The translations under genes and the position numbers were made by a program. Source: Bacillota bacterium (GTDB lineage: Bacteria > Bacillota > UBA4882 > UBA8346). From it: DNA of 64,000 nucleotides. Shown here one piece after another: positions 1 through 64,000 of this stretch. The notes under the pieces are model-generated. The model made no database searches. It worked only from the letters and a program-made list of their open reading frames with translations, and was not told the origin of the DNA. The stretch is from the NCBI GenBank assembly GCA_029776205.1, contig JAKOTQ010000003.1:1-64000 (forward strand), written 5' to 3'. Numbering within the stretch: the first letter of the stretch is position 1; the number at the start of each line of letters is the position of its first letter.

Positions 1-1
1 T

Positions 2-712
2 GCAACTCTTACAACACAGTATCCCCTTGGCCAACCTATTCTTGGAGAAGAAGCAGAAAAAGACTTTATCCGGTTATATGGAGCAATACTCAGGCTCAGA
101 AATATTCTTACTTCTTTCGATGACTTTGAAGGAAACGAGATTTTATCTGAAAGGGATTTTCAGGACTATCAGAGCATTTATATTGACCTGTATCAGGAAT
201 ATAGAAAAGGTGCTGATGGTGACAAAGAAACTATCAATGATGACATAGTTTTCGAGATTGAACTGGTCAAACAGATAGAGGTAAATATTGACTACATCCT
301 TATGCTTGTAGCCAAATATCAACAATCCAACTGTAAGGATAAAAGCATTCTTACGACCATTGATAAGGCTATTAATTCGAGTATTGAACTTCGAAGTAAG
401 AAAGAACTTATCGAGCGTTTTATTGAGCAAGTCAATGTATCGACCAAAGTGGATGAGGATTGGCGAAAATTCCTCCATGAGCGTAAGGAAGCGGATATTT
501 CAGCAATTATAGAAGAAGAAAAGTTAAAGCCTGAAGAAACCCGCCGTTTCATCGACAATGCTTTCCGAGATGGGATACTTAAAACAACCGGTACAGCCAT
601 TGATAAAATCATGCCACCTGTATCTCGCTTTGGCGGAGGCAGAGCCGCGAAAAAGCAAGGAATTATCGAAAAACTAATGATATTCTTTGAGAAGTATTTA
701 GGGTTGGTGTAG
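2..712 (+). CDS. hsdR: Type I restriction enzyme R subunit (HsdR), C-terminal part, 5' end outside window
   Basis: Frame 2 is open from base 2 (ATLTTQYPLGQPILGEEAEKDFIRLYGAILRLRNILTSFDDFEGNEIL...) through the listed 302..712 ORF (...FRDGILKTTGTAIDKIMPPVSRFGGGRAAKKQGIIEKLMIFFEKYLGLV); typical HsdR helical C-terminus. Confidence 0.88.
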   Translation, partial: ATLTTQYPLGQPILGEEAEKDFIRLYGAILRLRNILTSFDDFEGNEILSERDFQDYQSIYIDLYQEYRKGADGDKETINDDIVFEIELVKQIEVNIDYILMLVAKYQQSNCKDKSILTTIDKAINSSIELRSKKELIERFIEQVNVSTKVDEDWRKFLHERKEADISAIIEEEKLKPEETRRFIDNAFRDGILKTTGTAIDKIMPPVSRFGGGRAAKKQGIIEKLMIFFEKYLGLV

Positions 713-782
713 CAAATAATCAATACAGCAGATTAAATAAATTGATAGGTTACTATAGAATAAATATTGTGAGGTGAAATGA

Positions 783-1679
783 TTGGATAAAAAGCAAAAA
801 TCTCCATTTGAGCTATTAAGAAATAAGGCTATTCTAGCTATTTTAGACGGTGATTCTCAATTTGGAGAAATAGATGATGTAGAGATTTCAATGCCTTATT
901 TAAGTGGCCCGACTATAGTAGAAATTTCCCAATTATTTGGACTGTCTGAAACATACGGATGGAATGGAGGAGCATTAAGTAGATGGAATTACTTAGATAA
1001 CCTTCTTAAGCATGGAATTGAGACTAACCGAATTAATGATATTCTTTCCTATCTATTTTCAAAACAGCAATTTACAGATAAACTTAAAGGGAAAACACCA
1101 GATCAGATTGAAGAGATCTATAATTATATCGTTAAGACAGTAATAGAACAGATTAATGGAATACTTTATTTTGGTGGCAATAAACTTACTATCATCAATC
1201 AAAGATTTCATATTATTCCAATAAATTCCACGATTAAAGTAACTACTCCTCAAGTAAAAAATATTGATCGAGAATACATTAAAGATATTTCTGAGAGGGC
1301 AATGCTTGATGTGGTAAATGGAAGTTATGACAGTGCAATCACTAAATCTAGAACATTATTAGAAGAAGTATTTTGTTATGTTATCGAAAACAAGAATGAA
1401 ACGCCAACAGACAGCGGAGACATAGGTAGGCTTTATAAGCAAGTAAAAGGGTTATACAATATGCACACAGATAAAAACCTTGATAAACGAATCAATACAC
1501 TACTTTCAGGTTTGGAAAAAATCGTTTCATCTATTGCTGAGATGAGAAACAATAATAGTGATGCGCATGGTGTTGGAAGTCAAAGAATTAGTATATCTGA
1601 GCATCATGCTAGACTTCTTGTAAATTCTGCAATGACTATGGCTGAATTTATACTTTCAGTGGGAAACAATACAAAATAA
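783..1679 (+). CDS. Abi_C-like (abortive infection C-terminal domain) protein
   Basis: TTG start after RBS gaggtg; C-terminus MRNNNSDAHGVGSQRISISEHHARLLVNSAMTMAEFIL resembles the Abi_C family. Confidence 0.75.
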   Translation: MDKKQKSPFELLRNKAILAILDGDSQFGEIDDVEISMPYLSGPTIVEISQLFGLSETYGWNGGALSRWNYLDNLLKHGIETNRINDILSYLFSKQQFTDKLKGKTPDQIEEIYNYIVKTVIEQINGILYFGGNKLTIINQRFHIIPINSTIKVTTPQVKNIDREYIKDISERAMLDVVNGSYDSAITKSRTLLEEVFCYVIENKNETPTDSGDIGRLYKQVKGLYNMHTDKNLDKRINTLLSGLEKIVSSIAEMRNNNSDAHGVGSQRISISEHHARLLVNSAMTMAEFILSVGNNTK

Positions 1680-1681
1680 TA

Positions 1682-1730
1682 AAGAGACCAGCCACATCAA
1701 GCCATTAAGTTTAAATGTGACTGGTCTTTT
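1682..1730. terminator. Intrinsic terminator hairpin after abi gene
   Basis: agaccagccacat ... atgtgactggtct followed by ttt. Confidence 0.7.
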
Positions 1731-1838
1731 ACTTTTGCTCCGCTTGAAGCTGTTCAGTTAAGTTTTATTCAATCCCTAAGTGAACGCTTCTTTAGACACT
1801 CCTTTTTCGTTCACCTTCGTAATTACTCCAACGATAAA

Positions 1839-4154
1839 TTATTGCTTCAGATAATCACGTAACGTTGCACATTCCCGAATGACTTGCTGATAATACTTGG
1901 TATGCGAGTATTTTTGGCGTAACATATCAAAATAGTAGGCCATACCTTTGCCCGGTTCATAGAATCCTCGGTAAAATGAAAACTTGGTCATACAGGCTGC
2001 TGCTAAGAAACAACATTGTGCCGCTAGTTCAGGATCATCAGTCGCATTCATGGCTTTCACATAATACTCTAGCGCTATCTTCCGTTTCCCGTATTCCTGC
2101 CAAAAAGCCTGATATCGTTGTTTTAAAATACTGCCAAAACCATGAACTTCAAAGGGATAACCATTGTCAAGATACCAAATTGTCGAGCTGTAAGGCCATA
2201 ATTGTTCATTGAATCCCCAAAAGGGCGAGTGGAAAAAGCCGTTAGCGATCTGATAATAGTAATATCCTGCATTTGCCCGGTCTTTTTCAGCTAATCGTTG
2301 TAACTCGATGACTTTTTGAGTAAATTCCAGCTTCGTATAGCGCGGGAACCCTTTTTCAGGATACTTGTAAAGACCGGTCCGGGGATTGTAATAATTCTGT
2401 TCAAAACTGGTCTTCACCAAATCAAGATCGTCTTTCTGCAACTGGTCCCAATAGGCCTTTGAAATCTGCTGGAACTTGGCCATAGCCTCTGAATATTGGC
2501 CTTTCCGCAGCAACCGGGTCCCTTCAACCGAAAGATAATCATCGAATGTCCAGGGCAATCCGGTGGTTATCCTTTGCTCAAAAGGCGTTTTACTCGGTTT
2601 ACTGAGCAAAGCCAGAAGCTGATCCATCTGGGCAGAACTGGGATAAAGCTCTAACAGATAGTTGCGTTCGGTCCCGGCTTTGGCCATCATGCAATAAGCT
2701 TTCGGAAAATCCTGATTGAGCAAATATTTCTGCCCTAATAACGTATAAAAGGCATGGTGAATCTGGGCTCGATTATCAGGCTTTCCTTTATAATCATCCA
2801 GCCACTGAAGAACAGGCAGAGCATTATTTTCAATTTCCGGTGTTATTTCGGGGCTTTCAACTATTTGGTTCAATAATTTCAGCAGTTGAATCTGATACCA
2901 CAAGTCGGAACGCTGCGATGGACACAGGGATTCAGCCTTTGCCAAATAAGTTTCCGCCTCCCTGTGCTCACGAAGTAGAATATTTAGATATCCGCCCGCT
3001 GCATACCAAAGGGCCGGTTGACGAAGTTTCATTTTATCTACAGAATCAATGAAATCGAGAAGTTCCGGGAGAAGAAAATTTCCCCATCTCATCTCTTCCT
3101 CTAAATGTAAAGCATAATCGTCGTAAAAATAACCGGAATTAACAACTGAACATTCCAACTGGTTAATGTAACGAACCAACAACACTTCCAGCCGGGAAGA
3201 TTTCGGTTCTAACTTCATCATCTCTGCTAAAGGTTCAATGGTAAAGTGGGTCTCTTTCAATCCCCGCATCATCCATAAAGTCGCCTGGCGATGGGGATGG
3301 CCGGCCAGGCGTAAGCTCTCCTTCCAAACCGGCTCCAACGGAATGTGAAAATCAAGATACGCTTCATCCATCATCACCGGACTCTGGTCAAACATCAATG
3401 ACGTCATGACCAAGGCCTCACTCGTTTTCCCTATCGCTTTCAAGGCCCCGTTCCGATGGCGGGCCGCCCAGTCCCAAATGACGCTGGTCTTTGGCAACGG
3501 CGCAACATATTGGTTGAACAAGTCGATACACAATCGATAATCTTTCACATAATGAGCCAACCGGACCATTTGATATCCGTACCGAACTTTAAAGAAAGGA
3601 GCTGAAGCTTTTTGATAAAGGCGCTTTGCTTCGTCGAGCAGCTTTAGCATTGGCGCAGGCTTCCGCCGTTCCGCCATTTCTTCTTCCATATCCCAGGACC
3701 AGCGGTCAACCACACAATAGGGTTCGCATCGTTTTGCGAAGATAAGATATTCCAAAGCCGGCCGGTGTTCCGGACGCATCAAAACCGCTTTCCACGGCTG
3801 TCCGCCTTTGACCTTGGCCAGGTTTTCCAGATCGCTCAAAGGAACCTCATAAACCAATTGGCGGATTTCCTCCACCGAAAGGCTGCCGCCGAACCATTTT
3901 TCCCATTCCTTCAGGTTATGCATGGCCCGGGTCTTTACAATATCATCATCCCATTGAGACTTGCTTCGATCATGCTGTTCGTCAAAATAAAAACGTTCAA
4001 AGAGAGGATCTTTGGCCAAAGACGATAAAAAGAAGATGGTCTCATTTTCAAAATAACTCGGTTCATATGCACACGCCTGTACAATAGGAAATTGGTTTAC
4101 AGTCAATCCAATGCTAAAAAGTAAAAGCAGTAAAAATATCCCGGATCTTCGCAT
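1839..4154 (-). CDS. Secreted large TPR-like helical protein of unknown function
   Basis: 771 aa, N-terminal signal peptide, helical-repeat-like composition; overlaps the upstream gene end by 41 bp. Confidence 0.6.
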   Translation of the reverse strand: MRRSGIFLLLLLFSIGLTVNQFPIVQACAYEPSYFENETIFFLSSLAKDPLFERFYFDEQHDRSKSQWDDDIVKTRAMHNLKEWEKWFGGSLSVEEIRQLVYEVPLSDLENLAKVKGGQPWKAVLMRPEHRPALEYLIFAKRCEPYCVVDRWSWDMEEEMAERRKPAPMLKLLDEAKRLYQKASAPFFKVRYGYQMVRLAHYVKDYRLCIDLFNQYVAPLPKTSVIWDWAARHRNGALKAIGKTSEALVMTSLMFDQSPVMMDEAYLDFHIPLEPVWKESLRLAGHPHRQATLWMMRGLKETHFTIEPLAEMMKLEPKSSRLEVLLVRYINQLECSVVNSGYFYDDYALHLEEEMRWGNFLLPELLDFIDSVDKMKLRQPALWYAAGGYLNILLREHREAETYLAKAESLCPSQRSDLWYQIQLLKLLNQIVESPEITPEIENNALPVLQWLDDYKGKPDNRAQIHHAFYTLLGQKYLLNQDFPKAYCMMAKAGTERNYLLELYPSSAQMDQLLALLSKPSKTPFEQRITTGLPWTFDDYLSVEGTRLLRKGQYSEAMAKFQQISKAYWDQLQKDDLDLVKTSFEQNYYNPRTGLYKYPEKGFPRYTKLEFTQKVIELQRLAEKDRANAGYYYYQIANGFFHSPFWGFNEQLWPYSSTIWYLDNGYPFEVHGFGSILKQRYQAFWQEYGKRKIALEYYVKAMNATDDPELAAQCCFLAAACMTKFSFYRGFYEPGKGMAYYFDMLRQKYSHTKYYQQVIRECATLRDYLKQ

Positions 4155-5157
4155 GGCCCGTCCTCCTTACGCTTAGATCATCAAAATGATATAAAGCAAT
4201 ATGAATTCGTTCATATTTCAGTTTTCGCCGTAGCGTTTTGCTCACCGAAATCACATCCCGGGGATCCGCTGTTTCCAACCGGACCGTATCCCGGTGATAC
4301 AACCGAATCCCTTTGACGGAAGTATCCTGAAGAACCTCGTAGATGCCCCGCCCCCGTCTGGCAAAGACTTTGGAGTCTTTCAGGTCTTCTTCTCCCAAAT
4401 TATTGATTAAGCCGATAAACCGGTTGTGTTGAAATACCACGCCCCATGAAAATATGGGCAATGCCACATCCAGAGGCAATGGATACTGGTCAATATTGGC
4501 GATATAGTCCTTAACAATTTTCGGATTGAAAATCGAATTTTGGGTAGTCCGTTTCTGAACTGGCTCCACATTGTAAACCATCAGCATGCCCCGGTCAGCC
4601 GGCGGCACTCCGGTCCGATCTTTGTATTTGATCTGATGCAGCCGAATAGTGATCGAAAGATTTATATTTCTTTCCCCAAGGCGGTCACGAATCCTCTCAA
4701 CCAATTGAAAAAATTTCCCCCGGGTAGTTTGATTCCAGTCACAATCCAGTTGGACCTCATTCACAGGCCGTACCAGATTGTTATCAGCCATTCGCAACAG
4801 TTTGGAAGTAATTTTCTCCGCCAGACCATCCACCGCATCATGGGGGAGGTTGATTAGAGTCGTATTGGTGATAAAAACCGTCGGAACCACGTCCAAATAC
4901 TTAGGAGGCTCACTCTCAAACCGGAGCTCAGCATCTGGTACTGCTTTTCCCTGCCAGACCACATCAAAAAACTTCACATACAACCGTCCCACATTCAACT
5001 GTTGCAACGTCTCCAACTGGTCATCCGTCACTCGAAAGATAGATTTCCAATAATAAAAACTGGGTTCAACCGCACGACGTTGGCCACACGACGAGAGAGT
5101 CAAAGTAAGCAATATCAAAATCATCAATAGATAAAAACGCTTCATGATGTACTCCAA
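4114..5157 (-). CDS. Lipoprotein, DUF3142-like
   Basis: Signal peptide with lipobox LSSC; FYYWKSIFRV start and TIM-barrel-like pattern recalls DUF3142. Confidence 0.55.
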   Translation of the reverse strand: MEYIMKRFYLLMILILLTLTLSSCGQRRAVEPSFYYWKSIFRVTDDQLETLQQLNVGRLYVKFFDVVWQGKAVPDAELRFESEPPKYLDVVPTVFITNTTLINLPHDAVDGLAEKITSKLLRMADNNLVRPVNEVQLDCDWNQTTRGKFFQLVERIRDRLGERNINLSITIRLHQIKYKDRTGVPPADRGMLMVYNVEPVQKRTTQNSIFNPKIVKDYIANIDQYPLPLDVALPIFSWGVVFQHNRFIGLINNLGEEDLKDSKVFARRGRGIYEVLQDTSVKGIRLYHRDTVRLETADPRDVISVSKTLRRKLKYERIHIALYHFDDLSVRRTGHAKIRDIFTAFTF

Positions 5158-5697
5158 ACATAAATTGACTTTTTCTAGTTTATTTCATAGATTCCTATCT
5201 TTGTATTCCGAAAGTCATTCGACACCTTCGCGGCGATTCCTCTTCCCTCGTTTGTGAGAAAGAACTTGTAATAACTGGGTTAACCGAAAAAAATAAAGCT
5301 TATAAATCCACTTTTATGAGTGAACCAAAAGTTTTATGCAACTGAAAATTGAGAAAGATTTTTAATACATTCGTCGCGCTATTGTTTCAATATGAATCAT
5401 CGATTTTCAAAAACATCGAACATTTTTTGAGCATTGCTTACCTCAAACATTAAAGAGCTCTAGAAACCTTGGATGATTAAGAAGAGGTTCGGAACCTAGG
5501 TTCTGACGGATTTTGGTTACTTTTGACCGGTCAAAAGTGACCCGCCGCCGGAATCTGTAGGCCAGAATAAATAACTAAAGCATATAATAAATCCTGGAAG
5601 AAATATGATATCTCATATTATTACATTTTAAGATTTGAAAGATAGAATGTCGAAATGCTTAAGTATAATCGCCAATAACATACTATTACAGATATAA

Positions 5698-5730
5698 AAA
5701 GCACTTCCCCCATTCCAAGGAAAAGTGCTT
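5698..5730. terminator. Intrinsic terminator downstream of MFS gene
   Basis: aagcactt...aagtgctt stem. Confidence 0.6.
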
Positions 5731-5758
5731 ACCCGTAGACCCAACTCAACAAATATGC

Positions 5759-6943
5759 TTATACTCTCTCAATACCCGCCTTTTTTCCATGAACCAAATA
5801 ATACGCCGGAATCAAGCAAAACACCGCCACGGCTAACATGATATACATTACCTGAAACCCAACCCCTTCCGCGATTAACCCCAAAATATACGGCCCGATC
5901 CCCATTCCGCTATCCATGCAGATGTAAAAAGTGGAAATACCCAGACCCAATCGATGGGGCGGCGATACTTTTCCGACGATCGTTTGGACGCTGGACATTA
6001 ATGTTCCGTACCCCATGGCCAATAATATCCCTGCGAGTAAAAGTAAAAAGCCGGTCCTGGCCATCGTAATGCATAATAAACTGACTGCGAAAAAGAGAAA
6101 AGACGGATACATCACGATGTTTTCGCCTTTTTGATCGAATAGTTTCCCGGCCACCGGCCGGATTAGGAATAAAAAAAGCGCGTACACGACAAAGAAATAG
6201 GAAGCCGCATGAGATAAATTCATCTGGATCGCATAGGAATTGATGAATGAAACGATCCCCGAGTAAGCAATCCCGCCGATAAACATCAAAAATGCGACAG
6301 GAAAGGCTTTCTTTTCATAAAAATCGTTCATTCCAAAACTTCTCTTAATCTTCTCTTTTTCCTCATGGCTTAAATCAATCTCTGTAATCTTGGCCATTAC
6401 TCCTAATATTAATGCAAAGGAGCTAAAAATAATGGAAAAAATGAACATCATGGAATAACCGAAATGATTAACCAAATACAAGGCAAAAAAAGGCCCAATG
6501 GCCGTTCCGGCTGCATTGCTTAAGGAAAAATAACCAATCCCCTCGCCTCGTCTGCTTGGAGGTAAAGTTGACATATTCGCCGTCGTCAAAACCGTGGTTG
6601 AAATCCCGAAGCCAACCCCATGAACAAATCGAATCAGCATCAAACATCCAATGCCTGTGACAAACAGGTAAGCCATCGAGCCGGCAAAAAATAAACCCAA
6701 ACCGCTGTAGAGCATCTTTTTCCTGCCGACGACATCGATAAATTTTCCGGCATACAACCGGGCTGCCAATGCTCCAATTACAAAGATACTCGCAGCCAAA
6801 CCGGCACTGCTTTTGGTCGCATGAAAGTATTTCATGGCATAAACAGCCATGGATGTCAGCAATAAATAAAAGCTTAAAGAAACAAAAAAATTGGACGCCA
6901 GTAACACAATGAAATCTTTCGTCCAAATTCTATCCCGTTTCAT
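5759..6943 (-). CDS. MFS transporter
   Basis: 12-TM-like hydrophobic protein with GxxxDxxGRKKMLYSG motif. Confidence 0.85.
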   Translation of the reverse strand: MKRDRIWTKDFIVLLASNFFVSLSFYLLLTSMAVYAMKYFHATKSSAGLAASIFVIGALAARLYAGKFIDVVGRKKMLYSGLGLFFAGSMAYLFVTGIGCLMLIRFVHGVGFGISTTVLTTANMSTLPPSRRGEGIGYFSLSNAAGTAIGPFFALYLVNHFGYSMMFIFSIIFSSFALILGVMAKITEIDLSHEEKEKIKRSFGMNDFYEKKAFPVAFLMFIGGIAYSGIVSFINSYAIQMNLSHAASYFFVVYALFLFLIRPVAGKLFDQKGENIVMYPSFLFFAVSLLCITMARTGFLLLLAGILLAMGYGTLMSSVQTIVGKVSPPHRLGLGISTFYICMDSGMGIGPYILGLIAEGVGFQVMYIMLAVAVFCLIPAYYLVHGKKAGIERV

Positions 6944-7412
6944 ACAATTTCCCCCTGAAGTAAATCTTGTTGCATTTTCCCATTTTACAGATTTCCGCTG
7001 CTATATCCGTAAAAATAATTATATTTTATAAACATCTGTGAGGGAAGTCAATTAACATTGGGTTGCAAATCGATAATTAACCAAAAAATATAACAGGTGG
7101 ATTTCACCTGAAGTCCAAATCGATACCCTCAGTATGAACAGACCAGAAAGAATCACCAAAAGCTTAGAAGGATTTCTATCAAGTTGGTTCCGCCAGTTTA
7201 TGATCCAATACACTTTTTGAGGTTTCCCTCCACCTTATCATCGATTTACTATTTATTTCCACGCTTGTTGTTTGGTTCTTTGTAAATATTGGTTTTCCTT
7301 CAACTTGATACTAAATATAGAATCCTTCGAACTATCTCTGCACATTCAACTCTTTAAACCTTTTGAAACAGGAAATACTAACCCCAACAACCCCGACGAA
7401 GGAGGTGTTCCA

Positions 7413-7586
7413 TTGGCTAATAATAATAAGAAGAACCTGGGAGAGATGCACCTTAACGGCAATATCAAACCGGAGTGCCGGGATGATGCGGATGAAGTTA
7501 AAGGAGCTATGCTCTTTGCAGCGCTTCAAAACGAAGCGCCCGAACATCAGAAATCGGATGAAAACTACGAACCTCCCCAAGAATAG
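7413..7586 (+). CDS. Small hydrophilic protein (57 aa) with TTG start
   Basis: Strong RBS ggaggtg 7401-7407 then TTG; MANNNKKNLGEMHLNGNIKPECRDDADEVKGAMLFAALQNEAPEHQKSDENYEPPQE. Confidence 0.5.
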   Translation: MANNNKKNLGEMHLNGNIKPECRDDADEVKGAMLFAALQNEAPEHQKSDENYEPPQE

Positions 7587-7632
7587 CAATGCTGTATACC
7601 GCTTCACTGCCGGGGTAAGCTAACATCCGGAG

Positions 7633-7827
7633 GTGATCAATATCGGCGAACAAATCACTCCGGATGCTATCGGTACCGAAGTCGGCGTACAGGCGGACTT
7701 GCGCCGCGGGAGCCCCAAACCCCGGGAAGTCAACTCTCAGGACACCCAAATAACCCATGACGAAGCACCCGGACATAACAAAAACGTCAAATGGCAAATG
7801 GAAGAAAAAGTTCGAGGTAAGAAATGA
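7633..7827 (+). CDS. Small hydrophilic protein of unknown function
   Basis: GTG start overlapping ggaggtg; 64 aa; directly followed by a terminator. Confidence 0.35.
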   Translation: MINIGEQITPDAIGTEVGVQADLRRGSPKPREVNSQDTQITHDEAPGHNKNVKWQMEEKVRGKK

Positions 7828-7853
7828 AAAAGCTGTCTCTTTCGAGACAGCTT
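7828..7853. terminator. Intrinsic terminator
   Basis: aaagctgtctc tttc gagacagcttt. Confidence 0.75.
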
Positions 7854-7869
7854 TCGCCATTCATTTAGT

Positions 7870-8352
7870 TTAGATGCGGAAGATCCAGTGAATGATAGTA
7901 CGGATCATCATATACCCTAAAAATGCCCCTGCGGTGATGAGTAATACCAGAAAAAGCCGTAAAAATTTGTCCGATTCGCTCCGGAGCGTTTTAAAACTGC
8001 TGGAAACCGCGACAAATGCGCAGAGCCCTCCCAAGGCCCCGCCGGTGAACAATAAAACAACCGGTATTGAAGCAAGCAACGTTTCATACCACTTAAGTTT
8101 TCGGGCTACGCTGATAAATTTTCCCCCAATTATAACCCGCGGCTGATAATCAAAGGTAAATCCTTTGATTTCCATTTTGACTTCCGTCCGGTTTGGCAGA
8201 GGCAGCATAAATTCGCGCGGATTTTTAGGCGATGGAGAGATTAACTGGCCATTGACCCAAACTGTCGGTTTATTGGCCCAAAAAGATAATTCCAGGTCAA
8301 CATGGATATTTTGATACTCCGGTAAATCAAAACTGTATCTCTGTTTCTGCAT
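7870..8352 (-). CDS. Small membrane protein of unknown function
   Basis: ATG at 8352 with RBS aaggag; two C-terminal TM segments; N-terminal beta-rich domain. Confidence 0.6.
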   Translation of the reverse strand: MQKQRYSFDLPEYQNIHVDLELSFWANKPTVWVNGQLISPSPKNPREFMLPLPNRTEVKMEIKGFTFDYQPRVIIGGKFISVARKLKWYETLLASIPVVLLFTGGALGGLCAFVAVSSSFKTLRSESDKFLRLFLVLLITAGAFLGYMMIRTIIHWIFRI

Positions 8353-8431
8353 AGCTGCTCCTTCAGAAAGATAAAACTTATCACTGAATTTCGGCAAGGA
8401 TCGGCAATATCCTCCTTACCTGCCCTCTCCA

Positions 8432-9745
8432 TCAATTGGTCAATCCGGCAATGGCAGCTCCGATCAACGGAGCATTCTCCATCGTCTTGATCGTATAATA
8501 CCGGCCTTTCTCCCGAACCAGATAGTCCTGGAGATAATACTCGGTTTTTTCCTTTAGTGATTTCAAATGATGGAATGTGCTTCCCTCCGCCAAGATGCAC
8601 ACCGGCCGCTCCGGGGCCAACCCTTTACCGGATTGGATAACAGCTGAGGCAATACTGACCGCTGACAATTTTGCCGCCCGATCCACCAACCGGTCCAGAA
8701 TATAGTAGGCGACCGTACGGTCCTGCTCCTGGCCGGAGGCAACAATTGCGCCCAAACGGGTTCCTCCGCTAAATGGAGCGGTTAAAAATTGATTGATCTC
8801 TACCGTACTGAGGTCCTGAAGTTCCACAAGCGAAGCAGCCACCCTCTCTGAGAAGAGCTTTTCAGCCGCTGCCGTCTGTAAAAGCACCCGGCCCAGCCCT
8901 CCCAAATAACGCCCGGAAATCATCTTTTCAAAGGTAAAGACGCCAGGATTGCCGGTGGTCCGGTCGAAGGCCAGGTCAATCTCACCCTGAGGAATCTTCC
9001 CGAAACCGCCGGACTCTACGTTGATCAATTGGCTTCCTTCCGGGTTCAAACCCGTCTTTTTCCCGATATTAGTATTGGCTTCGATATAACACAGATTGGT
9101 TCCGGTTCCCAAGATAAAACCGATATAGCTATCAAAAACCTCTTCGGTCGCTGCAGCCTGCCCTGCCAACAAAGCGGCTGCTGTATCATTTAATAACACC
9201 ACCCGGTAATCAAGGGTTGCTCCAGACTGGTGCAAAGCTTTTTTCAGGTTTTCCCCCACCAGTTCTCCTTCGACTTCAGGTGCTTTAATCTCTTTACTGA
9301 ACTTGATCACCCGTCCGTCTTTATCAGGCTGCATATCGACAGGATAGGAAAAGCAAAAACCTATTTTGGAGCTGGCCTCCAGATTCCCCTCCAGATATTG
9401 GGCCATCACCCGAAAAAATTCGTCTTTCCTGACTTCCTCCCCAATCCCGGGCATCGGATATTTCTTGAAATTTCCAATCACCGCCTGCCCGGCGTCATCA
9501 AAGTAGACTGTAGCAACCCGAAAATTCGTCCCACCGGCGTCCAACACGATAACTTTCTCGTGGCGCGGTACCTCACGAGCTGCTTCCAGATAGGTCGGCA
9601 ACATGGCCAGAGAACTTTCCGACCCGTGGAGTCCCCGTTGCATTTCCTCCTGAAACATATGGCACATGGTTTCCATGTCCAGCCGGTCAGGATTGATTCC
9701 ATATCGGGTTAAAAAATCATTCATTTGCCCTTTGATCGATTGCAT
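8432..9745 (-). CDS. Hexokinase family protein
   Basis: VIVLDAGGTNFRVATV phosphate-binding loop, VLLNDTAAALLAG, GFILGTGTNLCYIE, ESGGFG: eukaryotic-type hexokinase layout. Confidence 0.85.
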   Translation of the reverse strand: MQSIKGQMNDFLTRYGINPDRLDMETMCHMFQEEMQRGLHGSESSLAMLPTYLEAAREVPRHEKVIVLDAGGTNFRVATVYFDDAGQAVIGNFKKYPMPGIGEEVRKDEFFRVMAQYLEGNLEASSKIGFCFSYPVDMQPDKDGRVIKFSKEIKAPEVEGELVGENLKKALHQSGATLDYRVVLLNDTAAALLAGQAAATEEVFDSYIGFILGTGTNLCYIEANTNIGKKTGLNPEGSQLINVESGGFGKIPQGEIDLAFDRTTGNPGVFTFEKMISGRYLGGLGRVLLQTAAAEKLFSERVAASLVELQDLSTVEINQFLTAPFSGGTRLGAIVASGQEQDRTVAYYILDRLVDRAAKLSAVSIASAVIQSGKGLAPERPVCILAEGSTFHHLKSLKEKTEYYLQDYLVREKGRYYTIKTMENAPLIGAAIAGLTN

Positions 9746-9790
9746 AAGTGCACCCCTTTAAAGTTTATTTTTTCAAGCAAAAAAGCTTGA

Positions 9791-10423
9791 TTAAACTTTT
9801 TCTGGATGAATGAGAGTTTTCTGCAGTTCTTCCAGAAAACGCCCTACATGCACACCGTCCGCTAAACCATGATGAACTTGAACTGAAATAGGCAATTTGA
9901 GACGGCCATTTTCAACGAAATATTTACCCCAGGAAATCCGTGGGATGCTGTCGACTGGATGCATATGAATGGGATGGGTAATGCTGGTGAAGGATACCCA
10001 GGGCAAACTGGTAATATAAATTAGATCATCTCGTTCAGCATCAGAATTTAAAGAAGATTCCTGTTTAGCCCGATCCATATGGTATTGAAGATTCGCGATA
10101 AACTCCGTAAGGCTCTCCTTAAAATCAACTGTACAATAGACAAACAATCCGTTGTTGCCCATCACCGTAAATGACGGATGAAGCTGATCATGTTCAACCA
10201 CTTCCTCGCCTCGAATCCGGTAACGGAATTCTCGGATTTGATTGGTCTGACACATCACATAATACATGAATGTCCCAAAGAACGGATACCCTTTGGAGCG
10301 AATATACTGCATAAAGTGATCAAGTTCGACATTGGCACAGACATTAAAATGCGGATAATCAAAATTTTTAAAAAACCGATAATGCTCTTTCCGGTCCCAC
10401 TCGTCAATCTCAATAACTTTCAT
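9791..10423 (-). CDS. Chloramphenicol acetyltransferase-like protein
   Basis: Catalytic HHGLADG motif, SFTVMGNNGLFVYC; ATG at 10423 with RBS gggagg. Confidence 0.82.
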   Translation of the reverse strand: MKVIEIDEWDRKEHYRFFKNFDYPHFNVCANVELDHFMQYIRSKGYPFFGTFMYYVMCQTNQIREFRYRIRGEEVVEHDQLHPSFTVMGNNGLFVYCTVDFKESLTEFIANLQYHMDRAKQESSLNSDAERDDLIYITSLPWVSFTSITHPIHMHPVDSIPRISWGKYFVENGRLKLPISVQVHHGLADGVHVGRFLEELQKTLIHPEKV

Positions 10424-10542
10424 TAACAACCTCCCTTGCCAAATTATTGAAATTCTGATATTTTTAAAAAACGGGAACATTTCCCGAAATATACCCGTCA
10501 AATAATCAAATGAACAAAATCTTAAAAAATGGAGGGATTCGA

Positions 10543-11241
10543 ATGAGGAAACTACCGATCGTACTCAGTGTTTCACTGGCTGTAGGTTCCTGTCTGTTCA
10601 TTGCAGATGCTACATACGCGAAACCTGAGCCAAAACCCGAGAAAAAGATCGAACAGCCTAAGAAAAATCCTGGGCCACCGCCACCAAAAGCTCCGGCACC
10701 ACCGCCTAAAAAGGCTCCTGGGCCACCGCCGCCACCGCCACCACCACCACCCAAAAAGGCTCCTGGGCCACCACCGCCACCGCCACCACCACCGCCCAAA
10801 AAGGCTCCTGGGCCACCACCGCCACCGCCACCTCCCGGACCGCCACCACATGTTCGGGAACAGCAAAGACTTCGGGAAGACGCTCGGGTGGTTATCGAAC
10901 GGACTACTTTTGTCCTGCGGGAAGCCCAACATGTAGCCAAACGCTATCATTATACTTCCGGCATGGCTAAAGCCGTTGCCCATCAGCAAAAAGCTCATGA
11001 TCTGTACAGACACGGCAACTATAGAGAAGCGATCTTCCATTCGCTCCGTGCCCGGGATTTGGCCTTCCAGATCATCCGTGGCAATCGTCAGTCTTATCAC
11101 AAAGATTATTACTGGAACGACATGGAAATGAGATATCGCAAGGATTACCCGAAAGATAAAGACCTTGACGTAAGAATCGAACTGCGTTCCCGCAGCGACA
11201 AGGAGATGCTCTTAATCAAATTGATATTTGATTTGGATTAA
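10543..11241 (+). CDS. Secreted protein with proline-rich (P)n-KKAPG repeats
   Basis: RBS ggaggg, signal peptide MRKLPIVLSVSLAVGSCLFIADATYA, poly-proline repeats, C-terminal helical domain. Confidence 0.75.
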   Translation: MRKLPIVLSVSLAVGSCLFIADATYAKPEPKPEKKIEQPKKNPGPPPPKAPAPPPKKAPGPPPPPPPPPPKKAPGPPPPPPPPPPKKAPGPPPPPPPPGPPPHVREQQRLREDARVVIERTTFVLREAQHVAKRYHYTSGMAKAVAHQQKAHDLYRHGNYREAIFHSLRARDLAFQIIRGNRQSYHKDYYWNDMEMRYRKDYPKDKDLDVRIELRSRSDKEMLLIKLIFDLD

Positions 11242-11253
11242 TCGCCGTTAGGC

Positions 11254-11284
11254 AACCCGTCAACACCTGTTGACGGGTTTTTTA
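11254..11284. terminator. Intrinsic terminator
   Basis: aacccgtcaac acct gttgacgggtt tttt perfect 11-bp stem. Confidence 0.88.
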
Positions 11285-11319
11285 TCATTCGAATAATATC
11301 TTAATAAAACCACTCATCA

Positions 11320-11952
11320 TCAAAGCGTCAATTCGTCCATATGGTAAATGATCCGGTCTGCCAACGATAGATTCTGCCCATAGGAATTGGGGTTTTGATA
11401 CCCAATGCACTGCATCCCGGCTGCCTTGGCTGCCCGAACCCCCCGTTCAGCATCCTCAATCACCAAACATTCACTGGGCGGGACCTGTAATTTCTCAGCT
11501 GCCAGCAGAAAAATGTCCGGTGCCGGTTTGCCATGGACCACATGTTCTCCGCTGACCAGCACATCAAAATAGGATTCTATTTGACACTTCGAGACAACCA
11601 CCTGAATCCAGTCCACCGGCGCCGAAGAGGCGATGGCCAGTTTCAGATTGGCCGCTTTTAACCGGTTTAACAACTTAAGGACCCCCGGGATCGGTTCCAG
11701 TTCGAGCTTCTGCATCTCTGAGCGGCTATGCTCCCGGTGTATTGCCAATAATTCTTCCACCGTTTCAGGGCGCCGGTGCCGTTCTTTGATGACAGACCAC
11801 ATATCCCAATCGGTGACACCGACAAAGTTTCGATATTCTTCTTCAGTGATATTTAGCTGCAATTTTTCAAAGAGTTCTTTGTTTAGTCGGTAGTGAATCG
11901 GCTCACTGTCGACGATCACACCGTCCATATCAAAGATGACCGCTTTAATCAT
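11320..11952 (-). CDS. HAD family phosphatase / beta-phosphoglucomutase-like
   Basis: IFDMDGVIVDSEPIH, IASSAPVDW, HGKPAPDIFLLAAEKL, VIEDAERGV. Confidence 0.88.
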   Translation of the reverse strand: MIKAVIFDMDGVIVDSEPIHYRLNKELFEKLQLNITEEEYRNFVGVTDWDMWSVIKERHRRPETVEELLAIHREHSRSEMQKLELEPIPGVLKLLNRLKAANLKLAIASSAPVDWIQVVVSKCQIESYFDVLVSGEHVVHGKPAPDIFLLAAEKLQVPPSECLVIEDAERGVRAAKAAGMQCIGYQNPNSYGQNLSLADRIIYHMDELTL

Positions 11953-11963
11953 GGGCCCTCCTC

Positions 11964-13697
11964 TTATTTAAATTGTAATTGATACAATTGAGCATAAATG
12001 CCGCCTCGATTTAAAAGCTCCTCATGGGTTCCTTCCTCAACGATTCCTTCCTCTGCCAAAACCAGGATTCGTCTGGCATTTTTAATCGTCGACAACCGGT
12101 GGGCGATAACAAAAGTAGTCCGGTTTTCCGCTAATGCTTCCAACGATTCCTGCACCACTTTCTCACTTTCATTATCAAGAGCTGAAGTGGCTTCATCTAA
12201 AATGAGTATAGGGGGATTCTTCAAAAACACCCGAGCAATGCTGATCCGCTGCTTCTGTCCGCCTGAAAGTTTGATCCCCCGCTGACCGATATCCGTATTA
12301 TAGCCTTCGGGCAAACTCATGATAAAGTCATGGGCATTCGCTTTTTTCGCCGCTTCAATAACTTCTTCTTCTGTTGCATCAGGTTTTCCATAGCGGATAT
12401 TTTCCAGCACTGAACCTGCAAACAAATAGACATCCTGCTGGACAATTCCGATATTTTTCCGCAAGGATTTCAACTTGACAGTTCGGATATCCCGTCCGTC
12501 CAGCGTAATCGCTCCTTCCGTCACGTCATAGAAACGGGGAATCAAACTGCATAATGTGGTTTTACCCACACCTGACGGCCCCACCAAAGCCACATACTCT
12601 CCGGCTTTCACCGACAGATTAACCTTGGAAAGCACTGATTCAGAGCGATCGGAATACCGAAATGTAACATCCTTGAATGAAATATCTCCCCGGACTTCTT
12701 TTAACTCCACCGCATTCCGGGCATCGGTGATATCCGGGGCAATCTGCAATACTTCATAAAAACGATCAAAGCCGGAAATCCCGTTTTGAAACTGCTCTCC
12801 GAAATTGACCAGCTTTTTAATGGGATCCAAAAACGTATTAATATACAGCAAAAAAGTGATCAGATCCAGCGTATTCACACGGCCTTTCCCGGTCAGTAGC
12901 GCTGCTCCGAAAACCACCGCTATATAAATCAAGGAATTGAACGCACTGATCCCGCTGTGATAGCGGCCCATGAAGAAATAGCTGTTTTTCTTGCTCTCCA
13001 CATATCGCAGGTTGTTTTTTCGGAATTTTTCCATCTCCAGATCTTCGTTGGCGAAGGATTTGACAACCCGAACCCCGGAGATACTGTCTTCAATCCCGGC
13101 ATTAATCTCGGCAATCTTCGCCCGGTTGTTCTTAAATGCTTGCCGCATTTTCCTGTTGTAATAGTAGGCAAACAGAATCATCAACGGGATAAAGGCGAAA
13201 ACGATCAGCGTCAGTTGTACATTGATCGTCATCAAAATGATAAAGGATCCGATAAGCTTTACGACAGATATCAATAAATCTTCCGGGCCGTGATGATATA
13301 ACTCGGTAATTTCAAAAAGATCATTGGTGATCCTCGACATAATCTGCCCGGTTTTTTGGTTGTCGTAATATGTAAAAGACAACTTCTGAAAATGTTCAAA
13401 GATCTCATTTCTGAGATCATGTTCCATTTTTGCACCCATAATATGGCCAACTGTTGTGATGTAAAAGTTACAAAAATATTCGATCACCGTTAATCCGATC
13501 ATGACAGCCGCAATTTTGAGAATCGGCCCGGTAACGTTTTCCAAACCGGATTGGAGGAGATTGCCGGTGATATGCCGGATAAGCAACGGAAAAACCAGGT
13601 TAATACCTGATGCCGTAAAGGCACATGCCATATCCGCCGCAAAAAGCCCAAGATAAGGACGATAATAGGACAAAAACTTCTTCATTTTCGAACTCAT
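11964..13697 (-). CDS. ABC transporter, fused permease and ATP-binding protein
   Basis: Walker A GPSGVGKTT, LSGGQKQR signature, ILDEATSALD; likely start MSSKMKKFLS at 13697. Confidence 0.9.
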   Translation of the reverse strand: MSSKMKKFLSYYRPYLGLFAADMACAFTASGINLVFPLLIRHITGNLLQSGLENVTGPILKIAAVMIGLTVIEYFCNFYITTVGHIMGAKMEHDLRNEIFEHFQKLSFTYYDNQKTGQIMSRITNDLFEITELYHHGPEDLLISVVKLIGSFIILMTINVQLTLIVFAFIPLMILFAYYYNRKMRQAFKNNRAKIAEINAGIEDSISGVRVVKSFANEDLEMEKFRKNNLRYVESKKNSYFFMGRYHSGISAFNSLIYIAVVFGAALLTGKGRVNTLDLITFLLYINTFLDPIKKLVNFGEQFQNGISGFDRFYEVLQIAPDITDARNAVELKEVRGDISFKDVTFRYSDRSESVLSKVNLSVKAGEYVALVGPSGVGKTTLCSLIPRFYDVTEGAITLDGRDIRTVKLKSLRKNIGIVQQDVYLFAGSVLENIRYGKPDATEEEVIEAAKKANAHDFIMSLPEGYNTDIGQRGIKLSGGQKQRISIARVFLKNPPILILDEATSALDNESEKVVQESLEALAENRTTFVIAHRLSTIKNARRILVLAEEGIVEEGTHEELLNRGGIYAQLYQLQFK

Positions 13698-13859
13698 GAT
13701 GCTTCTCGATGTACTCCTTTCACATGGACCGAATGATCTTATATTATCACAATCCGCCCTGCGGCGGCCATTGAGGTTTTTAATTGTCTTTGCGATCAAA
13801 GTGTGATAAAGTATGATACATTGGGTTTGCAATTATTGTTACAAAGCGAGGTAAAACCT

Positions 13860-14243
13860 ATGTGGAATGAATTCAAACAGTTTGCCGTGAAAGGCAATGT
13901 CTTTGACCTGGCCATCGGCGTCATCATCGGCGGTGCCTTCGGAAAGATCGTCACATCACTGGTGAATGACTTACTGATGCCGATTTTCGGGCTGATCCTG
14001 GGCGGATTAAACTTTTCCGGCCTGGAGATTAAGATCGGCGACGCGGTTATCCGATACGGCGCCTTTCTCCAAAGCGTCGTAGATTTCCTCATTGTCGGCT
14101 GGTCCATCTTCCTCTTCATCCGACTTCTGAACGGTTTAAATAAGAAAAAAGAAACGGAACCCGCACCGGCCCCAGCAGCTGCTGAACCTTCCAACGAAGA
14201 AAAACTTCTAGCCGAGATCCGGGATCTATTGAAACAGAAATAA
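13860..14243 (+). CDS. mscL: Large-conductance mechanosensitive channel MscL
   Basis: [44 protein letters not shown]. Confidence 0.96.
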
Positions 14244-14264
14244 ATTTTGAATGAAGTTACCATA

Positions 14265-14290
14265 CACCCCCCTCCAGGGGGTTTTCTTTT
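14265..14290. terminator. Intrinsic terminator after mscL
   Basis: acccccctccagggggttttctttt. Confidence 0.65.
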
Positions 14291-14591
14291 TCGGTTTTAC
14301 CATACTTTCCGTTTGAACGGCTCCGGTATTTTTGCCCCGAATATCCGCCATTCCGTGAGCAAACTCTACCGCTGTATGAATGCAATGTCTTGCTTGCAGC
14401 CAGAAAGCGCTCTTCGCCCAAAATCAGGGCATTGCCAGAGGCCCTGAACCCATCTCGGTTGAGGGGGTATCCCGCAAGCCTCCATTATCCGCAGCTATCC
14501 GGGCCACAAGTCCCGCTTCGTTAGAATTGCCATCCGTGATGACTTCCGATTTTATATCTTCTTTTTTATCATTATAAATTAAAATTAAACA

Positions 14592-14942
14592 TGAATGCGT
14601 CACTGAACGTCCACTGCCGCTTTTTTACCGCCAAAAAAACGGCGCAAAAAGGCGCCGGAAACCTAAGGTTTCCGGACCTTCATTTTATTCATCCGGGGTT
14701 CTTGAATGCCTTCGCCATCCCTGGCCTTTCGACTGTCAACATAGACAAGGCTTCCGTTGGCGACCGCAGTTTTTCATCCGTGAAAAGATGCGTCGCAAGG
14801 CTCCATCCCTGGAGCCTTTGATCTGAGATAGATTCAACTACCACACGTAAAAATTGATATCGGAGTGGCCCGCCATGGAGGGCGGGCCCGCGACTTTGAT
14901 TCTGGACGAATCACAGCCGTCGGCATTCAGTATAGGCCCTGA
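14592..14942. repeat. Dispersed non-coding structured repeat, copy 1
   Basis: Near-collinear with 54277..54625; shared hairpins ccggaaacc-taa-ggtttccgg, ggctcc-atccct-ggagcc, ggcccgcc-n6-ggcgggcc. Confidence 0.85.
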
Positions 14943-15312
14943 CCAAAACTCTTTTTACCCGTGTTCAGTTCATCTTCCCGAATATCCACAGCTGCAGCTT
15001 GATCTCCCGAATCATCTTCTTACTCAATGAAATCAGCTCCAACTTATAGGGTAAATCCACCATCTGTTTGAATCCTAATCCGGTACGTTGCCTTCGAAGT
15101 AAACCTATCCCCAATACCCCGGCATGATATCAGGGAATCCCGCAGCACCCGGCCAAAGATTAAAATCTTAACGGAGAATGCTCCAGTCATCGTTTCATTC
15201 GCCACCATCTGTTATTTTCCTGTAAATTCACCTTCAAATTAACATAAATTCCATCTTTGAGGTACTGCCTGGCCGGTTGCAGTAAGAGCAGTACTTAGTT
15301 CACATAGACATG

Positions 15313-15341
15313 AAAAACGGCCGTATTCTACGGCCGTTTCA
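15313..15341. terminator. Intrinsic terminator of amidase gene
   Basis: gaaaaacggccgtattctacggccgtttc. Confidence 0.75.
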
Positions 15342-15343
15342 AA

Positions 15344-17161
15344 TCATTCCATCTTCTTGCGCATCCGGGCGGCATATTGTTCCAAACCGGTTATAATCGC
15401 CTCTGCAACATTCGAACGAAAAGCATCATTCTTAAGATAGGCCTCCTCCTCCGGAACGATCATATACGCCGATTCCGTCAACACCGACGGCATTTGAGTT
15501 CCCCGAATCACCGACAGATTGGCATGGTATAAACCGTCATCCTTCAAAGGAAAAGCCTGGCCCGGGCCAAACATGCGTTGATATGCCTGATGAATCTCCC
15601 GCGCCAGCGGAAGACTGACCGGTGTGAAATAATACACGCCATAACCCCGTTTGACAAAGGGATTGCCCGTTGGCCCCAATGAATTATTATGAATGCTCAC
15701 CAGGATATCTGCCCGGTTTTTCCAAGCGATCCCCGCCCGCTGGCTCAACGGCACATCTTCATCGCCTTCACGGATCATCACCACCTGTGCCCCTCTGGTT
15801 TCCAGTTTCTCTTTAAGACGCAGAGCAATCGCCATATTGGCATCTCCCTCGGCATACCCGGTGACTCCCATGGCGCCGCCTCCGGCTCCATGGCCGGCAT
15901 CGACAGCAATTACCAATCCCGAAAGAGGTAAGGATGCATTGATCAATGGCGGCGGTGTTCGTATTTCCACCACTAATTCTGACCCTTCATATGAGACATC
16001 ATATCCCCACCAACTATTGGGCTCCATGAACAGACGTAATCGATAGGTTTCAGCATCATCCTGGTACCACCGAACCTGCTGAATACACCCTGCTACCGCA
16101 TTGTTCACCCAGTCCGTATTGGAATAAGCACCATAAAGAATGATATCAAAGATCCGCCCATCACCATCATAATCGATTCGGAAGGGAATTCGTTGAGCCA
16201 CCGGAATTCGGATCAACGTTGAATTGCCGCGCGTCCTCAACGTAACATTCCCGATAATGTTCATGGGAATCAGCGTTCCCGCCGGAAGTTGCTTCACCGC
16301 ACTTTCATTTACCCAAGCGGTTTGGGTCCCATTAAGACGAACCCGATATTCTTTCCCTTTCTTCCCGGTCACCTGCAGCATCGTTTTCTTAGGAAGAAAC
16401 ATCACATATCCTGCTTTATCCGAAGTGGAAACAGCCGGCCCTGCATATAAAAGGGTCTGGTCGGAAACAGTTTCCACTATAACAGGAAGATCTTCAGAAA
16501 ACCGGGACACCCGCCCCTTGGCTTCCTTCGTGACCAACCCGCCATTTTCATCCATTAAGGTCACTCGAATGGCCGCCTGATACAAAAAATCAAAGCTTCC
16601 CAACTTGAATAATCCTTGATATACACCGGATCCCCTTGGACTTTCGAGCATCGGAAACTGCATCTCTATTCCGGTAATGGTAAAATAAGCGGCCATTCCC
16701 GGACTTCCTTTACAGACAACCTTTACCCAATCTCCAGGCAGTAAAGCCTGATCCTCTTGAGGAGCCACCGACTGAATCGTCAATGGCGAAACCGGCGGCG
16801 TCTGTTGAACTTCTGCGACGATCACCTTTCGCACTGACCGATAAGTCACACCATTCCATTGAAGTTCTGCATGAATTTCAAAAACTCCCGGAGTTAATGA
16901 GACGGTGGTCAAAAAACCTCCTTCCGGATGGATGTTCACCGGTTTGCCATTAATCGTCAGTTTACCATCGGGCGGTGCCGATCCCCCCACAAAAGTTGAA
17001 GGGATGGCCGGTATCCGTTGATTTTCAGCCGGATAGCTGATTCGGACCGGATTAGACAGTGATGCATATTTCCCGGATTCAACCGCAGCGACAGGTAAGG
17101 CCCCATATACAACCAATATAAGACTTATACATAGCAGCCATCTTTCCATTTTCATTTCCAT
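15344..17161 (-). CDS. N-acetylmuramoyl-L-alanine amidase with N-terminal SH3-like/AMIN-type region
   Basis: VIAVDAGHGAGGGAMGVTGYAEGDANMAIALRLKEKLETRGAQVVMIRE, LVSIHNNS (Amidase_3); start at 17161 with RBS. Confidence 0.88.
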   Translation of the reverse strand: MEMKMERWLLCISLILVVYGALPVAAVESGKYASLSNPVRISYPAENQRIPAIPSTFVGGSAPPDGKLTINGKPVNIHPEGGFLTTVSLTPGVFEIHAELQWNGVTYRSVRKVIVAEVQQTPPVSPLTIQSVAPQEDQALLPGDWVKVVCKGSPGMAAYFTITGIEMQFPMLESPRGSGVYQGLFKLGSFDFLYQAAIRVTLMDENGGLVTKEAKGRVSRFSEDLPVIVETVSDQTLLYAGPAVSTSDKAGYVMFLPKKTMLQVTGKKGKEYRVRLNGTQTAWVNESAVKQLPAGTLIPMNIIGNVTLRTRGNSTLIRIPVAQRIPFRIDYDGDGRIFDIILYGAYSNTDWVNNAVAGCIQQVRWYQDDAETYRLRLFMEPNSWWGYDVSYEGSELVVEIRTPPPLINASLPLSGLVIAVDAGHGAGGGAMGVTGYAEGDANMAIALRLKEKLETRGAQVVMIREGDEDVPLSQRAGIAWKNRADILVSIHNNSLGPTGNPFVKRGYGVYYFTPVSLPLAREIHQAYQRMFGPGQAFPLKDDGLYHANLSVIRGTQMPSVLTESAYMIVPEEEAYLKNDAFRSNVAEAIITGLEQYAARMRKKME

Positions 17162-17268
17162 TTTCAACCTCAAGCAGCATATTCTGTGTCTCATCTTCCT
17201 ATTGGCCGATTCGTTCCGGTCCTCCTGCCATTTTTTTCGGTGTATTGCTGGAAACAGCGAAATGCCTT

Positions 17269-18699
17269 CTAATCCCAAGGATAGTCCAACCCGACTTGTG
17301 CCGGATAATAATAACCGGAGGTCTGATTGACGATCCCCAGACGATACTGGCGATTGGAAAGAAGGGGCAGATAGTTTCGGCTGGAAGGTATGGGTGAACT
17401 ATAAATGCGAATCTCCCCTTTTACAGCGGTGATCACTTCCTCCCGCCAATCGCCCATACAATCCACCACTAAAACCACATTCCCTTCAATCCGGGTCATC
17501 GGTTCTTTCCCCCAGTCGCCGATCTTCCGTCCGGTGACTACCTCTTTTTGAAGATCATCATCCCACCAGACCGGTCTGGGTGAAAGCTCTGTTTTAGTCA
17601 GAAATTGCACCAAATCACCGCGGGCAGTATACATCCAACGTTTCTTATAATCCCGTTCCCCGCAATACACTTCCATCCCGGGATATTCCTCTAAAACATC
17701 GGCACACATCCCCTGTCCATGAAGGTGGAAGGTTTTCTCCGGATGGCCCCACAGCTTCTTGCCGGTTTTAGCATCCACCACACAGATTCCGTCCCTATCC
17801 TGACGGGTTTCAAATCCATAGCATATTTCAAGACCCGGATGATCGGGATCAATATCGGCGCAATATACGACATCCGGATGCCCCATTCCCAAAGACCACA
17901 GCCCCTTTCCATTATCATCGATCACCGCAGCCCCAATCACCAGTTCATCCCGGCCATCTTGATCCACATCTGCAGCGATCAGTCCATGGGAACCTTGTCC
18001 GTAATAGTTCCGGCTTTTCTCCGGATGTTTCTGAAGGACTTCATGTTTCCACAAAATCCGGAAATCAGCATCCAAAGCCCATGTTTTGATAATATTGTAT
18101 GTACCCCGTTGCATTATTAAGGAAGGCTTCTTCCCATCCAGATAGGCTATTGCCAACATGTTTCGGCTATAAAAGTTATAATCCGGATAACCGGCCCGGC
18201 TGATCCAATCGGTTTTGGCAACAACCTTTCCGGTAAGGCCGTCAATCTTCACCAGATACTCAGGCCCGGATTCCACCAACCCCTTGAGATTACGGGGATC
18301 ACCCTCACCCGCTTTACAATAAATTTCAGCCCGGCCGTCACCGTCCAGATCATACACCACCCAAGGGGAATACCAGATCCCCGTTTCGATGGACCAGCCC
18401 ATATCGTAAACCCATAACAAACTGCCGTCTTTTTTATATGCTTCCAATCGATAAGGTGAAGGACTCGGTTTCCAGTAACCTGGTTTCTGATAAGGATCGA
18501 CGTTAAAGTTGGGCTGTTTTATAATAAACTCCAATTCACCATCCCCATCCAAATCGCCTAACCCGATCTTTTGAAAATCATAAGGCCCGGCCAAGGGAAT
18601 GCTATGATACAGTTTAGAAGGCTCTTCCTCACAAAAGCCAACCTGCGTCCAAAGGAAAAAAAGGACAAACAAACCAGCCAACATTCGGGTTTTCAGCAT
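17269..18699 (-). CDS. Rhamnogalacturonan lyase-like protein (PL11/YesW type)
   Basis: Repeated DLDGDGE/DLDGDGR/DVDQDGRDE Ca-binding motifs, YGQGSHGL, HLHGQGMCAD, signal peptide; start 18699 after RBS ggagg. Confidence 0.78.
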   Translation of the reverse strand: MLKTRMLAGLFVLFFLWTQVGFCEEEPSKLYHSIPLAGPYDFQKIGLGDLDGDGELEFIIKQPNFNVDPYQKPGYWKPSPSPYRLEAYKKDGSLLWVYDMGWSIETGIWYSPWVVYDLDGDGRAEIYCKAGEGDPRNLKGLVESGPEYLVKIDGLTGKVVAKTDWISRAGYPDYNFYSRNMLAIAYLDGKKPSLIMQRGTYNIIKTWALDADFRILWKHEVLQKHPEKSRNYYGQGSHGLIAADVDQDGRDELVIGAAVIDDNGKGLWSLGMGHPDVVYCADIDPDHPGLEICYGFETRQDRDGICVVDAKTGKKLWGHPEKTFHLHGQGMCADVLEEYPGMEVYCGERDYKKRWMYTARGDLVQFLTKTELSPRPVWWDDDLQKEVVTGRKIGDWGKEPMTRIEGNVVLVVDCMGDWREEVITAVKGEIRIYSSPIPSSRNYLPLLSNRQYRLGIVNQTSGYYYPAQVGLDYPWD

Positions 18700-18727
18700 C
18701 AGCCAACGCCTCCATTTGAACGGCAAC

Positions 18728-19144
18728 TTATAAATAACGCAACCGATGGGATTTAAATTGATTACCGCCCCACTCCGCCAACAACACTTCAGCCCTGAAG
18801 GCCCTGTCATCACCAAGTTCCAGTTGTTCCTCCAGCCACTGTCGCCATTCGGGCAACACCTGTTCACGAAAAGACCGAAGGGCCTTTTCCGGAAATTTGG
18901 CAACCGGGAGAGGATAAAATGCCAGAGCTGGCTTGAGCTGACGATCCATCCACAAACTGGCTACAATGATCCCGCTGATCTTCGGTCGGTTTAGCGCCCC
19001 GGAATCCACCGGAAAAGTGCGCTGTTTGCCGAAATCAATGCGCAGATCAGCCAAGCCTTCAGCCCAGGCTTGTGCTTCCGATACGGTACAAGCATACATT
19101 TCATTAGGACGTGTTTTTTTATACGTTGCAACCTTTATACTCAT
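18728..19144 (-). CDS. Hypothetical protein
   Basis: 138 aa ORF filling the gap between co-directional genes. Confidence 0.5.
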   Translation of the reverse strand: MSIKVATYKKTRPNEMYACTVSEAQAWAEGLADLRIDFGKQRTFPVDSGALNRPKISGIIVASLWMDRQLKPALAFYPLPVAKFPEKALRSFREQVLPEWRQWLEEQLELGDDRAFRAEVLLAEWGGNQFKSHRLRYL

Positions 19145-19213
19145 ATTTGAACCTCATTCCTATATTCGGCATGGATATACTTTTTCCGCAGAACTTTCAA
19201 CCCTATTCTAGAA

Positions 19214-19246
19214 AAAGACGACTCCGTCGTTGGAGTCGTCTTTTAT
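19214..19246. terminator. Intrinsic terminator
   Basis: aaagacgactcc gtcgtt ggagtcgtcttt. Confidence 0.85.
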
Positions 19247-19273
19247 CACGGAAACATTTCTTTTCAGATTCCA

Positions 19274-20353
19274 TTAAAACCGGCCAATCTCCTGAACCCA
19301 ACCAAAGGGATCCTCTTCCCGGCCATACTGGATACCCACTAATTTATCATAGAGTTTTTGAGTGATCGGCCCCACTTGGAAGTTGTTAATCTCATAATTT
19401 TCGCCTTTGTAGAATAAGGAACCGACCGGGGAAATAACCGCGGCTGTCCCGGTCCCAAAAGCTTCAGTCAGCGTACCGTCTTTCGCTCCGGCAATAACCT
19501 CATCAATGCTGATCATCCGCTCTTCGGCCCGATAACCGAGATACTCAGCCAATTCAAGCACTGATGCCCGGGTAATACCCGGTAAAATCGACCCGCTCAA
19601 ACTGGGGGTAACCAAGGTATCGCCAAAGACGAAGAACATATTCATAGCTCCGACTTCCTCCACATACTTCCGTTCTTTGGCATCCAGCCAAAGCACCTGA
19701 GAAAACCCTTTTTCCTGCGCTTTGGCGCCTGCTAAGAGACTGGCCGCATAGTTCCCTCCGGTTTTGGCATTTCCGACACCGCCCACAGCAGCACGAATAT
19801 AAACATCTTCAACATAAAGACTGATCGGCTTGAAGCCTTCTTTAAAATAAGCGCTCACCGGAGACAAAATGACATAGAATAAGTATTCATCGGCAGGATG
19901 AACGCCGAGTGCCGAACCCAGCCCGACCAAGGTTGGACGAATATAAAGGGATGTTCCGGGAGCTTTGGGAATCCATCGTTTCTCCATATTCACCAAAGTT
20001 TTGACCCCTTCAAGGAAATACTCAACCGGCAACGGTGCCATACAAATCCGCTCCGCCGAATGATACATCCGCTCGGCATTTTTCTCAGGACGGAACAATA
20101 AAATCCGGCCGTCCTCCGCCGCATAGGCTTTAAGCCCTTCAAAAATCTCCTGAGAATAGTGGAGCACCACTGCCGCCGGATCAATCTCAAAAGGTTTATA
20201 CTTGGTTATTTTCGGTTCTACCCAGCCTTGACCCTTCCGGTAAACCATAGTGAACATATGATCGGTGAAAACTTTTCCAAACCCAAGCTGAGCAGCATCG
20301 GTATACAGGGGCTTAAGTTCTTCATCTTTCACTTTCTCAATGGTAATTTGCAT
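19274..20353 (-). CDS. ilvE: Branched-chain amino acid aminotransferase
   Basis: SQEIFEGLKAYA, YIRPTLVG, EVGAMNMFFVFGD, LTEAFGTGTAAVISPV. Confidence 0.95.
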   Translation of the reverse strand: MQITIEKVKDEELKPLYTDAAQLGFGKVFTDHMFTMVYRKGQGWVEPKITKYKPFEIDPAAVVLHYSQEIFEGLKAYAAEDGRILLFRPEKNAERMYHSAERICMAPLPVEYFLEGVKTLVNMEKRWIPKAPGTSLYIRPTLVGLGSALGVHPADEYLFYVILSPVSAYFKEGFKPISLYVEDVYIRAAVGGVGNAKTGGNYAASLLAGAKAQEKGFSQVLWLDAKERKYVEEVGAMNMFFVFGDTLVTPSLSGSILPGITRASVLELAEYLGYRAEERMISIDEVIAGAKDGTLTEAFGTGTAAVISPVGSLFYKGENYEINNFQVGPITQKLYDKLVGIQYGREEDPFGWVQEIGRF

Positions 20354-20474
20354 CGTCATACTCCTCTCCAAACATCGACACTATTCATTTGGTCATGGAA
20401 CGATTTGGCCAAATTGTCGTACAACATATTAGTTTTATTATAGCACAATTCATTCCAAGGGAAGCAATAAAATG

Positions 20475-20505
20475 AAAAATGCCAATCCATCGATTGGCAT
20501 TTTTA
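20475..20505. terminator. Intrinsic terminator
   Basis: aaaaatgccaatc catc gattggcattttt. Confidence 0.85.
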
Positions 20506-20703
20506 TGATTCATTCTCTTTCTCCCGTTCCAATAACCGAATCAAACGGCTTACCGTCAAGTCGATTTTAGTTGCAATGGTATATTTTTCATGATCATCCA
20601 ACACTTTTTGATGGTCATTATTCATCAGATCGTTTTTTATTTCCCCAATTTCCCGATGAAATTTCACTATATCCTTTTCGAACATTAAAGTTCCCTCCAT
20701 CAT
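20503..20703 (-). CDS. Small hypothetical protein
   Basis: Start probably MFEKDIV... with upstream gaggg; 60-66 aa coiled-coil-like; ends at a terminator. Confidence 0.5.
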   Translation of the reverse strand: MMEGTLMFEKDIVKFHREIGEIKNDLMNNDHQKVLDDHEKYTIATKIDLTVSRLIRLLEREKENES

Positions 20704-20735
20704 TACCCTTGAACATCATCGATTGAACGGTAATA

Positions 20736-21206
20736 CTATCTTTTCCCAGCGATGCCGGTGGATCCAAAACCGCCGGCACCACGAACGGTCTCCCCTAAAG
20801 TTTCAGTTTCCTCCCATACCACTTTGAATATGGGAAAGAAAGCAATTTGAGCCACCCGATCCCCGGGATTGACGATAAAATCGGTTGGCCCGTCATTTTT
20901 GACCAAGCAGATAACCTCGCCCCGATAATCACTGTCAATGACACCGACAGCATTGGAAAGAGAAATCCCATGTTTTGAAGCTAACCCGCTTCGCGGAAAA
21001 ACAAGCGCCACCATCTCCGGCCCGGGTAATTCTATGGCAATTCCAGTCGGAACGCGGCCGCGGCCTCCAGCCGGAATAATGATCGGCTCTTCACAACAGG
21101 CATGTAAATCCATTCCTGCCGAACCCGGTGTAGCATAGGAAGGCATCGGGATCCTATCTTTAATCAAAGGTGATACCACCTTTATCTTTACTTTTTGCTC
21201 AGCCAT
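20736..21206 (-). CDS. dut: dUTP diphosphatase
   Basis: SAGMDLHA, PRSGLASKHGISLSN, GVIDSDYRGE, GDRVAQIAF, GAGGFGSTG: all five dUTPase motifs. Confidence 0.95.
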   Translation of the reverse strand: MAEQKVKIKVVSPLIKDRIPMPSYATPGSAGMDLHACCEEPIIIPAGGRGRVPTGIAIELPGPEMVALVFPRSGLASKHGISLSNAVGVIDSDYRGEVICLVKNDGPTDFIVNPGDRVAQIAFFPIFKVVWEETETLGETVRGAGGFGSTGIAGKR

Positions 21207-22443
21207 GGATCGCCTCCTCCTGACCAAAAGGGCCTATAGCTGTAGTAATCAATCGGTCATCAGCCAACAGTTCCACAGCCATTTTTTGGACCTGATCAGC
21301 CGTGACAGCTTCAATCCGGGCAACGGTCTCTTCAGGACTTAAAAGAGGATCTTGGAATAACTCCATCTTGGCCAAACGGCTCATCCGGTTGCAGGTACTT
21401 TCTAAACTCAATAACAGATTCCCCTTCAGCTGTTCCTTGGCCCGATTTAACTCTTCTTCGTCAATTCCTTGAGTTTGTAATTTAATGATCTCTTCTTGAA
21501 TTAACGTAACGACTCGTTCAAAATTGGCCATACTTGTCCCGGCATAAATCGTAAAAACGCCGGTATCCATGAAAGACGAATGATTGGTTCCTGTCGTATA
21601 CACCAATCCTTCATCCTCCCGCAGCCGCTGAAACAGACGGGAACTGACACTCCCTCCCAAAATACTGTCTAACAGAATGGCAGTATATTTCCTGGGATCT
21701 TTTCGGGATACGCCCCGGCCGCCGATACAAAGATGGACCTGTTCCGTATCTTTGTCTTTAAAATAAGTCGTCATTTGCAATTCAGGTAATTCGGAAGAAC
21801 TCTGCTCACTTTTTCCGCACAATCCGGAAAATCTTCCCTCGACTTCTGCAATAACTTGGTCGATCTGGATATTTCCCGCTACTGCAAATACCATGTTATC
21901 TGGGGTATAATGTTTCTGGAGGTATTCCATTAAAATTTCCCGGTTAAACTGGGATACCGTTTCCGGAGTCCCCAAGATGCTCCGGCCTAATTCATGCCCC
22001 TTCAGTACCAAACTATAAAAAATATCATAAATCAGTTCATCCGGTGCGTCCTCATAAGACTTAATCTCTTCCAATACCACGGATTTTTCCTTTTCGATTT
22101 CAGCCGGTAAAAATAACGAATTGGTGATCATATCGGCCAATAAATCGACACCCAGTTGAAAATGTTGATCCAGCACTTTCGCGTAATAACAGGTATATTC
22201 TTTCGTAGTAAACGCATTGAGCTGGCCGCCAACGGCATCGATCGCTTCGGCAATTTGCCGCGTCGAACGCCGACTGGTCCCTTTAAACATCATATGCTCA
22301 ATAAAATGAGAAATCCCGTTAAATTGGGGTTCTTCATTCCGGGAACCGGTTCTTGTCCAAACACCTAAAGATACGGAACGTCCATAAGGTATCGTTTCGC
22401 AGACAATTCTTAGTCCATTAGATAATGTAACACGTTGATACAT
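21199..22443 (-). CDS. M16 family zinc peptidase (MlpA/YmxG-like)
   Basis: HFIEHMMFKGT zinc motif; FVYCTT-type M16 layout. Confidence 0.93.
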   Translation of the reverse strand: MYQRVTLSNGLRIVCETIPYGRSVSLGVWTRTGSRNEEPQFNGISHFIEHMMFKGTSRRSTRQIAEAIDAVGGQLNAFTTKEYTCYYAKVLDQHFQLGVDLLADMITNSLFLPAEIEKEKSVVLEEIKSYEDAPDELIYDIFYSLVLKGHELGRSILGTPETVSQFNREILMEYLQKHYTPDNMVFAVAGNIQIDQVIAEVEGRFSGLCGKSEQSSSELPELQMTTYFKDKDTEQVHLCIGGRGVSRKDPRKYTAILLDSILGGSVSSRLFQRLREDEGLVYTTGTNHSSFMDTGVFTIYAGTSMANFERVVTLIQEEIIKLQTQGIDEEELNRAKEQLKGNLLLSLESTCNRMSRLAKMELFQDPLLSPEETVARIEAVTADQVQKMAVELLADDRLITTAIGPFGQEEAIHG

Positions 22444-22773
22444 GAAGTTGTCCTTTATTTGAAAATTTATTGATTTTGTATATCTCGTTTATGTGTTTCA
22501 TCTATTCGCCTTTAAATATAAAATTCCTTTTATCTCTTTGTCTCCTTTTATCTAATCATACATATCCCCCAAATTTCTTGATTTATTCCAGTTAATTCTC
22601 ATATTACCTGCTATTTGTGATTTTGGAGGGATGTTCATAAAGGTTTCTGCAGCTAAAGGTCGAATTATGTAAAGCAGAACTGTAGATTTGTAATGTCGTG
22701 TCGATCCACGCCACCTAAGTCCAATGGCATAACAATTGACGCGGACGACTTTTATATAGAAGGGAGTAACCCG

Positions 22774-24066
22774 ATGCAAGGCAACTTAATGACAACTTTG
22801 TTTGCTCTGGTATTTTATTTGGCATCCGGATTATTCGGCGGTAACAGCGCTCAAAATACTGTCACCGCCCCTCAAACTGTCCCAACCGGCCAGCAAAGCA
22901 TTTACCCTTATGCGGGTACTGTTAGCAGCCAGCAAGCCACACTGCGTAATGCAGCTTCCTCAGATAGTGAAATCATTGATACAGTTGCTGAAGGAGCCAG
23001 CTTATTAGTGTTAGCCGAAAAAAACGGATGGTTACAGGTTCAAACCGAAACCGATAAAACCGGCTGGATTGCCAAATGGATGGTCAAAACGAAAAGCCTC
23101 TCTGTAAGTTCAAAACTTGGCAATAAAATCATCGCCGGCTATTATGTTCAAAATAACCAAAGCGACCAAACGTCTTATAATTCATTAACTAGAAACTTGG
23201 GTTCGATCAATACGGTCATTCCCTTCTCGTTTAAGGTGGACCAATATGGAACGGTCAGCGGTACCCATAATTCCAAAGCAGTTAGTCTTATCCGTTCCGC
23301 AGGCGGAGATGCTTTGGCTTTAGTCAACAATATTCAAGGCGGAAATTTTAGCAGTAACACCATTCACAAGATGTTAAGCAGTTCCACCGCACGGTCCCGT
23401 GCCGTCAACAACATTCTCCGGATATTAACTGAAAATGGTTATCAGGGGGTCAATATCGACTTTGAAAACATACCGGCCAGTGACCGAATGTATCTGACTG
23501 CATTTTTCCGGGAACTTTCAACTGCCCTTCGGGCCAAAGGATTGCTGGTCACCGCTTCGGTGCCTGCCAAAACCTATGACGATAAAAAGACGGCCCATGC
23601 TGGGGCCTATGACTATGCCGCACTGGCACCTTATATCGATCAATTAATGATCATGGCTTACGATGAACATTATTCCGGCGGTTCCGCTGGACCGGTAGCG
23701 TCCTATCCGTGGGTTGAAAAAGTGATTAAATATGCTCTGAAGTCCTATTCATCCCAAAAAATCGTCCTGGGGATCGCCGGATATGGGTATGACTGGACGA
23801 GCAGTTCCGGAAAAGCCCGGACCTATAGCGCCATTCAGGATCTCATAAAAAAATACGGTGTTTCGCCCAAATGGCATTCTGAGTATAAAGTACCCTACTT
23901 CACCTATAAAAGCTGGGGTGTTAAACACCAAGTCTGGTATGAAAACAGTCACAGCACTGCCGCAAAGATGTCGTTGGTCAAAAAGTATAACCTGCGCGGC
24001 GTAGCCGTCTGGCGCTTGGGTTATGAAGATCAAAACATCTGGAAGATCATTCTGCAAAACATGTAA
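22774..24066 (+). CDS. GH18 glycosidase with SH3 domain (spore cortex/coat YaaH-like)
   Basis: RBS gaaggga then ATG 22774; GYQGVNIDFENIPASDR active site, QLMIMAYDEH. Confidence 0.87.
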   Translation: MQGNLMTTLFALVFYLASGLFGGNSAQNTVTAPQTVPTGQQSIYPYAGTVSSQQATLRNAASSDSEIIDTVAEGASLLVLAEKNGWLQVQTETDKTGWIAKWMVKTKSLSVSSKLGNKIIAGYYVQNNQSDQTSYNSLTRNLGSINTVIPFSFKVDQYGTVSGTHNSKAVSLIRSAGGDALALVNNIQGGNFSSNTIHKMLSSSTARSRAVNNILRILTENGYQGVNIDFENIPASDRMYLTAFFRELSTALRAKGLLVTASVPAKTYDDKKTAHAGAYDYAALAPYIDQLMIMAYDEHYSGGSAGPVASYPWVEKVIKYALKSYSSQKIVLGIAGYGYDWTSSSGKARTYSAIQDLIKKYGVSPKWHSEYKVPYFTYKSWGVKHQVWYENSHSTAAKMSLVKKYNLRGVAVWRLGYEDQNIWKIILQNM

Positions 24067-24074
24067 CAAACTTA

Positions 24075-24104
24075 GGGACAGTTCAACGAACTGTCCTTTT
24101 TTTT
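24075..24104. terminator. Intrinsic terminator
   Basis: ggacagtt caac gaactgtcc tttttttt. Confidence 0.88.
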
Positions 24105-24121
24105 TCATTGGAGTATAGCCT

Positions 24122-25105
24122 TTATTCCAGCACGGAAGAGACTGTTCCCGGACTCAACCCTTTCTCCCGCAACCCTTTGATCAACCGTGGAAGAGCTTTC
24201 ATCGTCGAAACAGTCGGGTGCATTAAGATAATCCCGCCCGGTTCGATCTTTCCCAGTACCCGCTGGAGCAGCAAATCTGGCCCGGGATTTTTCCAATCGA
24301 TGGTGTCTACAGACCACATCACTGTACGATATCCCAGTTCACCGGCAGTCGCCACGATCTCGGTATTGATTTCACCATAGGGAGGAGCAAACAAATTCGA
24401 CGGCTCTTTACCAATGACCGAACGTAGCAATTCCGTATTCTCCAAAATTAGTTTCTTCAACTCATCACGCCGCATTTGCTGCGGATGGCCATGATATAAG
24501 CCATGATTGGCAATTTCATGACCGGCGGCCGCAATCTCCTTGACCAGTTCAGGAAAGGCCTTCACCCAGCTCCCCACGAAAAAGAAGGTCGCCTTCACCT
24601 TTTCCTGTTCCAACGTTTTCAACATCTCAGTTAAAAACTCCTCACCCCACGCCACATTAATGGCAAAGGCCACCCTCCCGGTTTCCGGTTTTCCATGGTA
24701 AATCGGTTTAAAGAAATCTTCCGAAATCTTCGCTGGAACTTCAGCCACCACTAAATTGAGTTTGGAACCCGGTTTGGCCATACAAACCCGGTTTACCGTA
24801 TCAGCAACCATCACCATCCTACCGGGTTTAGCCGGGATAATCTCGCCGGTTTCCGAAAAATAACCGGCATTTTGAGGTTCCCGGTTCACTTTCACCGCCA
24901 TCTTCTTCACTAAACTGCTGACTTCCTCAGGCAACATTCCCTCCACGCTATACCCTTCCAGATAAACACCGGTTTTTACGCCAAAGATTTTCCGGACCGT
25001 ATGATCCCAATTGAGTTTCACACCAACCAATATAGTCAGGATGATCATCACCCAGAACGCGGCGTAAACCTGCTTTCTATGGATAAACAGTACATTCACG
25101 CTCAT
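24122..25105 (-). CDS. Polysaccharide deacetylase (YlxY-like)
   Basis: KVKATFFFVGSWVKAFPELVKEIAAAGHEIANHGLYHGHPQQM, FAPPYGEINTE, ILMHPT. Confidence 0.88.
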   Translation of the reverse strand: MSVNVLFIHRKQVYAAFWVMIILTILVGVKLNWDHTVRKIFGVKTGVYLEGYSVEGMLPEEVSSLVKKMAVKVNREPQNAGYFSETGEIIPAKPGRMVMVADTVNRVCMAKPGSKLNLVVAEVPAKISEDFFKPIYHGKPETGRVAFAINVAWGEEFLTEMLKTLEQEKVKATFFFVGSWVKAFPELVKEIAAAGHEIANHGLYHGHPQQMRRDELKKLILENTELLRSVIGKEPSNLFAPPYGEINTEIVATAGELGYRTVMWSVDTIDWKNPGPDLLLQRVLGKIEPGGIILMHPTVSTMKALPRLIKGLREKGLSPGTVSSVLE

Positions 25106-25205
25106 ACCCCCGATCTTGTTGATCATTTATGCAGGGTTGGAAGGAATTAGAACACGCTATCCAAAAAGCTTTCGGTAAATCTGCTTTCGGAAGCAAATCC
25201 AACTA

Positions 25206-25230
25206 AAAAAAGGCCTGAAACAGGCCTTGT
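25206..25230. terminator. Intrinsic terminator
   Basis: aaaaaggcctgaaacaggccttgtt. Confidence 0.7.
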
Positions 25231-25250
25231 TCACAGCAAACACCATCGAT

Positions 25251-26399
25251 TTATGAATTTTCAATCAAATCCGCAATAAGTCCGGCAGCCCGGGCCATCA
25301 CTCCCGGCGGACCGATCTTTTCCCGAACCTGTTGCAAGTCCTGGCGAATCCGCTGATTGACTTCGGGATCATAAAGCATGATTTGTAAAGCAGCCCGGAC
25401 ATTCTCCGGCGTCAACTCTTTTTGCAACACTTCCGGAACAACCGAAGCCCCGGCAATCAAATTGGGAAGACCAATCCAAGGACGCACCCGGCGTTCAGGG
25501 GATTCCAACCGCTTATAAATAAAATAGGATAAATCCGATACCTGGTAAATAACGACCATCGGAACCCCGATAATCGCTGCCTCCAACGTGGCCGTACCGG
25601 AAGCGATAATGGCTGCATCTGCCGCTGCCATCAGCTCATAAACTTCGCCACTGGTTACCTTAACTTCCACCGGATACTGGGAGATAATGGACTCCAACCA
25701 ATCCCGATCAATAGATGCCGCCACTGGCAACACCAACTGAAGAGAAGGATCATTTAACCCGGACACCGTCTCCAACATCACCGGCAGTAACTTAGCTACT
25801 TCCTGTCTGCGGCTTCCCGGAAGCAATGCCACAAGTTTTCGTTCCGGATCCAATCCCAGCTTTGTCCGGTATTCCAAAGGCGGAATCCGGCTTTTCACCC
25901 TATCGAGCAGCGGATGCCCCACGGAAATCACATTGACACCGAACTTCCGGTAAAAATCGGCCTCAAAGGGCAATACGGCCAACAATAACCGGACCCGCTC
26001 CGATAATTTCCTGGTCCGATCCTCTCCATAAGCCCAAGCGGACGGCGAAAACATACAGACCACCGGGATTCCCATCCGTTTCGCTTCCTTGGCCAACACT
26101 AAATTGAATCCGCCCGAATCCAGCCAAATAACCACATCGGGCCGATCCTTTTCCCAAAAGGCCACAATTTCCTTGATCAATTTCTTTAAACGTCGTAGAT
26201 TACGAAGAGCTTCCCAAAAACCGATGGTACTTTTAGCAGTCGGGTCATAGAGCAACTGAACCCCCGCGGCAGCCATCCGCGAGCCTCCTACCCCGGTAAA
26301 CCGAACTTCAGGAAGTTTTTTTTGCAGTTCTTTGACTAAAACCTCTCCATGCATATCCCCTGAAAATTCACAGGTGGATACAAAGATATGACGTTTCAT
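25251..26399 (-). CDS. lpxB: Lipid-A-disaccharide synthase
   Basis: STCEFSGDMHGEVLV, GVGGSRMAAAG, LLPGSRRQEV, ASGTATLEAAIIGVPMVVIYQ. Confidence 0.93.
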   Translation of the reverse strand: MKRHIFVSTCEFSGDMHGEVLVKELQKKLPEVRFTGVGGSRMAAAGVQLLYDPTAKSTIGFWEALRNLRRLKKLIKEIVAFWEKDRPDVVIWLDSGGFNLVLAKEAKRMGIPVVCMFSPSAWAYGEDRTRKLSERVRLLLAVLPFEADFYRKFGVNVISVGHPLLDRVKSRIPPLEYRTKLGLDPERKLVALLPGSRRQEVAKLLPVMLETVSGLNDPSLQLVLPVAASIDRDWLESIISQYPVEVKVTSGEVYELMAAADAAIIASGTATLEAAIIGVPMVVIYQVSDLSYFIYKRLESPERRVRPWIGLPNLIAGASVVPEVLQKELTPENVRAALQIMLYDPEVNQRIRQDLQQVREKIGPPGVMARAAGLIADLIENS

Positions 26400-26459
26400 C
26401 GACTTATCTCCATATGTAACTATTTTCGATAATATTCTTTTTCAGCGTTCAATCCCCTT

Positions 26460-27200
26460 CTATGAGGTCATCTCTTCCAAATGAATCTCCAGCTGTCCCT
26501 TAGTCAACTGCAATTTGGTAATTTTTAAAGGCCAATCCTCCATCACGCTGAAATTCAGTGGGATTTGGGTCGTGATCAACTTTACCAGATCACTCGGAAC
26601 TTGTTTCCCGCCAATAGAGATTGACTCCGTAAAAAACCGGATGGTTTTCGGTCCGGAAGTTTCCACCCGTTCCTCGAGCATAATATCGGTCATCCGGCCG
26701 AATATGCTCACTTTTCCGGAAATTCGGATCCGTCCCGGCAGAATTACTGTTTTTGGTTGAAACTCCGGATAATTAAGGTTTAAATAATCGGAAAGCGCGG
26801 TTTCACTGATGATTCCCTGCACTTTCGTGGTACCAATCCGTTCCAAGCGCAACTGTCTTTCCCGGATCAACAACGGTAAGTCAAAATCCAGCCACTCATT
26901 GTCCACCCGGAGATATTGATAACGAAGACCGCTGATAATGCAATTTTTACTTTCCAGATGGATCCGTTTCAGCTTTCCCCGAATCAAATCCGTTAGTTTC
27001 ATCCACCCCATCGAAGCCTGAAGTTGAAAACCGGCACCGCCATTCTCAATAAGCTGATGGGACAACAATGAACGAACCCAAAGATTCAGCCCCGTTTGCA
27101 GCAGAAAAATAACAAGAAAAACCCCTGCTATGATAAACAGGGTGCTTCGCTGTTTCGAAGGGCGTCGCAGCCAGTCTCGCCAATCCCCGGAATTCTGCAT
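26460..27200 (-). CDS. DUF2993/LmeA-like single-TM protein
   Basis: TM anchor then DUF2993-like beta repeats; RBS aaggag, ATG 27200; between lpxB and lpxD. Confidence 0.65.
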   Translation of the reverse strand: MQNSGDWRDWLRRPSKQRSTLFIIAGVFLVIFLLQTGLNLWVRSLLSHQLIENGGAGFQLQASMGWMKLTDLIRGKLKRIHLESKNCIISGLRYQYLRVDNEWLDFDLPLLIRERQLRLERIGTTKVQGIISETALSDYLNLNYPEFQPKTVILPGRIRISGKVSIFGRMTDIMLEERVETSGPKTIRFFTESISIGGKQVPSDLVKLITTQIPLNFSVMEDWPLKITKLQLTKGQLEIHLEEMTS

Positions 27201-27282
27201 TAAAACACTCCTTTCTCTATTTATACCCAAGATTCAGGAGTTAATATGCAGTCATTGTTTTCAAGGAACCGCAGGTTACAAG

Positions 27283-28323
27283 CTACATCCCCTTTAATTC
27301 CCTTATTTCTTTCTTTAATTGTTCAATCGTATGTTTCATCGCCCGAAATTCCCTGAGCAAATCCGGTAATTTCTGAGCCGCAGCCTCGACCCTTAATTGT
27401 TTGGCATGAGGTCGGGCCGGATCCCCGGAAACAAAGGATTTAGGCGGAAGTGAGTTGGTCACCTTGGAACAGCCTGCCACCACCGAATCATCCCCTACCG
27501 TTAAATGACCGGCAAGCCCTGCCTTACCGGCTAAAGTCACCCGATCCCCGGTGATACTGCTTCCGGCGAGGCCAGCCTGGCCGCAAACCAGATTATTGGC
27601 ACCCACTTCGCAGTTATGCCCGATCTGGACCAAATTATCGATTTTGCTTCCTTGCTTAATCCGGGTCACACCAGTCGTCGCCCGATCGATCGTCGTGTTG
27701 GCGCCAATCTCCACATCATCTTCAATCACAACGATACCTACTTGCGGCACTTTAAAGTGTTTCCCATCCACGGTAACATACCCAAAACCATCGGCACCAA
27801 TGACCGCTCCGGCATGTATCTCAACCCGGTTGCCAATCTGACACCCCTCTCGGATCACTACATTACCGTGAATCAACCCGTCTTCTCCAATGACGACCCC
27901 ATCACCGATCCATGCACCGGCATGAACAATGGTTCCTTTCCCGATGCGGACATTCTTACCTATATAGACTAAAGGCCCGATCTCAGCACCGTCCCCCTGA
28001 AATCCTTCGCCAATCACAGCAGTAGGATGCACCCCCGGCATACAAGGACGTTTCTCCACAAAATAAGTTAAAAGTTGAGCAAAAGCCAATTTTGGATTGG
28101 CAACCTCAATGGTAGGTTTAGACAATGGGCCGGTACCCATCGGAACAATCACCGCTGCCGCCGGACTCTGCAAAGCCTTTTCTAAAGCGCTTTTATTACC
28201 ACCCAGCGTCAAATCGCCTCGTCTCAGATCATCCACCCCTGCCACACGGATAATCTCAGTATTTCCGTCTCCAATAACCGTTCCACCCACCACTTTGGCT
28301 AATTCCGTCAATAACGCCATCAA
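27283..28323 (-). CDS. lpxD: UDP-3-O-acylglucosamine N-acyltransferase
   Basis: Hexapeptide repeats and [35 protein letters not shown]. Confidence 0.94.
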
Positions 28324-28467
28324 GCAAGCCTCCTACTTCCCTATCATCATGAAATATCATTTTATTGGGATAATTTCTTTACTTACCTCTAGTTCCCTCT
28401 CAAACCATCCAAAATTTTATGCTAAATCTTAGCGTAGCCTTTAAATCACCAAAAAATGCAGGGCATG

Positions 28468-28492
28468 AAAAAAGGCCGTTTCCGGCCTTTTG
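28468..28492. terminator. Intrinsic terminator
   Basis: aaaaaaggccgtttccggcctttt. Confidence 0.8.
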
Positions 28493-28497
28493 AGTTC

Positions 28498-29571
28498 TTA
28501 TTTCATTTTAGCAATGATCGCGTCAGCCATTTCCTGAGTTCCCACAGCCGTCGGGTCATTCCGATCGGCTTTCAGATCATAGGTGACATATTTCCCTTCA
28601 GCGATGACCTCTGCCACTGCCCGTTCCAACCGATCGGCAGCTTCCGTCTCTCCGATATGCCGTAACATCAGCATTCCGGACAAAATCAGAGCAGTCGGAT
28701 TAACCTTATTCATCCCCTTATACTTGGGAGCGGAACCATGGGTCGGTTCAAATAAAGCGACTCCGTCCCCGATGTTGGCACCGGGTGCAACGCCCAAACC
28801 GCCCACCAATCCGGCACATAAATCGGATAAAATATCCCCATAAAGGTTGGGCATAACCATAACATCGAAGGCTTCCGGCCGTTGAACCAGTTGCATACAC
28901 ATGGCATCAACCAACACTTCATCATAAGCGATTTTGCCTTCGTATTCTTTAGCAACTTCCCGGGCTACTCTGTAGAATAACCCATCGGTAAATTTCATAA
29001 TATTAGCTTTGGCGACTGCCGTCACTTTAGAACGGCCGTTAGCCAAGGCATACTCGAAAGCATATTTCACGATCCGACGGCAGCCGGTAATAGACAACGG
29101 TTTGATCGAAATAGCCGAATCCTCACGGATTTTTCCATTAGACATGGCAATAATTTGCTTTGCCTCGGGAGTATCCAGGTCATATTCGACTCCAGCGTAC
29201 AAATCCTCGCTGTTTTCCCGAATCATCACCAAATCAATATTTTCATAACGGGACCGAACACCCGGATAAGTTTTACAAGGACGGACACAAGCATATAAGT
29301 TAAGAGCGTGCCGTAAAGCTACGTTAACACTGCGGAAACCGGTACCAATCGGCGTTGTGATCGGCCCTTTCAAGGCCACCTTATTCCGGCGGATCGATTC
29401 CAATACCGCATCCGGCAACGGAGTCCCGTATTTTTCCATCGCTACTTCGCCAGCTTCATGAACCTCCCAATCGATTTTTACACCCGTTGCTTCAATCACC
29501 CGGCGTGCAGCTGCTGTTTGTTCCGGGCCAACCCCATCACCCGGGATCAAGGTAATCGTATGAACCACCAT
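28498..29571 (-). CDS. NAD-dependent isocitrate dehydrogenase (IDH/IMDH family)
   Basis: [51 protein letters not shown]. Confidence 0.9.
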
Positions 29572-29761
29572 TCTCGCTCCTTCCAAAGATTGCTTAATAC
29601 TTCTTCTATTCTCTCCTCAGATTCGTAACCAATCCCCCAAAATCCTGCCAATCCCGCAATGTATACAATAATGGATGGTTAAAAAAAGGTAACAATCCTG
29701 AAAGGAGACAGGAGTCAGGAAACAGGAGTACCCAGCACCCAATACCTAGAACTCATTAAAG

Positions 29762-30250
29762 TCAATATCCGCTGCTTTCTCCCAAATTGTTGTTGTTTTC
29801 CCAGATCCAGTCAGCTACCAGGTATTCCGTATATTCACCCGGTTTTTCCCGAACAATCACCCGCTCAATACCGGCATTGATAATCATCCTGGTACACATC
29901 TTACAGGGCCGGGTATGAGGGGTAAACTCGCCGGTCTTTGCATCGATGCAGGCTAAATAAAGGGTGGCCCCCAACATATCGAAACGAGAAGCATGAATGA
30001 TCGCATTGGCCTCCGCATGAACCGAACGGCAAAGTTCATAGCGTTCGCCGGGAGGAATGTTCGCTGCTTCCCGAGGACATTGTCCCAAATCGCAACAGTT
30101 TATCGTCCCACGGGGCGCCCCGACATAACCGGTGCTGATAATCTGATCATCTTTCACAATAATCGCCCCAAATTTCCGCCGCAAACACGTTGCCCTCTCA
30201 GCTACCTGAGATGCAATATTCAAATAATACTCTTCCTTCGAAGGCCGCAT
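29762..30250 (-). CDS. dCMP deaminase / ComEB-like
   Basis: HAEANAI and PCKMCTRMIINAGIERV zinc deaminase motifs. Confidence 0.92.
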   Translation of the reverse strand: MRPSKEEYYLNIASQVAERATCLRRKFGAIIVKDDQIISTGYVGAPRGTINCCDLGQCPREAANIPPGERYELCRSVHAEANAIIHASRFDMLGATLYLACIDAKTGEFTPHTRPCKMCTRMIINAGIERVIVREKPGEYTEYLVADWIWENNNNLGESSGY

Positions 30251-30423
30251 GATAACACCTCTTGCTTATTTTTAGTTCATGATATACTTTTTCATCTTAC
30301 AGTTTGCAATTGACAGTTCAACATTCCAGGTTAATAGTGCGCGGTTCACATGCACAGCCATTGAATAAACTGGACTTAAAATTTTCCATTTGAATTCGCT
30401 TACTGTTAACTGTCCACTGTCAA

Positions 30424-31581
30424 CTAACTATTTTCCGCCCTTTTGTACGCTTCCATCGTCTCCCGATAAACCTCCAGATACTCGGCAGCAATCCGGGGGT
30501 AGGAATACCGTTCGGCAGACTGGCGTGCAGCCTTACGGAAACGGCTCAACCGTTCAACATCAGCCAACAATTCACAAACCGTTCGACTGATAACCTCCAA
30601 ATCATCCTGGACCAGGTAACCGTTTTCTCCATGGATAATCGTATCATTGGCTCCCGGTGCAGCTACCGCAATGATCGGTAATCCAGCTGCCAAAGCTTCC
30701 AACTGGGATAAGGGTTTTACTTCGCTTTTAGAGGTCATCACAAAAAGATCGGCGGCAGCAAGATAATCCGGCACCTTAGACGGTTCGACCATACCGGTAA
30801 AGACAACCTGTTCCGCAATACCCAATTGTCCGGCCAGTTGTTTCAATGCGGGAAGTTCCGGCCCATCCCCGACGATCATTAATTTCAATGGTTCCGTCGT
30901 TCTCCGCAGCATCAACGCAAAAGATTCCAATAAAAGCCCTAAATTTTTTTCAGGGGCAATTCGTCCAATATTGATCAGAACTTTGGCATCACCCAAATGG
31001 TACTGCTCACGGACTTTACGTCCGTCTATCGGCTCCAACGGAATATTGGTCGGATTCGGAATCACCCGAATGGGACGGGTCACTCCATAATCGATCAAAA
31101 TTTGACGGGCTGACTCTGCCGGAGTCGTCACCTGATTCACCGATTCACAGAAACGGGTTATTTTATGTCGGGATATGGTATTAACTAACTGGCGGGGTAA
31201 TGGTATGTAATGACTGTATTGTTCATATTGGGTATGAAAAGTATAGACGGTGGGAATACGCTTACGTCGAGCAATTTTATTGGAAAGCGGACCCAGCACA
31301 AAGGGATGATGACTATGGATAATATCCAGATCCAGTCCATCGATAATTCGTTGAATGCGCGGCGAAAACGGAATTGCCACCGGATATTTGACCTCTTTGG
31401 TCAAATCCACGGAACGATAACGGTAAATTCCAGTTTCATGATCGACAAAATCATCAAATGCCGGAGCAAAAACATAGACTTCATGTCCTGCTTCGATAAA
31501 GCCTTTACGCAACAGAGTAATGGCTCCAACCACTCCATTAACCATTGGCTGGTAACAATTGCTGAAAATAGCGATCCGCAA
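30424..31581 (-). CDS. Glycosyltransferase family 4
   Basis: NGVVGAITLL, INIGRIAPEKNLGLLLESF, VMTSKSEVKPLSQLEALAAGLPIIAV. Confidence 0.92.
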   Translation of the reverse strand: MRIAIFSNCYQPMVNGVVGAITLLRKGFIEAGHEVYVFAPAFDDFVDHETGIYRYRSVDLTKEVKYPVAIPFSPRIQRIIDGLDLDIIHSHHPFVLGPLSNKIARRKRIPTVYTFHTQYEQYSHYIPLPRQLVNTISRHKITRFCESVNQVTTPAESARQILIDYGVTRPIRVIPNPTNIPLEPIDGRKVREQYHLGDAKVLINIGRIAPEKNLGLLLESFALMLRRTTEPLKLMIVGDGPELPALKQLAGQLGIAEQVVFTGMVEPSKVPDYLAAADLFVMTSKSEVKPLSQLEALAAGLPIIAVAAPGANDTIIHGENGYLVQDDLEVISRTVCELLADVERLSRFRKAARQSAERYSYPRIAAEYLEVYRETMEAYKRAENS

Positions 31582-31783
31582 ATTTTGATTCTCCTTTCTG
31601 CCTTACTTAATATTCGTCAATGTAAGACAAATCCCTCTCAATTTGCCATAATAACCCACTATTTCATGAAATTGTCCCAAATCGGACCACATTAATCCTC
31701 ATTATCATTACTCATAAAAAAAGCCATAAAGCACTATGAATGTTTACTGCCTTATGACTTGTTACAGCTTATACCGCAACTCA

Positions 31784-32152
31784 TTACATATCTTTTTCAC
31801 GTCGGCCGGAACGCCATATCCAGAACCGATCAAACAGTTCCTCCCGGATGAGGGAGAGATTTTGAAACAAACGGATACTGAAAGCCGCCACGGCTCCGAT
31901 ATAAATATCCACACCCATCATATCGCCTAAATAGCATAGCAGGGCAGCTAATGCGGTATTGGCAAAAAAACTGCTGATAAATTTGGAAAAGAGAAACTTT
32001 TGCCCCAGTTGGGCCCGGATCCCTCCCAAAATGGCATCTAAGGCTGCCAGGATGGCGATAGCCGTATATTTAACCAAACTAACCGGGATTTCAAACGGCA
32101 GATTCAAACCGATTAAGATCCCGATCAATGCACCGATGATCGGTATTAGCAT
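31784..32152 (-). CDS. sbp: DUF1290 small basic membrane protein (Sbp)
   Basis: IGALIGILIGL, ALDAILGGIRAQL, ALAALLCYLGDMMGVDIYIGA. Confidence 0.88.
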   Translation of the reverse strand: MLIPIIGALIGILIGLNLPFEIPVSLVKYTAIAILAALDAILGGIRAQLGQKFLFSKFISSFFANTALAALLCYLGDMMGVDIYIGAVAAFSIRLFQNLSLIREELFDRFWIWRSGRREKDM

Positions 32153-32155
32153 CGA

Positions 32156-32905
32156 CTAATTTCCTCCCTCTTCTTTTGCTGCAGTAGCATGATCAAAGGA
32201 AATACTGCCTTTATAGGCCGGGATCCGCAATCGATCAACGGTTTCGATAATAAATTTCAAGTTGAACGAAAGAATCTGTTGTTCCACGAACCCACCCGGC
32301 ATCAATAATGCGTTTTTCAAATTCGCGGGATCTCCGATGGCTTCAATAATATAAGGAGGAGCTAAGCGTCTTGTATCAACCAAAATGGTCGTTCCGGCAC
32401 AGCTAAATCCGGTGGTGCTTCCCAATCGGTAATTATTGACGGCAATAGCTTCAGCGCCGGCAGCCCACAATTCATTAACAAGTAACTCCAATTGATCATA
32501 ATGGACAATATAAAATACCGGATCTTCATATTCTTTCAGCTTTTTTTCGGAATCGCTCAATGTGATCCGAATTCCCGGACCTTCCAAGGGCGTTAACCCG
32601 GCCGCCATCTTCAACCGAAGTATTTCCCGATCCCGATCGTAATCATTCAATTGACGCCGCAAAGTGGAAATCTCGCTCTCGTACTTGGTCAATCGCATCT
32701 GTTGATTCTTTAAAATTTGCGCCAATTCGTTCACTTGACGAGTGGGAAGTTTCGCCCGGATTTTGAATTCCGTCCGAAGCTGTAAAACGATAAGCAACCC
32801 TAATAAGGCCGCAATTAATCCAATTCCCCACTGCCAACTTCTAACCTTAATTCTCACTTTTTTCGCCCTTTCTCTCCCATTCCAACATATAATTTTCCTT
32901 TGCAC
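32156..32905 (-). CDS. DUF881 family protein (YlxW/YlxX-like)
   Basis: LINDLWAAGAEAIAVNNYRL-type motif, TM + coiled coil; adjacent to sbp. Confidence 0.85.
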   Translation of the reverse strand: MQRKIICWNGRERAKKVRIKVRSWQWGIGLIAALLGLLIVLQLRTEFKIRAKLPTRQVNELAQILKNQQMRLTKYESEISTLRRQLNDYDRDREILRLKMAAGLTPLEGPGIRITLSDSEKKLKEYEDPVFYIVHYDQLELLVNELWAAGAEAIAVNNYRLGSTTGFSCAGTTILVDTRRLAPPYIIEAIGDPANLKNALLMPGGFVEQQILSFNLKFIIETVDRLRIPAYKGSISFDHATAAKEEGGN

Positions 32906-33054
32906 AATCTTCAGTAATTCACCATTTCTCCCGAAAATCCTCTTGAATTATCAAAATAAATGAACAACAAAAAGGAAATTTATTCCACGACGGTTAAGCA
33001 AGAAAAAAGGCTGCAGATTGAAGAATGCAACCTTTATCTTGTGTCGTTGGTATT

Positions 33055-34098
33055 TTATGATGTCGCCTTTTTCCCCGCTACGACGACCCGTGAAAGCAAG
33101 TGTATATGCTCCAATGTTTTTCCGGTCCCAAGAGCTACACTGGTCATCGGCTCATCCGCCAACCGGACTGGCATTCCCAACTCACTCTCAATCAATTTAT
33201 CAAACCCTTTTAACAAAGAACCGCCTCCGGTCATCACGATTTCCTTAAACATAATGTCAGCTACCAGTTCCGGAGGGGTCTTCTCAATGGTATGACGTAC
33301 TGCATTCACAATGGCCGTCAAAGGTTCTTTAAGTGCCTCCCGGATTTCCTCGGAACGAACTTCAATAATTTTTGGCAAACCCGTGACTTGATCCCGCCCC
33401 CGGACCTCATAGCCGATCTCCTCTTCCAAAGGATAAGCCGATCCAAGATAAATCTTAATATCCTCAGCAGTCCGCTCTCCGATCATCAGATTGTATTGCC
33501 TTCGGATATAACGGGCGATCACATCGTCCATCACATCACCGGCCACCGGAATCGATTGGCCGGTGACGATACCTCCCAAAGAGATCACGGCCACATCGGT
33601 AGTCCCTCCGCCAACGTCGATGATCATGTTTCCGGCAGGTTCATGAACGGGCAAACCGGCGCCAATGGCTGCAGCCACTGGTTCCTCGATCAAATATACT
33701 TCCCGGGCCCCGGCATTAAACGTGGCATCGATAACCGCCCTCCGTTCCACTTCAGTGGTACCCGACGGAATACTCACGACAATCCGTGGTTTCACAAAGA
33801 CCTTCCCATGACACGCTTTACGGATGAGATGTTTTAGCATCTTCCGGGTTACGTCAAAATCAGCGATAACTCCATTTCGAAGGGGACGGACAGCCATAAT
33901 ATCTCCGGGAGTTCGCCCGATCATTTGACGGGCCTCGGTTCCTACAGCCAATATTTCTTTATTGCTTTTTCTGAGGGCCACCACCGACGGTTCACGTAAA
34001 ATAATTCCCCGATTTCGTTCATAAACCAGGCAATTGGCAGTCCCCAGGTCAATTCCTAAATCTTTTTTGAAATGACGCGAAATAAAGCGAATCGGCAT
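33055..34098 (-). CDS. mreB: Rod shape-determining protein MreB/Mbl
   Basis: [48 protein letters not shown]. Confidence 0.95.
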
Positions 34099-34180
34099 AT
34101 TTAACTTCCTTCTTTACAAAAGTCGCTAGATTCCTATGTCGGTCTCCTGACTCCTGAAGATTTATACCGCAAATCCGGTC

Positions 34181-34591
34181 TTAATTGAAATCTGCAAGTT
34201 CATTTCGATATTCTTCGTTGACTCTAAAGAGAAACCGTTCCATCTCATTAGGGGAAAGTTGTAGTTTATCCGGCTCTAAGACCTTAATTTTACGAAAATC
34301 CTCGTTCAAGGTCAGTTGCATCAAATCTTCCAATGAATCCGCTTCCACCACGAGTTCAACCGGTGCATAAGCAGTTTCCGGAGTAGTTTCGTCCCCCGGT
34401 ATTAAATAAACTTCCTGATCCGCATTGAGCTCAGCGACCTGAATCCCCTGAAACGGAAGATTTCGAAGGAGGGAAATTTTTTGATCCCGGATTTCCCGAG
34501 CAACCTCTTTCAAATCCCGTTTTCGCCAGAAAAACCGTTTGGATCGATTCTCCGCTTTATAATCGAACCTGAGCTTTGCCCGTAAAGCCAT
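34181..34591 (-). CDS. Hypothetical protein
   Basis: 136 aa, co-directional, between rluB-like and mreB. Confidence 0.55.
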   Translation of the reverse strand: MALRAKLRFDYKAENRSKRFFWRKRDLKEVAREIRDQKISLLRNLPFQGIQVAELNADQEVYLIPGDETTPETAYAPVELVVEADSLEDLMQLTLNEDFRKIKVLEPDKLQLSPNEMERFLFRVNEEYRNELADFN

Positions 34592-34613
34592 GTTCTATCA
34601 TCCTCCCGTACCA

Positions 34614-35342
34614 TCAGCGGATAGCGAGTTTTTTCAGTTGGAGCAAAGCGTCTAATTCTTCCGGCGTAGGACGGCGTATTTTTCCTGGAGCCAACGGACC
34701 CAGCCAAAGCGGACCTACGGCCAACCGATGGAGCGCAACCACCGGATGCCCCACCGTCCTCAACATTCGCCGAACCTGACGTTTTCGCCCCTCACGGATG
34801 GTAAGTCTGACGATAGCATACCCATTTTCGGCTGCTTCTATTTCAACCTTTGCCGGAGCTGTCCGCCCATCTTCCAAATCAACGCCCTCTGCCAATCGCT
34901 TCAACGTCCCTTGAGACGGTATCCCTTTGACTTTCGCCTGATAAACTTTTTCAACCAAATGCCGGGGATGGGTCAATGCCAATGCCAAATCCCCGTCATT
35001 TGTGAAAAATAATAACCCGGACGTATCCAGGTCAAGTCTTCCGACCGGGTAAATCCGGGCTTTCATTGGCGGTAACAAATCCATCACTGTCGGACGCCCG
35101 AAGGGATCTCCGACCGATGTCAGATACCCGGCGGGTTTATTCATAATCCAATATTCAAACTTCTCCGGCATCACGAGCATTTGGCCGTCCACAGTTACCT
35201 GATCCTTCGTAGGGTCGATCGAATATCCCATCTCCGTGACAACTATCCCGTTTACCCGTACCCGTCCGGCGGCAATAATTCGATCGGCTTGACGGCGCGA
35301 AGCGATACCGGCATCTGCCAATACTTTATTCAATCTCACCAT
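34614..35342 (-). CDS. rluB: Pseudouridine synthase, RsuA/RluB family
   Basis: MVRLNKVLADAGIASRRQADRIIAAGRVRVNG S4 domain, YPVGRLDLDTSGLLFFTNDGDLA. Confidence 0.93.
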   Translation of the reverse strand: MVRLNKVLADAGIASRRQADRIIAAGRVRVNGIVVTEMGYSIDPTKDQVTVDGQMLVMPEKFEYWIMNKPAGYLTSVGDPFGRPTVMDLLPPMKARIYPVGRLDLDTSGLLFFTNDGDLALALTHPRHLVEKVYQAKVKGIPSQGTLKRLAEGVDLEDGRTAPAKVEIEAAENGYAIVRLTIREGRKRQVRRMLRTVGHPVVALHRLAVGPLWLGPLAPGKIRRPTPEELDALLQLKKLAIR

Positions 35343-36732
35343 GAAAAGCCTCCGGTTTTCTTTCGTGATTCTCGTCTTGAGACTGAAGGATTTCATTCTT
35401 ATAGGGTATAATCACCGTAAACTGACTCCCTCGTCCCAATTCACTTTCCACCGTAACTTTCCCGTTATGGCGTTCAATAATATGTTTCACAATGGACAAC
35501 CCAAGCCCGGTACCGCCCATCTCCCGGGAACGTCCTTTATCCACCCGATAAAAGCGTTCGAAGATCCGAGGTAGGCTTTCTTTTGGAATGCCGAACCCGG
35601 TATCCCGGACAGTGATCTGAATATCGTCCCCCACCAGTTCACTTTCAATACAGACTTTACTCCCGGGCGGCGAATACTTGATTGCATTGTCCAATAGATT
35701 TAAAAAGACTTCCCGAAGAAGATCCTCATCACCAGTCATTATTGTGGCATTTAGGTTTTGATTCAATTCGATATTCTTCTCCTGGATCCGATTGTGCAAC
35801 GTAAGCATAATCTCGCTGATCAGCTGATCCAACCGAACCGGCTCCTGCTTCACTTCACCCTGGCCGCTTTCTAATTTGGAAATATCCAGCAAATCATGGA
35901 TGAGATTATTCAACCGCTCCGTTTCCTGGTAAATGATGGACAAAAATTTCATGACCGTTTCCCGTTCTTCCAGCGCACCATCGAGTAATGTTTCAATAAA
36001 CCCTTTGATCGAAGTCAACGGAGTTTTTAATTCATGAGATACATTGGCCACAAAATCGCGGCGCATGGATTCCAACTTACGAAGCTGGGTCACATCGCCA
36101 ATGACCGCCACCACGCCCCGAATCTCTTCATTAATCTCATCCCGAATCGGAGCCAGATTAAGATTGAGAACCCGTTCAGGATTCCCCGGCCAAATAATCT
36201 CCTGTTGAATGGAGTTGCCTTTCACATAAATCTGATGAAAAATATCTGCCAGCTCGCTCTGGGGAAATACTTTGTGAGGAAATTCTCCCACACCTTCCCC
36301 TGGACTTAGATGAAAAAGCTCCGCTGCTGCCGGATTGATCAGACTGATTCGACCGGTGATCTCCGTTGCGATAACCCCTTCGGACATACTGGACAAAATC
36401 GCTTGAATCTCTTCCATCCGTCCGTGCAATGCACTGAGATCGCTGGTATGAATTCGTTCAAATTTTTCGATCTGTTTTGCCAGCTGCCCATAGATGTCAT
36501 CTTTCCGGGTTAATCGAGTTCTCAGCGGAATTCCCTGACTGAGATTGTCCATATAATTTAGTAATTCATCCAAGGGCGCTTTGATCCAAAGATAAATTAA
36601 ACAACCACAAAAAACGAACCAAAGCAGCGAAACCACTACATAATACGGATTACTCCAGACAAAACCCGCGATCACAAGCGGCAAAAAAAGAAGGAGGAGA
36701 AACCCTCCTATCTGCCAGGCAATCTTCTTCAT
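35326..36732 (-). CDS. PhoR-like sensor histidine kinase
   Basis: FVANVSHELKTPLTSIKGFIETLL, PAS region, DTGFGIPKE, GGTGLGLSIVKHIIERH. Confidence 0.93.
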   Translation of the reverse strand: MKKIAWQIGGFLLLLFLPLVIAGFVWSNPYYVVVSLLWFVFCGCLIYLWIKAPLDELLNYMDNLSQGIPLRTRLTRKDDIYGQLAKQIEKFERIHTSDLSALHGRMEEIQAILSSMSEGVIATEITGRISLINPAAAELFHLSPGEGVGEFPHKVFPQSELADIFHQIYVKGNSIQQEIIWPGNPERVLNLNLAPIRDEINEEIRGVVAVIGDVTQLRKLESMRRDFVANVSHELKTPLTSIKGFIETLLDGALEERETVMKFLSIIYQETERLNNLIHDLLDISKLESGQGEVKQEPVRLDQLISEIMLTLHNRIQEKNIELNQNLNATIMTGDEDLLREVFLNLLDNAIKYSPPGSKVCIESELVGDDIQITVRDTGFGIPKESLPRIFERFYRVDKGRSREMGGTGLGLSIVKHIIERHNGKVTVESELGRGSQFTVIIPYKNEILQSQDENHERKPEAFHGEIE

Positions 36733-36734
36733 GG

Positions 36735-37430
36735 TTATTCACTCCGAAAACGATATCCTACCCCGCGCACAGTTTCCAAATAAACCGGCTCTGCCGGATT
36801 GGTCTCGATTTTCTGGCGCAGTCGACGCACATGAACGTCTACGGTCCGGGTATCTCCAAAATATTCATAACCCCATAAATGTTCCAGCAAAAATTCACGG
36901 GTAAAAGCCCGTCCTGGATTAACCAACAGCAGCTTGAGAAAATCAAATTCTTTCGGTGTCAGTTCCACTTCTTCCCCGCGTACCTTCACCAAATGCTGCC
37001 GAAGATCCATTTTAATCTCACCGATTTCGATAATTTCCGGTTCATCCTCATTGGTTTTGCCGCTGCGGCGCATTACTGCCCGTACCCTTGCCACCAACTC
37101 ACGGGGCGAAAAAGGTTTGGTCACATAATCATCGGCACCCATCTCCAAACCAAGAACCCGATCCGCCTCTTCACTTTTTGCTGTAAGAATGATAATGGGA
37201 ATCGATTTGGTTTGCTGGTCGGCACGGAGTTGTTTACAAACCGATAAACCATCAAGCTCCGGAAGCATCAAATCCAGGATCACCAGATCCGGTAATTCCT
37301 GTTTCACCAATTCTAAGCCTTTACGTCCTGTATTGGCAGAAATAGTTCGATATCCTTCCCGATCAAGATTATATTTAACCAGTTCCACAATATTTTGCTC
37401 GTCTTCAATTATTGCGATTGTTCCGGCCAT
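36735..37430 (-). CDS. PhoP/OmpR-family response regulator
   Basis: DLVILDLMLPELDGLSVCKQLR, winged-helix DTRTVDVHVRRLRQKIE. Confidence 0.94.
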   Translation of the reverse strand: MAGTIAIIEDEQNIVELVKYNLDREGYRTISANTGRKGLELVKQELPDLVILDLMLPELDGLSVCKQLRADQQTKSIPIIILTAKSEEADRVLGLEMGADDYVTKPFSPRELVARVRAVMRRSGKTNEDEPEIIEIGEIKMDLRQHLVKVRGEEVELTPKEFDFLKLLLVNPGRAFTREFLLEHLWGYEYFGDTRTVDVHVRRLRQKIETNPAEPVYLETVRGVGYRFRSE

Positions 37431-37580
37431 ACGCAACCTCCTAATCTGTTTTATAAACAAACCACGCTGACAAAATACTAATATTTGAATTAATTATATC
37501 AAACAAATCGCAAAATGCACAATAGTTGTAAAAGCGCCCTATTTTTTCATAAGTTCAATCTGGCATCTTCTCTTCAAATA

Positions 37581-37616
37581 AAAACCAGCGGTTACGCACA
37601 AACCCGCTGGTAAAAT
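37581..37616. terminator. Intrinsic terminator
   Basis: ccagcggtt...aacccgctgg. Confidence 0.65.
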
Positions 37617-37619
37617 GGA

Positions 37620-38888
37620 TTATTTTAAAGAAACCATCGGTAAACAGGAAAAATCAAGGGTCGCAAAATAATCGTCAATAGTTTCTCTGCGGCGAATTTG
37701 CACAACACTTCCATCCGGCCGCAGTAATAACTCTGCCGAACGCAATTTACCGTTATAATTGAATCCCATGGCATGGCCATGAGCACCTGCATCATGAATG
37801 ACGAGAATATCTCCCTCGTCGATCAACGGGAGTTTCCGGTCGATGGCAAATTTATCGTTATTTTCACACAAAGATCCGACCACATCATAAACATGATCCA
37901 TCGGCCAATTTTCTTTACCCAAAACGGTAATATGATGATAGGCACCATACATACCGGGACGCATCAAATTGGCCATACACGCATCGACCCCGATATAATT
38001 TTTATAGATCTCTTTTCGGTGAATCGCAGTCGTTACTAAATATCCATAAGGTCCGGTAATCATCCGGCCGTTTTCCATCACGATTTTCAGCGGGTCCAGA
38101 CCATTGGAAATAATGATTTCATTATATAATCTCCGGATACCCTGGGAAACAATGTCCAAATCCACCGGTTCCTGCTCCGGCCGATAAGGAATTCCGATTC
38201 CGCCTCCAATATTGACAAACTCGAACCGGATACCGATCTCCCGGGTAATATCCCGGACCAATTCAAATAAAATCCGGGCCGTTTCCACAAAATAATTGGG
38301 ATCCAGCTCATTGGAGGCTACCATCGTATGTAACCCAAACCGCTTCACGCCTTTTTCTTTCATAATCCGATAAGCATCAAACAGTTGTTGACGGGTCAAC
38401 CCATATTTGGCTTCTTCCGGTTTTCCAATGATTGCATTTCCCTGCTTCAGAGGCCCCGGATTATAACGGAAACAAATCAGTTCCGGAACACCGGCGCATT
38501 CCTCCAGGAAAGGAATATGGGTGATATCATCTAGATTGATAATTGCCCCCATCTCCATGGCCTTCTGAAACTCTTCCGCCGGCGTATTGTTGGAAGTAAA
38601 CATTACATTTTCTCCGGTAATCCCGGACCGCTCTGCCAAAATCAATTCCGGCAGCGAACTGCAATCCGCCCCAAACCCTTCTTCACGAAGAATGGATAAT
38701 AAATAGGGATTTGGAGTAGCTTTTACGGCAAAATACTCTTTAAATCCAGGCACCCATGAAAATGCCTCCGTCAATTTCCGGGCATTCTCCCGGATAGCCT
38801 GTTCATCATAAATATGAAAAGGCGTAGGATAACGTTTGATAATATCTTGAATTTGCTCTTTAGTAAACGGTACCGTCTTCGCTGCCAT
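37620..38888 (-). CDS. lysA: Diaminopimelate decarboxylase-family protein
   Basis: YFAVKATPNPYLLSIL PLP-lysine, FVNIGGGIGIPY, DAGAHGHAMGFNYNGKLR. Confidence 0.85.
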   Translation of the reverse strand: MAAKTVPFTKEQIQDIIKRYPTPFHIYDEQAIRENARKLTEAFSWVPGFKEYFAVKATPNPYLLSILREEGFGADCSSLPELILAERSGITGENVMFTSNNTPAEEFQKAMEMGAIINLDDITHIPFLEECAGVPELICFRYNPGPLKQGNAIIGKPEEAKYGLTRQQLFDAYRIMKEKGVKRFGLHTMVASNELDPNYFVETARILFELVRDITREIGIRFEFVNIGGGIGIPYRPEQEPVDLDIVSQGIRRLYNEIIISNGLDPLKIVMENGRMITGPYGYLVTTAIHRKEIYKNYIGVDACMANLMRPGMYGAYHHITVLGKENWPMDHVYDVVGSLCENNDKFAIDRKLPLIDEGDILVIHDAGAHGHAMGFNYNGKLRSAELLLRPDGSVVQIRRRETIDDYFATLDFSCLPMVSLK

Positions 38889-39079
38889 ACATAACCTCCG
38901 TTGAAAGTCATAAATAAATATGACGTTTATTACGTTTCATCCCATAATGTTACTATAATAATGTTATTATATTATTTCAAAAGATTGAGATCAACTGAAA
39001 ACCCTAAATTTTATCATTACATATTATTAAACTTATCACAAAGTTATCACAAACCTGTCATAACATCGGAATATCGAAG

Positions 39080-39430
39080 AATTTTTAAAAGCACACAGTT
39101 CACAGTAGACAGGGAACGATTTTACCAAGAATTTTTGTATTTTTTCCTTTGCCCTTTACACTTTACTCTTTTGAACTGTCAACTGTCCCAACTGCCCCAA
39201 CTACCCACTGTCAACTATTTTCAAAGCTTCTGACTCCTGTTTCCTAACTCCTTACTCCCAATCCAATATAATCCCAAAGCCTTTTCCCCGCAAATTGGGC
39301 ATCCTAACCTGGAACCCAATACCCAATACCCAATACCCAATACCTAGCACCCTGCCTCCAGCGCCCAGCACCGACCTATAACCGTGAACTGTGTATTGTG
39401 CACTGTGAACCTACCAACTCAATTAAACCG
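39080..39430. repeat. Heptamer-periodic low-complexity intergenic repeat block
   Basis: acccaat-acccaat-acccaat-acctagc and aactgtc-aactgtc-ccaactg phases. Confidence 0.75.
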
Positions 39431-39443
39431 CAGGGAGTTTATC

Positions 39444-40400
39444 ATGAAAGTACGTTTAGGTTTTGTTGCGATGACACTCCGGCTGGAAAACTGTTCACCA
39501 TCTAAAACGATAACCCTGAAAAACATCGAAAAAATCTCCGGCTACGAACATCAGATCGGCCGTCTGACATCCATCGCCAAGGAAAACTTGGAAAACACCC
39601 TTCGAATCTTAAAGGCCAATCAATATGACCATATTCAGATTTATCGTTTCACATCAAAATTGATTCCTTTATGTACTCATCCACAATTCCGAACATGGAA
39701 TTACTGCGAAGACCTATCCCGGGAACTCAAAGCAGTCGGCGATTTCGTCAAAGAACACCGGATGCGGGTCAGTATGCATCCGGATCATTTCACCCTCCTC
39801 AATAGCCCAAATCCTGAAGTAGTCGAGACCTCCATCCGGGATTTGGAATATCATACGAATGTTCTGGAGGCTATGGGATTAGGTACCGATGCTAAACTGG
39901 TCCTCCATGTCGGCGGAAAATATAACCAACGTTCCGAAGCACTTGAACGGTTTAAAAGCGAATTTCTTCAATTGCCGGAACGGATTAAAAGCCGGATCAC
40001 CGTTGAAAATGATGACCGTTCATTTACTGCAGCCGAAGTATTGAAACTTTGTAGGGACATCAAAGCTCCAATGGTATTTGACCTTCACCATCATCAAGTA
40101 TTAAATCATGGTGAAGACCTCTCTGTCATGTGGCCGGAGATCTGTGCCACCTGGGAAAATACCGGCCTTCCGCCCAAAGTCCACCTCTCCAGTCCACGGG
40201 ATGACCAAAGTCCCCGTTTTCATGCTGATTTTATCGATGCTGATGCTGCAGTAAACTTTCTGAATATCATCCGCCCCCTGGATAAGGATATAGATATTAT
40301 GATCGAAGCCAAGCAAAAGGATATGGCTTTGATCCGACTTTCGGAAGACTTGAAAGCCCGCGGTTTCACCATGAACGGCCTTGCCGAACTCATTTTGTAA
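39444..40400 (+). CDS. uvsE: UV DNA damage endonuclease
   Basis: MKVRLGFVAMTLRLENCSPSKT, RVSMHPDHFTLLNSP, LHVGGKY, ENDDRSFT, VFDLHHH, HLSSPR. Confidence 0.93.
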   Translation: MKVRLGFVAMTLRLENCSPSKTITLKNIEKISGYEHQIGRLTSIAKENLENTLRILKANQYDHIQIYRFTSKLIPLCTHPQFRTWNYCEDLSRELKAVGDFVKEHRMRVSMHPDHFTLLNSPNPEVVETSIRDLEYHTNVLEAMGLGTDAKLVLHVGGKYNQRSEALERFKSEFLQLPERIKSRITVENDDRSFTAAEVLKLCRDIKAPMVFDLHHHQVLNHGEDLSVMWPEICATWENTGLPPKVHLSSPRDDQSPRFHADFIDADAAVNFLNIIRPLDKDIDIMIEAKQKDMALIRLSEDLKARGFTMNGLAELIL

Positions 40401-40446
40401 TTTGATCTTGTCATTTTACCAATCTTTAGATATACTATAAAATGTT

Positions 40447-40590
40447 GTGCAAGGGGGAGTAGTTCCCAGGGTTCCGGTTCCGCCGGTTCCCGGACAGAGT
40501 CAACATACTGGCTAAGCTCAAGCTAAACCTGGCTCTGTCGGCAGTACACCGTCTAAACTTACGGTTACGGCTTAACGAGACCTTTGCGCC
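40447..40590 (+). ncRNA. yybP-ykoY family manganese riboswitch
   Basis: Conserved aagggggagtagt ... gtcaacatactgg ... cgagacctttgc, directly upstream of a UPF0016 exporter. Confidence 0.9.
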
Positions 40591-40614
40591 TTATTGGCGC
40601 ATGGTCTCTTTTTT
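40577..40614 (+). terminator. Riboswitch expression-platform terminator
   Basis: gagacctttgcgcc ttat tggcgcatggtctc tttttt, overlapping aptamer P1 3' strand. Confidence 0.88.
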
Positions 40615-40712
40615 GTTAAAATTCGGCATATGCTTGGCTTGTTTTTTCCCTAAATACTCAATATTCAGTCGTTAGGTTTGTCTTTCAAATATAAATTTCA
40701 AAACTAGGAGGA

Positions 40713-41393
40713 ATGTTAATGCAGGCTTTTTGGCTTTCGATGGTCATGATTTTCCTTGCCGAGCTGGGGGATAAAACGCAACTGGTGGCCCTTACTCTGG
40801 CAACACGCTATAACGCCCGAATTGTATTATGGGGAATTTTTTGGGCAACCTTTGGCGTACACATTGCCTCCACTGCCATCGGCTGGGTAATGGGGGGAAT
40901 TCTTCCGACCGACTGGATCAAATTTTTCGCAGGTTTGGCTTTTATCGCCTTCGGGTTTTGGACGTTGCGTGGAGACAGCCTGGACGATGATGAAGAAGTT
41001 AAAACCAAAATCACCTCTCCCTTCTGGCTCGTCTTCGTCACCTTTTTCCTGGCGGAATTAGGAGACAAGACCATGTTGAGCACCGTTACATTAGCAACCA
41101 CCCATGCCTTTATCCCGGTTTGGTTTGGGTCAACACTGGGGATGGTGCTTTCTGACGGATTGGCAATTTGGATCGGTACCATGCTAGGCACGCGACTGCC
41201 GGAAAAAACGGTTAAACTGGGAGCGTCCGTTATCTTCTTCGCTTTTGGAGTATTCAGTATGATCCAAGGCGGACTTCATCTCCCTTCCTGGGTCTGGCTC
41301 ATCGCTGCCGTCACCTGTATCGCTTTGGGAATTTTCTTTCTCCGGCCCACTCAGGAAAAAGCGGAATCCACTGAAGAAAGAATGGCGTCTTAA
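40713..41393 (+). CDS. UPF0016/GDT1 family manganese exporter
   Basis: Two ELGDKT repeats ([34 protein letters not shown]), 6 TM. Confidence 0.93.
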
Positions 41394-41435
41394 ATATTTA
41401 CGAAAAACAGTTTGCCAAAAACGGTTTCCAATGCA

Positions 41436-41462
41436 AAACCCTCCCCAAATTTTGGGAGGGTC
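41436..41462. terminator. Intrinsic terminator, probably bidirectional
   Basis: aaccctccc caaatttt gggagggt. Confidence 0.75.
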
Positions 41463-41495
41463 AATTTTTGCATCGATTCGTATCGAATCTTTAAG

Positions 41496-42380
41496 TTATC
41501 CCATTAATCCCAGATTTCGCAATACGCCTTCCAGCATTTCCTTCTCTTGGGGCGTCGCTTCAACCAGCGGCAACCGAAGCCCGCCTACCTTGAAGCCTAA
41601 TAAGTTACAGGCTGCCTTCACCATAATCGGATTCGTATTCGCAAACAAAGCCCGGTTTAACGGCCCTAACTCCATGTTGATCTGAGCCGCTTTCGCCACT
41701 TCCCCATGTTCATAGGCTGTTACCATCTCATTAATCTTCCGGCCAGCTATGTGTGCAGCCACACTGATAATTCCCACGCCGCCAACGCTCAACACAGGTA
41801 ACGTCAGAGCATCATCGCCGCTGTATACCTGGAGGCTTTTCGGAGCCTGTTCGCAAATTTGGCTGATTTGCCCCAAATTTCCCGAGGCTTCTTTAACCGC
41901 TACCACGTTTTCGATCTCAGCCAACCGCAGCATCGTCTCTACCGAAATATTAACGCCCGTCCGGCCCGGAATGTTATAAATGATCACCGGCAACGAAGTT
42001 GCTTCGGCAATGGCTTTAAAATGTTGGTACAAGCCTTCCTGGGAGGGTTTATTATAGTACGGAGCCACCAGCATCACTCCGTCAACCCCGGCCCGTTCCG
42101 CCTCTTTAGTCAGTTCAATGCTGTCGAAGGTGTTATAACTTCCAGTTCCTGCAATAACGGTTCCTTTACCCCCGATGGCCTCAACCACCGCTTTAAACAA
42201 ATTGACTTTCTCGGCTTTGGTCAACGTTGGTGATTCTCCAGTGGTACCAGCGACCACCACTCCGTCAGACCCGGAGTCAATTAAACGATTAGCCAGCTCT
42301 TGACTCACCTGGTAATTGACAGCCAGGTTTTGATCAAACGGAGTGACCATCGCCGTAAGCACTTTTCCCAATTTTACCAT
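41496..42380 (-). CDS. dapA: 4-hydroxy-tetrahydrodipicolinate synthase
   Basis: GTTGESPTLT, YYNKPSQEGLYQHF, YNIPGRTGVNIS, VKEASGN. Confidence 0.96.
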   Translation of the reverse strand: MVKLGKVLTAMVTPFDQNLAVNYQVSQELANRLIDSGSDGVVVAGTTGESPTLTKAEKVNLFKAVVEAIGGKGTVIAGTGSYNTFDSIELTKEAERAGVDGVMLVAPYYNKPSQEGLYQHFKAIAEATSLPVIIYNIPGRTGVNISVETMLRLAEIENVVAVKEASGNLGQISQICEQAPKSLQVYSGDDALTLPVLSVGGVGIISVAAHIAGRKINEMVTAYEHGEVAKAAQINMELGPLNRALFANTNPIMVKAACNLLGFKVGGLRLPLVEATPQEKEMLEGVLRNLGLMG

Positions 42381-42400
42381 CTTTCTCTCCTCCTTAACCA

Positions 42401-43615
42401 TCAATTCAAAAATTGAAAATGTAATGCCTGCAATGCCTTTGACATCACTTCCTGCTTGACAAGGCAGGCAATATTCGTATGGGAATCGACCGAATGATAA
42501 ATAGCTATCTCCGCTTGTCGTAACCCTTTTACCATCTTAGCCATCACTCCGGGAACGCCTCGCATTCCCGAACCCACAATAGCCACCTTGGCAAAACCCG
42601 GTTCAATCGTAACATCCAAACCAGTGCGACTCAACACCTGTTCGGCCTGGTCCATTCGTTGTTCATCGATGATGAACCGAATTTGATAAGGGGCTACCTG
42701 GATCATATCCACACTAATGCCGGAATCAGCCATGATTTCAAAAACATTTAAAACCATGCCGTTCTCATTCAAATCATCCTTAGACTGGATCGTAACCAAA
42801 GCCATTCCGGCAAGGTGAGCCAAACCAGTTACTATTTTATCCCGCCTGATCTCAATGCTTCCGATGGGTGCACCATCAGCAACCAATGTTCCGGGTCCGT
42901 CAGCAAAAGTGGAACGTATCCGGAGGGGTATCCGCCCTTCCATCGCGATCTCTACCGCCCGTGGATGAACCACCTTGGCTCCAAGATGAGCCATTTCACA
43001 AAGTTCCTGATAAGTTAAACTATCTAACGGTTTAGCCTGAGGAACCATTCGGGGATCAGCGGTCATCACCCCGTCCACATCGGTGTAAATTTCAATTACC
43101 TCCGCTTTCAACGCAACACCGAGGACTGCAGCTGTCGTATCACTACCGCCCCGTCCCAATGTGGTAATCTCTCCGTCGCCGGTCACACCTTGAAAACCAG
43201 CGACCACAACAATCTTCCCTTCATCCAGCAGTTTGAGAATCCTGGCTGGATGTACTTCTTTAATATGGGCATTATTAAAATGATAATCAGTTATGATTCC
43301 GGCCTGGGCCCCGGTAAGAGCTACCGCATCAAGCCCATGGGAACGCAGGGTTTGAACCATGATGACACTGGAAATAATTTCACCACAAGACATCAGCAAA
43401 TCCAATTCCCGGGGCCGGATTTGTTTGGAAATCTCGCGGGCCAAACCAATGAGTGTATCTGTGGCATAAGGCTCTCCGACCCGCCCCATAGCCGATACGA
43501 CAACGACCACCTGTAAGCCTTCATCAACTGCGTTTTTAATCTTTCTGACAACCTGTTCACGCTTATCTGCTGATGATACCGAAGTTCCCCCGAACTTTTG
43601 AACGATAATCCCCAT
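42401..43615 (-). CDS. dapG: Aspartokinase
   Basis: VQKFGGTSVSSADKR, TLGRGGSDTTAA, two ACT domains. Confidence 0.95.
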   Translation of the reverse strand: MGIIVQKFGGTSVSSADKREQVVRKIKNAVDEGLQVVVVVSAMGRVGEPYATDTLIGLAREISKQIRPRELDLLMSCGEIISSVIMVQTLRSHGLDAVALTGAQAGIITDYHFNNAHIKEVHPARILKLLDEGKIVVVAGFQGVTGDGEITTLGRGGSDTTAAVLGVALKAEVIEIYTDVDGVMTADPRMVPQAKPLDSLTYQELCEMAHLGAKVVHPRAVEIAMEGRIPLRIRSTFADGPGTLVADGAPIGSIEIRRDKIVTGLAHLAGMALVTIQSKDDLNENGMVLNVFEIMADSGISVDMIQVAPYQIRFIIDEQRMDQAEQVLSRTGLDVTIEPGFAKVAIVGSGMRGVPGVMAKMVKGLRQAEIAIYHSVDSHTNIACLVKQEVMSKALQALHFQFLN

Positions 43616-43635
43616 TGGATTGGCCTCACTTTCAT

Positions 43636-44256
43636 TCAGTGTGCATCAATGGATGAACGGGTATAACTGATAATTACCGGTTGCAGTTGGCGATGGTTCA
43701 GCGCTTCCAAAATCGTCTCCGGTATTAATTTCATGTCGGCAACCAATGATGATTGCTTGGTTTCCGGTGCATCCTGGCCAAACGGCACAAAATATATATT
43801 TTTACGGTTAAGCAATAATCCAAGATTACGCCCATTTCCACTCAACCCGTCATTGGTCGAGATTCCGATCACAACCGGACGGTTGTTGCGTAACTGGGCT
43901 TTGCAGGCTAAAGTAACACATGTATCGGTAATCCCCAAGGCCAGCTTTGCCAGAGTATTTCCAGTACATGGCGCAACCACCACCACGTCGACCATATTCT
44001 TTGGTCCAATCGGTTCCACTTCCACCATGGTCGTCATCGGTTGCTTTCCGGTAATCCGGACCAACGCTTCCCGAAGTTCCACCGCTGTTCCAAAACGAGT
44101 ATCCGTTTCCGCGACTGCAGGTGAGATAATCGGGAATATTTCCGCCCCTTCTTGCTGTAATTTTTCAATCACCGGAAGAACCTGATCCATGGTACAATGT
44201 GAACCAGTCAATGCAAATCCTATTCGAATTCCGGAAAAACGCATCTTACCGGCCAC
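43636..44256 (-). CDS. spoVFB: Dipicolinate synthase subunit B
   Basis: IGFALTGSHCTMDQVLPVIEKL, APCTGNTLAKLALGITDTCVTLACKAQLRN. Confidence 0.94.
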   Translation of the reverse strand: MAGKMRFSGIRIGFALTGSHCTMDQVLPVIEKLQQEGAEIFPIISPAVAETDTRFGTAVELREALVRITGKQPMTTMVEVEPIGPKNMVDVVVVAPCTGNTLAKLALGITDTCVTLACKAQLRNNRPVVIGISTNDGLSGNGRNLGLLLNRKNIYFVPFGQDAPETKQSSLVADMKLIPETILEALNHRQLQPVIISYTRSSIDAH

Positions 44257-45160
44257 CCCCTTCAGTTAAAAGTTGTTCCAGGATTTCAGGAATTGCCTTA
44301 GCCAAAATGGCTCCGGCAGTTTTGGGGGCAACCTTTCCCGGAAGTCCGGGCGCTAATATGGCTTTAACACCTAATGTTTCAGCAGCAATAAAATCAGTCC
44401 CGCCGGGCGGCGAGGCCAAATCAATAATCACCGTATCCCTGGAAACCAAACTCAAGATTCGGTCATCGAGGACCATCACCGGAACCGTATTAATGATCAG
44501 ATCAACGGCTGACACTGCAGTTGACAGTTGGTCATGGAGAACCGTCCTGCATCCCATCTCCCAGGCACGGGCCAGTAAATCGCGACGCCGGGCAGCAACC
44601 GTCACCGTTGCTCCCAATGCTTGAAACATCCGGGCTACAGTAACTCCAACCCGGCCGAATCCAATCACCAAAACCCGAGATCCATGAATGGTAATGGGTA
44701 AATTCTCCATCGCCAGTTGGATAGTGCCTTCAGCTGTAGGTATGGAATTTAAAATCGCGATTTCATCATTTTCGCCATATTCTTTAACAATGACCCCGGA
44801 TTCTGCTGCAATACGACGCCATTTTTCCGTCAAAGATCCGCTGAGCACGATCATTCCGGGCGACCATATGGACGAACAACTTCCGACATCAAGCAACTGG
44901 TCAACGGTTCGGCCACGAACCTTTCCTTGATCATTCATACCGCTGATCGGAAGTATGATTACCTGGACACCGGCAATGGCCTGTTCCAGGTTTTCACAAA
45001 AGGTCATCCCTTCACCCGCTTGGGATGGATGACCGAAAATTCTTACTTTCGCTCCAAATCCCGCTAAAGCGGCCGCTACCGCAATCTGACGCGAATCTCC
45101 GCCAATAACTGCGATCTCTGTATTTTGAATATGCTTCACCAGGTTTCCCCCCTTTTTCAA
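44246..45160 (-). CDS. spoVFA: Dipicolinate synthase subunit A
   Basis: IAVIGGDSRQIAVAAALAG, VLVIGFGRVGVTVARMFQALGATVTVAAR, DLASPPGGTDF. Confidence 0.94.
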   Translation of the reverse strand: MKKGGNLVKHIQNTEIAVIGGDSRQIAVAAALAGFGAKVRIFGHPSQAGEGMTFCENLEQAIAGVQVIILPISGMNDQGKVRGRTVDQLLDVGSCSSIWSPGMIVLSGSLTEKWRRIAAESGVIVKEYGENDEIAILNSIPTAEGTIQLAMENLPITIHGSRVLVIGFGRVGVTVARMFQALGATVTVAARRRDLLARAWEMGCRTVLHDQLSTAVSAVDLIINTVPVMVLDDRILSLVSRDTVIIDLASPPGGTDFIAAETLGVKAILAPGLPGKVAPKTAGAILAKAIPEILEQLLTEGGGR

Positions 45161-45236
45161 AAACAGGCTAATGTCAGTATATTCGGTGGAAGTTTTTAAG
45201 GTGAAGCATCAACCGCTCAGCAGGTAGGCACTGAGA

Positions 45237-46037
45237 TCACTCGAAAAGAAAATGTTCTAACCCGTAAGTTAGTCCGGGACGACCCATGATTTTTTTGACT
45301 GCCAATGCAACACCGGGCATAAAGGACTCTCGGCTCAGCGAATCATGGCGGATCGTCAGGATTTGCCCTTCCCCGCCAAAAATAACCTCTTGATGAGCAA
45401 TTAAACCCGGCAGACGAACACTATGTAGATGGACACCATTCATTTCTCCGCCACGTACGCCTTTAATCTTCTCTTCACCGACGCAGCGTTCAGCGGCTTC
45501 ACCCCTGGCGGCCAAGATCATCTCTGCGGTTTTAATCGAAGTCCCTGAAGGAGCATCCAATTTTCGATCATGATGCAATTCGATGATCTCCACTTGCGAA
45601 AAATATTTGGCAGCCATCGCCGCAAACCGCATCATCAACAGTGCTCCTACAGCAAAGTTCGGAGCGATCAAGGCATTGGCTCGGTGGGTCTCACAAAGCT
45701 TCCGAATCTCTTCCAGATCGTTCTGGGAAATTCCGGTAGTCCCAACAACCACATGAACTCCGGCGCCAATGGCCGTACGAATATTATCCATCACTGCTGC
45801 AGGAGTCGTAAAGTCGACCATGACCTGAGGACGCCGGTTGGCAATGGCTTCAGTCAAACTGCCTTCAACCAAAATCCCGGTAGCATCGGCACCAACCACT
45901 TCGCCAATATCTTTCCCAATTTGGCCCTGATCCACCGCACCAACCAATTGCAATTGAACATCCTTCAGGACCATCTTCACAACTTCCTGGCCCATCCGGC
46001 CGCAACAACCGGAGACCAATACTCGGATTTTTTCCAT
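45237..46037 (-). CDS. dapB: 4-hydroxy-tetrahydrodipicolinate reductase
   Basis: VLVSGCCGRMGQEV, DFTTPAAV, VVGTTGISQ, ELHHDRKLDAPSGT. Confidence 0.96.
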   Translation of the reverse strand: MEKIRVLVSGCCGRMGQEVVKMVLKDVQLQLVGAVDQGQIGKDIGEVVGADATGILVEGSLTEAIANRRPQVMVDFTTPAAVMDNIRTAIGAGVHVVVGTTGISQNDLEEIRKLCETHRANALIAPNFAVGALLMMRFAAMAAKYFSQVEIIELHHDRKLDAPSGTSIKTAEMILAARGEAAERCVGEEKIKGVRGGEMNGVHLHSVRLPGLIAHQEVIFGGEGQILTIRHDSLSRESFMPGVALAVKKIMGRPGLTYGLEHFLFE

Positions 46038-46061
46038 CTTCATTCAGCTCCTTATAAAAGA

Positions 46062-46086
46062 AAAAAGATTGGCAATTACCAACCTT
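46062..46086 (-). terminator. Terminator of lysine riboswitch expression platform
   Basis: - strand: aaggttgg taattg ccaatctt tttt. Confidence 0.8.
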
Positions 46087-46119
46087 CGACTATCGTGTAA
46101 CCGAAAATCAACCGGCGGC

Positions 46120-46278
46120 AAGATAGCTCTCCACCCGAAGGTGACAGTACCGGGATTATTCATCTTCGGTACCAGCCGGAGTCTGGCAAACCCCAACTTC
46201 GGCAAAATATCCTTTCATCAGGTTTCAACAGCCCCGCCGGCCTCCGCCTGACTACTCATCTATTTTGCGCCTCTACTC
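46120..46278 (-). ncRNA. Lysine riboswitch (L box)
   Basis: - strand agaggcgcaaaatagatgagtag...gcggaggccggcgggg...gttgaaacctgatgaaagg...tattttgccgaagtt...ctggtacc...ggtactgtcacc...gtggagagctatctt. Confidence 0.9.
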
Positions 46279-46339
46279 TACCCCATCAGAGCCTTTCATA
46301 TACACCATATGAACGCTCTTCAACGTATGAAATTGGATA

Positions 46340-46368
46340 AAAAAAGAGAAGTTCCAAAACTTCTCTTC
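46340..46368. terminator. Intrinsic terminator
   Basis: agagaagttccaaaacttctct. Confidence 0.7.
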
Positions 46369-46417
46369 CATTTTCCTATAAAACAGCGTTCATGTCAAGT
46401 ATTCTTTATTCGAACCG

Positions 46418-46660
46418 TTAATTGACTTCCGCCTCATCTGTTTCAAATAAAATCAATTCCTGACTGATCTTCCGGATTTGCTTCCAGGGGATAGTACGAT
46501 GTCCCGTTTCGACGCCGCCCCAGCCATGAGTTGTCACGATCAACGCTTCCACCATACCGGTCTCTGTATTAATCAGGAGCTCCCAATCTTTGATCCGTTC
46601 CAATCGCTCTCCGCTTTTCAATTCAATGACTTCTTTACCTTCCAAATCACTGGCCCGCAC
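46418..46660 (-). CDS. YlmC/YmxH family PRC-barrel sporulation protein
   Basis: MRASDLEGKEVIELKSGERL ... WGGVETGHRTIPWKQIRKI. Confidence 0.87.
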   Translation of the reverse strand: MRASDLEGKEVIELKSGERLERIKDWELLINTETGMVEALIVTTHGWGGVETGHRTIPWKQIRKISQELILFETDEAEVN

Positions 46661-46996
46661 GCCGATCCCCTCCTTATAGAAGGATATGTCACTTCAGCTA
46701 ATTTTAGAAGAAAGCAGAAGCTTAAGATTGGTTGACAGTTGACAGCTAGCATGGAACCTAAGCCCAAAATGGTTCCTGTCTCCTAACTCCTCTATGTGCT
46801 GTGCACTGCTTACTGCGAACTGTAAACCCGAAACAAAAAAATTGTCACCTTTCACCTATGTGAGAAAGAAATTTCCCTTTTTCCCGAACCAAAGTATTCG
46901 TCCAAAAATACTATAGTACTGAGGCATGAGGCTTAAATCATCTGGACTCACGTCAGAATTTAAGCACTGCACTTCATAGATGAAAGAGGTGGAATT

Positions 46997-48376
46997 ATGG
47001 CAAGACAATGTCCTCCCGGAACGACTGCCTATACAGTGCGTGCCGGTGATACCTTTTATGAACTCGCCCGCCGTTTTAATACAACGGTGGCTGCAATAAT
47101 GGCTGCCAATCCAGGGGTTAACCCTAATCAACTCCAAATTGGTCAAACCATCTGCATCCCGGGGCAACAACCGCCGTCAACCTGTCCGGCCGGTAGTATG
47201 CCTTATGTCATTCGGGCGGGAGATACATTATTTGCATTAGCCCAACGATTTAACACAACGGTCAATGCCATTTTGGCCATTAATCCAGGACTGGATCCCA
47301 ACCGGCTCCAGATCGGGCAGACCATCTGCATCCCGGGGCAACAGCCGCCGTCAACCTGTCCGGCAGGTAGTACGCCTTATGTGATTCGGGCGGGAGATAC
47401 ATTATATGTATTAGCCCAACGATTTAACACCACGGTCAATGCCATCCTGGCCATTAATCCAGGACTGGATCCCAACCGGCTCCAGATCGGGCAGACTATC
47501 TGCATCCCGGGGCAACAGCCGCCGTCAACCTGTCCGGCAGGTAGTACACCTTATGTGATTCGGGCAGGAGATACATTATTTGCATTAGCCCAACGATTTA
47601 ACACCACGGTCAATGCCATCCTGGCCATTAATCCAGGATTGGATCCCAACCGGCTCCAGATCGGGCAGACTATCTGCATCCCGGGGCAACAACCGCCGTC
47701 AACCTGTCCGGCAGGTAGTACACCTTATGTGATTCGGGCAGGAGATACATTATATGTATTAGCCCAACGATTTAACACCACGGTCAATGCCATCCTGGCC
47801 ATTAACCCGGGCCTCGATCCTAACCGGCTCCAGATCGGGCAGACTATCTGCATCCCGGGGCAACAACCGCCGTCAACTTGTCCGGCCAATAGCTTCGCCT
47901 ACGTCATCAAAGCCGGGGACAACTTATATATGCTCGCTTTACGATATGGCACCACAGTCGACGCTATCCTGGCCATTAATCCAGGACTCGATCCTAACCG
48001 GCTGCAAATCGGGCAAACCATCTGTATACCGGGAGTCCCACCCACAACATGCCCGCCTGGCAGCATAACCTATACAATTCAATCCGGAGATACATTGTTC
48101 ACTATTGCCACACGTTATAATGTAACAGTCAACGCCATCCTGGCGGCCAATCCGGGACTGGATCCCAACAATCTCCGGGTTGGGCAAATCATCTGCATCC
48201 CAGGAGGAACTCCCACTTGTCCGCCCAACACCACATCCTATACCGTAAAGGCCGGAGATACCTTCTTCCGTATCGCCAGAGCCCATAATGTATCTCTGGA
48301 TGCATTACTGGCAGCCAACCCCGGTATTGATCCGGACCGTCTCCAAGTCGGCCAGGTGATCTGCATCCCCAATTAA
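46997..48376 (+). CDS. Protein of eight tandem LysM domains
   Basis: Eight Y.V.AGDT..(x)LA.RFN.T...I...NPG..P..LQIGQ.ICIPG modules. Confidence 0.93.
   Translation: MARQCPPGTTAYTVRAGDTFYELARRFNTTVAAIMAANPGVNPNQLQIGQTICIPGQQPPSTCPAGSMPYVIRAGDTLFALAQRFNTTVNAILAINPGLDPNRLQIGQTICIPGQQPPSTCPAGSTPYVIRAGDTLYVLAQRFNTTVNAILAINPGLDPNRLQIGQTICIPGQQPPSTCPAGSTPYVIRAGDTLFALAQRFNTTVNAILAINPGLDPNRLQIGQTICIPGQQPPSTCPAGSTPYVIRAGDTLYVLAQRFNTTVNAILAINPGLDPNRLQIGQTICIPGQQPPSTCPANSFAYVIKAGDNLYMLALRYGTTVDAILAINPGLDPNRLQIGQTICIPGVPPTTCPPGSITYTIQSGDTLFTIATRYNVTVNAILAANPGLDPNNLRVGQIICIPGGTPTCPPNTTSYTVKAGDTFFRIARAHNVSLDALLAANPGIDPDRLQVGQVICIPN
47171..47866 (+). repeat. Four 174-bp near-identical LysM tandem repeats (ABAB)
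   Basis: ccgccgtcaacctgtccggc at 47171, 47345, 47519, 47693 and again at 47867: exact 174-bp spacing. Confidence 0.9.
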
Positions 48377-48394
48377 TAGCCCTTCAGAAACAAT

Positions 48395-48420
48395 GAAGCG
48401 GGGTTCTTCCCCGCTTCTTC
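48395..48420. terminator. Intrinsic terminator
   Basis: gaagcgggg ttctt ccccgcttc. Confidence 0.8.
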
Positions 48421-48428
48421 TATTTAGG

Positions 48429-49007
48429 TTAACTATCACCTTTATTATCTTGCAGCATTTGCTGTTTCTGTTCCGGGCTTTCAAATATGCCGAGCCAGTC
48501 ACAGACTTCATAGGCAAAATCGACAAAAGCCCGGCCTTCCGCCGTAATCACATGACCATCCACCACGACCCGCTTTTTCACAAAACGATGACGGGGGTAA
48601 GGGTCGGGAACGCCCAAATCCTGGATATGCTTCTCTGAACAAGACGTGGTAAATTGATGCTGATCCAAAATACCGGCTCTGCCTAAAAACTGAGGAGCAA
48701 AACAAATGGCAGCCAACAACTTTTGCTGGTGGTCCAATTGCTGAATCAGTTCAGTCAACCCCAGAGGCTGCTCCTGAATGGGTCCCCCCGGGAGGATCAA
48801 CGCTTCAACATCCGTTTGATCCATTGTTAAGGCCTCGGCAAGCGTCATATGTGGCACATATACCAAACCAGCCTGGCTCATCAACGGTTCCTTATTAACA
48901 GCCACGCTGATGATTTCTTTCCGGCCTAATTTCCGTAACCGGTGTAATAATAAGGTGACTTCAAAATCAGCCATCTCCGGATAAATAAAACATAAAATCT
49001 TACCCAT
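48429..49007 (-). CDS. DJ-1/PfpI family protein
   Basis: GKILCFIYPEMADFEVTLLL, ALILPGGPIQEQPL, AAICFAPQFLGRAGIL; RBS ggagg before ATG 49007. Confidence 0.87.
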   Translation of the reverse strand: MGKILCFIYPEMADFEVTLLLHRLRKLGRKEIISVAVNKEPLMSQAGLVYVPHMTLAEALTMDQTDVEALILPGGPIQEQPLGLTELIQQLDHQQKLLAAICFAPQFLGRAGILDQHQFTTSCSEKHIQDLGVPDPYPRHRFVKKRVVVDGHVITAEGRAFVDFAYEVCDWLGIFESPEQKQQMLQDNKGDS

Positions 49008-49067
49008 TCTGAATCCTCCAATCCAACTCAACCTGGTACTCGATGGGCTGTGCACTACGGATTGAAA

Positions 49068-49478
49068 CTATTGACATTCGCGCTCAACGATCCGATCCAA
49101 AATATCCGCTGCTTTCTGGATAACCGGACGGCATTTTACCTCTTCATTGCGGTATTTCGCTTTAAGGGGAGCACAATCCAGATCCCCCATCTCCCGACGA
49201 TACTCATTGAACAATTCTCGCGTCAATTGCTTGATCCGGTCGCTTTCATGCGCCCGTTCCTTAACCGTCAGTTTGCCTAAAACCATTAAAGCGCCGGTCA
49301 ATGCACCGCAGGTTTTGCCAATTGCCATCCCACCACCAAAAGCGGCCGCCATCTTCAGGGCTTCATCATCCAAATTCAGGCCATAAGCCTGATTGGCTCC
49401 ACGCAGAATCGTCTCCGCACAATTTAAATCTTCGGCAATACCATAACCTGCTTTAATAAGATCTCCCAGTCTCATTCG
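49068..49478 (-). CDS. C_GCAxxG_C_C family probable redox protein
   Basis: LNCAETILRGAN, FGGGMAIGKTCGALTGALMVLG, conserved Cys pattern. Confidence 0.87.
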   Translation of the reverse strand, partial: RMRLGDLIKAGYGIAEDLNCAETILRGANQAYGLNLDDEALKMAAAFGGGMAIGKTCGALTGALMVLGKLTVKERAHESDRIKQLTRELFNEYRREMGDLDCAPLKAKYRNEEVKCRPVIQKAADILDRIVERECQ

Positions 49479-49577
49479 AAATCTCCTTTCAATGACTGTC
49501 AAAACTCAGAGTATGAGCTACTGACCCAATGTACGACTATCCCACTTGTGCCTCATTTTTCTCCTGCCCTTTACTTT

Positions 49578-50468
49578 TCACACCAGCTCGCCCCGGGCAA
49601 CCATAAATACTTGGCCGCCAACTTCAACCTCAATATCACGACGGGAAGCATCTGCTTTCAAATGCAATACCGACGGACGGCCGATCTCCATCCCCTGTTC
49701 GACCCGGATTTGGAATTGATCGGTCCCGAAATAACGATATTTGGCCAAATAACCGGCTAAGCACCCATTGGCGCTGCCAGTGGCTGGATCTTCCGGTATC
49801 CCTAAGCAATCGACGAACACCCGCACATTTAGGTTATTTCCTTCATCATAAACCTCCGGGCAAAAAACCAGTACATCCTTGGTAGTACTTGATTCGGTCA
49901 ATGCCGCTAACAACTGTTGATTAACCCGTGCTTTTTTAATATCCGCCAAATGACATAAAGGAACAATAATGAAAGGTAACCCGGTAGATACTTCTTGGAT
50001 GGGATAACGGAAATCGATAGCTTCCGACGGAAGCCCGAGAGCTTCCGCCATCTTCTCCCGTTCGAAACTCAGCCCGAAAAAGGGAGGATTTTGCTTCATC
50101 CAGATAATTTCTTCATTCGTCGCCTCAGTATCAAAGGACACCGGAATCTGGCCAACAGGCAAGTTCAAACAGATCCTGTCCACAGGCTGTTGAAGGATTT
50201 CCTGCCGAATGACCCATGCCGTACCCAATGTGGGATGGCCGGCAAAAGGCACTTCCGTGACCGGAGTAAATATCCGGACATCATAACCCCCGTCCCGCTC
50301 TTCTTCAGAGAGAATAAATGTGGTTTCGGAATAATTCATCTCCTTGGCCAACTGCTGCATTTCTGCAGTTGTTAACCGGTTACCGCTACGAATCACCGCT
50401 AATTGATTGCCACAGTATTTCGCCTCGGCAAATACATCCACGATATAAAAGATGATACCTTTTGTCAT
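49578..50468 (-). CDS. PhzF family isomerase/epimerase
   Basis: NQLAVI, MNYSETTFIL, VRIFTPVTEVPFAGHPTLGTAW, DPATGSANGCLAGYL. Confidence 0.94.
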   Translation of the reverse strand: MTKGIIFYIVDVFAEAKYCGNQLAVIRSGNRLTTAEMQQLAKEMNYSETTFILSEEERDGGYDVRIFTPVTEVPFAGHPTLGTAWVIRQEILQQPVDRICLNLPVGQIPVSFDTEATNEEIIWMKQNPPFFGLSFEREKMAEALGLPSEAIDFRYPIQEVSTGLPFIIVPLCHLADIKKARVNQQLLAALTESSTTKDVLVFCPEVYDEGNNLNVRVFVDCLGIPEDPATGSANGCLAGYLAKYRYFGTDQFQIRVEQGMEIGRPSVLHLKADASRRDIEVEVGGQVFMVARGELV

Positions 50469-50496
50469 TAATCCACCTCAAACCCTGCGACAGACT

Positions 50497-51711
50497 TTAT
50501 TGATGATAGGATCTTAGGAAGGTTTCAACCCGATCCAATGCCACTTGAAGATCGGGTAAAGACGGTAAGAAAACCACCCGGAAATGATCCGGCTCAAACC
50601 AGTTAAATCCGGTTCCCTGAACCAATAAAACATGCTGATCTATTAACAAATCTAAAACGAATTTCTGATCATCCCGAATATTAAAACGGGCTACATCAAT
50701 CTTCGGGAAAAGATACAAAGCTCCTTTCGGTTTTACACAGGACAACCCCGGAATCTCATTAATCCGTTTCCAGGCATAACTCCGCTGTTCATAAAGGCGC
50801 CCGCCGGGGCAGATCAAATCTTCGATGGACTGGTGCCCTTCCAAAGCAGCTTTAATGGTGTACTGGGCCGGAACATTACTGCAAAGCCGCATCGAACACA
50901 ACATATTCAATCCTTCCAAGTAACCCTTAGCCATCGCCCGATTGCCGCTGATCACCATCCATCCGGCACGAAAACCGGCAATCCGATGGGATTTGGATAA
51001 GCCGTTTAGCGTGATAAAGAGCGTATCCTCAGACAAAGAGGCAATGGAGTAATGCTTGATGCCGTCATAGGTGATCTTATCATAGATTTCATCAGCAAAA
51101 ACGATCAATTGATGCTTAACGGCCAGATCCACAATGCCTTGGAGAATTTCCAGAGGATACACCGCACCGGTGGGATTGTTCGGATTGATAAGAACGATCC
51201 CTTTTGTTTTAGGAGTGATCTTTTTACGGATATCGTCTAAATCCGGATTCCAATCCGAACTTTCATCACAACGGTAATGAACTGCAGTCCCGCCAGCCAG
51301 GTTCACTGCAGCGGTCCATAAAGGATAATCAGGCGCAGGTATCAGGATCTCATCGCCGTTATCCAACAATCCCTGCATCGTAATCATGATCAATTCACTG
51401 ACGCCATTTCCGACATAAATATCGCCTAAATCAATATTGCGGATTCCTTTGCTCCGATGATATTCCAATATGGCCTGACGGGCCTCGAGAATACCCCGGG
51501 AGTCAGAATAACCATGGGCATGGGATAAATGGGTATGCATCGCATCTAATATCTCCGGCGGCGCTTCAAATTGAAAGGGTGCCGGATTTCCGATATTCAA
51601 TTTAATAATCTTATGTCCTTGGGCTTCCATCCGGTTCGCTTCATCCATGACCGGCCCTCGGATATCATAACAAACATTATCCAGCTTCCTTGACTTCTCA
51701 AAATTACGCAT
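50497..51711 (-). CDS. PLP-dependent aminotransferase (AlaT-like class I)
   Basis: LNIGNPAPFQFEAP, GVSELIMITMQGLL, NPNNPTGAVY, LNGLSKSHRIAGFRAGWM. Confidence 0.93.
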   Translation of the reverse strand: MRNFEKSRKLDNVCYDIRGPVMDEANRMEAQGHKIIKLNIGNPAPFQFEAPPEILDAMHTHLSHAHGYSDSRGILEARQAILEYHRSKGIRNIDLGDIYVGNGVSELIMITMQGLLDNGDEILIPAPDYPLWTAAVNLAGGTAVHYRCDESSDWNPDLDDIRKKITPKTKGIVLINPNNPTGAVYPLEILQGIVDLAVKHQLIVFADEIYDKITYDGIKHYSIASLSEDTLFITLNGLSKSHRIAGFRAGWMVISGNRAMAKGYLEGLNMLCSMRLCSNVPAQYTIKAALEGHQSIEDLICPGGRLYEQRSYAWKRINEIPGLSCVKPKGALYLFPKIDVARFNIRDDQKFVLDLLIDQHVLLVQGTGFNWFEPDHFRVVFLPSLPDLQVALDRVETFLRSYHQ

Positions 51712-51766
51712 AAAAATTGACCTCCATCTTCTTGAAGACTTAATCTATATCTTTTTCGGACTCCGC

Positions 51767-53230
51767 TCATCCTGATTGAATCCGTCGGACAGCTTCTCCG
51801 ATTACCGCAAAACCCTTTTCCATTATGTCCGGAGTCACCCGGGAAATACCCAACCGGAACGTATGCTTACCATCGGATGGGTTGACAAAAAAGATATCTC
51901 CAGGCATAAACAAGACTTGGTTGCGATACGCTTCAGCCAATACCTGCCGGGCATCGAGGGATGGTTCCAACTCAATAAAAATGTGCAGTCCTCCTTCTCC
52001 CCAGACTTTGCGGCAGGGGATCAACTGCCGGGCTAATTCCACCGCCCGCTGATGTCGTTCCCGATAAACCTTGCGGGCTTTTTTCAAATACTTTTCAAAT
52101 TGGCCGGTGTGTAAATATTCATAAAGAATCGCCTGGTCAAGAAAGGAAGTATGAATATTTAGGCTCCGTTTGATGCTTTCCAGATATGAAATCAGGCGGG
52201 CATCGGCCATAATCCAACCCACTCGGAGCCCGGGAAACAAAATTTTTGAAAAACTTCCGAGATAAATCATGCCATTGGCGTTATCTGCCAATGCCATCAT
52301 CGGGGCCACATGAGCCCCGGAATACCGCAGTTCTTCATTGAATCCATCCTCAACCACCGGCACCCGATACTCTTGAAACTGCTCCAGGACAGCTTTGCGT
52401 TTTTCCGGCGACATCACAATACCGGTGGGATTGTGATAAGAGGGAATCAGGTAACCCAGCTTAACCCTTTGCGCAGCTAAAACCCGCCGAAGTTCCTCCA
52501 CATCCATACCGTCATCTTGCAAAGGAATCCCGATAATCTCCAGTCCCGCCAAACGCATGATCTTCAATGCTGTATTATGCGTCGGATTTTCACAGATGAT
52601 CCGGTCACCGGGACGGGTCAACGCCGACAGCACCAGATTAAACCCTTCGGTAAAACCATTGGTGACTAAAATATCTTTGCCGTCGGGCGAAACCCCTTTA
52701 GCTTTCATATATTGCTTTAAGTAATCCAACAAATAGCGATAACCTTGAGCATACCCGTAATTCAGCAGCTTTTCGCCTTCAACGGCCACCCGGTTTAAAA
52801 AAGAACGTTTCACATCATCCATCTCAAACAATTGAGGGTCCGGCGCAATGCTTTTAAAGGAAAGATATCCCTTTTCCCACTTCAGTTCTTTTTTTTCAAT
52901 ATCCAGATCCACTGCTGTTCGGGCATAATCGGTCATCATCGCTTCCCAATCGTAGAGAACACCGGTTTTTTCAGACTGTGGCGACTGTGGCGTTTGCATG
53001 GTCACAAAAGCGCCCTGCCCTTGAATGATTTGGACAAACCCGTCGTCTTCTAGATATTGATAAGCTTGGGTGACCGTATTGCGGCTCACATTAAGAATAG
53101 CAGCCAATTCCCGGGTAGCCGGCAGCCGTACACCGGACTGCAACACTCCCGAAAAAATTAGCTCCTTCAGATAATCTCTGATTTGAAGATATGCCGGACG
53201 ATGAGCGTCAAGCTTCAGATCATTAAACAT
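51767..53230 (-). CDS. MocR-type GntR/aminotransferase fusion regulator
   Basis: N-terminal GntR wHTH (LPATRELAAILNVSRNTVTQAYQYLEDDGFV) fused to aminotransferase fold (YLGSFSKILFPGLRVGWI). Confidence 0.94.
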   Translation of the reverse strand: MFNDLKLDAHRPAYLQIRDYLKELIFSGVLQSGVRLPATRELAAILNVSRNTVTQAYQYLEDDGFVQIIQGQGAFVTMQTPQSPQSEKTGVLYDWEAMMTDYARTAVDLDIEKKELKWEKGYLSFKSIAPDPQLFEMDDVKRSFLNRVAVEGEKLLNYGYAQGYRYLLDYLKQYMKAKGVSPDGKDILVTNGFTEGFNLVLSALTRPGDRIICENPTHNTALKIMRLAGLEIIGIPLQDDGMDVEELRRVLAAQRVKLGYLIPSYHNPTGIVMSPEKRKAVLEQFQEYRVPVVEDGFNEELRYSGAHVAPMMALADNANGMIYLGSFSKILFPGLRVGWIMADARLISYLESIKRSLNIHTSFLDQAILYEYLHTGQFEKYLKKARKVYRERHQRAVELARQLIPCRKVWGEGGLHIFIELEPSLDARQVLAEAYRNQVLFMPGDIFFVNPSDGKHTFRLGISRVTPDIMEKGFAVIGEAVRRIQSG

Positions 53231-53492
53231 GCTTATACCTCTTCATCGGCAATCGATATACTTCACGCGTTGCAATATAACCCCTACCTGGACTCTGTCT
53301 ATCGATATACCTATTCTGCCATAACTTCATTCATTAAAAAAGAACCACTGCTATAGATTTTTTGACGAAACGTGGTCCACTCAGACCCGAATTAAAATAA
53401 CTTCGGCAATTAAACTATGATTCCTGCCCTAAATAAAACCGCCTGGTCATCATACCAGACGGTTAGGATATTCATATTCGTATAATCAAGCG

Positions 53493-53939
53493 TTAATCCA
53501 TCTTTACCATCCGTAGCACCGGCACCTTTTCCTGATAGCGTTCTCTGGCAAAATACTCGATAATCTGACTCCGCCGGATAATCCCGATAAAAATACCGCT
53601 GTCATCGACGACCGGAATGAAATTTTGCATGATCGCCAACGAAATCAAATCTTCAATCTGGGCATTAATGTGGACGGGTTTATCATTTAAGCGTCTTGGA
53701 ATTTCCTCCAAAGGAACCCGCTCGGTCCCTTCAAAACTTAAACCGGGCGTATTTTTCATCTTTCGGAGCAAGTCGCCTTCTGTCAAAGTCCCCACATATC
53801 GGCCTTGGCTATCCACGATGGGGAGCGCAGTGTAGCGGTGATAATCCATCTTTTCCATTGCCTGTCGCATCGTTGATTTTAAAGGTAAATACACAACGTC
53901 TTTTTTAGGCAACAAAAAAAATGCAACATTCATGAACAC
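53493..53939 (-). CDS. CBS-domain pair protein
   Basis: DYHRYTALPIVDSQGRYVGTLTEGDLL ... QNFIPVVDDSGIFIGIIRRSQII. Confidence 0.9.
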   Translation of the reverse strand: MFMNVAFFLLPKKDVVYLPLKSTMRQAMEKMDYHRYTALPIVDSQGRYVGTLTEGDLLRKMKNTPGLSFEGTERVPLEEIPRRLNDKPVHINAQIEDLISLAIMQNFIPVVDDSGIFIGIIRRSQIIEYFARERYQEKVPVLRMVKMD

Positions 53940-54276
53940 TCTTCCTTCCCTCGTTTTATGAATTGCATTTCCAACCAGGGCTTTATCTTCGGCTCTTTGT
54001 CAAAACTGCCCCTTTTACAGTCTATGTGCCGAAGTCACAATCGTTCCATTAATTCTTTTTCACTTCTGTTCAACGAATTTTTCCTGATAAAGTTTCCAAC
54101 AAAATGCAGCATAAGCTCGAATTTTTAATTATCATTGTTTATTATAGTATTCGGTAGTTGGATTATAACTTTTGAGATAGAATTGGCCATTTCCAGCCAT
54201 TAATTTTTCTTTTCAAGTTTCTGAAAGCTATTTTTGGACTGGACTGATATAAATGCAAAGGTTTTATAGGTAGCCG

Positions 54277-54625
54277 TGAATGCGTTACTGAACACCCACA
54301 GCCGCTTTTTTACCGCCAAAAAAGCGACGCAAAAAGGCGCCGGAAAACCTAAGGTTTCCGGACCTTCCTCTAATTCATCCGGGGTTCTTGAATGTCTTCG
54401 CCATCCATGGCCTTTCGACTGTCAATCAAGCTAAGGCCTTCGACGGCGACCACAGTTTTTCATCCTTCAAAAGATGCGGCGCAGGCTCCATCCCTGGAGC
54501 CTTTGGTCAGCGATAGATTCGCCTATACAAGGAAAAATTGACATAAAAGTGGCCCGCCATGAATGGCGGGCCCGCGTCTTTGATTCCGGATGAATCACTG
54601 CCGTCGGCAGTCAGTATAGCCCTGA
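54277..54625. repeat. Dispersed non-coding structured repeat, copy 2
   Basis: Collinear match to 14592..14942 with the same three hairpins and single-nt indels. Confidence 0.85.
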
Positions 54626-54701
54626 AGCCGCCGCAACGGATACGGCGGCTATAAAAGATCATAAACATACATTCTGTAAAAATTGCACGGTTAGAGCATT
54701 T

Positions 54702-56093
54702 TTAAAAATCTGCCGATTTAACCGTCCTCGGGAAGGAGACCACATCACGGATATTGCTCATACCGGTGATGTACATGATCGCCCGTTCAAATCCCAACCC
54801 GAACCCAGCGTGTTTGGTACCGCCGTATTTGCGGATATCAAGGTACCACCAATAATCTTCCGGCTTGAGTTTCAACTCGGCCATGCGTTTTTCCAGCCGG
54901 TCCAGGCGCTCTTCACGTTGACTGCCCCCAATAATCTCGCCAACTCCGGGAACCAGGCAATCCATTGCGGCAACCGTTTTCTCGTCATCATTCATCCGCA
55001 TATAGAATGCTTTGATATCCTTCGGATAGTCGGTTACAAATACCGGTTTTTTAAAGATTTGTTCGGTCAAATACCGTTCATGTTCCGTTTGGAGGTCTTT
55101 ACCCCATTCAACAGGATAGTCGAAACTGGTATTGGCTTTTTTCAGCAGTTCGATAGCTTCAGTATACGTCACATGGGCAAATTCGGAATTGACCACATTT
55201 TCAAGGCGGTCAAACAGTCCTTTATCGATAAAGTTATTGAAGAAACTCATCTCTTCTGGTGCATGTTCCAAACAGTAATTAATCAAATATTTTAGCATAT
55301 CCTCGGCCAGTTCCATATCATCTTCCAACGTCGCAAAGGCCATCTCAGGTTCGATCATCCAGAACTCAGCCGCATGCCGGGCCGTATTGGAATTTTCCGC
55401 CCGGAAGGTCGGGCCAAAGGTATAGACATTCCGGAAAGCCATACAATAGGTTTCCACTTCCAATTGGCCGCTGACCGTCAGATTCGTTTCTCTTCCAAAA
55501 AAGTCTTCTTTGAAATTGACCTCACCCGTATCCGTCAGCGGCGGATTTTTGGGATCTAATGTCGTTACCCGGAACATTTCGCCGGCTCCTTCACAGTCGC
55601 TTCCGGTGATGATCGGCGTATGTACATAAACGAAATTCCGTTCCTGAAAATATTTATGGATGGCATAAGCCGCCAAGGAGCGAATCCGAAACACCGCCGA
55701 AAAAGTATTGGTCCTTGGCCGTAAATGAGCAATCGTCCGTAAAAATTCGAAAGAATGGCGTTTTTTCTGCAACGGATACTCCGGCGGGCATTCGCCTTCA
55801 ATATGAACCTGTTCAGCTTTGAGTTCAAAGGGCTGTTTCGCTCCGGGACTTTCCACCAGCAAGCCGTCGACCACAATCGCTGACCCAACGCCCAGTTTCA
55901 CCACTTCTGCAAAGTTACTCAGAGAATCGTCGATTACAATTTGTAAATTGTTAAAGAATGATCCGTCATTCAACTCAATAAAACCAAAGGATTTCGAATC
56001 ACGAATGGTCCTGACCCATCCCGAAACCTGAATCCGTTGATTCATGTACGATGTTGCATCTTTAAACAATTGCCTTACCGTCACTTTATTCAT
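54702..56093 (-). CDS. asnS: Asparaginyl-tRNA synthetase
   Basis: [25 protein letters not shown] fold, [56 protein letters not shown]. Confidence 0.97.
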
Positions 56094-56115
56094 AATCTTT
56101 TCCTCCGTCCTTCCT

Positions 56116-57138
56116 CTAAAGTATTTGAATACCTGCCGCTTCGCAAGCATTAAGCATCTCTTTAGGCCATACCGAAGCCTGAACTTCCCCGATATGAGCT
56201 TTTTCTAAAAAGAACATGCAAATCCGGGACTGCCCGATACCGCCGCCGATAGTGTAAGGTAATTTCCCATCCAGCAAATCCCGATGGAACTGAAGTTCCA
56301 ACCGTTCCTCGCACCCGGCAATTTTCAACTGTTTCACCAAAGCATCTTCATCAACCCGGATCCCCATGGAAGACACCTCAAAGGCCCGCTCTAACACTGG
56401 ATACCAGAAAATAATATCGCCGTTTAAATCCCAATCATCATAATCCGGCGCCCGTCCGTCGTGAACCTTTCCGGAGGCCAACTGGCCGCCGATCTTCATC
56501 ACAAACACTGCTCCCTTTTCCCGGGCAATCCGATCTTCCCGTTCTTTCGGAGTGAGTTCGGGGTATAAATCTTCAAGTTCCTGGGTGGTAATAAAATGGA
56601 TCGTTTCAGGCAGCTTAACCGAAAGGACAGGATAAAGCTTCCTCAAATAGTCTTCCGTTTCCTTAAATACTTTATAAATCCGGCCAACCACGTTTTTCAA
56701 GGTGGCAATATTCCGCTCCGCTTTATCGATCACTAGCTCCCAATCCCATTGATCAACATAAATCGAATGAAGATTGTCCACATCTTCATCACGGCGGATA
56801 GCATTCATATCGGTATAAAGGCCTTCACCGATATGAAATCCGTATCTTCCCAGGGCCATCCGTTTCCACTTGGCCAGCGAATGCACAATTTCACAGGAAC
56901 TGCCATCCAGTGAACGCACGTCGAAAGTAACCGGCCGTTCGACTCCGTTTAAATTATCGTTTAATCCCGATTCCGGCTGTACGAACAAAGGCGCGGAAAC
57001 CCGGGTCAAATTCAATTCTTTGGCAAGTGCCGTTTCAAAAAAGTCTTTAATTCGTTTGATCGCAATTTCGGTTTCCCGCAAGTCCAACGATGATCGGTAC
57101 CCATCGGGCAAAATCAATTTCTCTAACATTTGCTCCAT
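56116..57138 (-). CDS. asnA: Aspartate--ammonia ligase
   Basis: [66 protein letters not shown]. Confidence 0.96.
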
Positions 57139-57548
57139 CGGTATGTCCCCTTACCTCAAAAAATTATCCATGATACCCAATGTAAAAAATTATACCACAG
57201 GCTAGCCATAGTTTGCCACCGATTTCCACGATTCTCTCCGCCAACCTTCCCAGCCCCCCTCTTGTTCCCAAACCTCTTTCAAGCTATAATAGATGGGTTG
57301 AAAAATGAGCGAACATAAATAGGAGACAGTAGTCAGTAGCTTCAAAATGGTTAACAATTGGGACAATGATAGTTATTAGGTTAAAGGCTAAAGTTTAAAA
57401 CTCTACTCATGCCTCGTGTCCAAAGAATGCACTGTGGACCAGCGTCAGAATCCAAAACCCGAATCTTTCTCCTGTCTCCTGACTCCTATCTCCTAACTCC
57501 TATACTTTTAACCGAAACCTTAATGCCAATAATCTGGAGGAATATACA

Positions 57549-59174
57549 GTGACGATTGCATCCGAACAACTTGTGCAGGAAATCAAACAGCGGCGGACCT
57601 TTGCGATTATTTCACATCCTGACGCCGGAAAAACCACCTTAACGGAGAAGCTGCTTCTCTACGGCGGAGCGATTCATCTAGCCGGTTCGGTCAAGGCGCG
57701 CAAAGCTCAAAAACATGCAGTTTCCGACTGGATGGAAATCGAGAAACAGCGCGGTATTTCCGTAACATCCAGCGTATTGCAGTTTGAATACGAAGGTTAC
57801 AAGATCAACATCCTGGATACCCCGGGGCATCAGGATTTCAGCGAAGATACTTACCGCACTCTAATGGCTGCCGACAGTGCCGTCATGTTGATCGACGTTG
57901 CCAAAGGCGTCGAAGCGCAGACCATTAAACTGTTTAAAGTATGTAAACAGCGGGGTATTCCCGTCTTCACCTTTGTCAACAAATTGGACCGTAACGGCAA
58001 AAATCCCTTTGAACTCATGGAAGAGATCGAAAAGGTGCTTGGTATTAACTCCTACCCAATGAACTGGCCTATCGGTATTGACGGAGAATATCGCGGGGTC
58101 TACAACCGACAATTATCCCAAATTGAACTTTTCGACAGTACCGGGACCCACGGCCAATGGGCTTTGCCCTCCACCGTCGGCAGCGTTCACGATCCGGCTT
58201 TTCGGGAAATTTTAGGCGAAGAGATCTATGAATCCCTCTGTAATGATATTGAATTATTGGATACAGCCGGTGAAAGTTTCGATACTGAAAAAATTGCCCG
58301 CGGAGAATTAACCCCCATGTTTTTCGGCAGCGCCATGACGAATTTCGGCGTCAAACCCTTTCTGGAGCAATACCTGAAACTGGCGCCGCCGCCATCACCA
58401 CGCAACAGCAATATCGGAATGATTGAGCCGGAATCCGAAGAATTTTCCGCCTTTGTCTTTAAGATTCAAGCCAACATGAACCCGGCTCACCGGGATCGGT
58501 TGGCCTTCGCCCGAATTTGCTCCGGTAAATTTACCCGAGGCATGACCGTCTTTCATATGCAAAGCGGAAAAACCATAAAATTAGCTCAACCCCAGCAATT
58601 CATGGCCCAGGAACGAACGATCGTCGAAGAAGCATATCCCGGCGATATTGTGGGATTGTTCGATCCCGGCATCTTTGGCATCGGCGATACGCTCTGTAGT
58701 GAAAGCCGAAAATTCCGCTTTGAGGATTTCCCGGTATTCCCTCCGGAGCAGTTTGCTAGAGTTCAACCGAAGGACACTATGAAACGAAAGCAATTCATCA
58801 AAGGCGTCACCCAGCTAACCCAGGAAGGTGCAGTCCAGCTCTTTAAGCAACCGGATAGCGGCTTTGAGTCCTTTATAATCGGAGTCGTCGGAACGCTCCA
58901 ATTTGAAGTCTTCGAGCACCGTCTCCGCCATGAATATGGTGTGGAAATTCAACTGCAACACCTTCCTTATATTGCAGCCCGATGGTTGTTTGGCAAAGAC
59001 ATCACCGCCAAATCCAAGATTAATCTTCTGGGTGACCTGCTGGTTGAAGATAATTTCGGACTCCCTGTCGGTTTATTCCGCAGCGAATGGGCTTTACGGC
59101 AGGCCATGGAGAAAAACCCTAACATTCAATTTTTACCGGCTCCGCCCCGCGGAATATCGAGCGAAGAAGAATAA
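57549..59174 (+). CDS. prfC: Peptide chain release factor 3
   Basis: GTG start after RBS ggagg; TFAIISHPDAGKTTLTEKLLLYGGAIHLAGSVKA, DTPGHQDFSEDTYRTL, FVNKLDR. Confidence 0.96.
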   Translation: MTIASEQLVQEIKQRRTFAIISHPDAGKTTLTEKLLLYGGAIHLAGSVKARKAQKHAVSDWMEIEKQRGISVTSSVLQFEYEGYKINILDTPGHQDFSEDTYRTLMAADSAVMLIDVAKGVEAQTIKLFKVCKQRGIPVFTFVNKLDRNGKNPFELMEEIEKVLGINSYPMNWPIGIDGEYRGVYNRQLSQIELFDSTGTHGQWALPSTVGSVHDPAFREILGEEIYESLCNDIELLDTAGESFDTEKIARGELTPMFFGSAMTNFGVKPFLEQYLKLAPPPSPRNSNIGMIEPESEEFSAFVFKIQANMNPAHRDRLAFARICSGKFTRGMTVFHMQSGKTIKLAQPQQFMAQERTIVEEAYPGDIVGLFDPGIFGIGDTLCSESRKFRFEDFPVFPPEQFARVQPKDTMKRKQFIKGVTQLTQEGAVQLFKQPDSGFESFIIGVVGTLQFEVFEHRLRHEYGVEIQLQHLPYIAARWLFGKDITAKSKINLLGDLLVEDNFGLPVGLFRSEWALRQAMEKNPNIQFLPAPPRGISSEEE

Positions 59175-59304
59175 TTTAGCAATTTCAAAGCGGCTGTTTT
59201 CAACCAGCCGCTATATTTTTTACAAAATTTTAACAAAACTCTAAATCGTGAAGCCTAGTTTACCGATAATTAAATTAAGGTTAGTATTAAGGAGGTAAAC
59301 CAGG

Positions 59305-60006
59305 ATGTCTCTTTCCAAAGAACCTTTAACCCATCCAGATATGGTTTACAGTATATCTTCTTCCATCGAAGAGTTTCCATTTATGGAACCTTTAAGTTTA
59401 ACCCAAGCCCAACTGCTTCATAGCACTTTGAACGAAGTGAAGCGAAGCTTAAATCTTCCATTCGGTTCCTCTCTAGGGCATTTACCAATCAATGAAATCA
59501 TCGGTATTTATCTGGCTCACGCTTGGATGAAAGCCAAGTTGGTCATTCAGCATCACTCCTTCTCCGAAAAAACAGCTGCAAGTTTTATGGCTGCCGTTGA
59601 AAGCCTCATCGACCAAAAAATCGAACAGATTTTTGCCCAACGACAGCAATATATTTTCCATCAAGACAAAAACCGTGCAAATCCGAAATTGTCCACATTC
59701 AGCCGAAGCCAGATCGAAACAGCCATGAGACAATTGACCGCAGTGATGGACATTCCCGCATCTCAATTTCACCAAAACTACCTGAACCTAATTCAAATTT
59801 TCCACGACCGGTTCCTGAAAGCTTCACGCAAGATAAACTATTTAAGGCCCAGTGATATCCCGTGCTCTCCGGCTGATAAGTTAACAACGCCCCCGGCAGA
59901 GAAATTATTCGAATCTCTGATGGATCAGCTCATTAAAGATTGGAATCAATTCGTTCAGAGACTAGCTCAAATTGATGCAGCTTATTACATTATTCTTAGG
60001 AAATAA
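59305..60006 (+). CDS. Hypothetical protein
   Basis: RBS aaggagg, 233 aa, own terminator; no family recognised. Confidence 0.65.
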   Translation: MSLSKEPLTHPDMVYSISSSIEEFPFMEPLSLTQAQLLHSTLNEVKRSLNLPFGSSLGHLPINEIIGIYLAHAWMKAKLVIQHHSFSEKTAASFMAAVESLIDQKIEQIFAQRQQYIFHQDKNRANPKLSTFSRSQIETAMRQLTAVMDIPASQFHQNYLNLIQIFHDRFLKASRKINYLRPSDIPCSPADKLTTPPAEKLFESLMDQLIKDWNQFVQRLAQIDAAYYIILRK

Positions 60007-60019
60007 ACGGTAATAAATT

Positions 60020-60052
60020 AAAAGAGTATCGCTTTCAGCGATACTCTTTTTT
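60020..60052. terminator. Intrinsic terminator
   Basis: aaaagagtatcgc tttca gcgatactctttttt. Confidence 0.9.
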
Positions 60053-60075
60053 AATGCATTTGATGAATACGATCT

Positions 60076-60411
60076 TTACTTCGCCAGAAAATCTTCCCGA
60101 TAGGGCGTAAAGATATCCAGCAAAATTCCTTTTTTCAGGCAACGGCAGCCATGGACGACATTCGGCAGTTTATAAAGGGTATCCCCTTTTTTGACGATAT
60201 TTTTCTCACCGCCAATTTCAAATTCAAATTCGCCTTCCAACACATAGGAAAGCTGGGTATGAGGATGTTGATGTAAAGCACCGATAGCCCCTTCCTCAAA
60301 ATGCACTTCAACCGCCATCAGATTCTCGCCATAAGCCAAAATCTTCCGACGGACTCCTTCCCCGGCTGGTTGAAACTCACATTCATCTCCAAAAACAAAT
60401 GGTTTATTCAT
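60076..60411 (-). CDS. Cupin-domain protein
   Basis: HFEEGAIGALHQHPHTQLSYVLEGEFEFEIGGEKNIVKKGDTLYKLPNVVHG. Confidence 0.92.
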   Translation of the reverse strand: MNKPFVFGDECEFQPAGEGVRRKILAYGENLMAVEVHFEEGAIGALHQHPHTQLSYVLEGEFEFEIGGEKNIVKKGDTLYKLPNVVHGCRCLKKGILLDIFTPYREDFLAK

Positions 60412-60688
60412 AGCGATTCCTCCTCGTAAATTGATACGATAAGTTTAAGGTTCATAGTACATAGGGCACAGTTCACAGTACACAGACATGAGGCACGAGG
60501 CGTGAGTATAGTTTACATCTTAAGTTGACAATTAAACGATTAGGTGCTTGGCTTTAGTTCATAGTTCATATAAAGTTCGAGCTTTAACCTTATCCCTTTA
60601 CACTTAACTGTAAACCGTCCACTGTCTCAACTGTCTAAACAGTCAACTATTTTAAGCTCCTAACTACTATCTCCTGTCTCCTAATCCA

Positions 60689-61324
60689 TTATTTTTTCCG
60701 GTAACTTTCAACAATCCTTAAAATCTCTTCAGGCGTTTCCACGATAAAATCCGGCGAAGCATGAGCCACAGAATGCAACAGATCGAGACCCCAGTTGACC
60801 CAGATTACCGGAATTCCGATTTTCTTACAGGCCATAATATCCCGATGCTCGTCACCAATATAAATTACATCCGTATTGACGAGCCGGTTTTTCTTTAAAA
60901 AACTACGTAACATCTTATCTTTGCCGTAAATATGGCTGGAACAAATCACTTGCTCAATATCAAGGGAATGTTTATGGATAAAATCCCGAATATTCTGCTC
61001 TGAGTTGGAGGAAATGACTGCAATTCCATAGCCTCGCTCCGAAAGTTCCTTTAATAATTCTTTCATTCCGGGGAAAAGCGTCAAATGTTTCATCGATTCC
61101 TGATAAAGCCCGTAAAATTCACCAGCCAAAAACGGAATCCGAAACATGGGCACCCGCAGGAACCGACACCGTTCGGCAATTGAGAGAGCCCGAAAATGTT
61201 CGAGGTCTTCCGGATTCATTCGATTAAAGCCATGTCTTTCCGCCAGCCGATTATAAGCTGACATCGCCACTTCCTTGGAATCTGCTAAAGTTCCATCGAA
61301 ATCAAAGATGATATATTTGAGCAT
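60689..61324 (-). CDS. HAD family hydrolase (Gph-like)
   Basis: IIFDFDGTLADSKEVA, VISSNSEQNI, YIGDEHRDIMACKKIGIP. Confidence 0.9.
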   Translation of the reverse strand: MLKYIIFDFDGTLADSKEVAMSAYNRLAERHGFNRMNPEDLEHFRALSIAERCRFLRVPMFRIPFLAGEFYGLYQESMKHLTLFPGMKELLKELSERGYGIAVISSNSEQNIRDFIHKHSLDIEQVICSSHIYGKDKMLRSFLKKNRLVNTDVIYIGDEHRDIMACKKIGIPVIWVNWGLDLLHSVAHASPDFIVETPEEILRIVESYRKK

Positions 61325-61495
61325 ATTTTCTCCTTCTATTTAAAAAAACAGTAAAATCAAAAATTCAATATCTCCTGATTATTTCCTGCTTGAAAAAGAA
61401 AAAGAAATTGAAAATATCTGATGATTTTACCGATTTTTGCACATACTATAGAATACTCTGCTTCAAATAACTCGATGATAAAGGAGAACTAGGCA

Positions 61496-61669
61496 ATGGA
61501 CATCGAACGGGTTAAAGAAATTATCGAAAGCGATGCTGAAATCGATGTTTTTTATCACAATGCCCCTGTTTGGATCGAACATATCGTTGACGGAGAAACC
61601 GTAAGCGTCAGTTTCTTAGACAGTAAAGAAAAGGGGCTGGTTCAAGCCGATCAATTGGAAGAAAGTTAA
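61496..61669 (+). CDS. sspH: Small acid-soluble spore protein, SspH family (57 aa; absent from ORF track)
   Basis: RBS aaggag then ATG; MDIERVKEIIESDAEIDVFYHNAPVWIEHIVDGETVSVSFLDSKEKGLVQADQLEES. Confidence 0.85.
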   Translation: MDIERVKEIIESDAEIDVFYHNAPVWIEHIVDGETVSVSFLDSKEKGLVQADQLEES

Positions 61670-61827
61670 CGAAAGATCAAAGTTCGCCCTCACCATCGCC
61701 GGGATTAACGCCAACTGGCGGCAAACCCGCTGATCTCCTTTGAATATCCAGTCCCGTACAGTTATCATGTCCAAACCTTCAAAACTATGATAAAATGAGC
61801 TGGAGATCATGGTAATGAGGGTAATCG

Positions 61828-62646
61828 ATGCGACCTTTTTTAAAGTGGGCCGGCGGAAAATATCGCTTAACTAAACGGATCAACGAAAAACTCCCACCGG
61901 GAAACCGGTTGCTTGAACCTTTTGCGGGAAGTTGCGCAGTTTCGCTCAATGCGGACTACCCCGATTATTGGCTGAACGACATCAATCCCGATCTCATCAA
62001 TTTGTATCAGACCCTTCAGCAACACGGATGGCCTTTTATCGAGGTTTGCCGGCAATATTTTATTCCGGCTAATAATACTCCTGAGAAATATTATGAACTT
62101 CGGGACCGGTTTAACCGCGAGACCGATCCGGTAATCAAGGCTGCCTTATTTTTATACCTAAACCGCCATGGTTACAACGGATTATCCCGTTATAACCAAA
62201 AAGGCCATTTTAATGTCCCGTTCGGCCGGTTTAAAAAACCTTATTTCCCCGAAACCGAACTTCATTATTTCTACAAAAAGTTTAGGCACGCACAATTTAC
62301 AGCAGTGGATTTCGAGGAGATTATCCTTTCGGCCCAGCCTGGCGATGTCATTTACTGCGATCCTCCCTATGCCCCTATCAATCAGACATCCAATTTCACA
62401 TCGTATAGTGCAGGGGGATTTAACCAGGCTGAACAGCTTCGTCTGGCCAATGTGGCTGCTATAGCAGCATCCAAAGGAGTGACTGTCGTTATATCCAACC
62501 ATTACAGTAACTTTGTCATGGAAATCTACAGCCAAGCCAACATCGAAACCTTTCCAGTCCGCCGTTTAATCAGTTGTAACGGAGAACGTCGCCGACAAGT
62601 CGATGAAGTATTGGCCGTATTTGAGCCCTTGTCTCACGATAATTAA
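61828..62646 (+). CDS. dam: DNA adenine methylase (Dam, D12 class)
   Basis: FLKWAGGKYRL motif X/I, EPFAGSCAVSLN, LNRHGYNGLSRYN, DVIYCDPPYAP. Confidence 0.93.
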   Translation: MRPFLKWAGGKYRLTKRINEKLPPGNRLLEPFAGSCAVSLNADYPDYWLNDINPDLINLYQTLQQHGWPFIEVCRQYFIPANNTPEKYYELRDRFNRETDPVIKAALFLYLNRHGYNGLSRYNQKGHFNVPFGRFKKPYFPETELHYFYKKFRHAQFTAVDFEEIILSAQPGDVIYCDPPYAPINQTSNFTSYSAGGFNQAEQLRLANVAAIAASKGVTVVISNHYSNFVMEIYSQANIETFPVRRLISCNGERRRQVDEVLAVFEPLSHDN

Positions 62647-62820
62647 AAATATAAAGCTTTACATTTCCTGTGGGTTGTGTTATTCTTAAAGTCGCTCAGT
62701 TCATAGTTTAGTGGTTACAGATTAGATTATTTACCCTTCTCATTGTATTTGCTCCATGACAGGGAAAATAACAGGTCTCCCTATACGGACAGAGCAAATC
62801 AAATTTGAGGAGGTTTTTTT

Positions 62821-63129
62821 ATGTTTCAAGACAAAACATTAGAATGCAAAGATTGCGGCGCCCAATTTACCTTTTCAGCTTCCGAACAGGAATTTTTCGC
62901 AGAAAAGGGATTTACCAATGATCCGGGACGCTGCCCAAGCTGCCGCGCAGCCCGTAAACAAAACAGCCGTGGTTCCCATTCCCGTCAAGGCAGCGGTTTC
63001 AGAACCCAACGCGAAATGTATACAGCAACCTGCGCCAGCTGCGGCGAAAGCGCCCAAGTGCCTTTCAAACCCAGCGGTGATCGCCCGGTCTACTGCAAAG
63101 ATTGTTTCTCCGGCCAAAGACGGTATTAA
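62821..63129 (+). CDS. Zinc-ribbon CxxC protein
   Basis: LECKDCGAQFTFSASEQEFFAEKGFTNDPGRCPSCRAARK; CASCGESAQVPFKPSGDRPVYCKDC. Confidence 0.9.
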   Translation: MFQDKTLECKDCGAQFTFSASEQEFFAEKGFTNDPGRCPSCRAARKQNSRGSHSRQGSGFRTQREMYTATCASCGESAQVPFKPSGDRPVYCKDCFSGQRRY

Positions 63130-63163
63130 TTCCAGCCGGATATAATCCAACACAAGTTAAATC

Positions 63164-63200
63164 TCACCCCTTTGCTCATCATGCGAAGGGGTGTTTTTTT
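63164..63200. terminator. Intrinsic terminator
   Basis: cacccctttgctcatcatgcgaaggggtg ttttttt. Confidence 0.88.
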
Positions 63201-63481
63201 ATTAATGCAATGCAACAGCTCACCGTTCCTAACGATGAACCATCAAGCTGCAAAAGGGGCCAACACCAAATCACGCGTCTGAAAAACCGAAGGTTTCCTA
63301 ACTTCAAACCACAATCTACATCTGGATAATTATCAAGGATGTATATTGTGGTTCATCATTTCGAAACAGATTTTTTACGAATTTTTCAAGATTTTTGTTC
63401 CATAAAAAGGAATATTCCCAACTACTCCGAATAATACGAATGATCAAAAATTACCATCCGCCTAAAGGGGGTTGTTTATCG

Positions 63482-64000
63482 ATGAGTTACTTGCTTGGTT
63501 ACGATCTTGGCAGTTCATCAATTAAAGCCAGCCTGATTGAAATCGAAAGCGGGAATCTGGTGGCCGCAGCGACTGCTCCCGAAAACGAGATGGCCATCCA
63601 CTCCCCCCATCCTGGCTGGGCTGAACAGCATCCTGACGATTGGTGGCAAAATTTGAAACAAGCCACTGATTTATTGAAAGAACGGGCAGGTATCAACTTC
63701 CATGATATCCAGGCCATTGGCATCGCTTACCAAATGCATGGATTGGTCCTGGTAGACCGCAATCATCAGGTATTGCGTCCGGCGATCATTTGGTGTGACA
63801 GCCGGGCAGTCCCTATCGGTTCCCAGGCTTTCGAGGCCATCGGCCCTGAGAAATGCCTCAGCCGTTTACTGAATTCTCCCGGCAACTTCACCGCCTCCAA
63901 ACTCAAATGGGTCCAGGATAACGAACCGGAGATTTATCAAAAAATCTATAAAGCCATGCTACCGGGCGAATACATCGCCATGCGCCTGACCGGCGAGATT
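63482..64000 (+). CDS. xylB: Xylulokinase-like FGGY carbohydrate kinase, 3' end outside window (absent from ORF track)
   Basis: RBS gggg, ATG 63482; MSYLLGYDLGSSSIKASLIEIESGNLV... IGIAYQMHGLVLVDRNHQVLRPAIIWCDSRAVPIGSQAFEAIG, open to window end. Confidence 0.87.
   Translation, partial: MSYLLGYDLGSSSIKASLIEIESGNLVAAATAPENEMAIHSPHPGWAEQHPDDWWQNLKQATDLLKERAGINFHDIQAIGIAYQMHGLVLVDRNHQVLRPAIIWCDSRAVPIGSQAFEAIGPEKCLSRLLNSPGNFTASKLKWVQDNEPEIYQKIYKAMLPGEYIAMRLTGEI

Follow-up and report, generated by a model that had tools for sequence, protein, structure and literature searches.

A modular hairpin-array repeat of an uncultured Bacillota family, probably spread as a non-autonomous mobile element

We find that the segment at positions 14592-14942 of the window (the whole 64,000-nucleotide stretch analysed) is, with a probability of roughly 0.7, a copy of a non-autonomous, modular dispersed DNA element (MITE/BIME-like) of one uncultured Bacillota family, which would have spread in the manner of a transposon. 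The original prediction had left the choice between a mobile non-coding repeat and a structured RNA family. The mobile part is now well supported, by many copies with unrelated neighbours, by three empty orthologous sites in a sister species, by truncated or internally deleted copies and, in one relative, by terminal inverted repeats and target duplications. As for an RNA family, the hairpins covary and their loops are kept. Overall, the element looks like an undescribed selfish repeat.

Copies in the window

The repeat had been described as two near-collinear segments of about 350 bp, at 14592-14942 and 54277-54625, which share a series of short motifs. Both are present as described, and the genome search aligns them at 87% identity over ~351 bp (E ~1e-115), a likeness far beyond chance. 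The hairpins claimed for the first segment are also confirmed: the folding z-score is -5.3 with DNA parameters on the + strand and -5.1 with RNA parameters on the - strand. The unit length needs correction, since full-length copies elsewhere measure ~600 bp and the pair thus represents part of the element. Copy 2 extends to ~54649, its next hairpin GCCGCCGCAACGGATACGGCGGC also being part of the repeat family, and a third, partial copy matches another one at 91% identity over 116 bp. Copy 1 is without most of the right arm, while copy 2 retains slightly more. The features of the window are the following:

14592-14942, + strand: copy 1, left arm and start of the right arm, right end truncated (genome search and copy alignments)
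54262-54649, + strand: copy 2, slightly longer at the right end than first described, left end approximate
5449-5585, - strand: copy 3, partial, outer end of the left arm only (covariance-model E = 4e-7)
14618-14642, + strand: outer AT-rich hairpin of the left arm (CGCTTTTTTACCGCCAAAAAAACGG)
14655-14675, + strand: H1, CCGGAAACCTAAGGTTTCCGG hairpin
14714-14725, + strand: H2, GCC-ATCCCT-GGC hairpin, TCC loop (GGA on the - strand)
14759-14796, + strand: H3, compound hairpin, TCC loop, covarying stems
14799-14816, + strand: H4, GGCTCC-ATCCCT-GGAGCC hairpin, TCC loop, covarying stems
14867-14888, + strand: H5, GGCCCGCC-ATGGAG-GGCGGGCC, right-arm hairpin, opposite loop polarity

We rejected a protein-coding remnant: no reading frame is open through both copies 1 and 2. 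Elsewhere the window carries a lysine riboswitch (RF00168, E = 1.5e-25) at 46116-46283 on the - strand, an open frame with about seven 174-bp tandem repeats at 46997-48376, likely a repeat protein, and a proline-rich coding repeat of 45-bp units at 10654-10835.

Copy number and distribution

The window's own assembly (G000; 124 contigs, 99.4% complete) contains 17 matching places, four of them near full length and the rest partial or diverged; about 11 have the core. The proposed BLASTN count favours the mobile repeat and replaces the pair with a larger set. The covariance model R1, made for the core from 27 copies, finds 11 places in this genome, including the partial window copy at 5449-5585 (-). 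Unrelated genes flank the copies, whose orientation relative to the genes is mixed.

Beyond this assembly, the repeat is present in 10 of the 10 examined genomes of the family, G000 included. Among 100 relatives searched, it was found in all nine other family members and in one genome of a neighbouring family of the class (G017). Eight of these nine have between 2 and 31 core copies; in the ninth (G004), the matches are only partial. Across 399 genomes of the phylum, strong matches are confined to the family and G017. A search of genome contigs for the core pattern returned three metagenome-assembled genomes, two labelled Bacillota and one Bacteroides sp. UBA1317. The earlier statement that no known non-coding RNA could be recognised agrees with Rfam, where the repeat has no family match above the gathering threshold, and no description of the repeat was found in the open-access literature searched. 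A phage or plasmid origin was considered and set aside: phage and plasmid records gave no repeat matches, nor did viral contigs match two core patterns.

In one genus (for example G003 contig C192, L098 6464-8942, and other loci), the repeat alternates in tandem with small genes at a 771-bp spacing; these genes, of ~100 aa, belong to or lie near DUF6809 (PF20648). Integron-like cassettes were rejected as an explanation, the 771-bp spacing in G003 being a tandem of the small DUF6809-like gene plus the repeat, with unrelated neighbours elsewhere. A c-di-AMP riboswitch (RF00379, E = 5.5e-23) was also noted on G000 contig C81 (L104 6382-6516, -).

Anatomy of the element

Full-length copies consist of two inverted hairpin arms; those on G000 contigs C58 and C81, for example, align over ~612 bp at 83.5%. 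The left arm runs from the outer AT-rich hairpin through the CCGG hairpin H1 and a conserved ACCTCC stretch to H2, H3 and H4, for which the family forms are GCC-ATCCNT-GGC, GGCGA-CGCA-TTTTC-ATCCNT-GAAAA-TGCG-TCGC and GGCTCC-ATCCCT-GGAGCC, respectively. The right half repeats this order inverted: hairpins with reversed loop polarity (GGCCCGCC-ATGGAT-GGCGGGCC and GGGC-ATGGAT-GCCC) are followed by a CCGG hairpin and an outer hairpin. The copy on contig C35 has both ends without the core, and in the copy on C22 the left end is fused to the right part; both are internal deletion derivatives. Within one genus, a single core carries two alternative left modules, and the swapping of whole modules may explain part of the variation among stems.

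Upstream of seven G000 copies lies a GTCGACAGGAGGCGC-like motif. A short GTCGACAGGAGGCGCTGTTCG-like motif, which may indicate where the G000 element truly begins on the left, is found upstream of most diverged G000 copies and once or twice elsewhere. Its G000 sites are:

L104: 2065 (-), 5204 (-)
L111: 6774 (-)
L112: 6702 (-)
L113: 6029 (+)
L103: 6108 (+), 8767 (+)
L186: 3396 (-)

Covarying stems and constant loops

Given no structure, RNAalifold recovers three hairpins, and 13 of their 17 pairs have double-sided changes. In a separate count, 94.5% of cells pair. The covariation score is 0.315, compared to 0.122 +/- 0.012 in shuffles (0 of 500 reach it) and 0.04-0.11 in a register-slid control, which is the safer one because the 27 sequences share ancestry and shuffling overstates significance. 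Together with the 17 matching places, this strong stem covariation takes the repeat well away from a pair of copies lacking covariation, the outcome under which the original prediction would have been abandoned.

While the stems vary, 193 of 201 hairpins have a loop that reads TCC on the + strand and GGA on the - strand, the count covering 67 copies that have both hairpin sides; in G000, 24 of 24 loops counted have GGA on the - strand. Covariation supports selection that would act on both the hairpin fold and the TCC/GGA loops, and the presence of the same three letters in nearly all loops may indicate a binding protein. The wobble pairs favour the - strand (27 versus 14 column-by-genus events, p = 0.06), which is suggestive only.

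Empty sites in a sister species

We tested three syntenic sites in the sister species (G001), and the repeat is missing from each of them. With the neighbouring genes conserved, the mscL-amidase gap measures 1024 bp in G000 and 64 bp in G001, the gap between the CBS gene and asnS 730 bp and 213 bp, and the site on contig C105 839 bp and 69 bp. The simplest reading of these empty sites would be insertion in the G000 lineage; loss in G001 rather than gain in G000 could also account for them. The orthologous G001 site also lacks the DNA flanking copy 1 (window 14300-14590 and 14943-15300), which means that the gain or loss between mscL and the amidase involved more than the repeat. The window's copies have no readable terminal inverted repeat or target duplication, and for copy 2 in particular no target duplication can be read.

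An IS4-type partner in a relative

Such ends are present in one relative (G006), where we aligned eleven convergent arm pairs. Several of them are bounded by CTCAACTTTCGCAGA...TCTGCGAAAGTTGAG, 15-bp inverted repeats, and five copies have target duplications of 6-7 bp (TAAAAT, TTATGAT, AAGTCAA, TTAGTA and TTATTTC). The inverted repeat CTCAACTTTCGCAGA occurs 31 times in G006 compared to 0 in the control. G006 contig C73 starts within an IS4-family transposase frame (NF049925, E = 3e-136), incomplete for that reason, and the inverted repeat follows ~0.14 kb downstream. Complete relatives in plasmids of Alicyclobacillus fastidiosus share these ends and are flanked by 7-bp duplications, TTTAAAA and TTCCTAA. 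From the shared inverted repeats, the target duplications, the transposase frame and the Alicyclobacillus relatives, we infer that the G006 arm pair is carried by a miniature IS4-type element.

The window's genome differs in this respect. No NF049925 (IS4-type) transposase was found in G000 or G001, and IS4-type ends, which we considered as borders of the window's copies, were looked for there and not found. As IS4-type and Y1 transposases are both absent from G000 and these ends do not border the window's copies, the arms may be a module captured by different transposons.

Two further observations concern IS ends. A reverse-transcriptase-like open frame, identified by eye, adjoins one IS4-type inverted repeat on G006 contig C7 (L241 1-1151) and is possibly a group II intron inside the element. 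In G002, four identical IS ends with a related inverted repeat, ATCAACTTTCGCAGG, each lie at a contig end (L223, L229, L234 and L242), a pattern to be expected where a multi-copy IS interrupts the assembly; the 44-residue C-terminal fragment at this element end gave no usable match for classification.

Possible mechanism and alternative explanations

We propose that four to five hairpins form an arm, the unit of the element. Arms are found singly or in convergent (inverted) pairs; a tandem arrangement with a small gene is seen in one genus as well. Where an arm pair sits between IS4-type ends, the IS transposase would be expected to move it in trans, leaving duplications of 6-7 bp. The ends and duplications in G006 can be read in its sequence, and the enzyme presumably acts on them. 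In the window's genome, a lost or unrecognised transposase, or recombination, may be responsible. The loops may be read by a protein, either on RNA or on single-stranded DNA.

The general features of a MITE are present, namely a non-coding, multi-copy repeat with presence/absence variation at orthologous sites. Counting against this reading, strong covariation and invariant loops exceed what a plain MITE needs. One alternative is a CsrA sponge: the - strand would be a CsrB/RsmZ-like small RNA, present in many copies, whose GGA loops (C-A(N)GGAN-G) sequester CsrA-type proteins. RsmZ-2 has an AAGGAU hexaloop that fits the consensus ANGGAN (PMC3791407), and so do many loops of the repeat. The constancy of GGA over covarying stems and the lean of the wobble pairs point the same way, csrA is present in 8 of the 10 family members examined (G002-G009) as well as in G017, and one terminator-like hairpin lies on the - strand (14657-14640). 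Yet neither genome of the window's genus (G000 and G001) has csrA, and the G000 loops counted have nonetheless all kept GGA; if the gene was lost before the split between these two, it did not shape the younger G000 copies. Moreover, the first A of the consensus is missing from most H3 loops, and the opposite polarity of the right-arm hairpins means that no single transcript has all the sites. Because csrA is missing from the window's genus, promoter signals do not exceed expectation and other copies have exchanged the module that carries the terminator-like hairpin, we regard the sponge as unlikely and prefer the mobile element, with hairpins that are nonetheless maintained. A combination of the two, in which the arms, as RNA or single-stranded DNA, would bind a protein through an invariant GGA loop code and, spread by mobility, would seed multi-site sponges for a CsrA-like or other GGA-binding protein, is rather unlikely as well.

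Two other explanations are far less probable. REP/BIME-type palindromes moved by a RAYT (Y1) transposase acting on single-stranded hairpins would account for the inverted pairs of hairpin arrays, which resemble REP-family dimers (PMC3733652). We rejected a RAYT-driven REP: Y1 transposase is absent from several carriers (G000, G001, G005 and G017), the alignments reveal no terminal GTAG/CGTC tag, conservation is in the loop and not the foot, and in G006 the element ends in inverted repeats of the DDE type, flanked by target duplications. We hold it equally improbable that the copies are immobile cis-regulatory or terminator elements conserved at particular genes. In both G017 and G006, copies do lie near alaS and near a helicase gene, and the region has five terminator-like sites versus 1.2 expected, two of these being the upstream gene's own terminator. 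Against this, the neighbouring genes differ between species, the three syntenic sites are empty and the copies face both ways relative to genes.

Comparison with known repeats

Having considered these alternatives, we compared the proposed mobile element with described systems. It resembles QMITE2 of Coxiella burnetii in being short, non-coding, intergenic, multi-copy and rich in stem-loops and, in G006, in its terminal inverted repeats, target duplications and identifiable IS partner. Unlike QMITE2, it has a conserved interior array of hairpins whose stems covary and whose loops are fixed, it is common to genera whose copies differ in their ends, and the window's copies have no readable terminal repeats. 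With REP/BIME and their RAYT it shares palindromic units, inverted pairs, intergenic location and varied stems. Palindromes of 20-40 nt with a GTAG or CGTC tag at their foot define that class (PMC3733652), whereas our units span ~170-200 nt with several hairpins, carry no tag, conserve the loop and occur in several genomes lacking RAYT. With neither a RAYT nor a foot tag, the repeat falls outside REP/BIME proper. Classification as a MITE finds support in G006 and in the way the family behaves generally; since the partner IS is missing from the window's genome, the repeat is a variant of the MITE/BIME kind and not, as a whole, an IS4-type MITE family.

CsrB/RsmZ-type RNAs that sequester CsrA likewise have serial hairpins with ANGGA-type loops on one strand, but our repeat is dispersed in many copies and two polarities, and the window's genus has no csrA. 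The element adds a large modular hairpin array to the known bacterial dispersed repeats, with no such description found for this uncultured Bacillota family. Its tie in G006 to an identifiable IS4-type transposase makes mobilisation testable, and the constant loops on covarying stems raise the question of which factor reads them, on RNA or DNA.

Finally, one type of left module repeats its purine arm (CTTTTTG..CAAAAAG..CAAAAAG), a layout that resembles intrastrand triplex motifs (Holder et al. 2015, PMC4666352) and could possibly form such a triplex, although it departs from the published G/C-rich pattern and concerns one exchangeable module of the element only.
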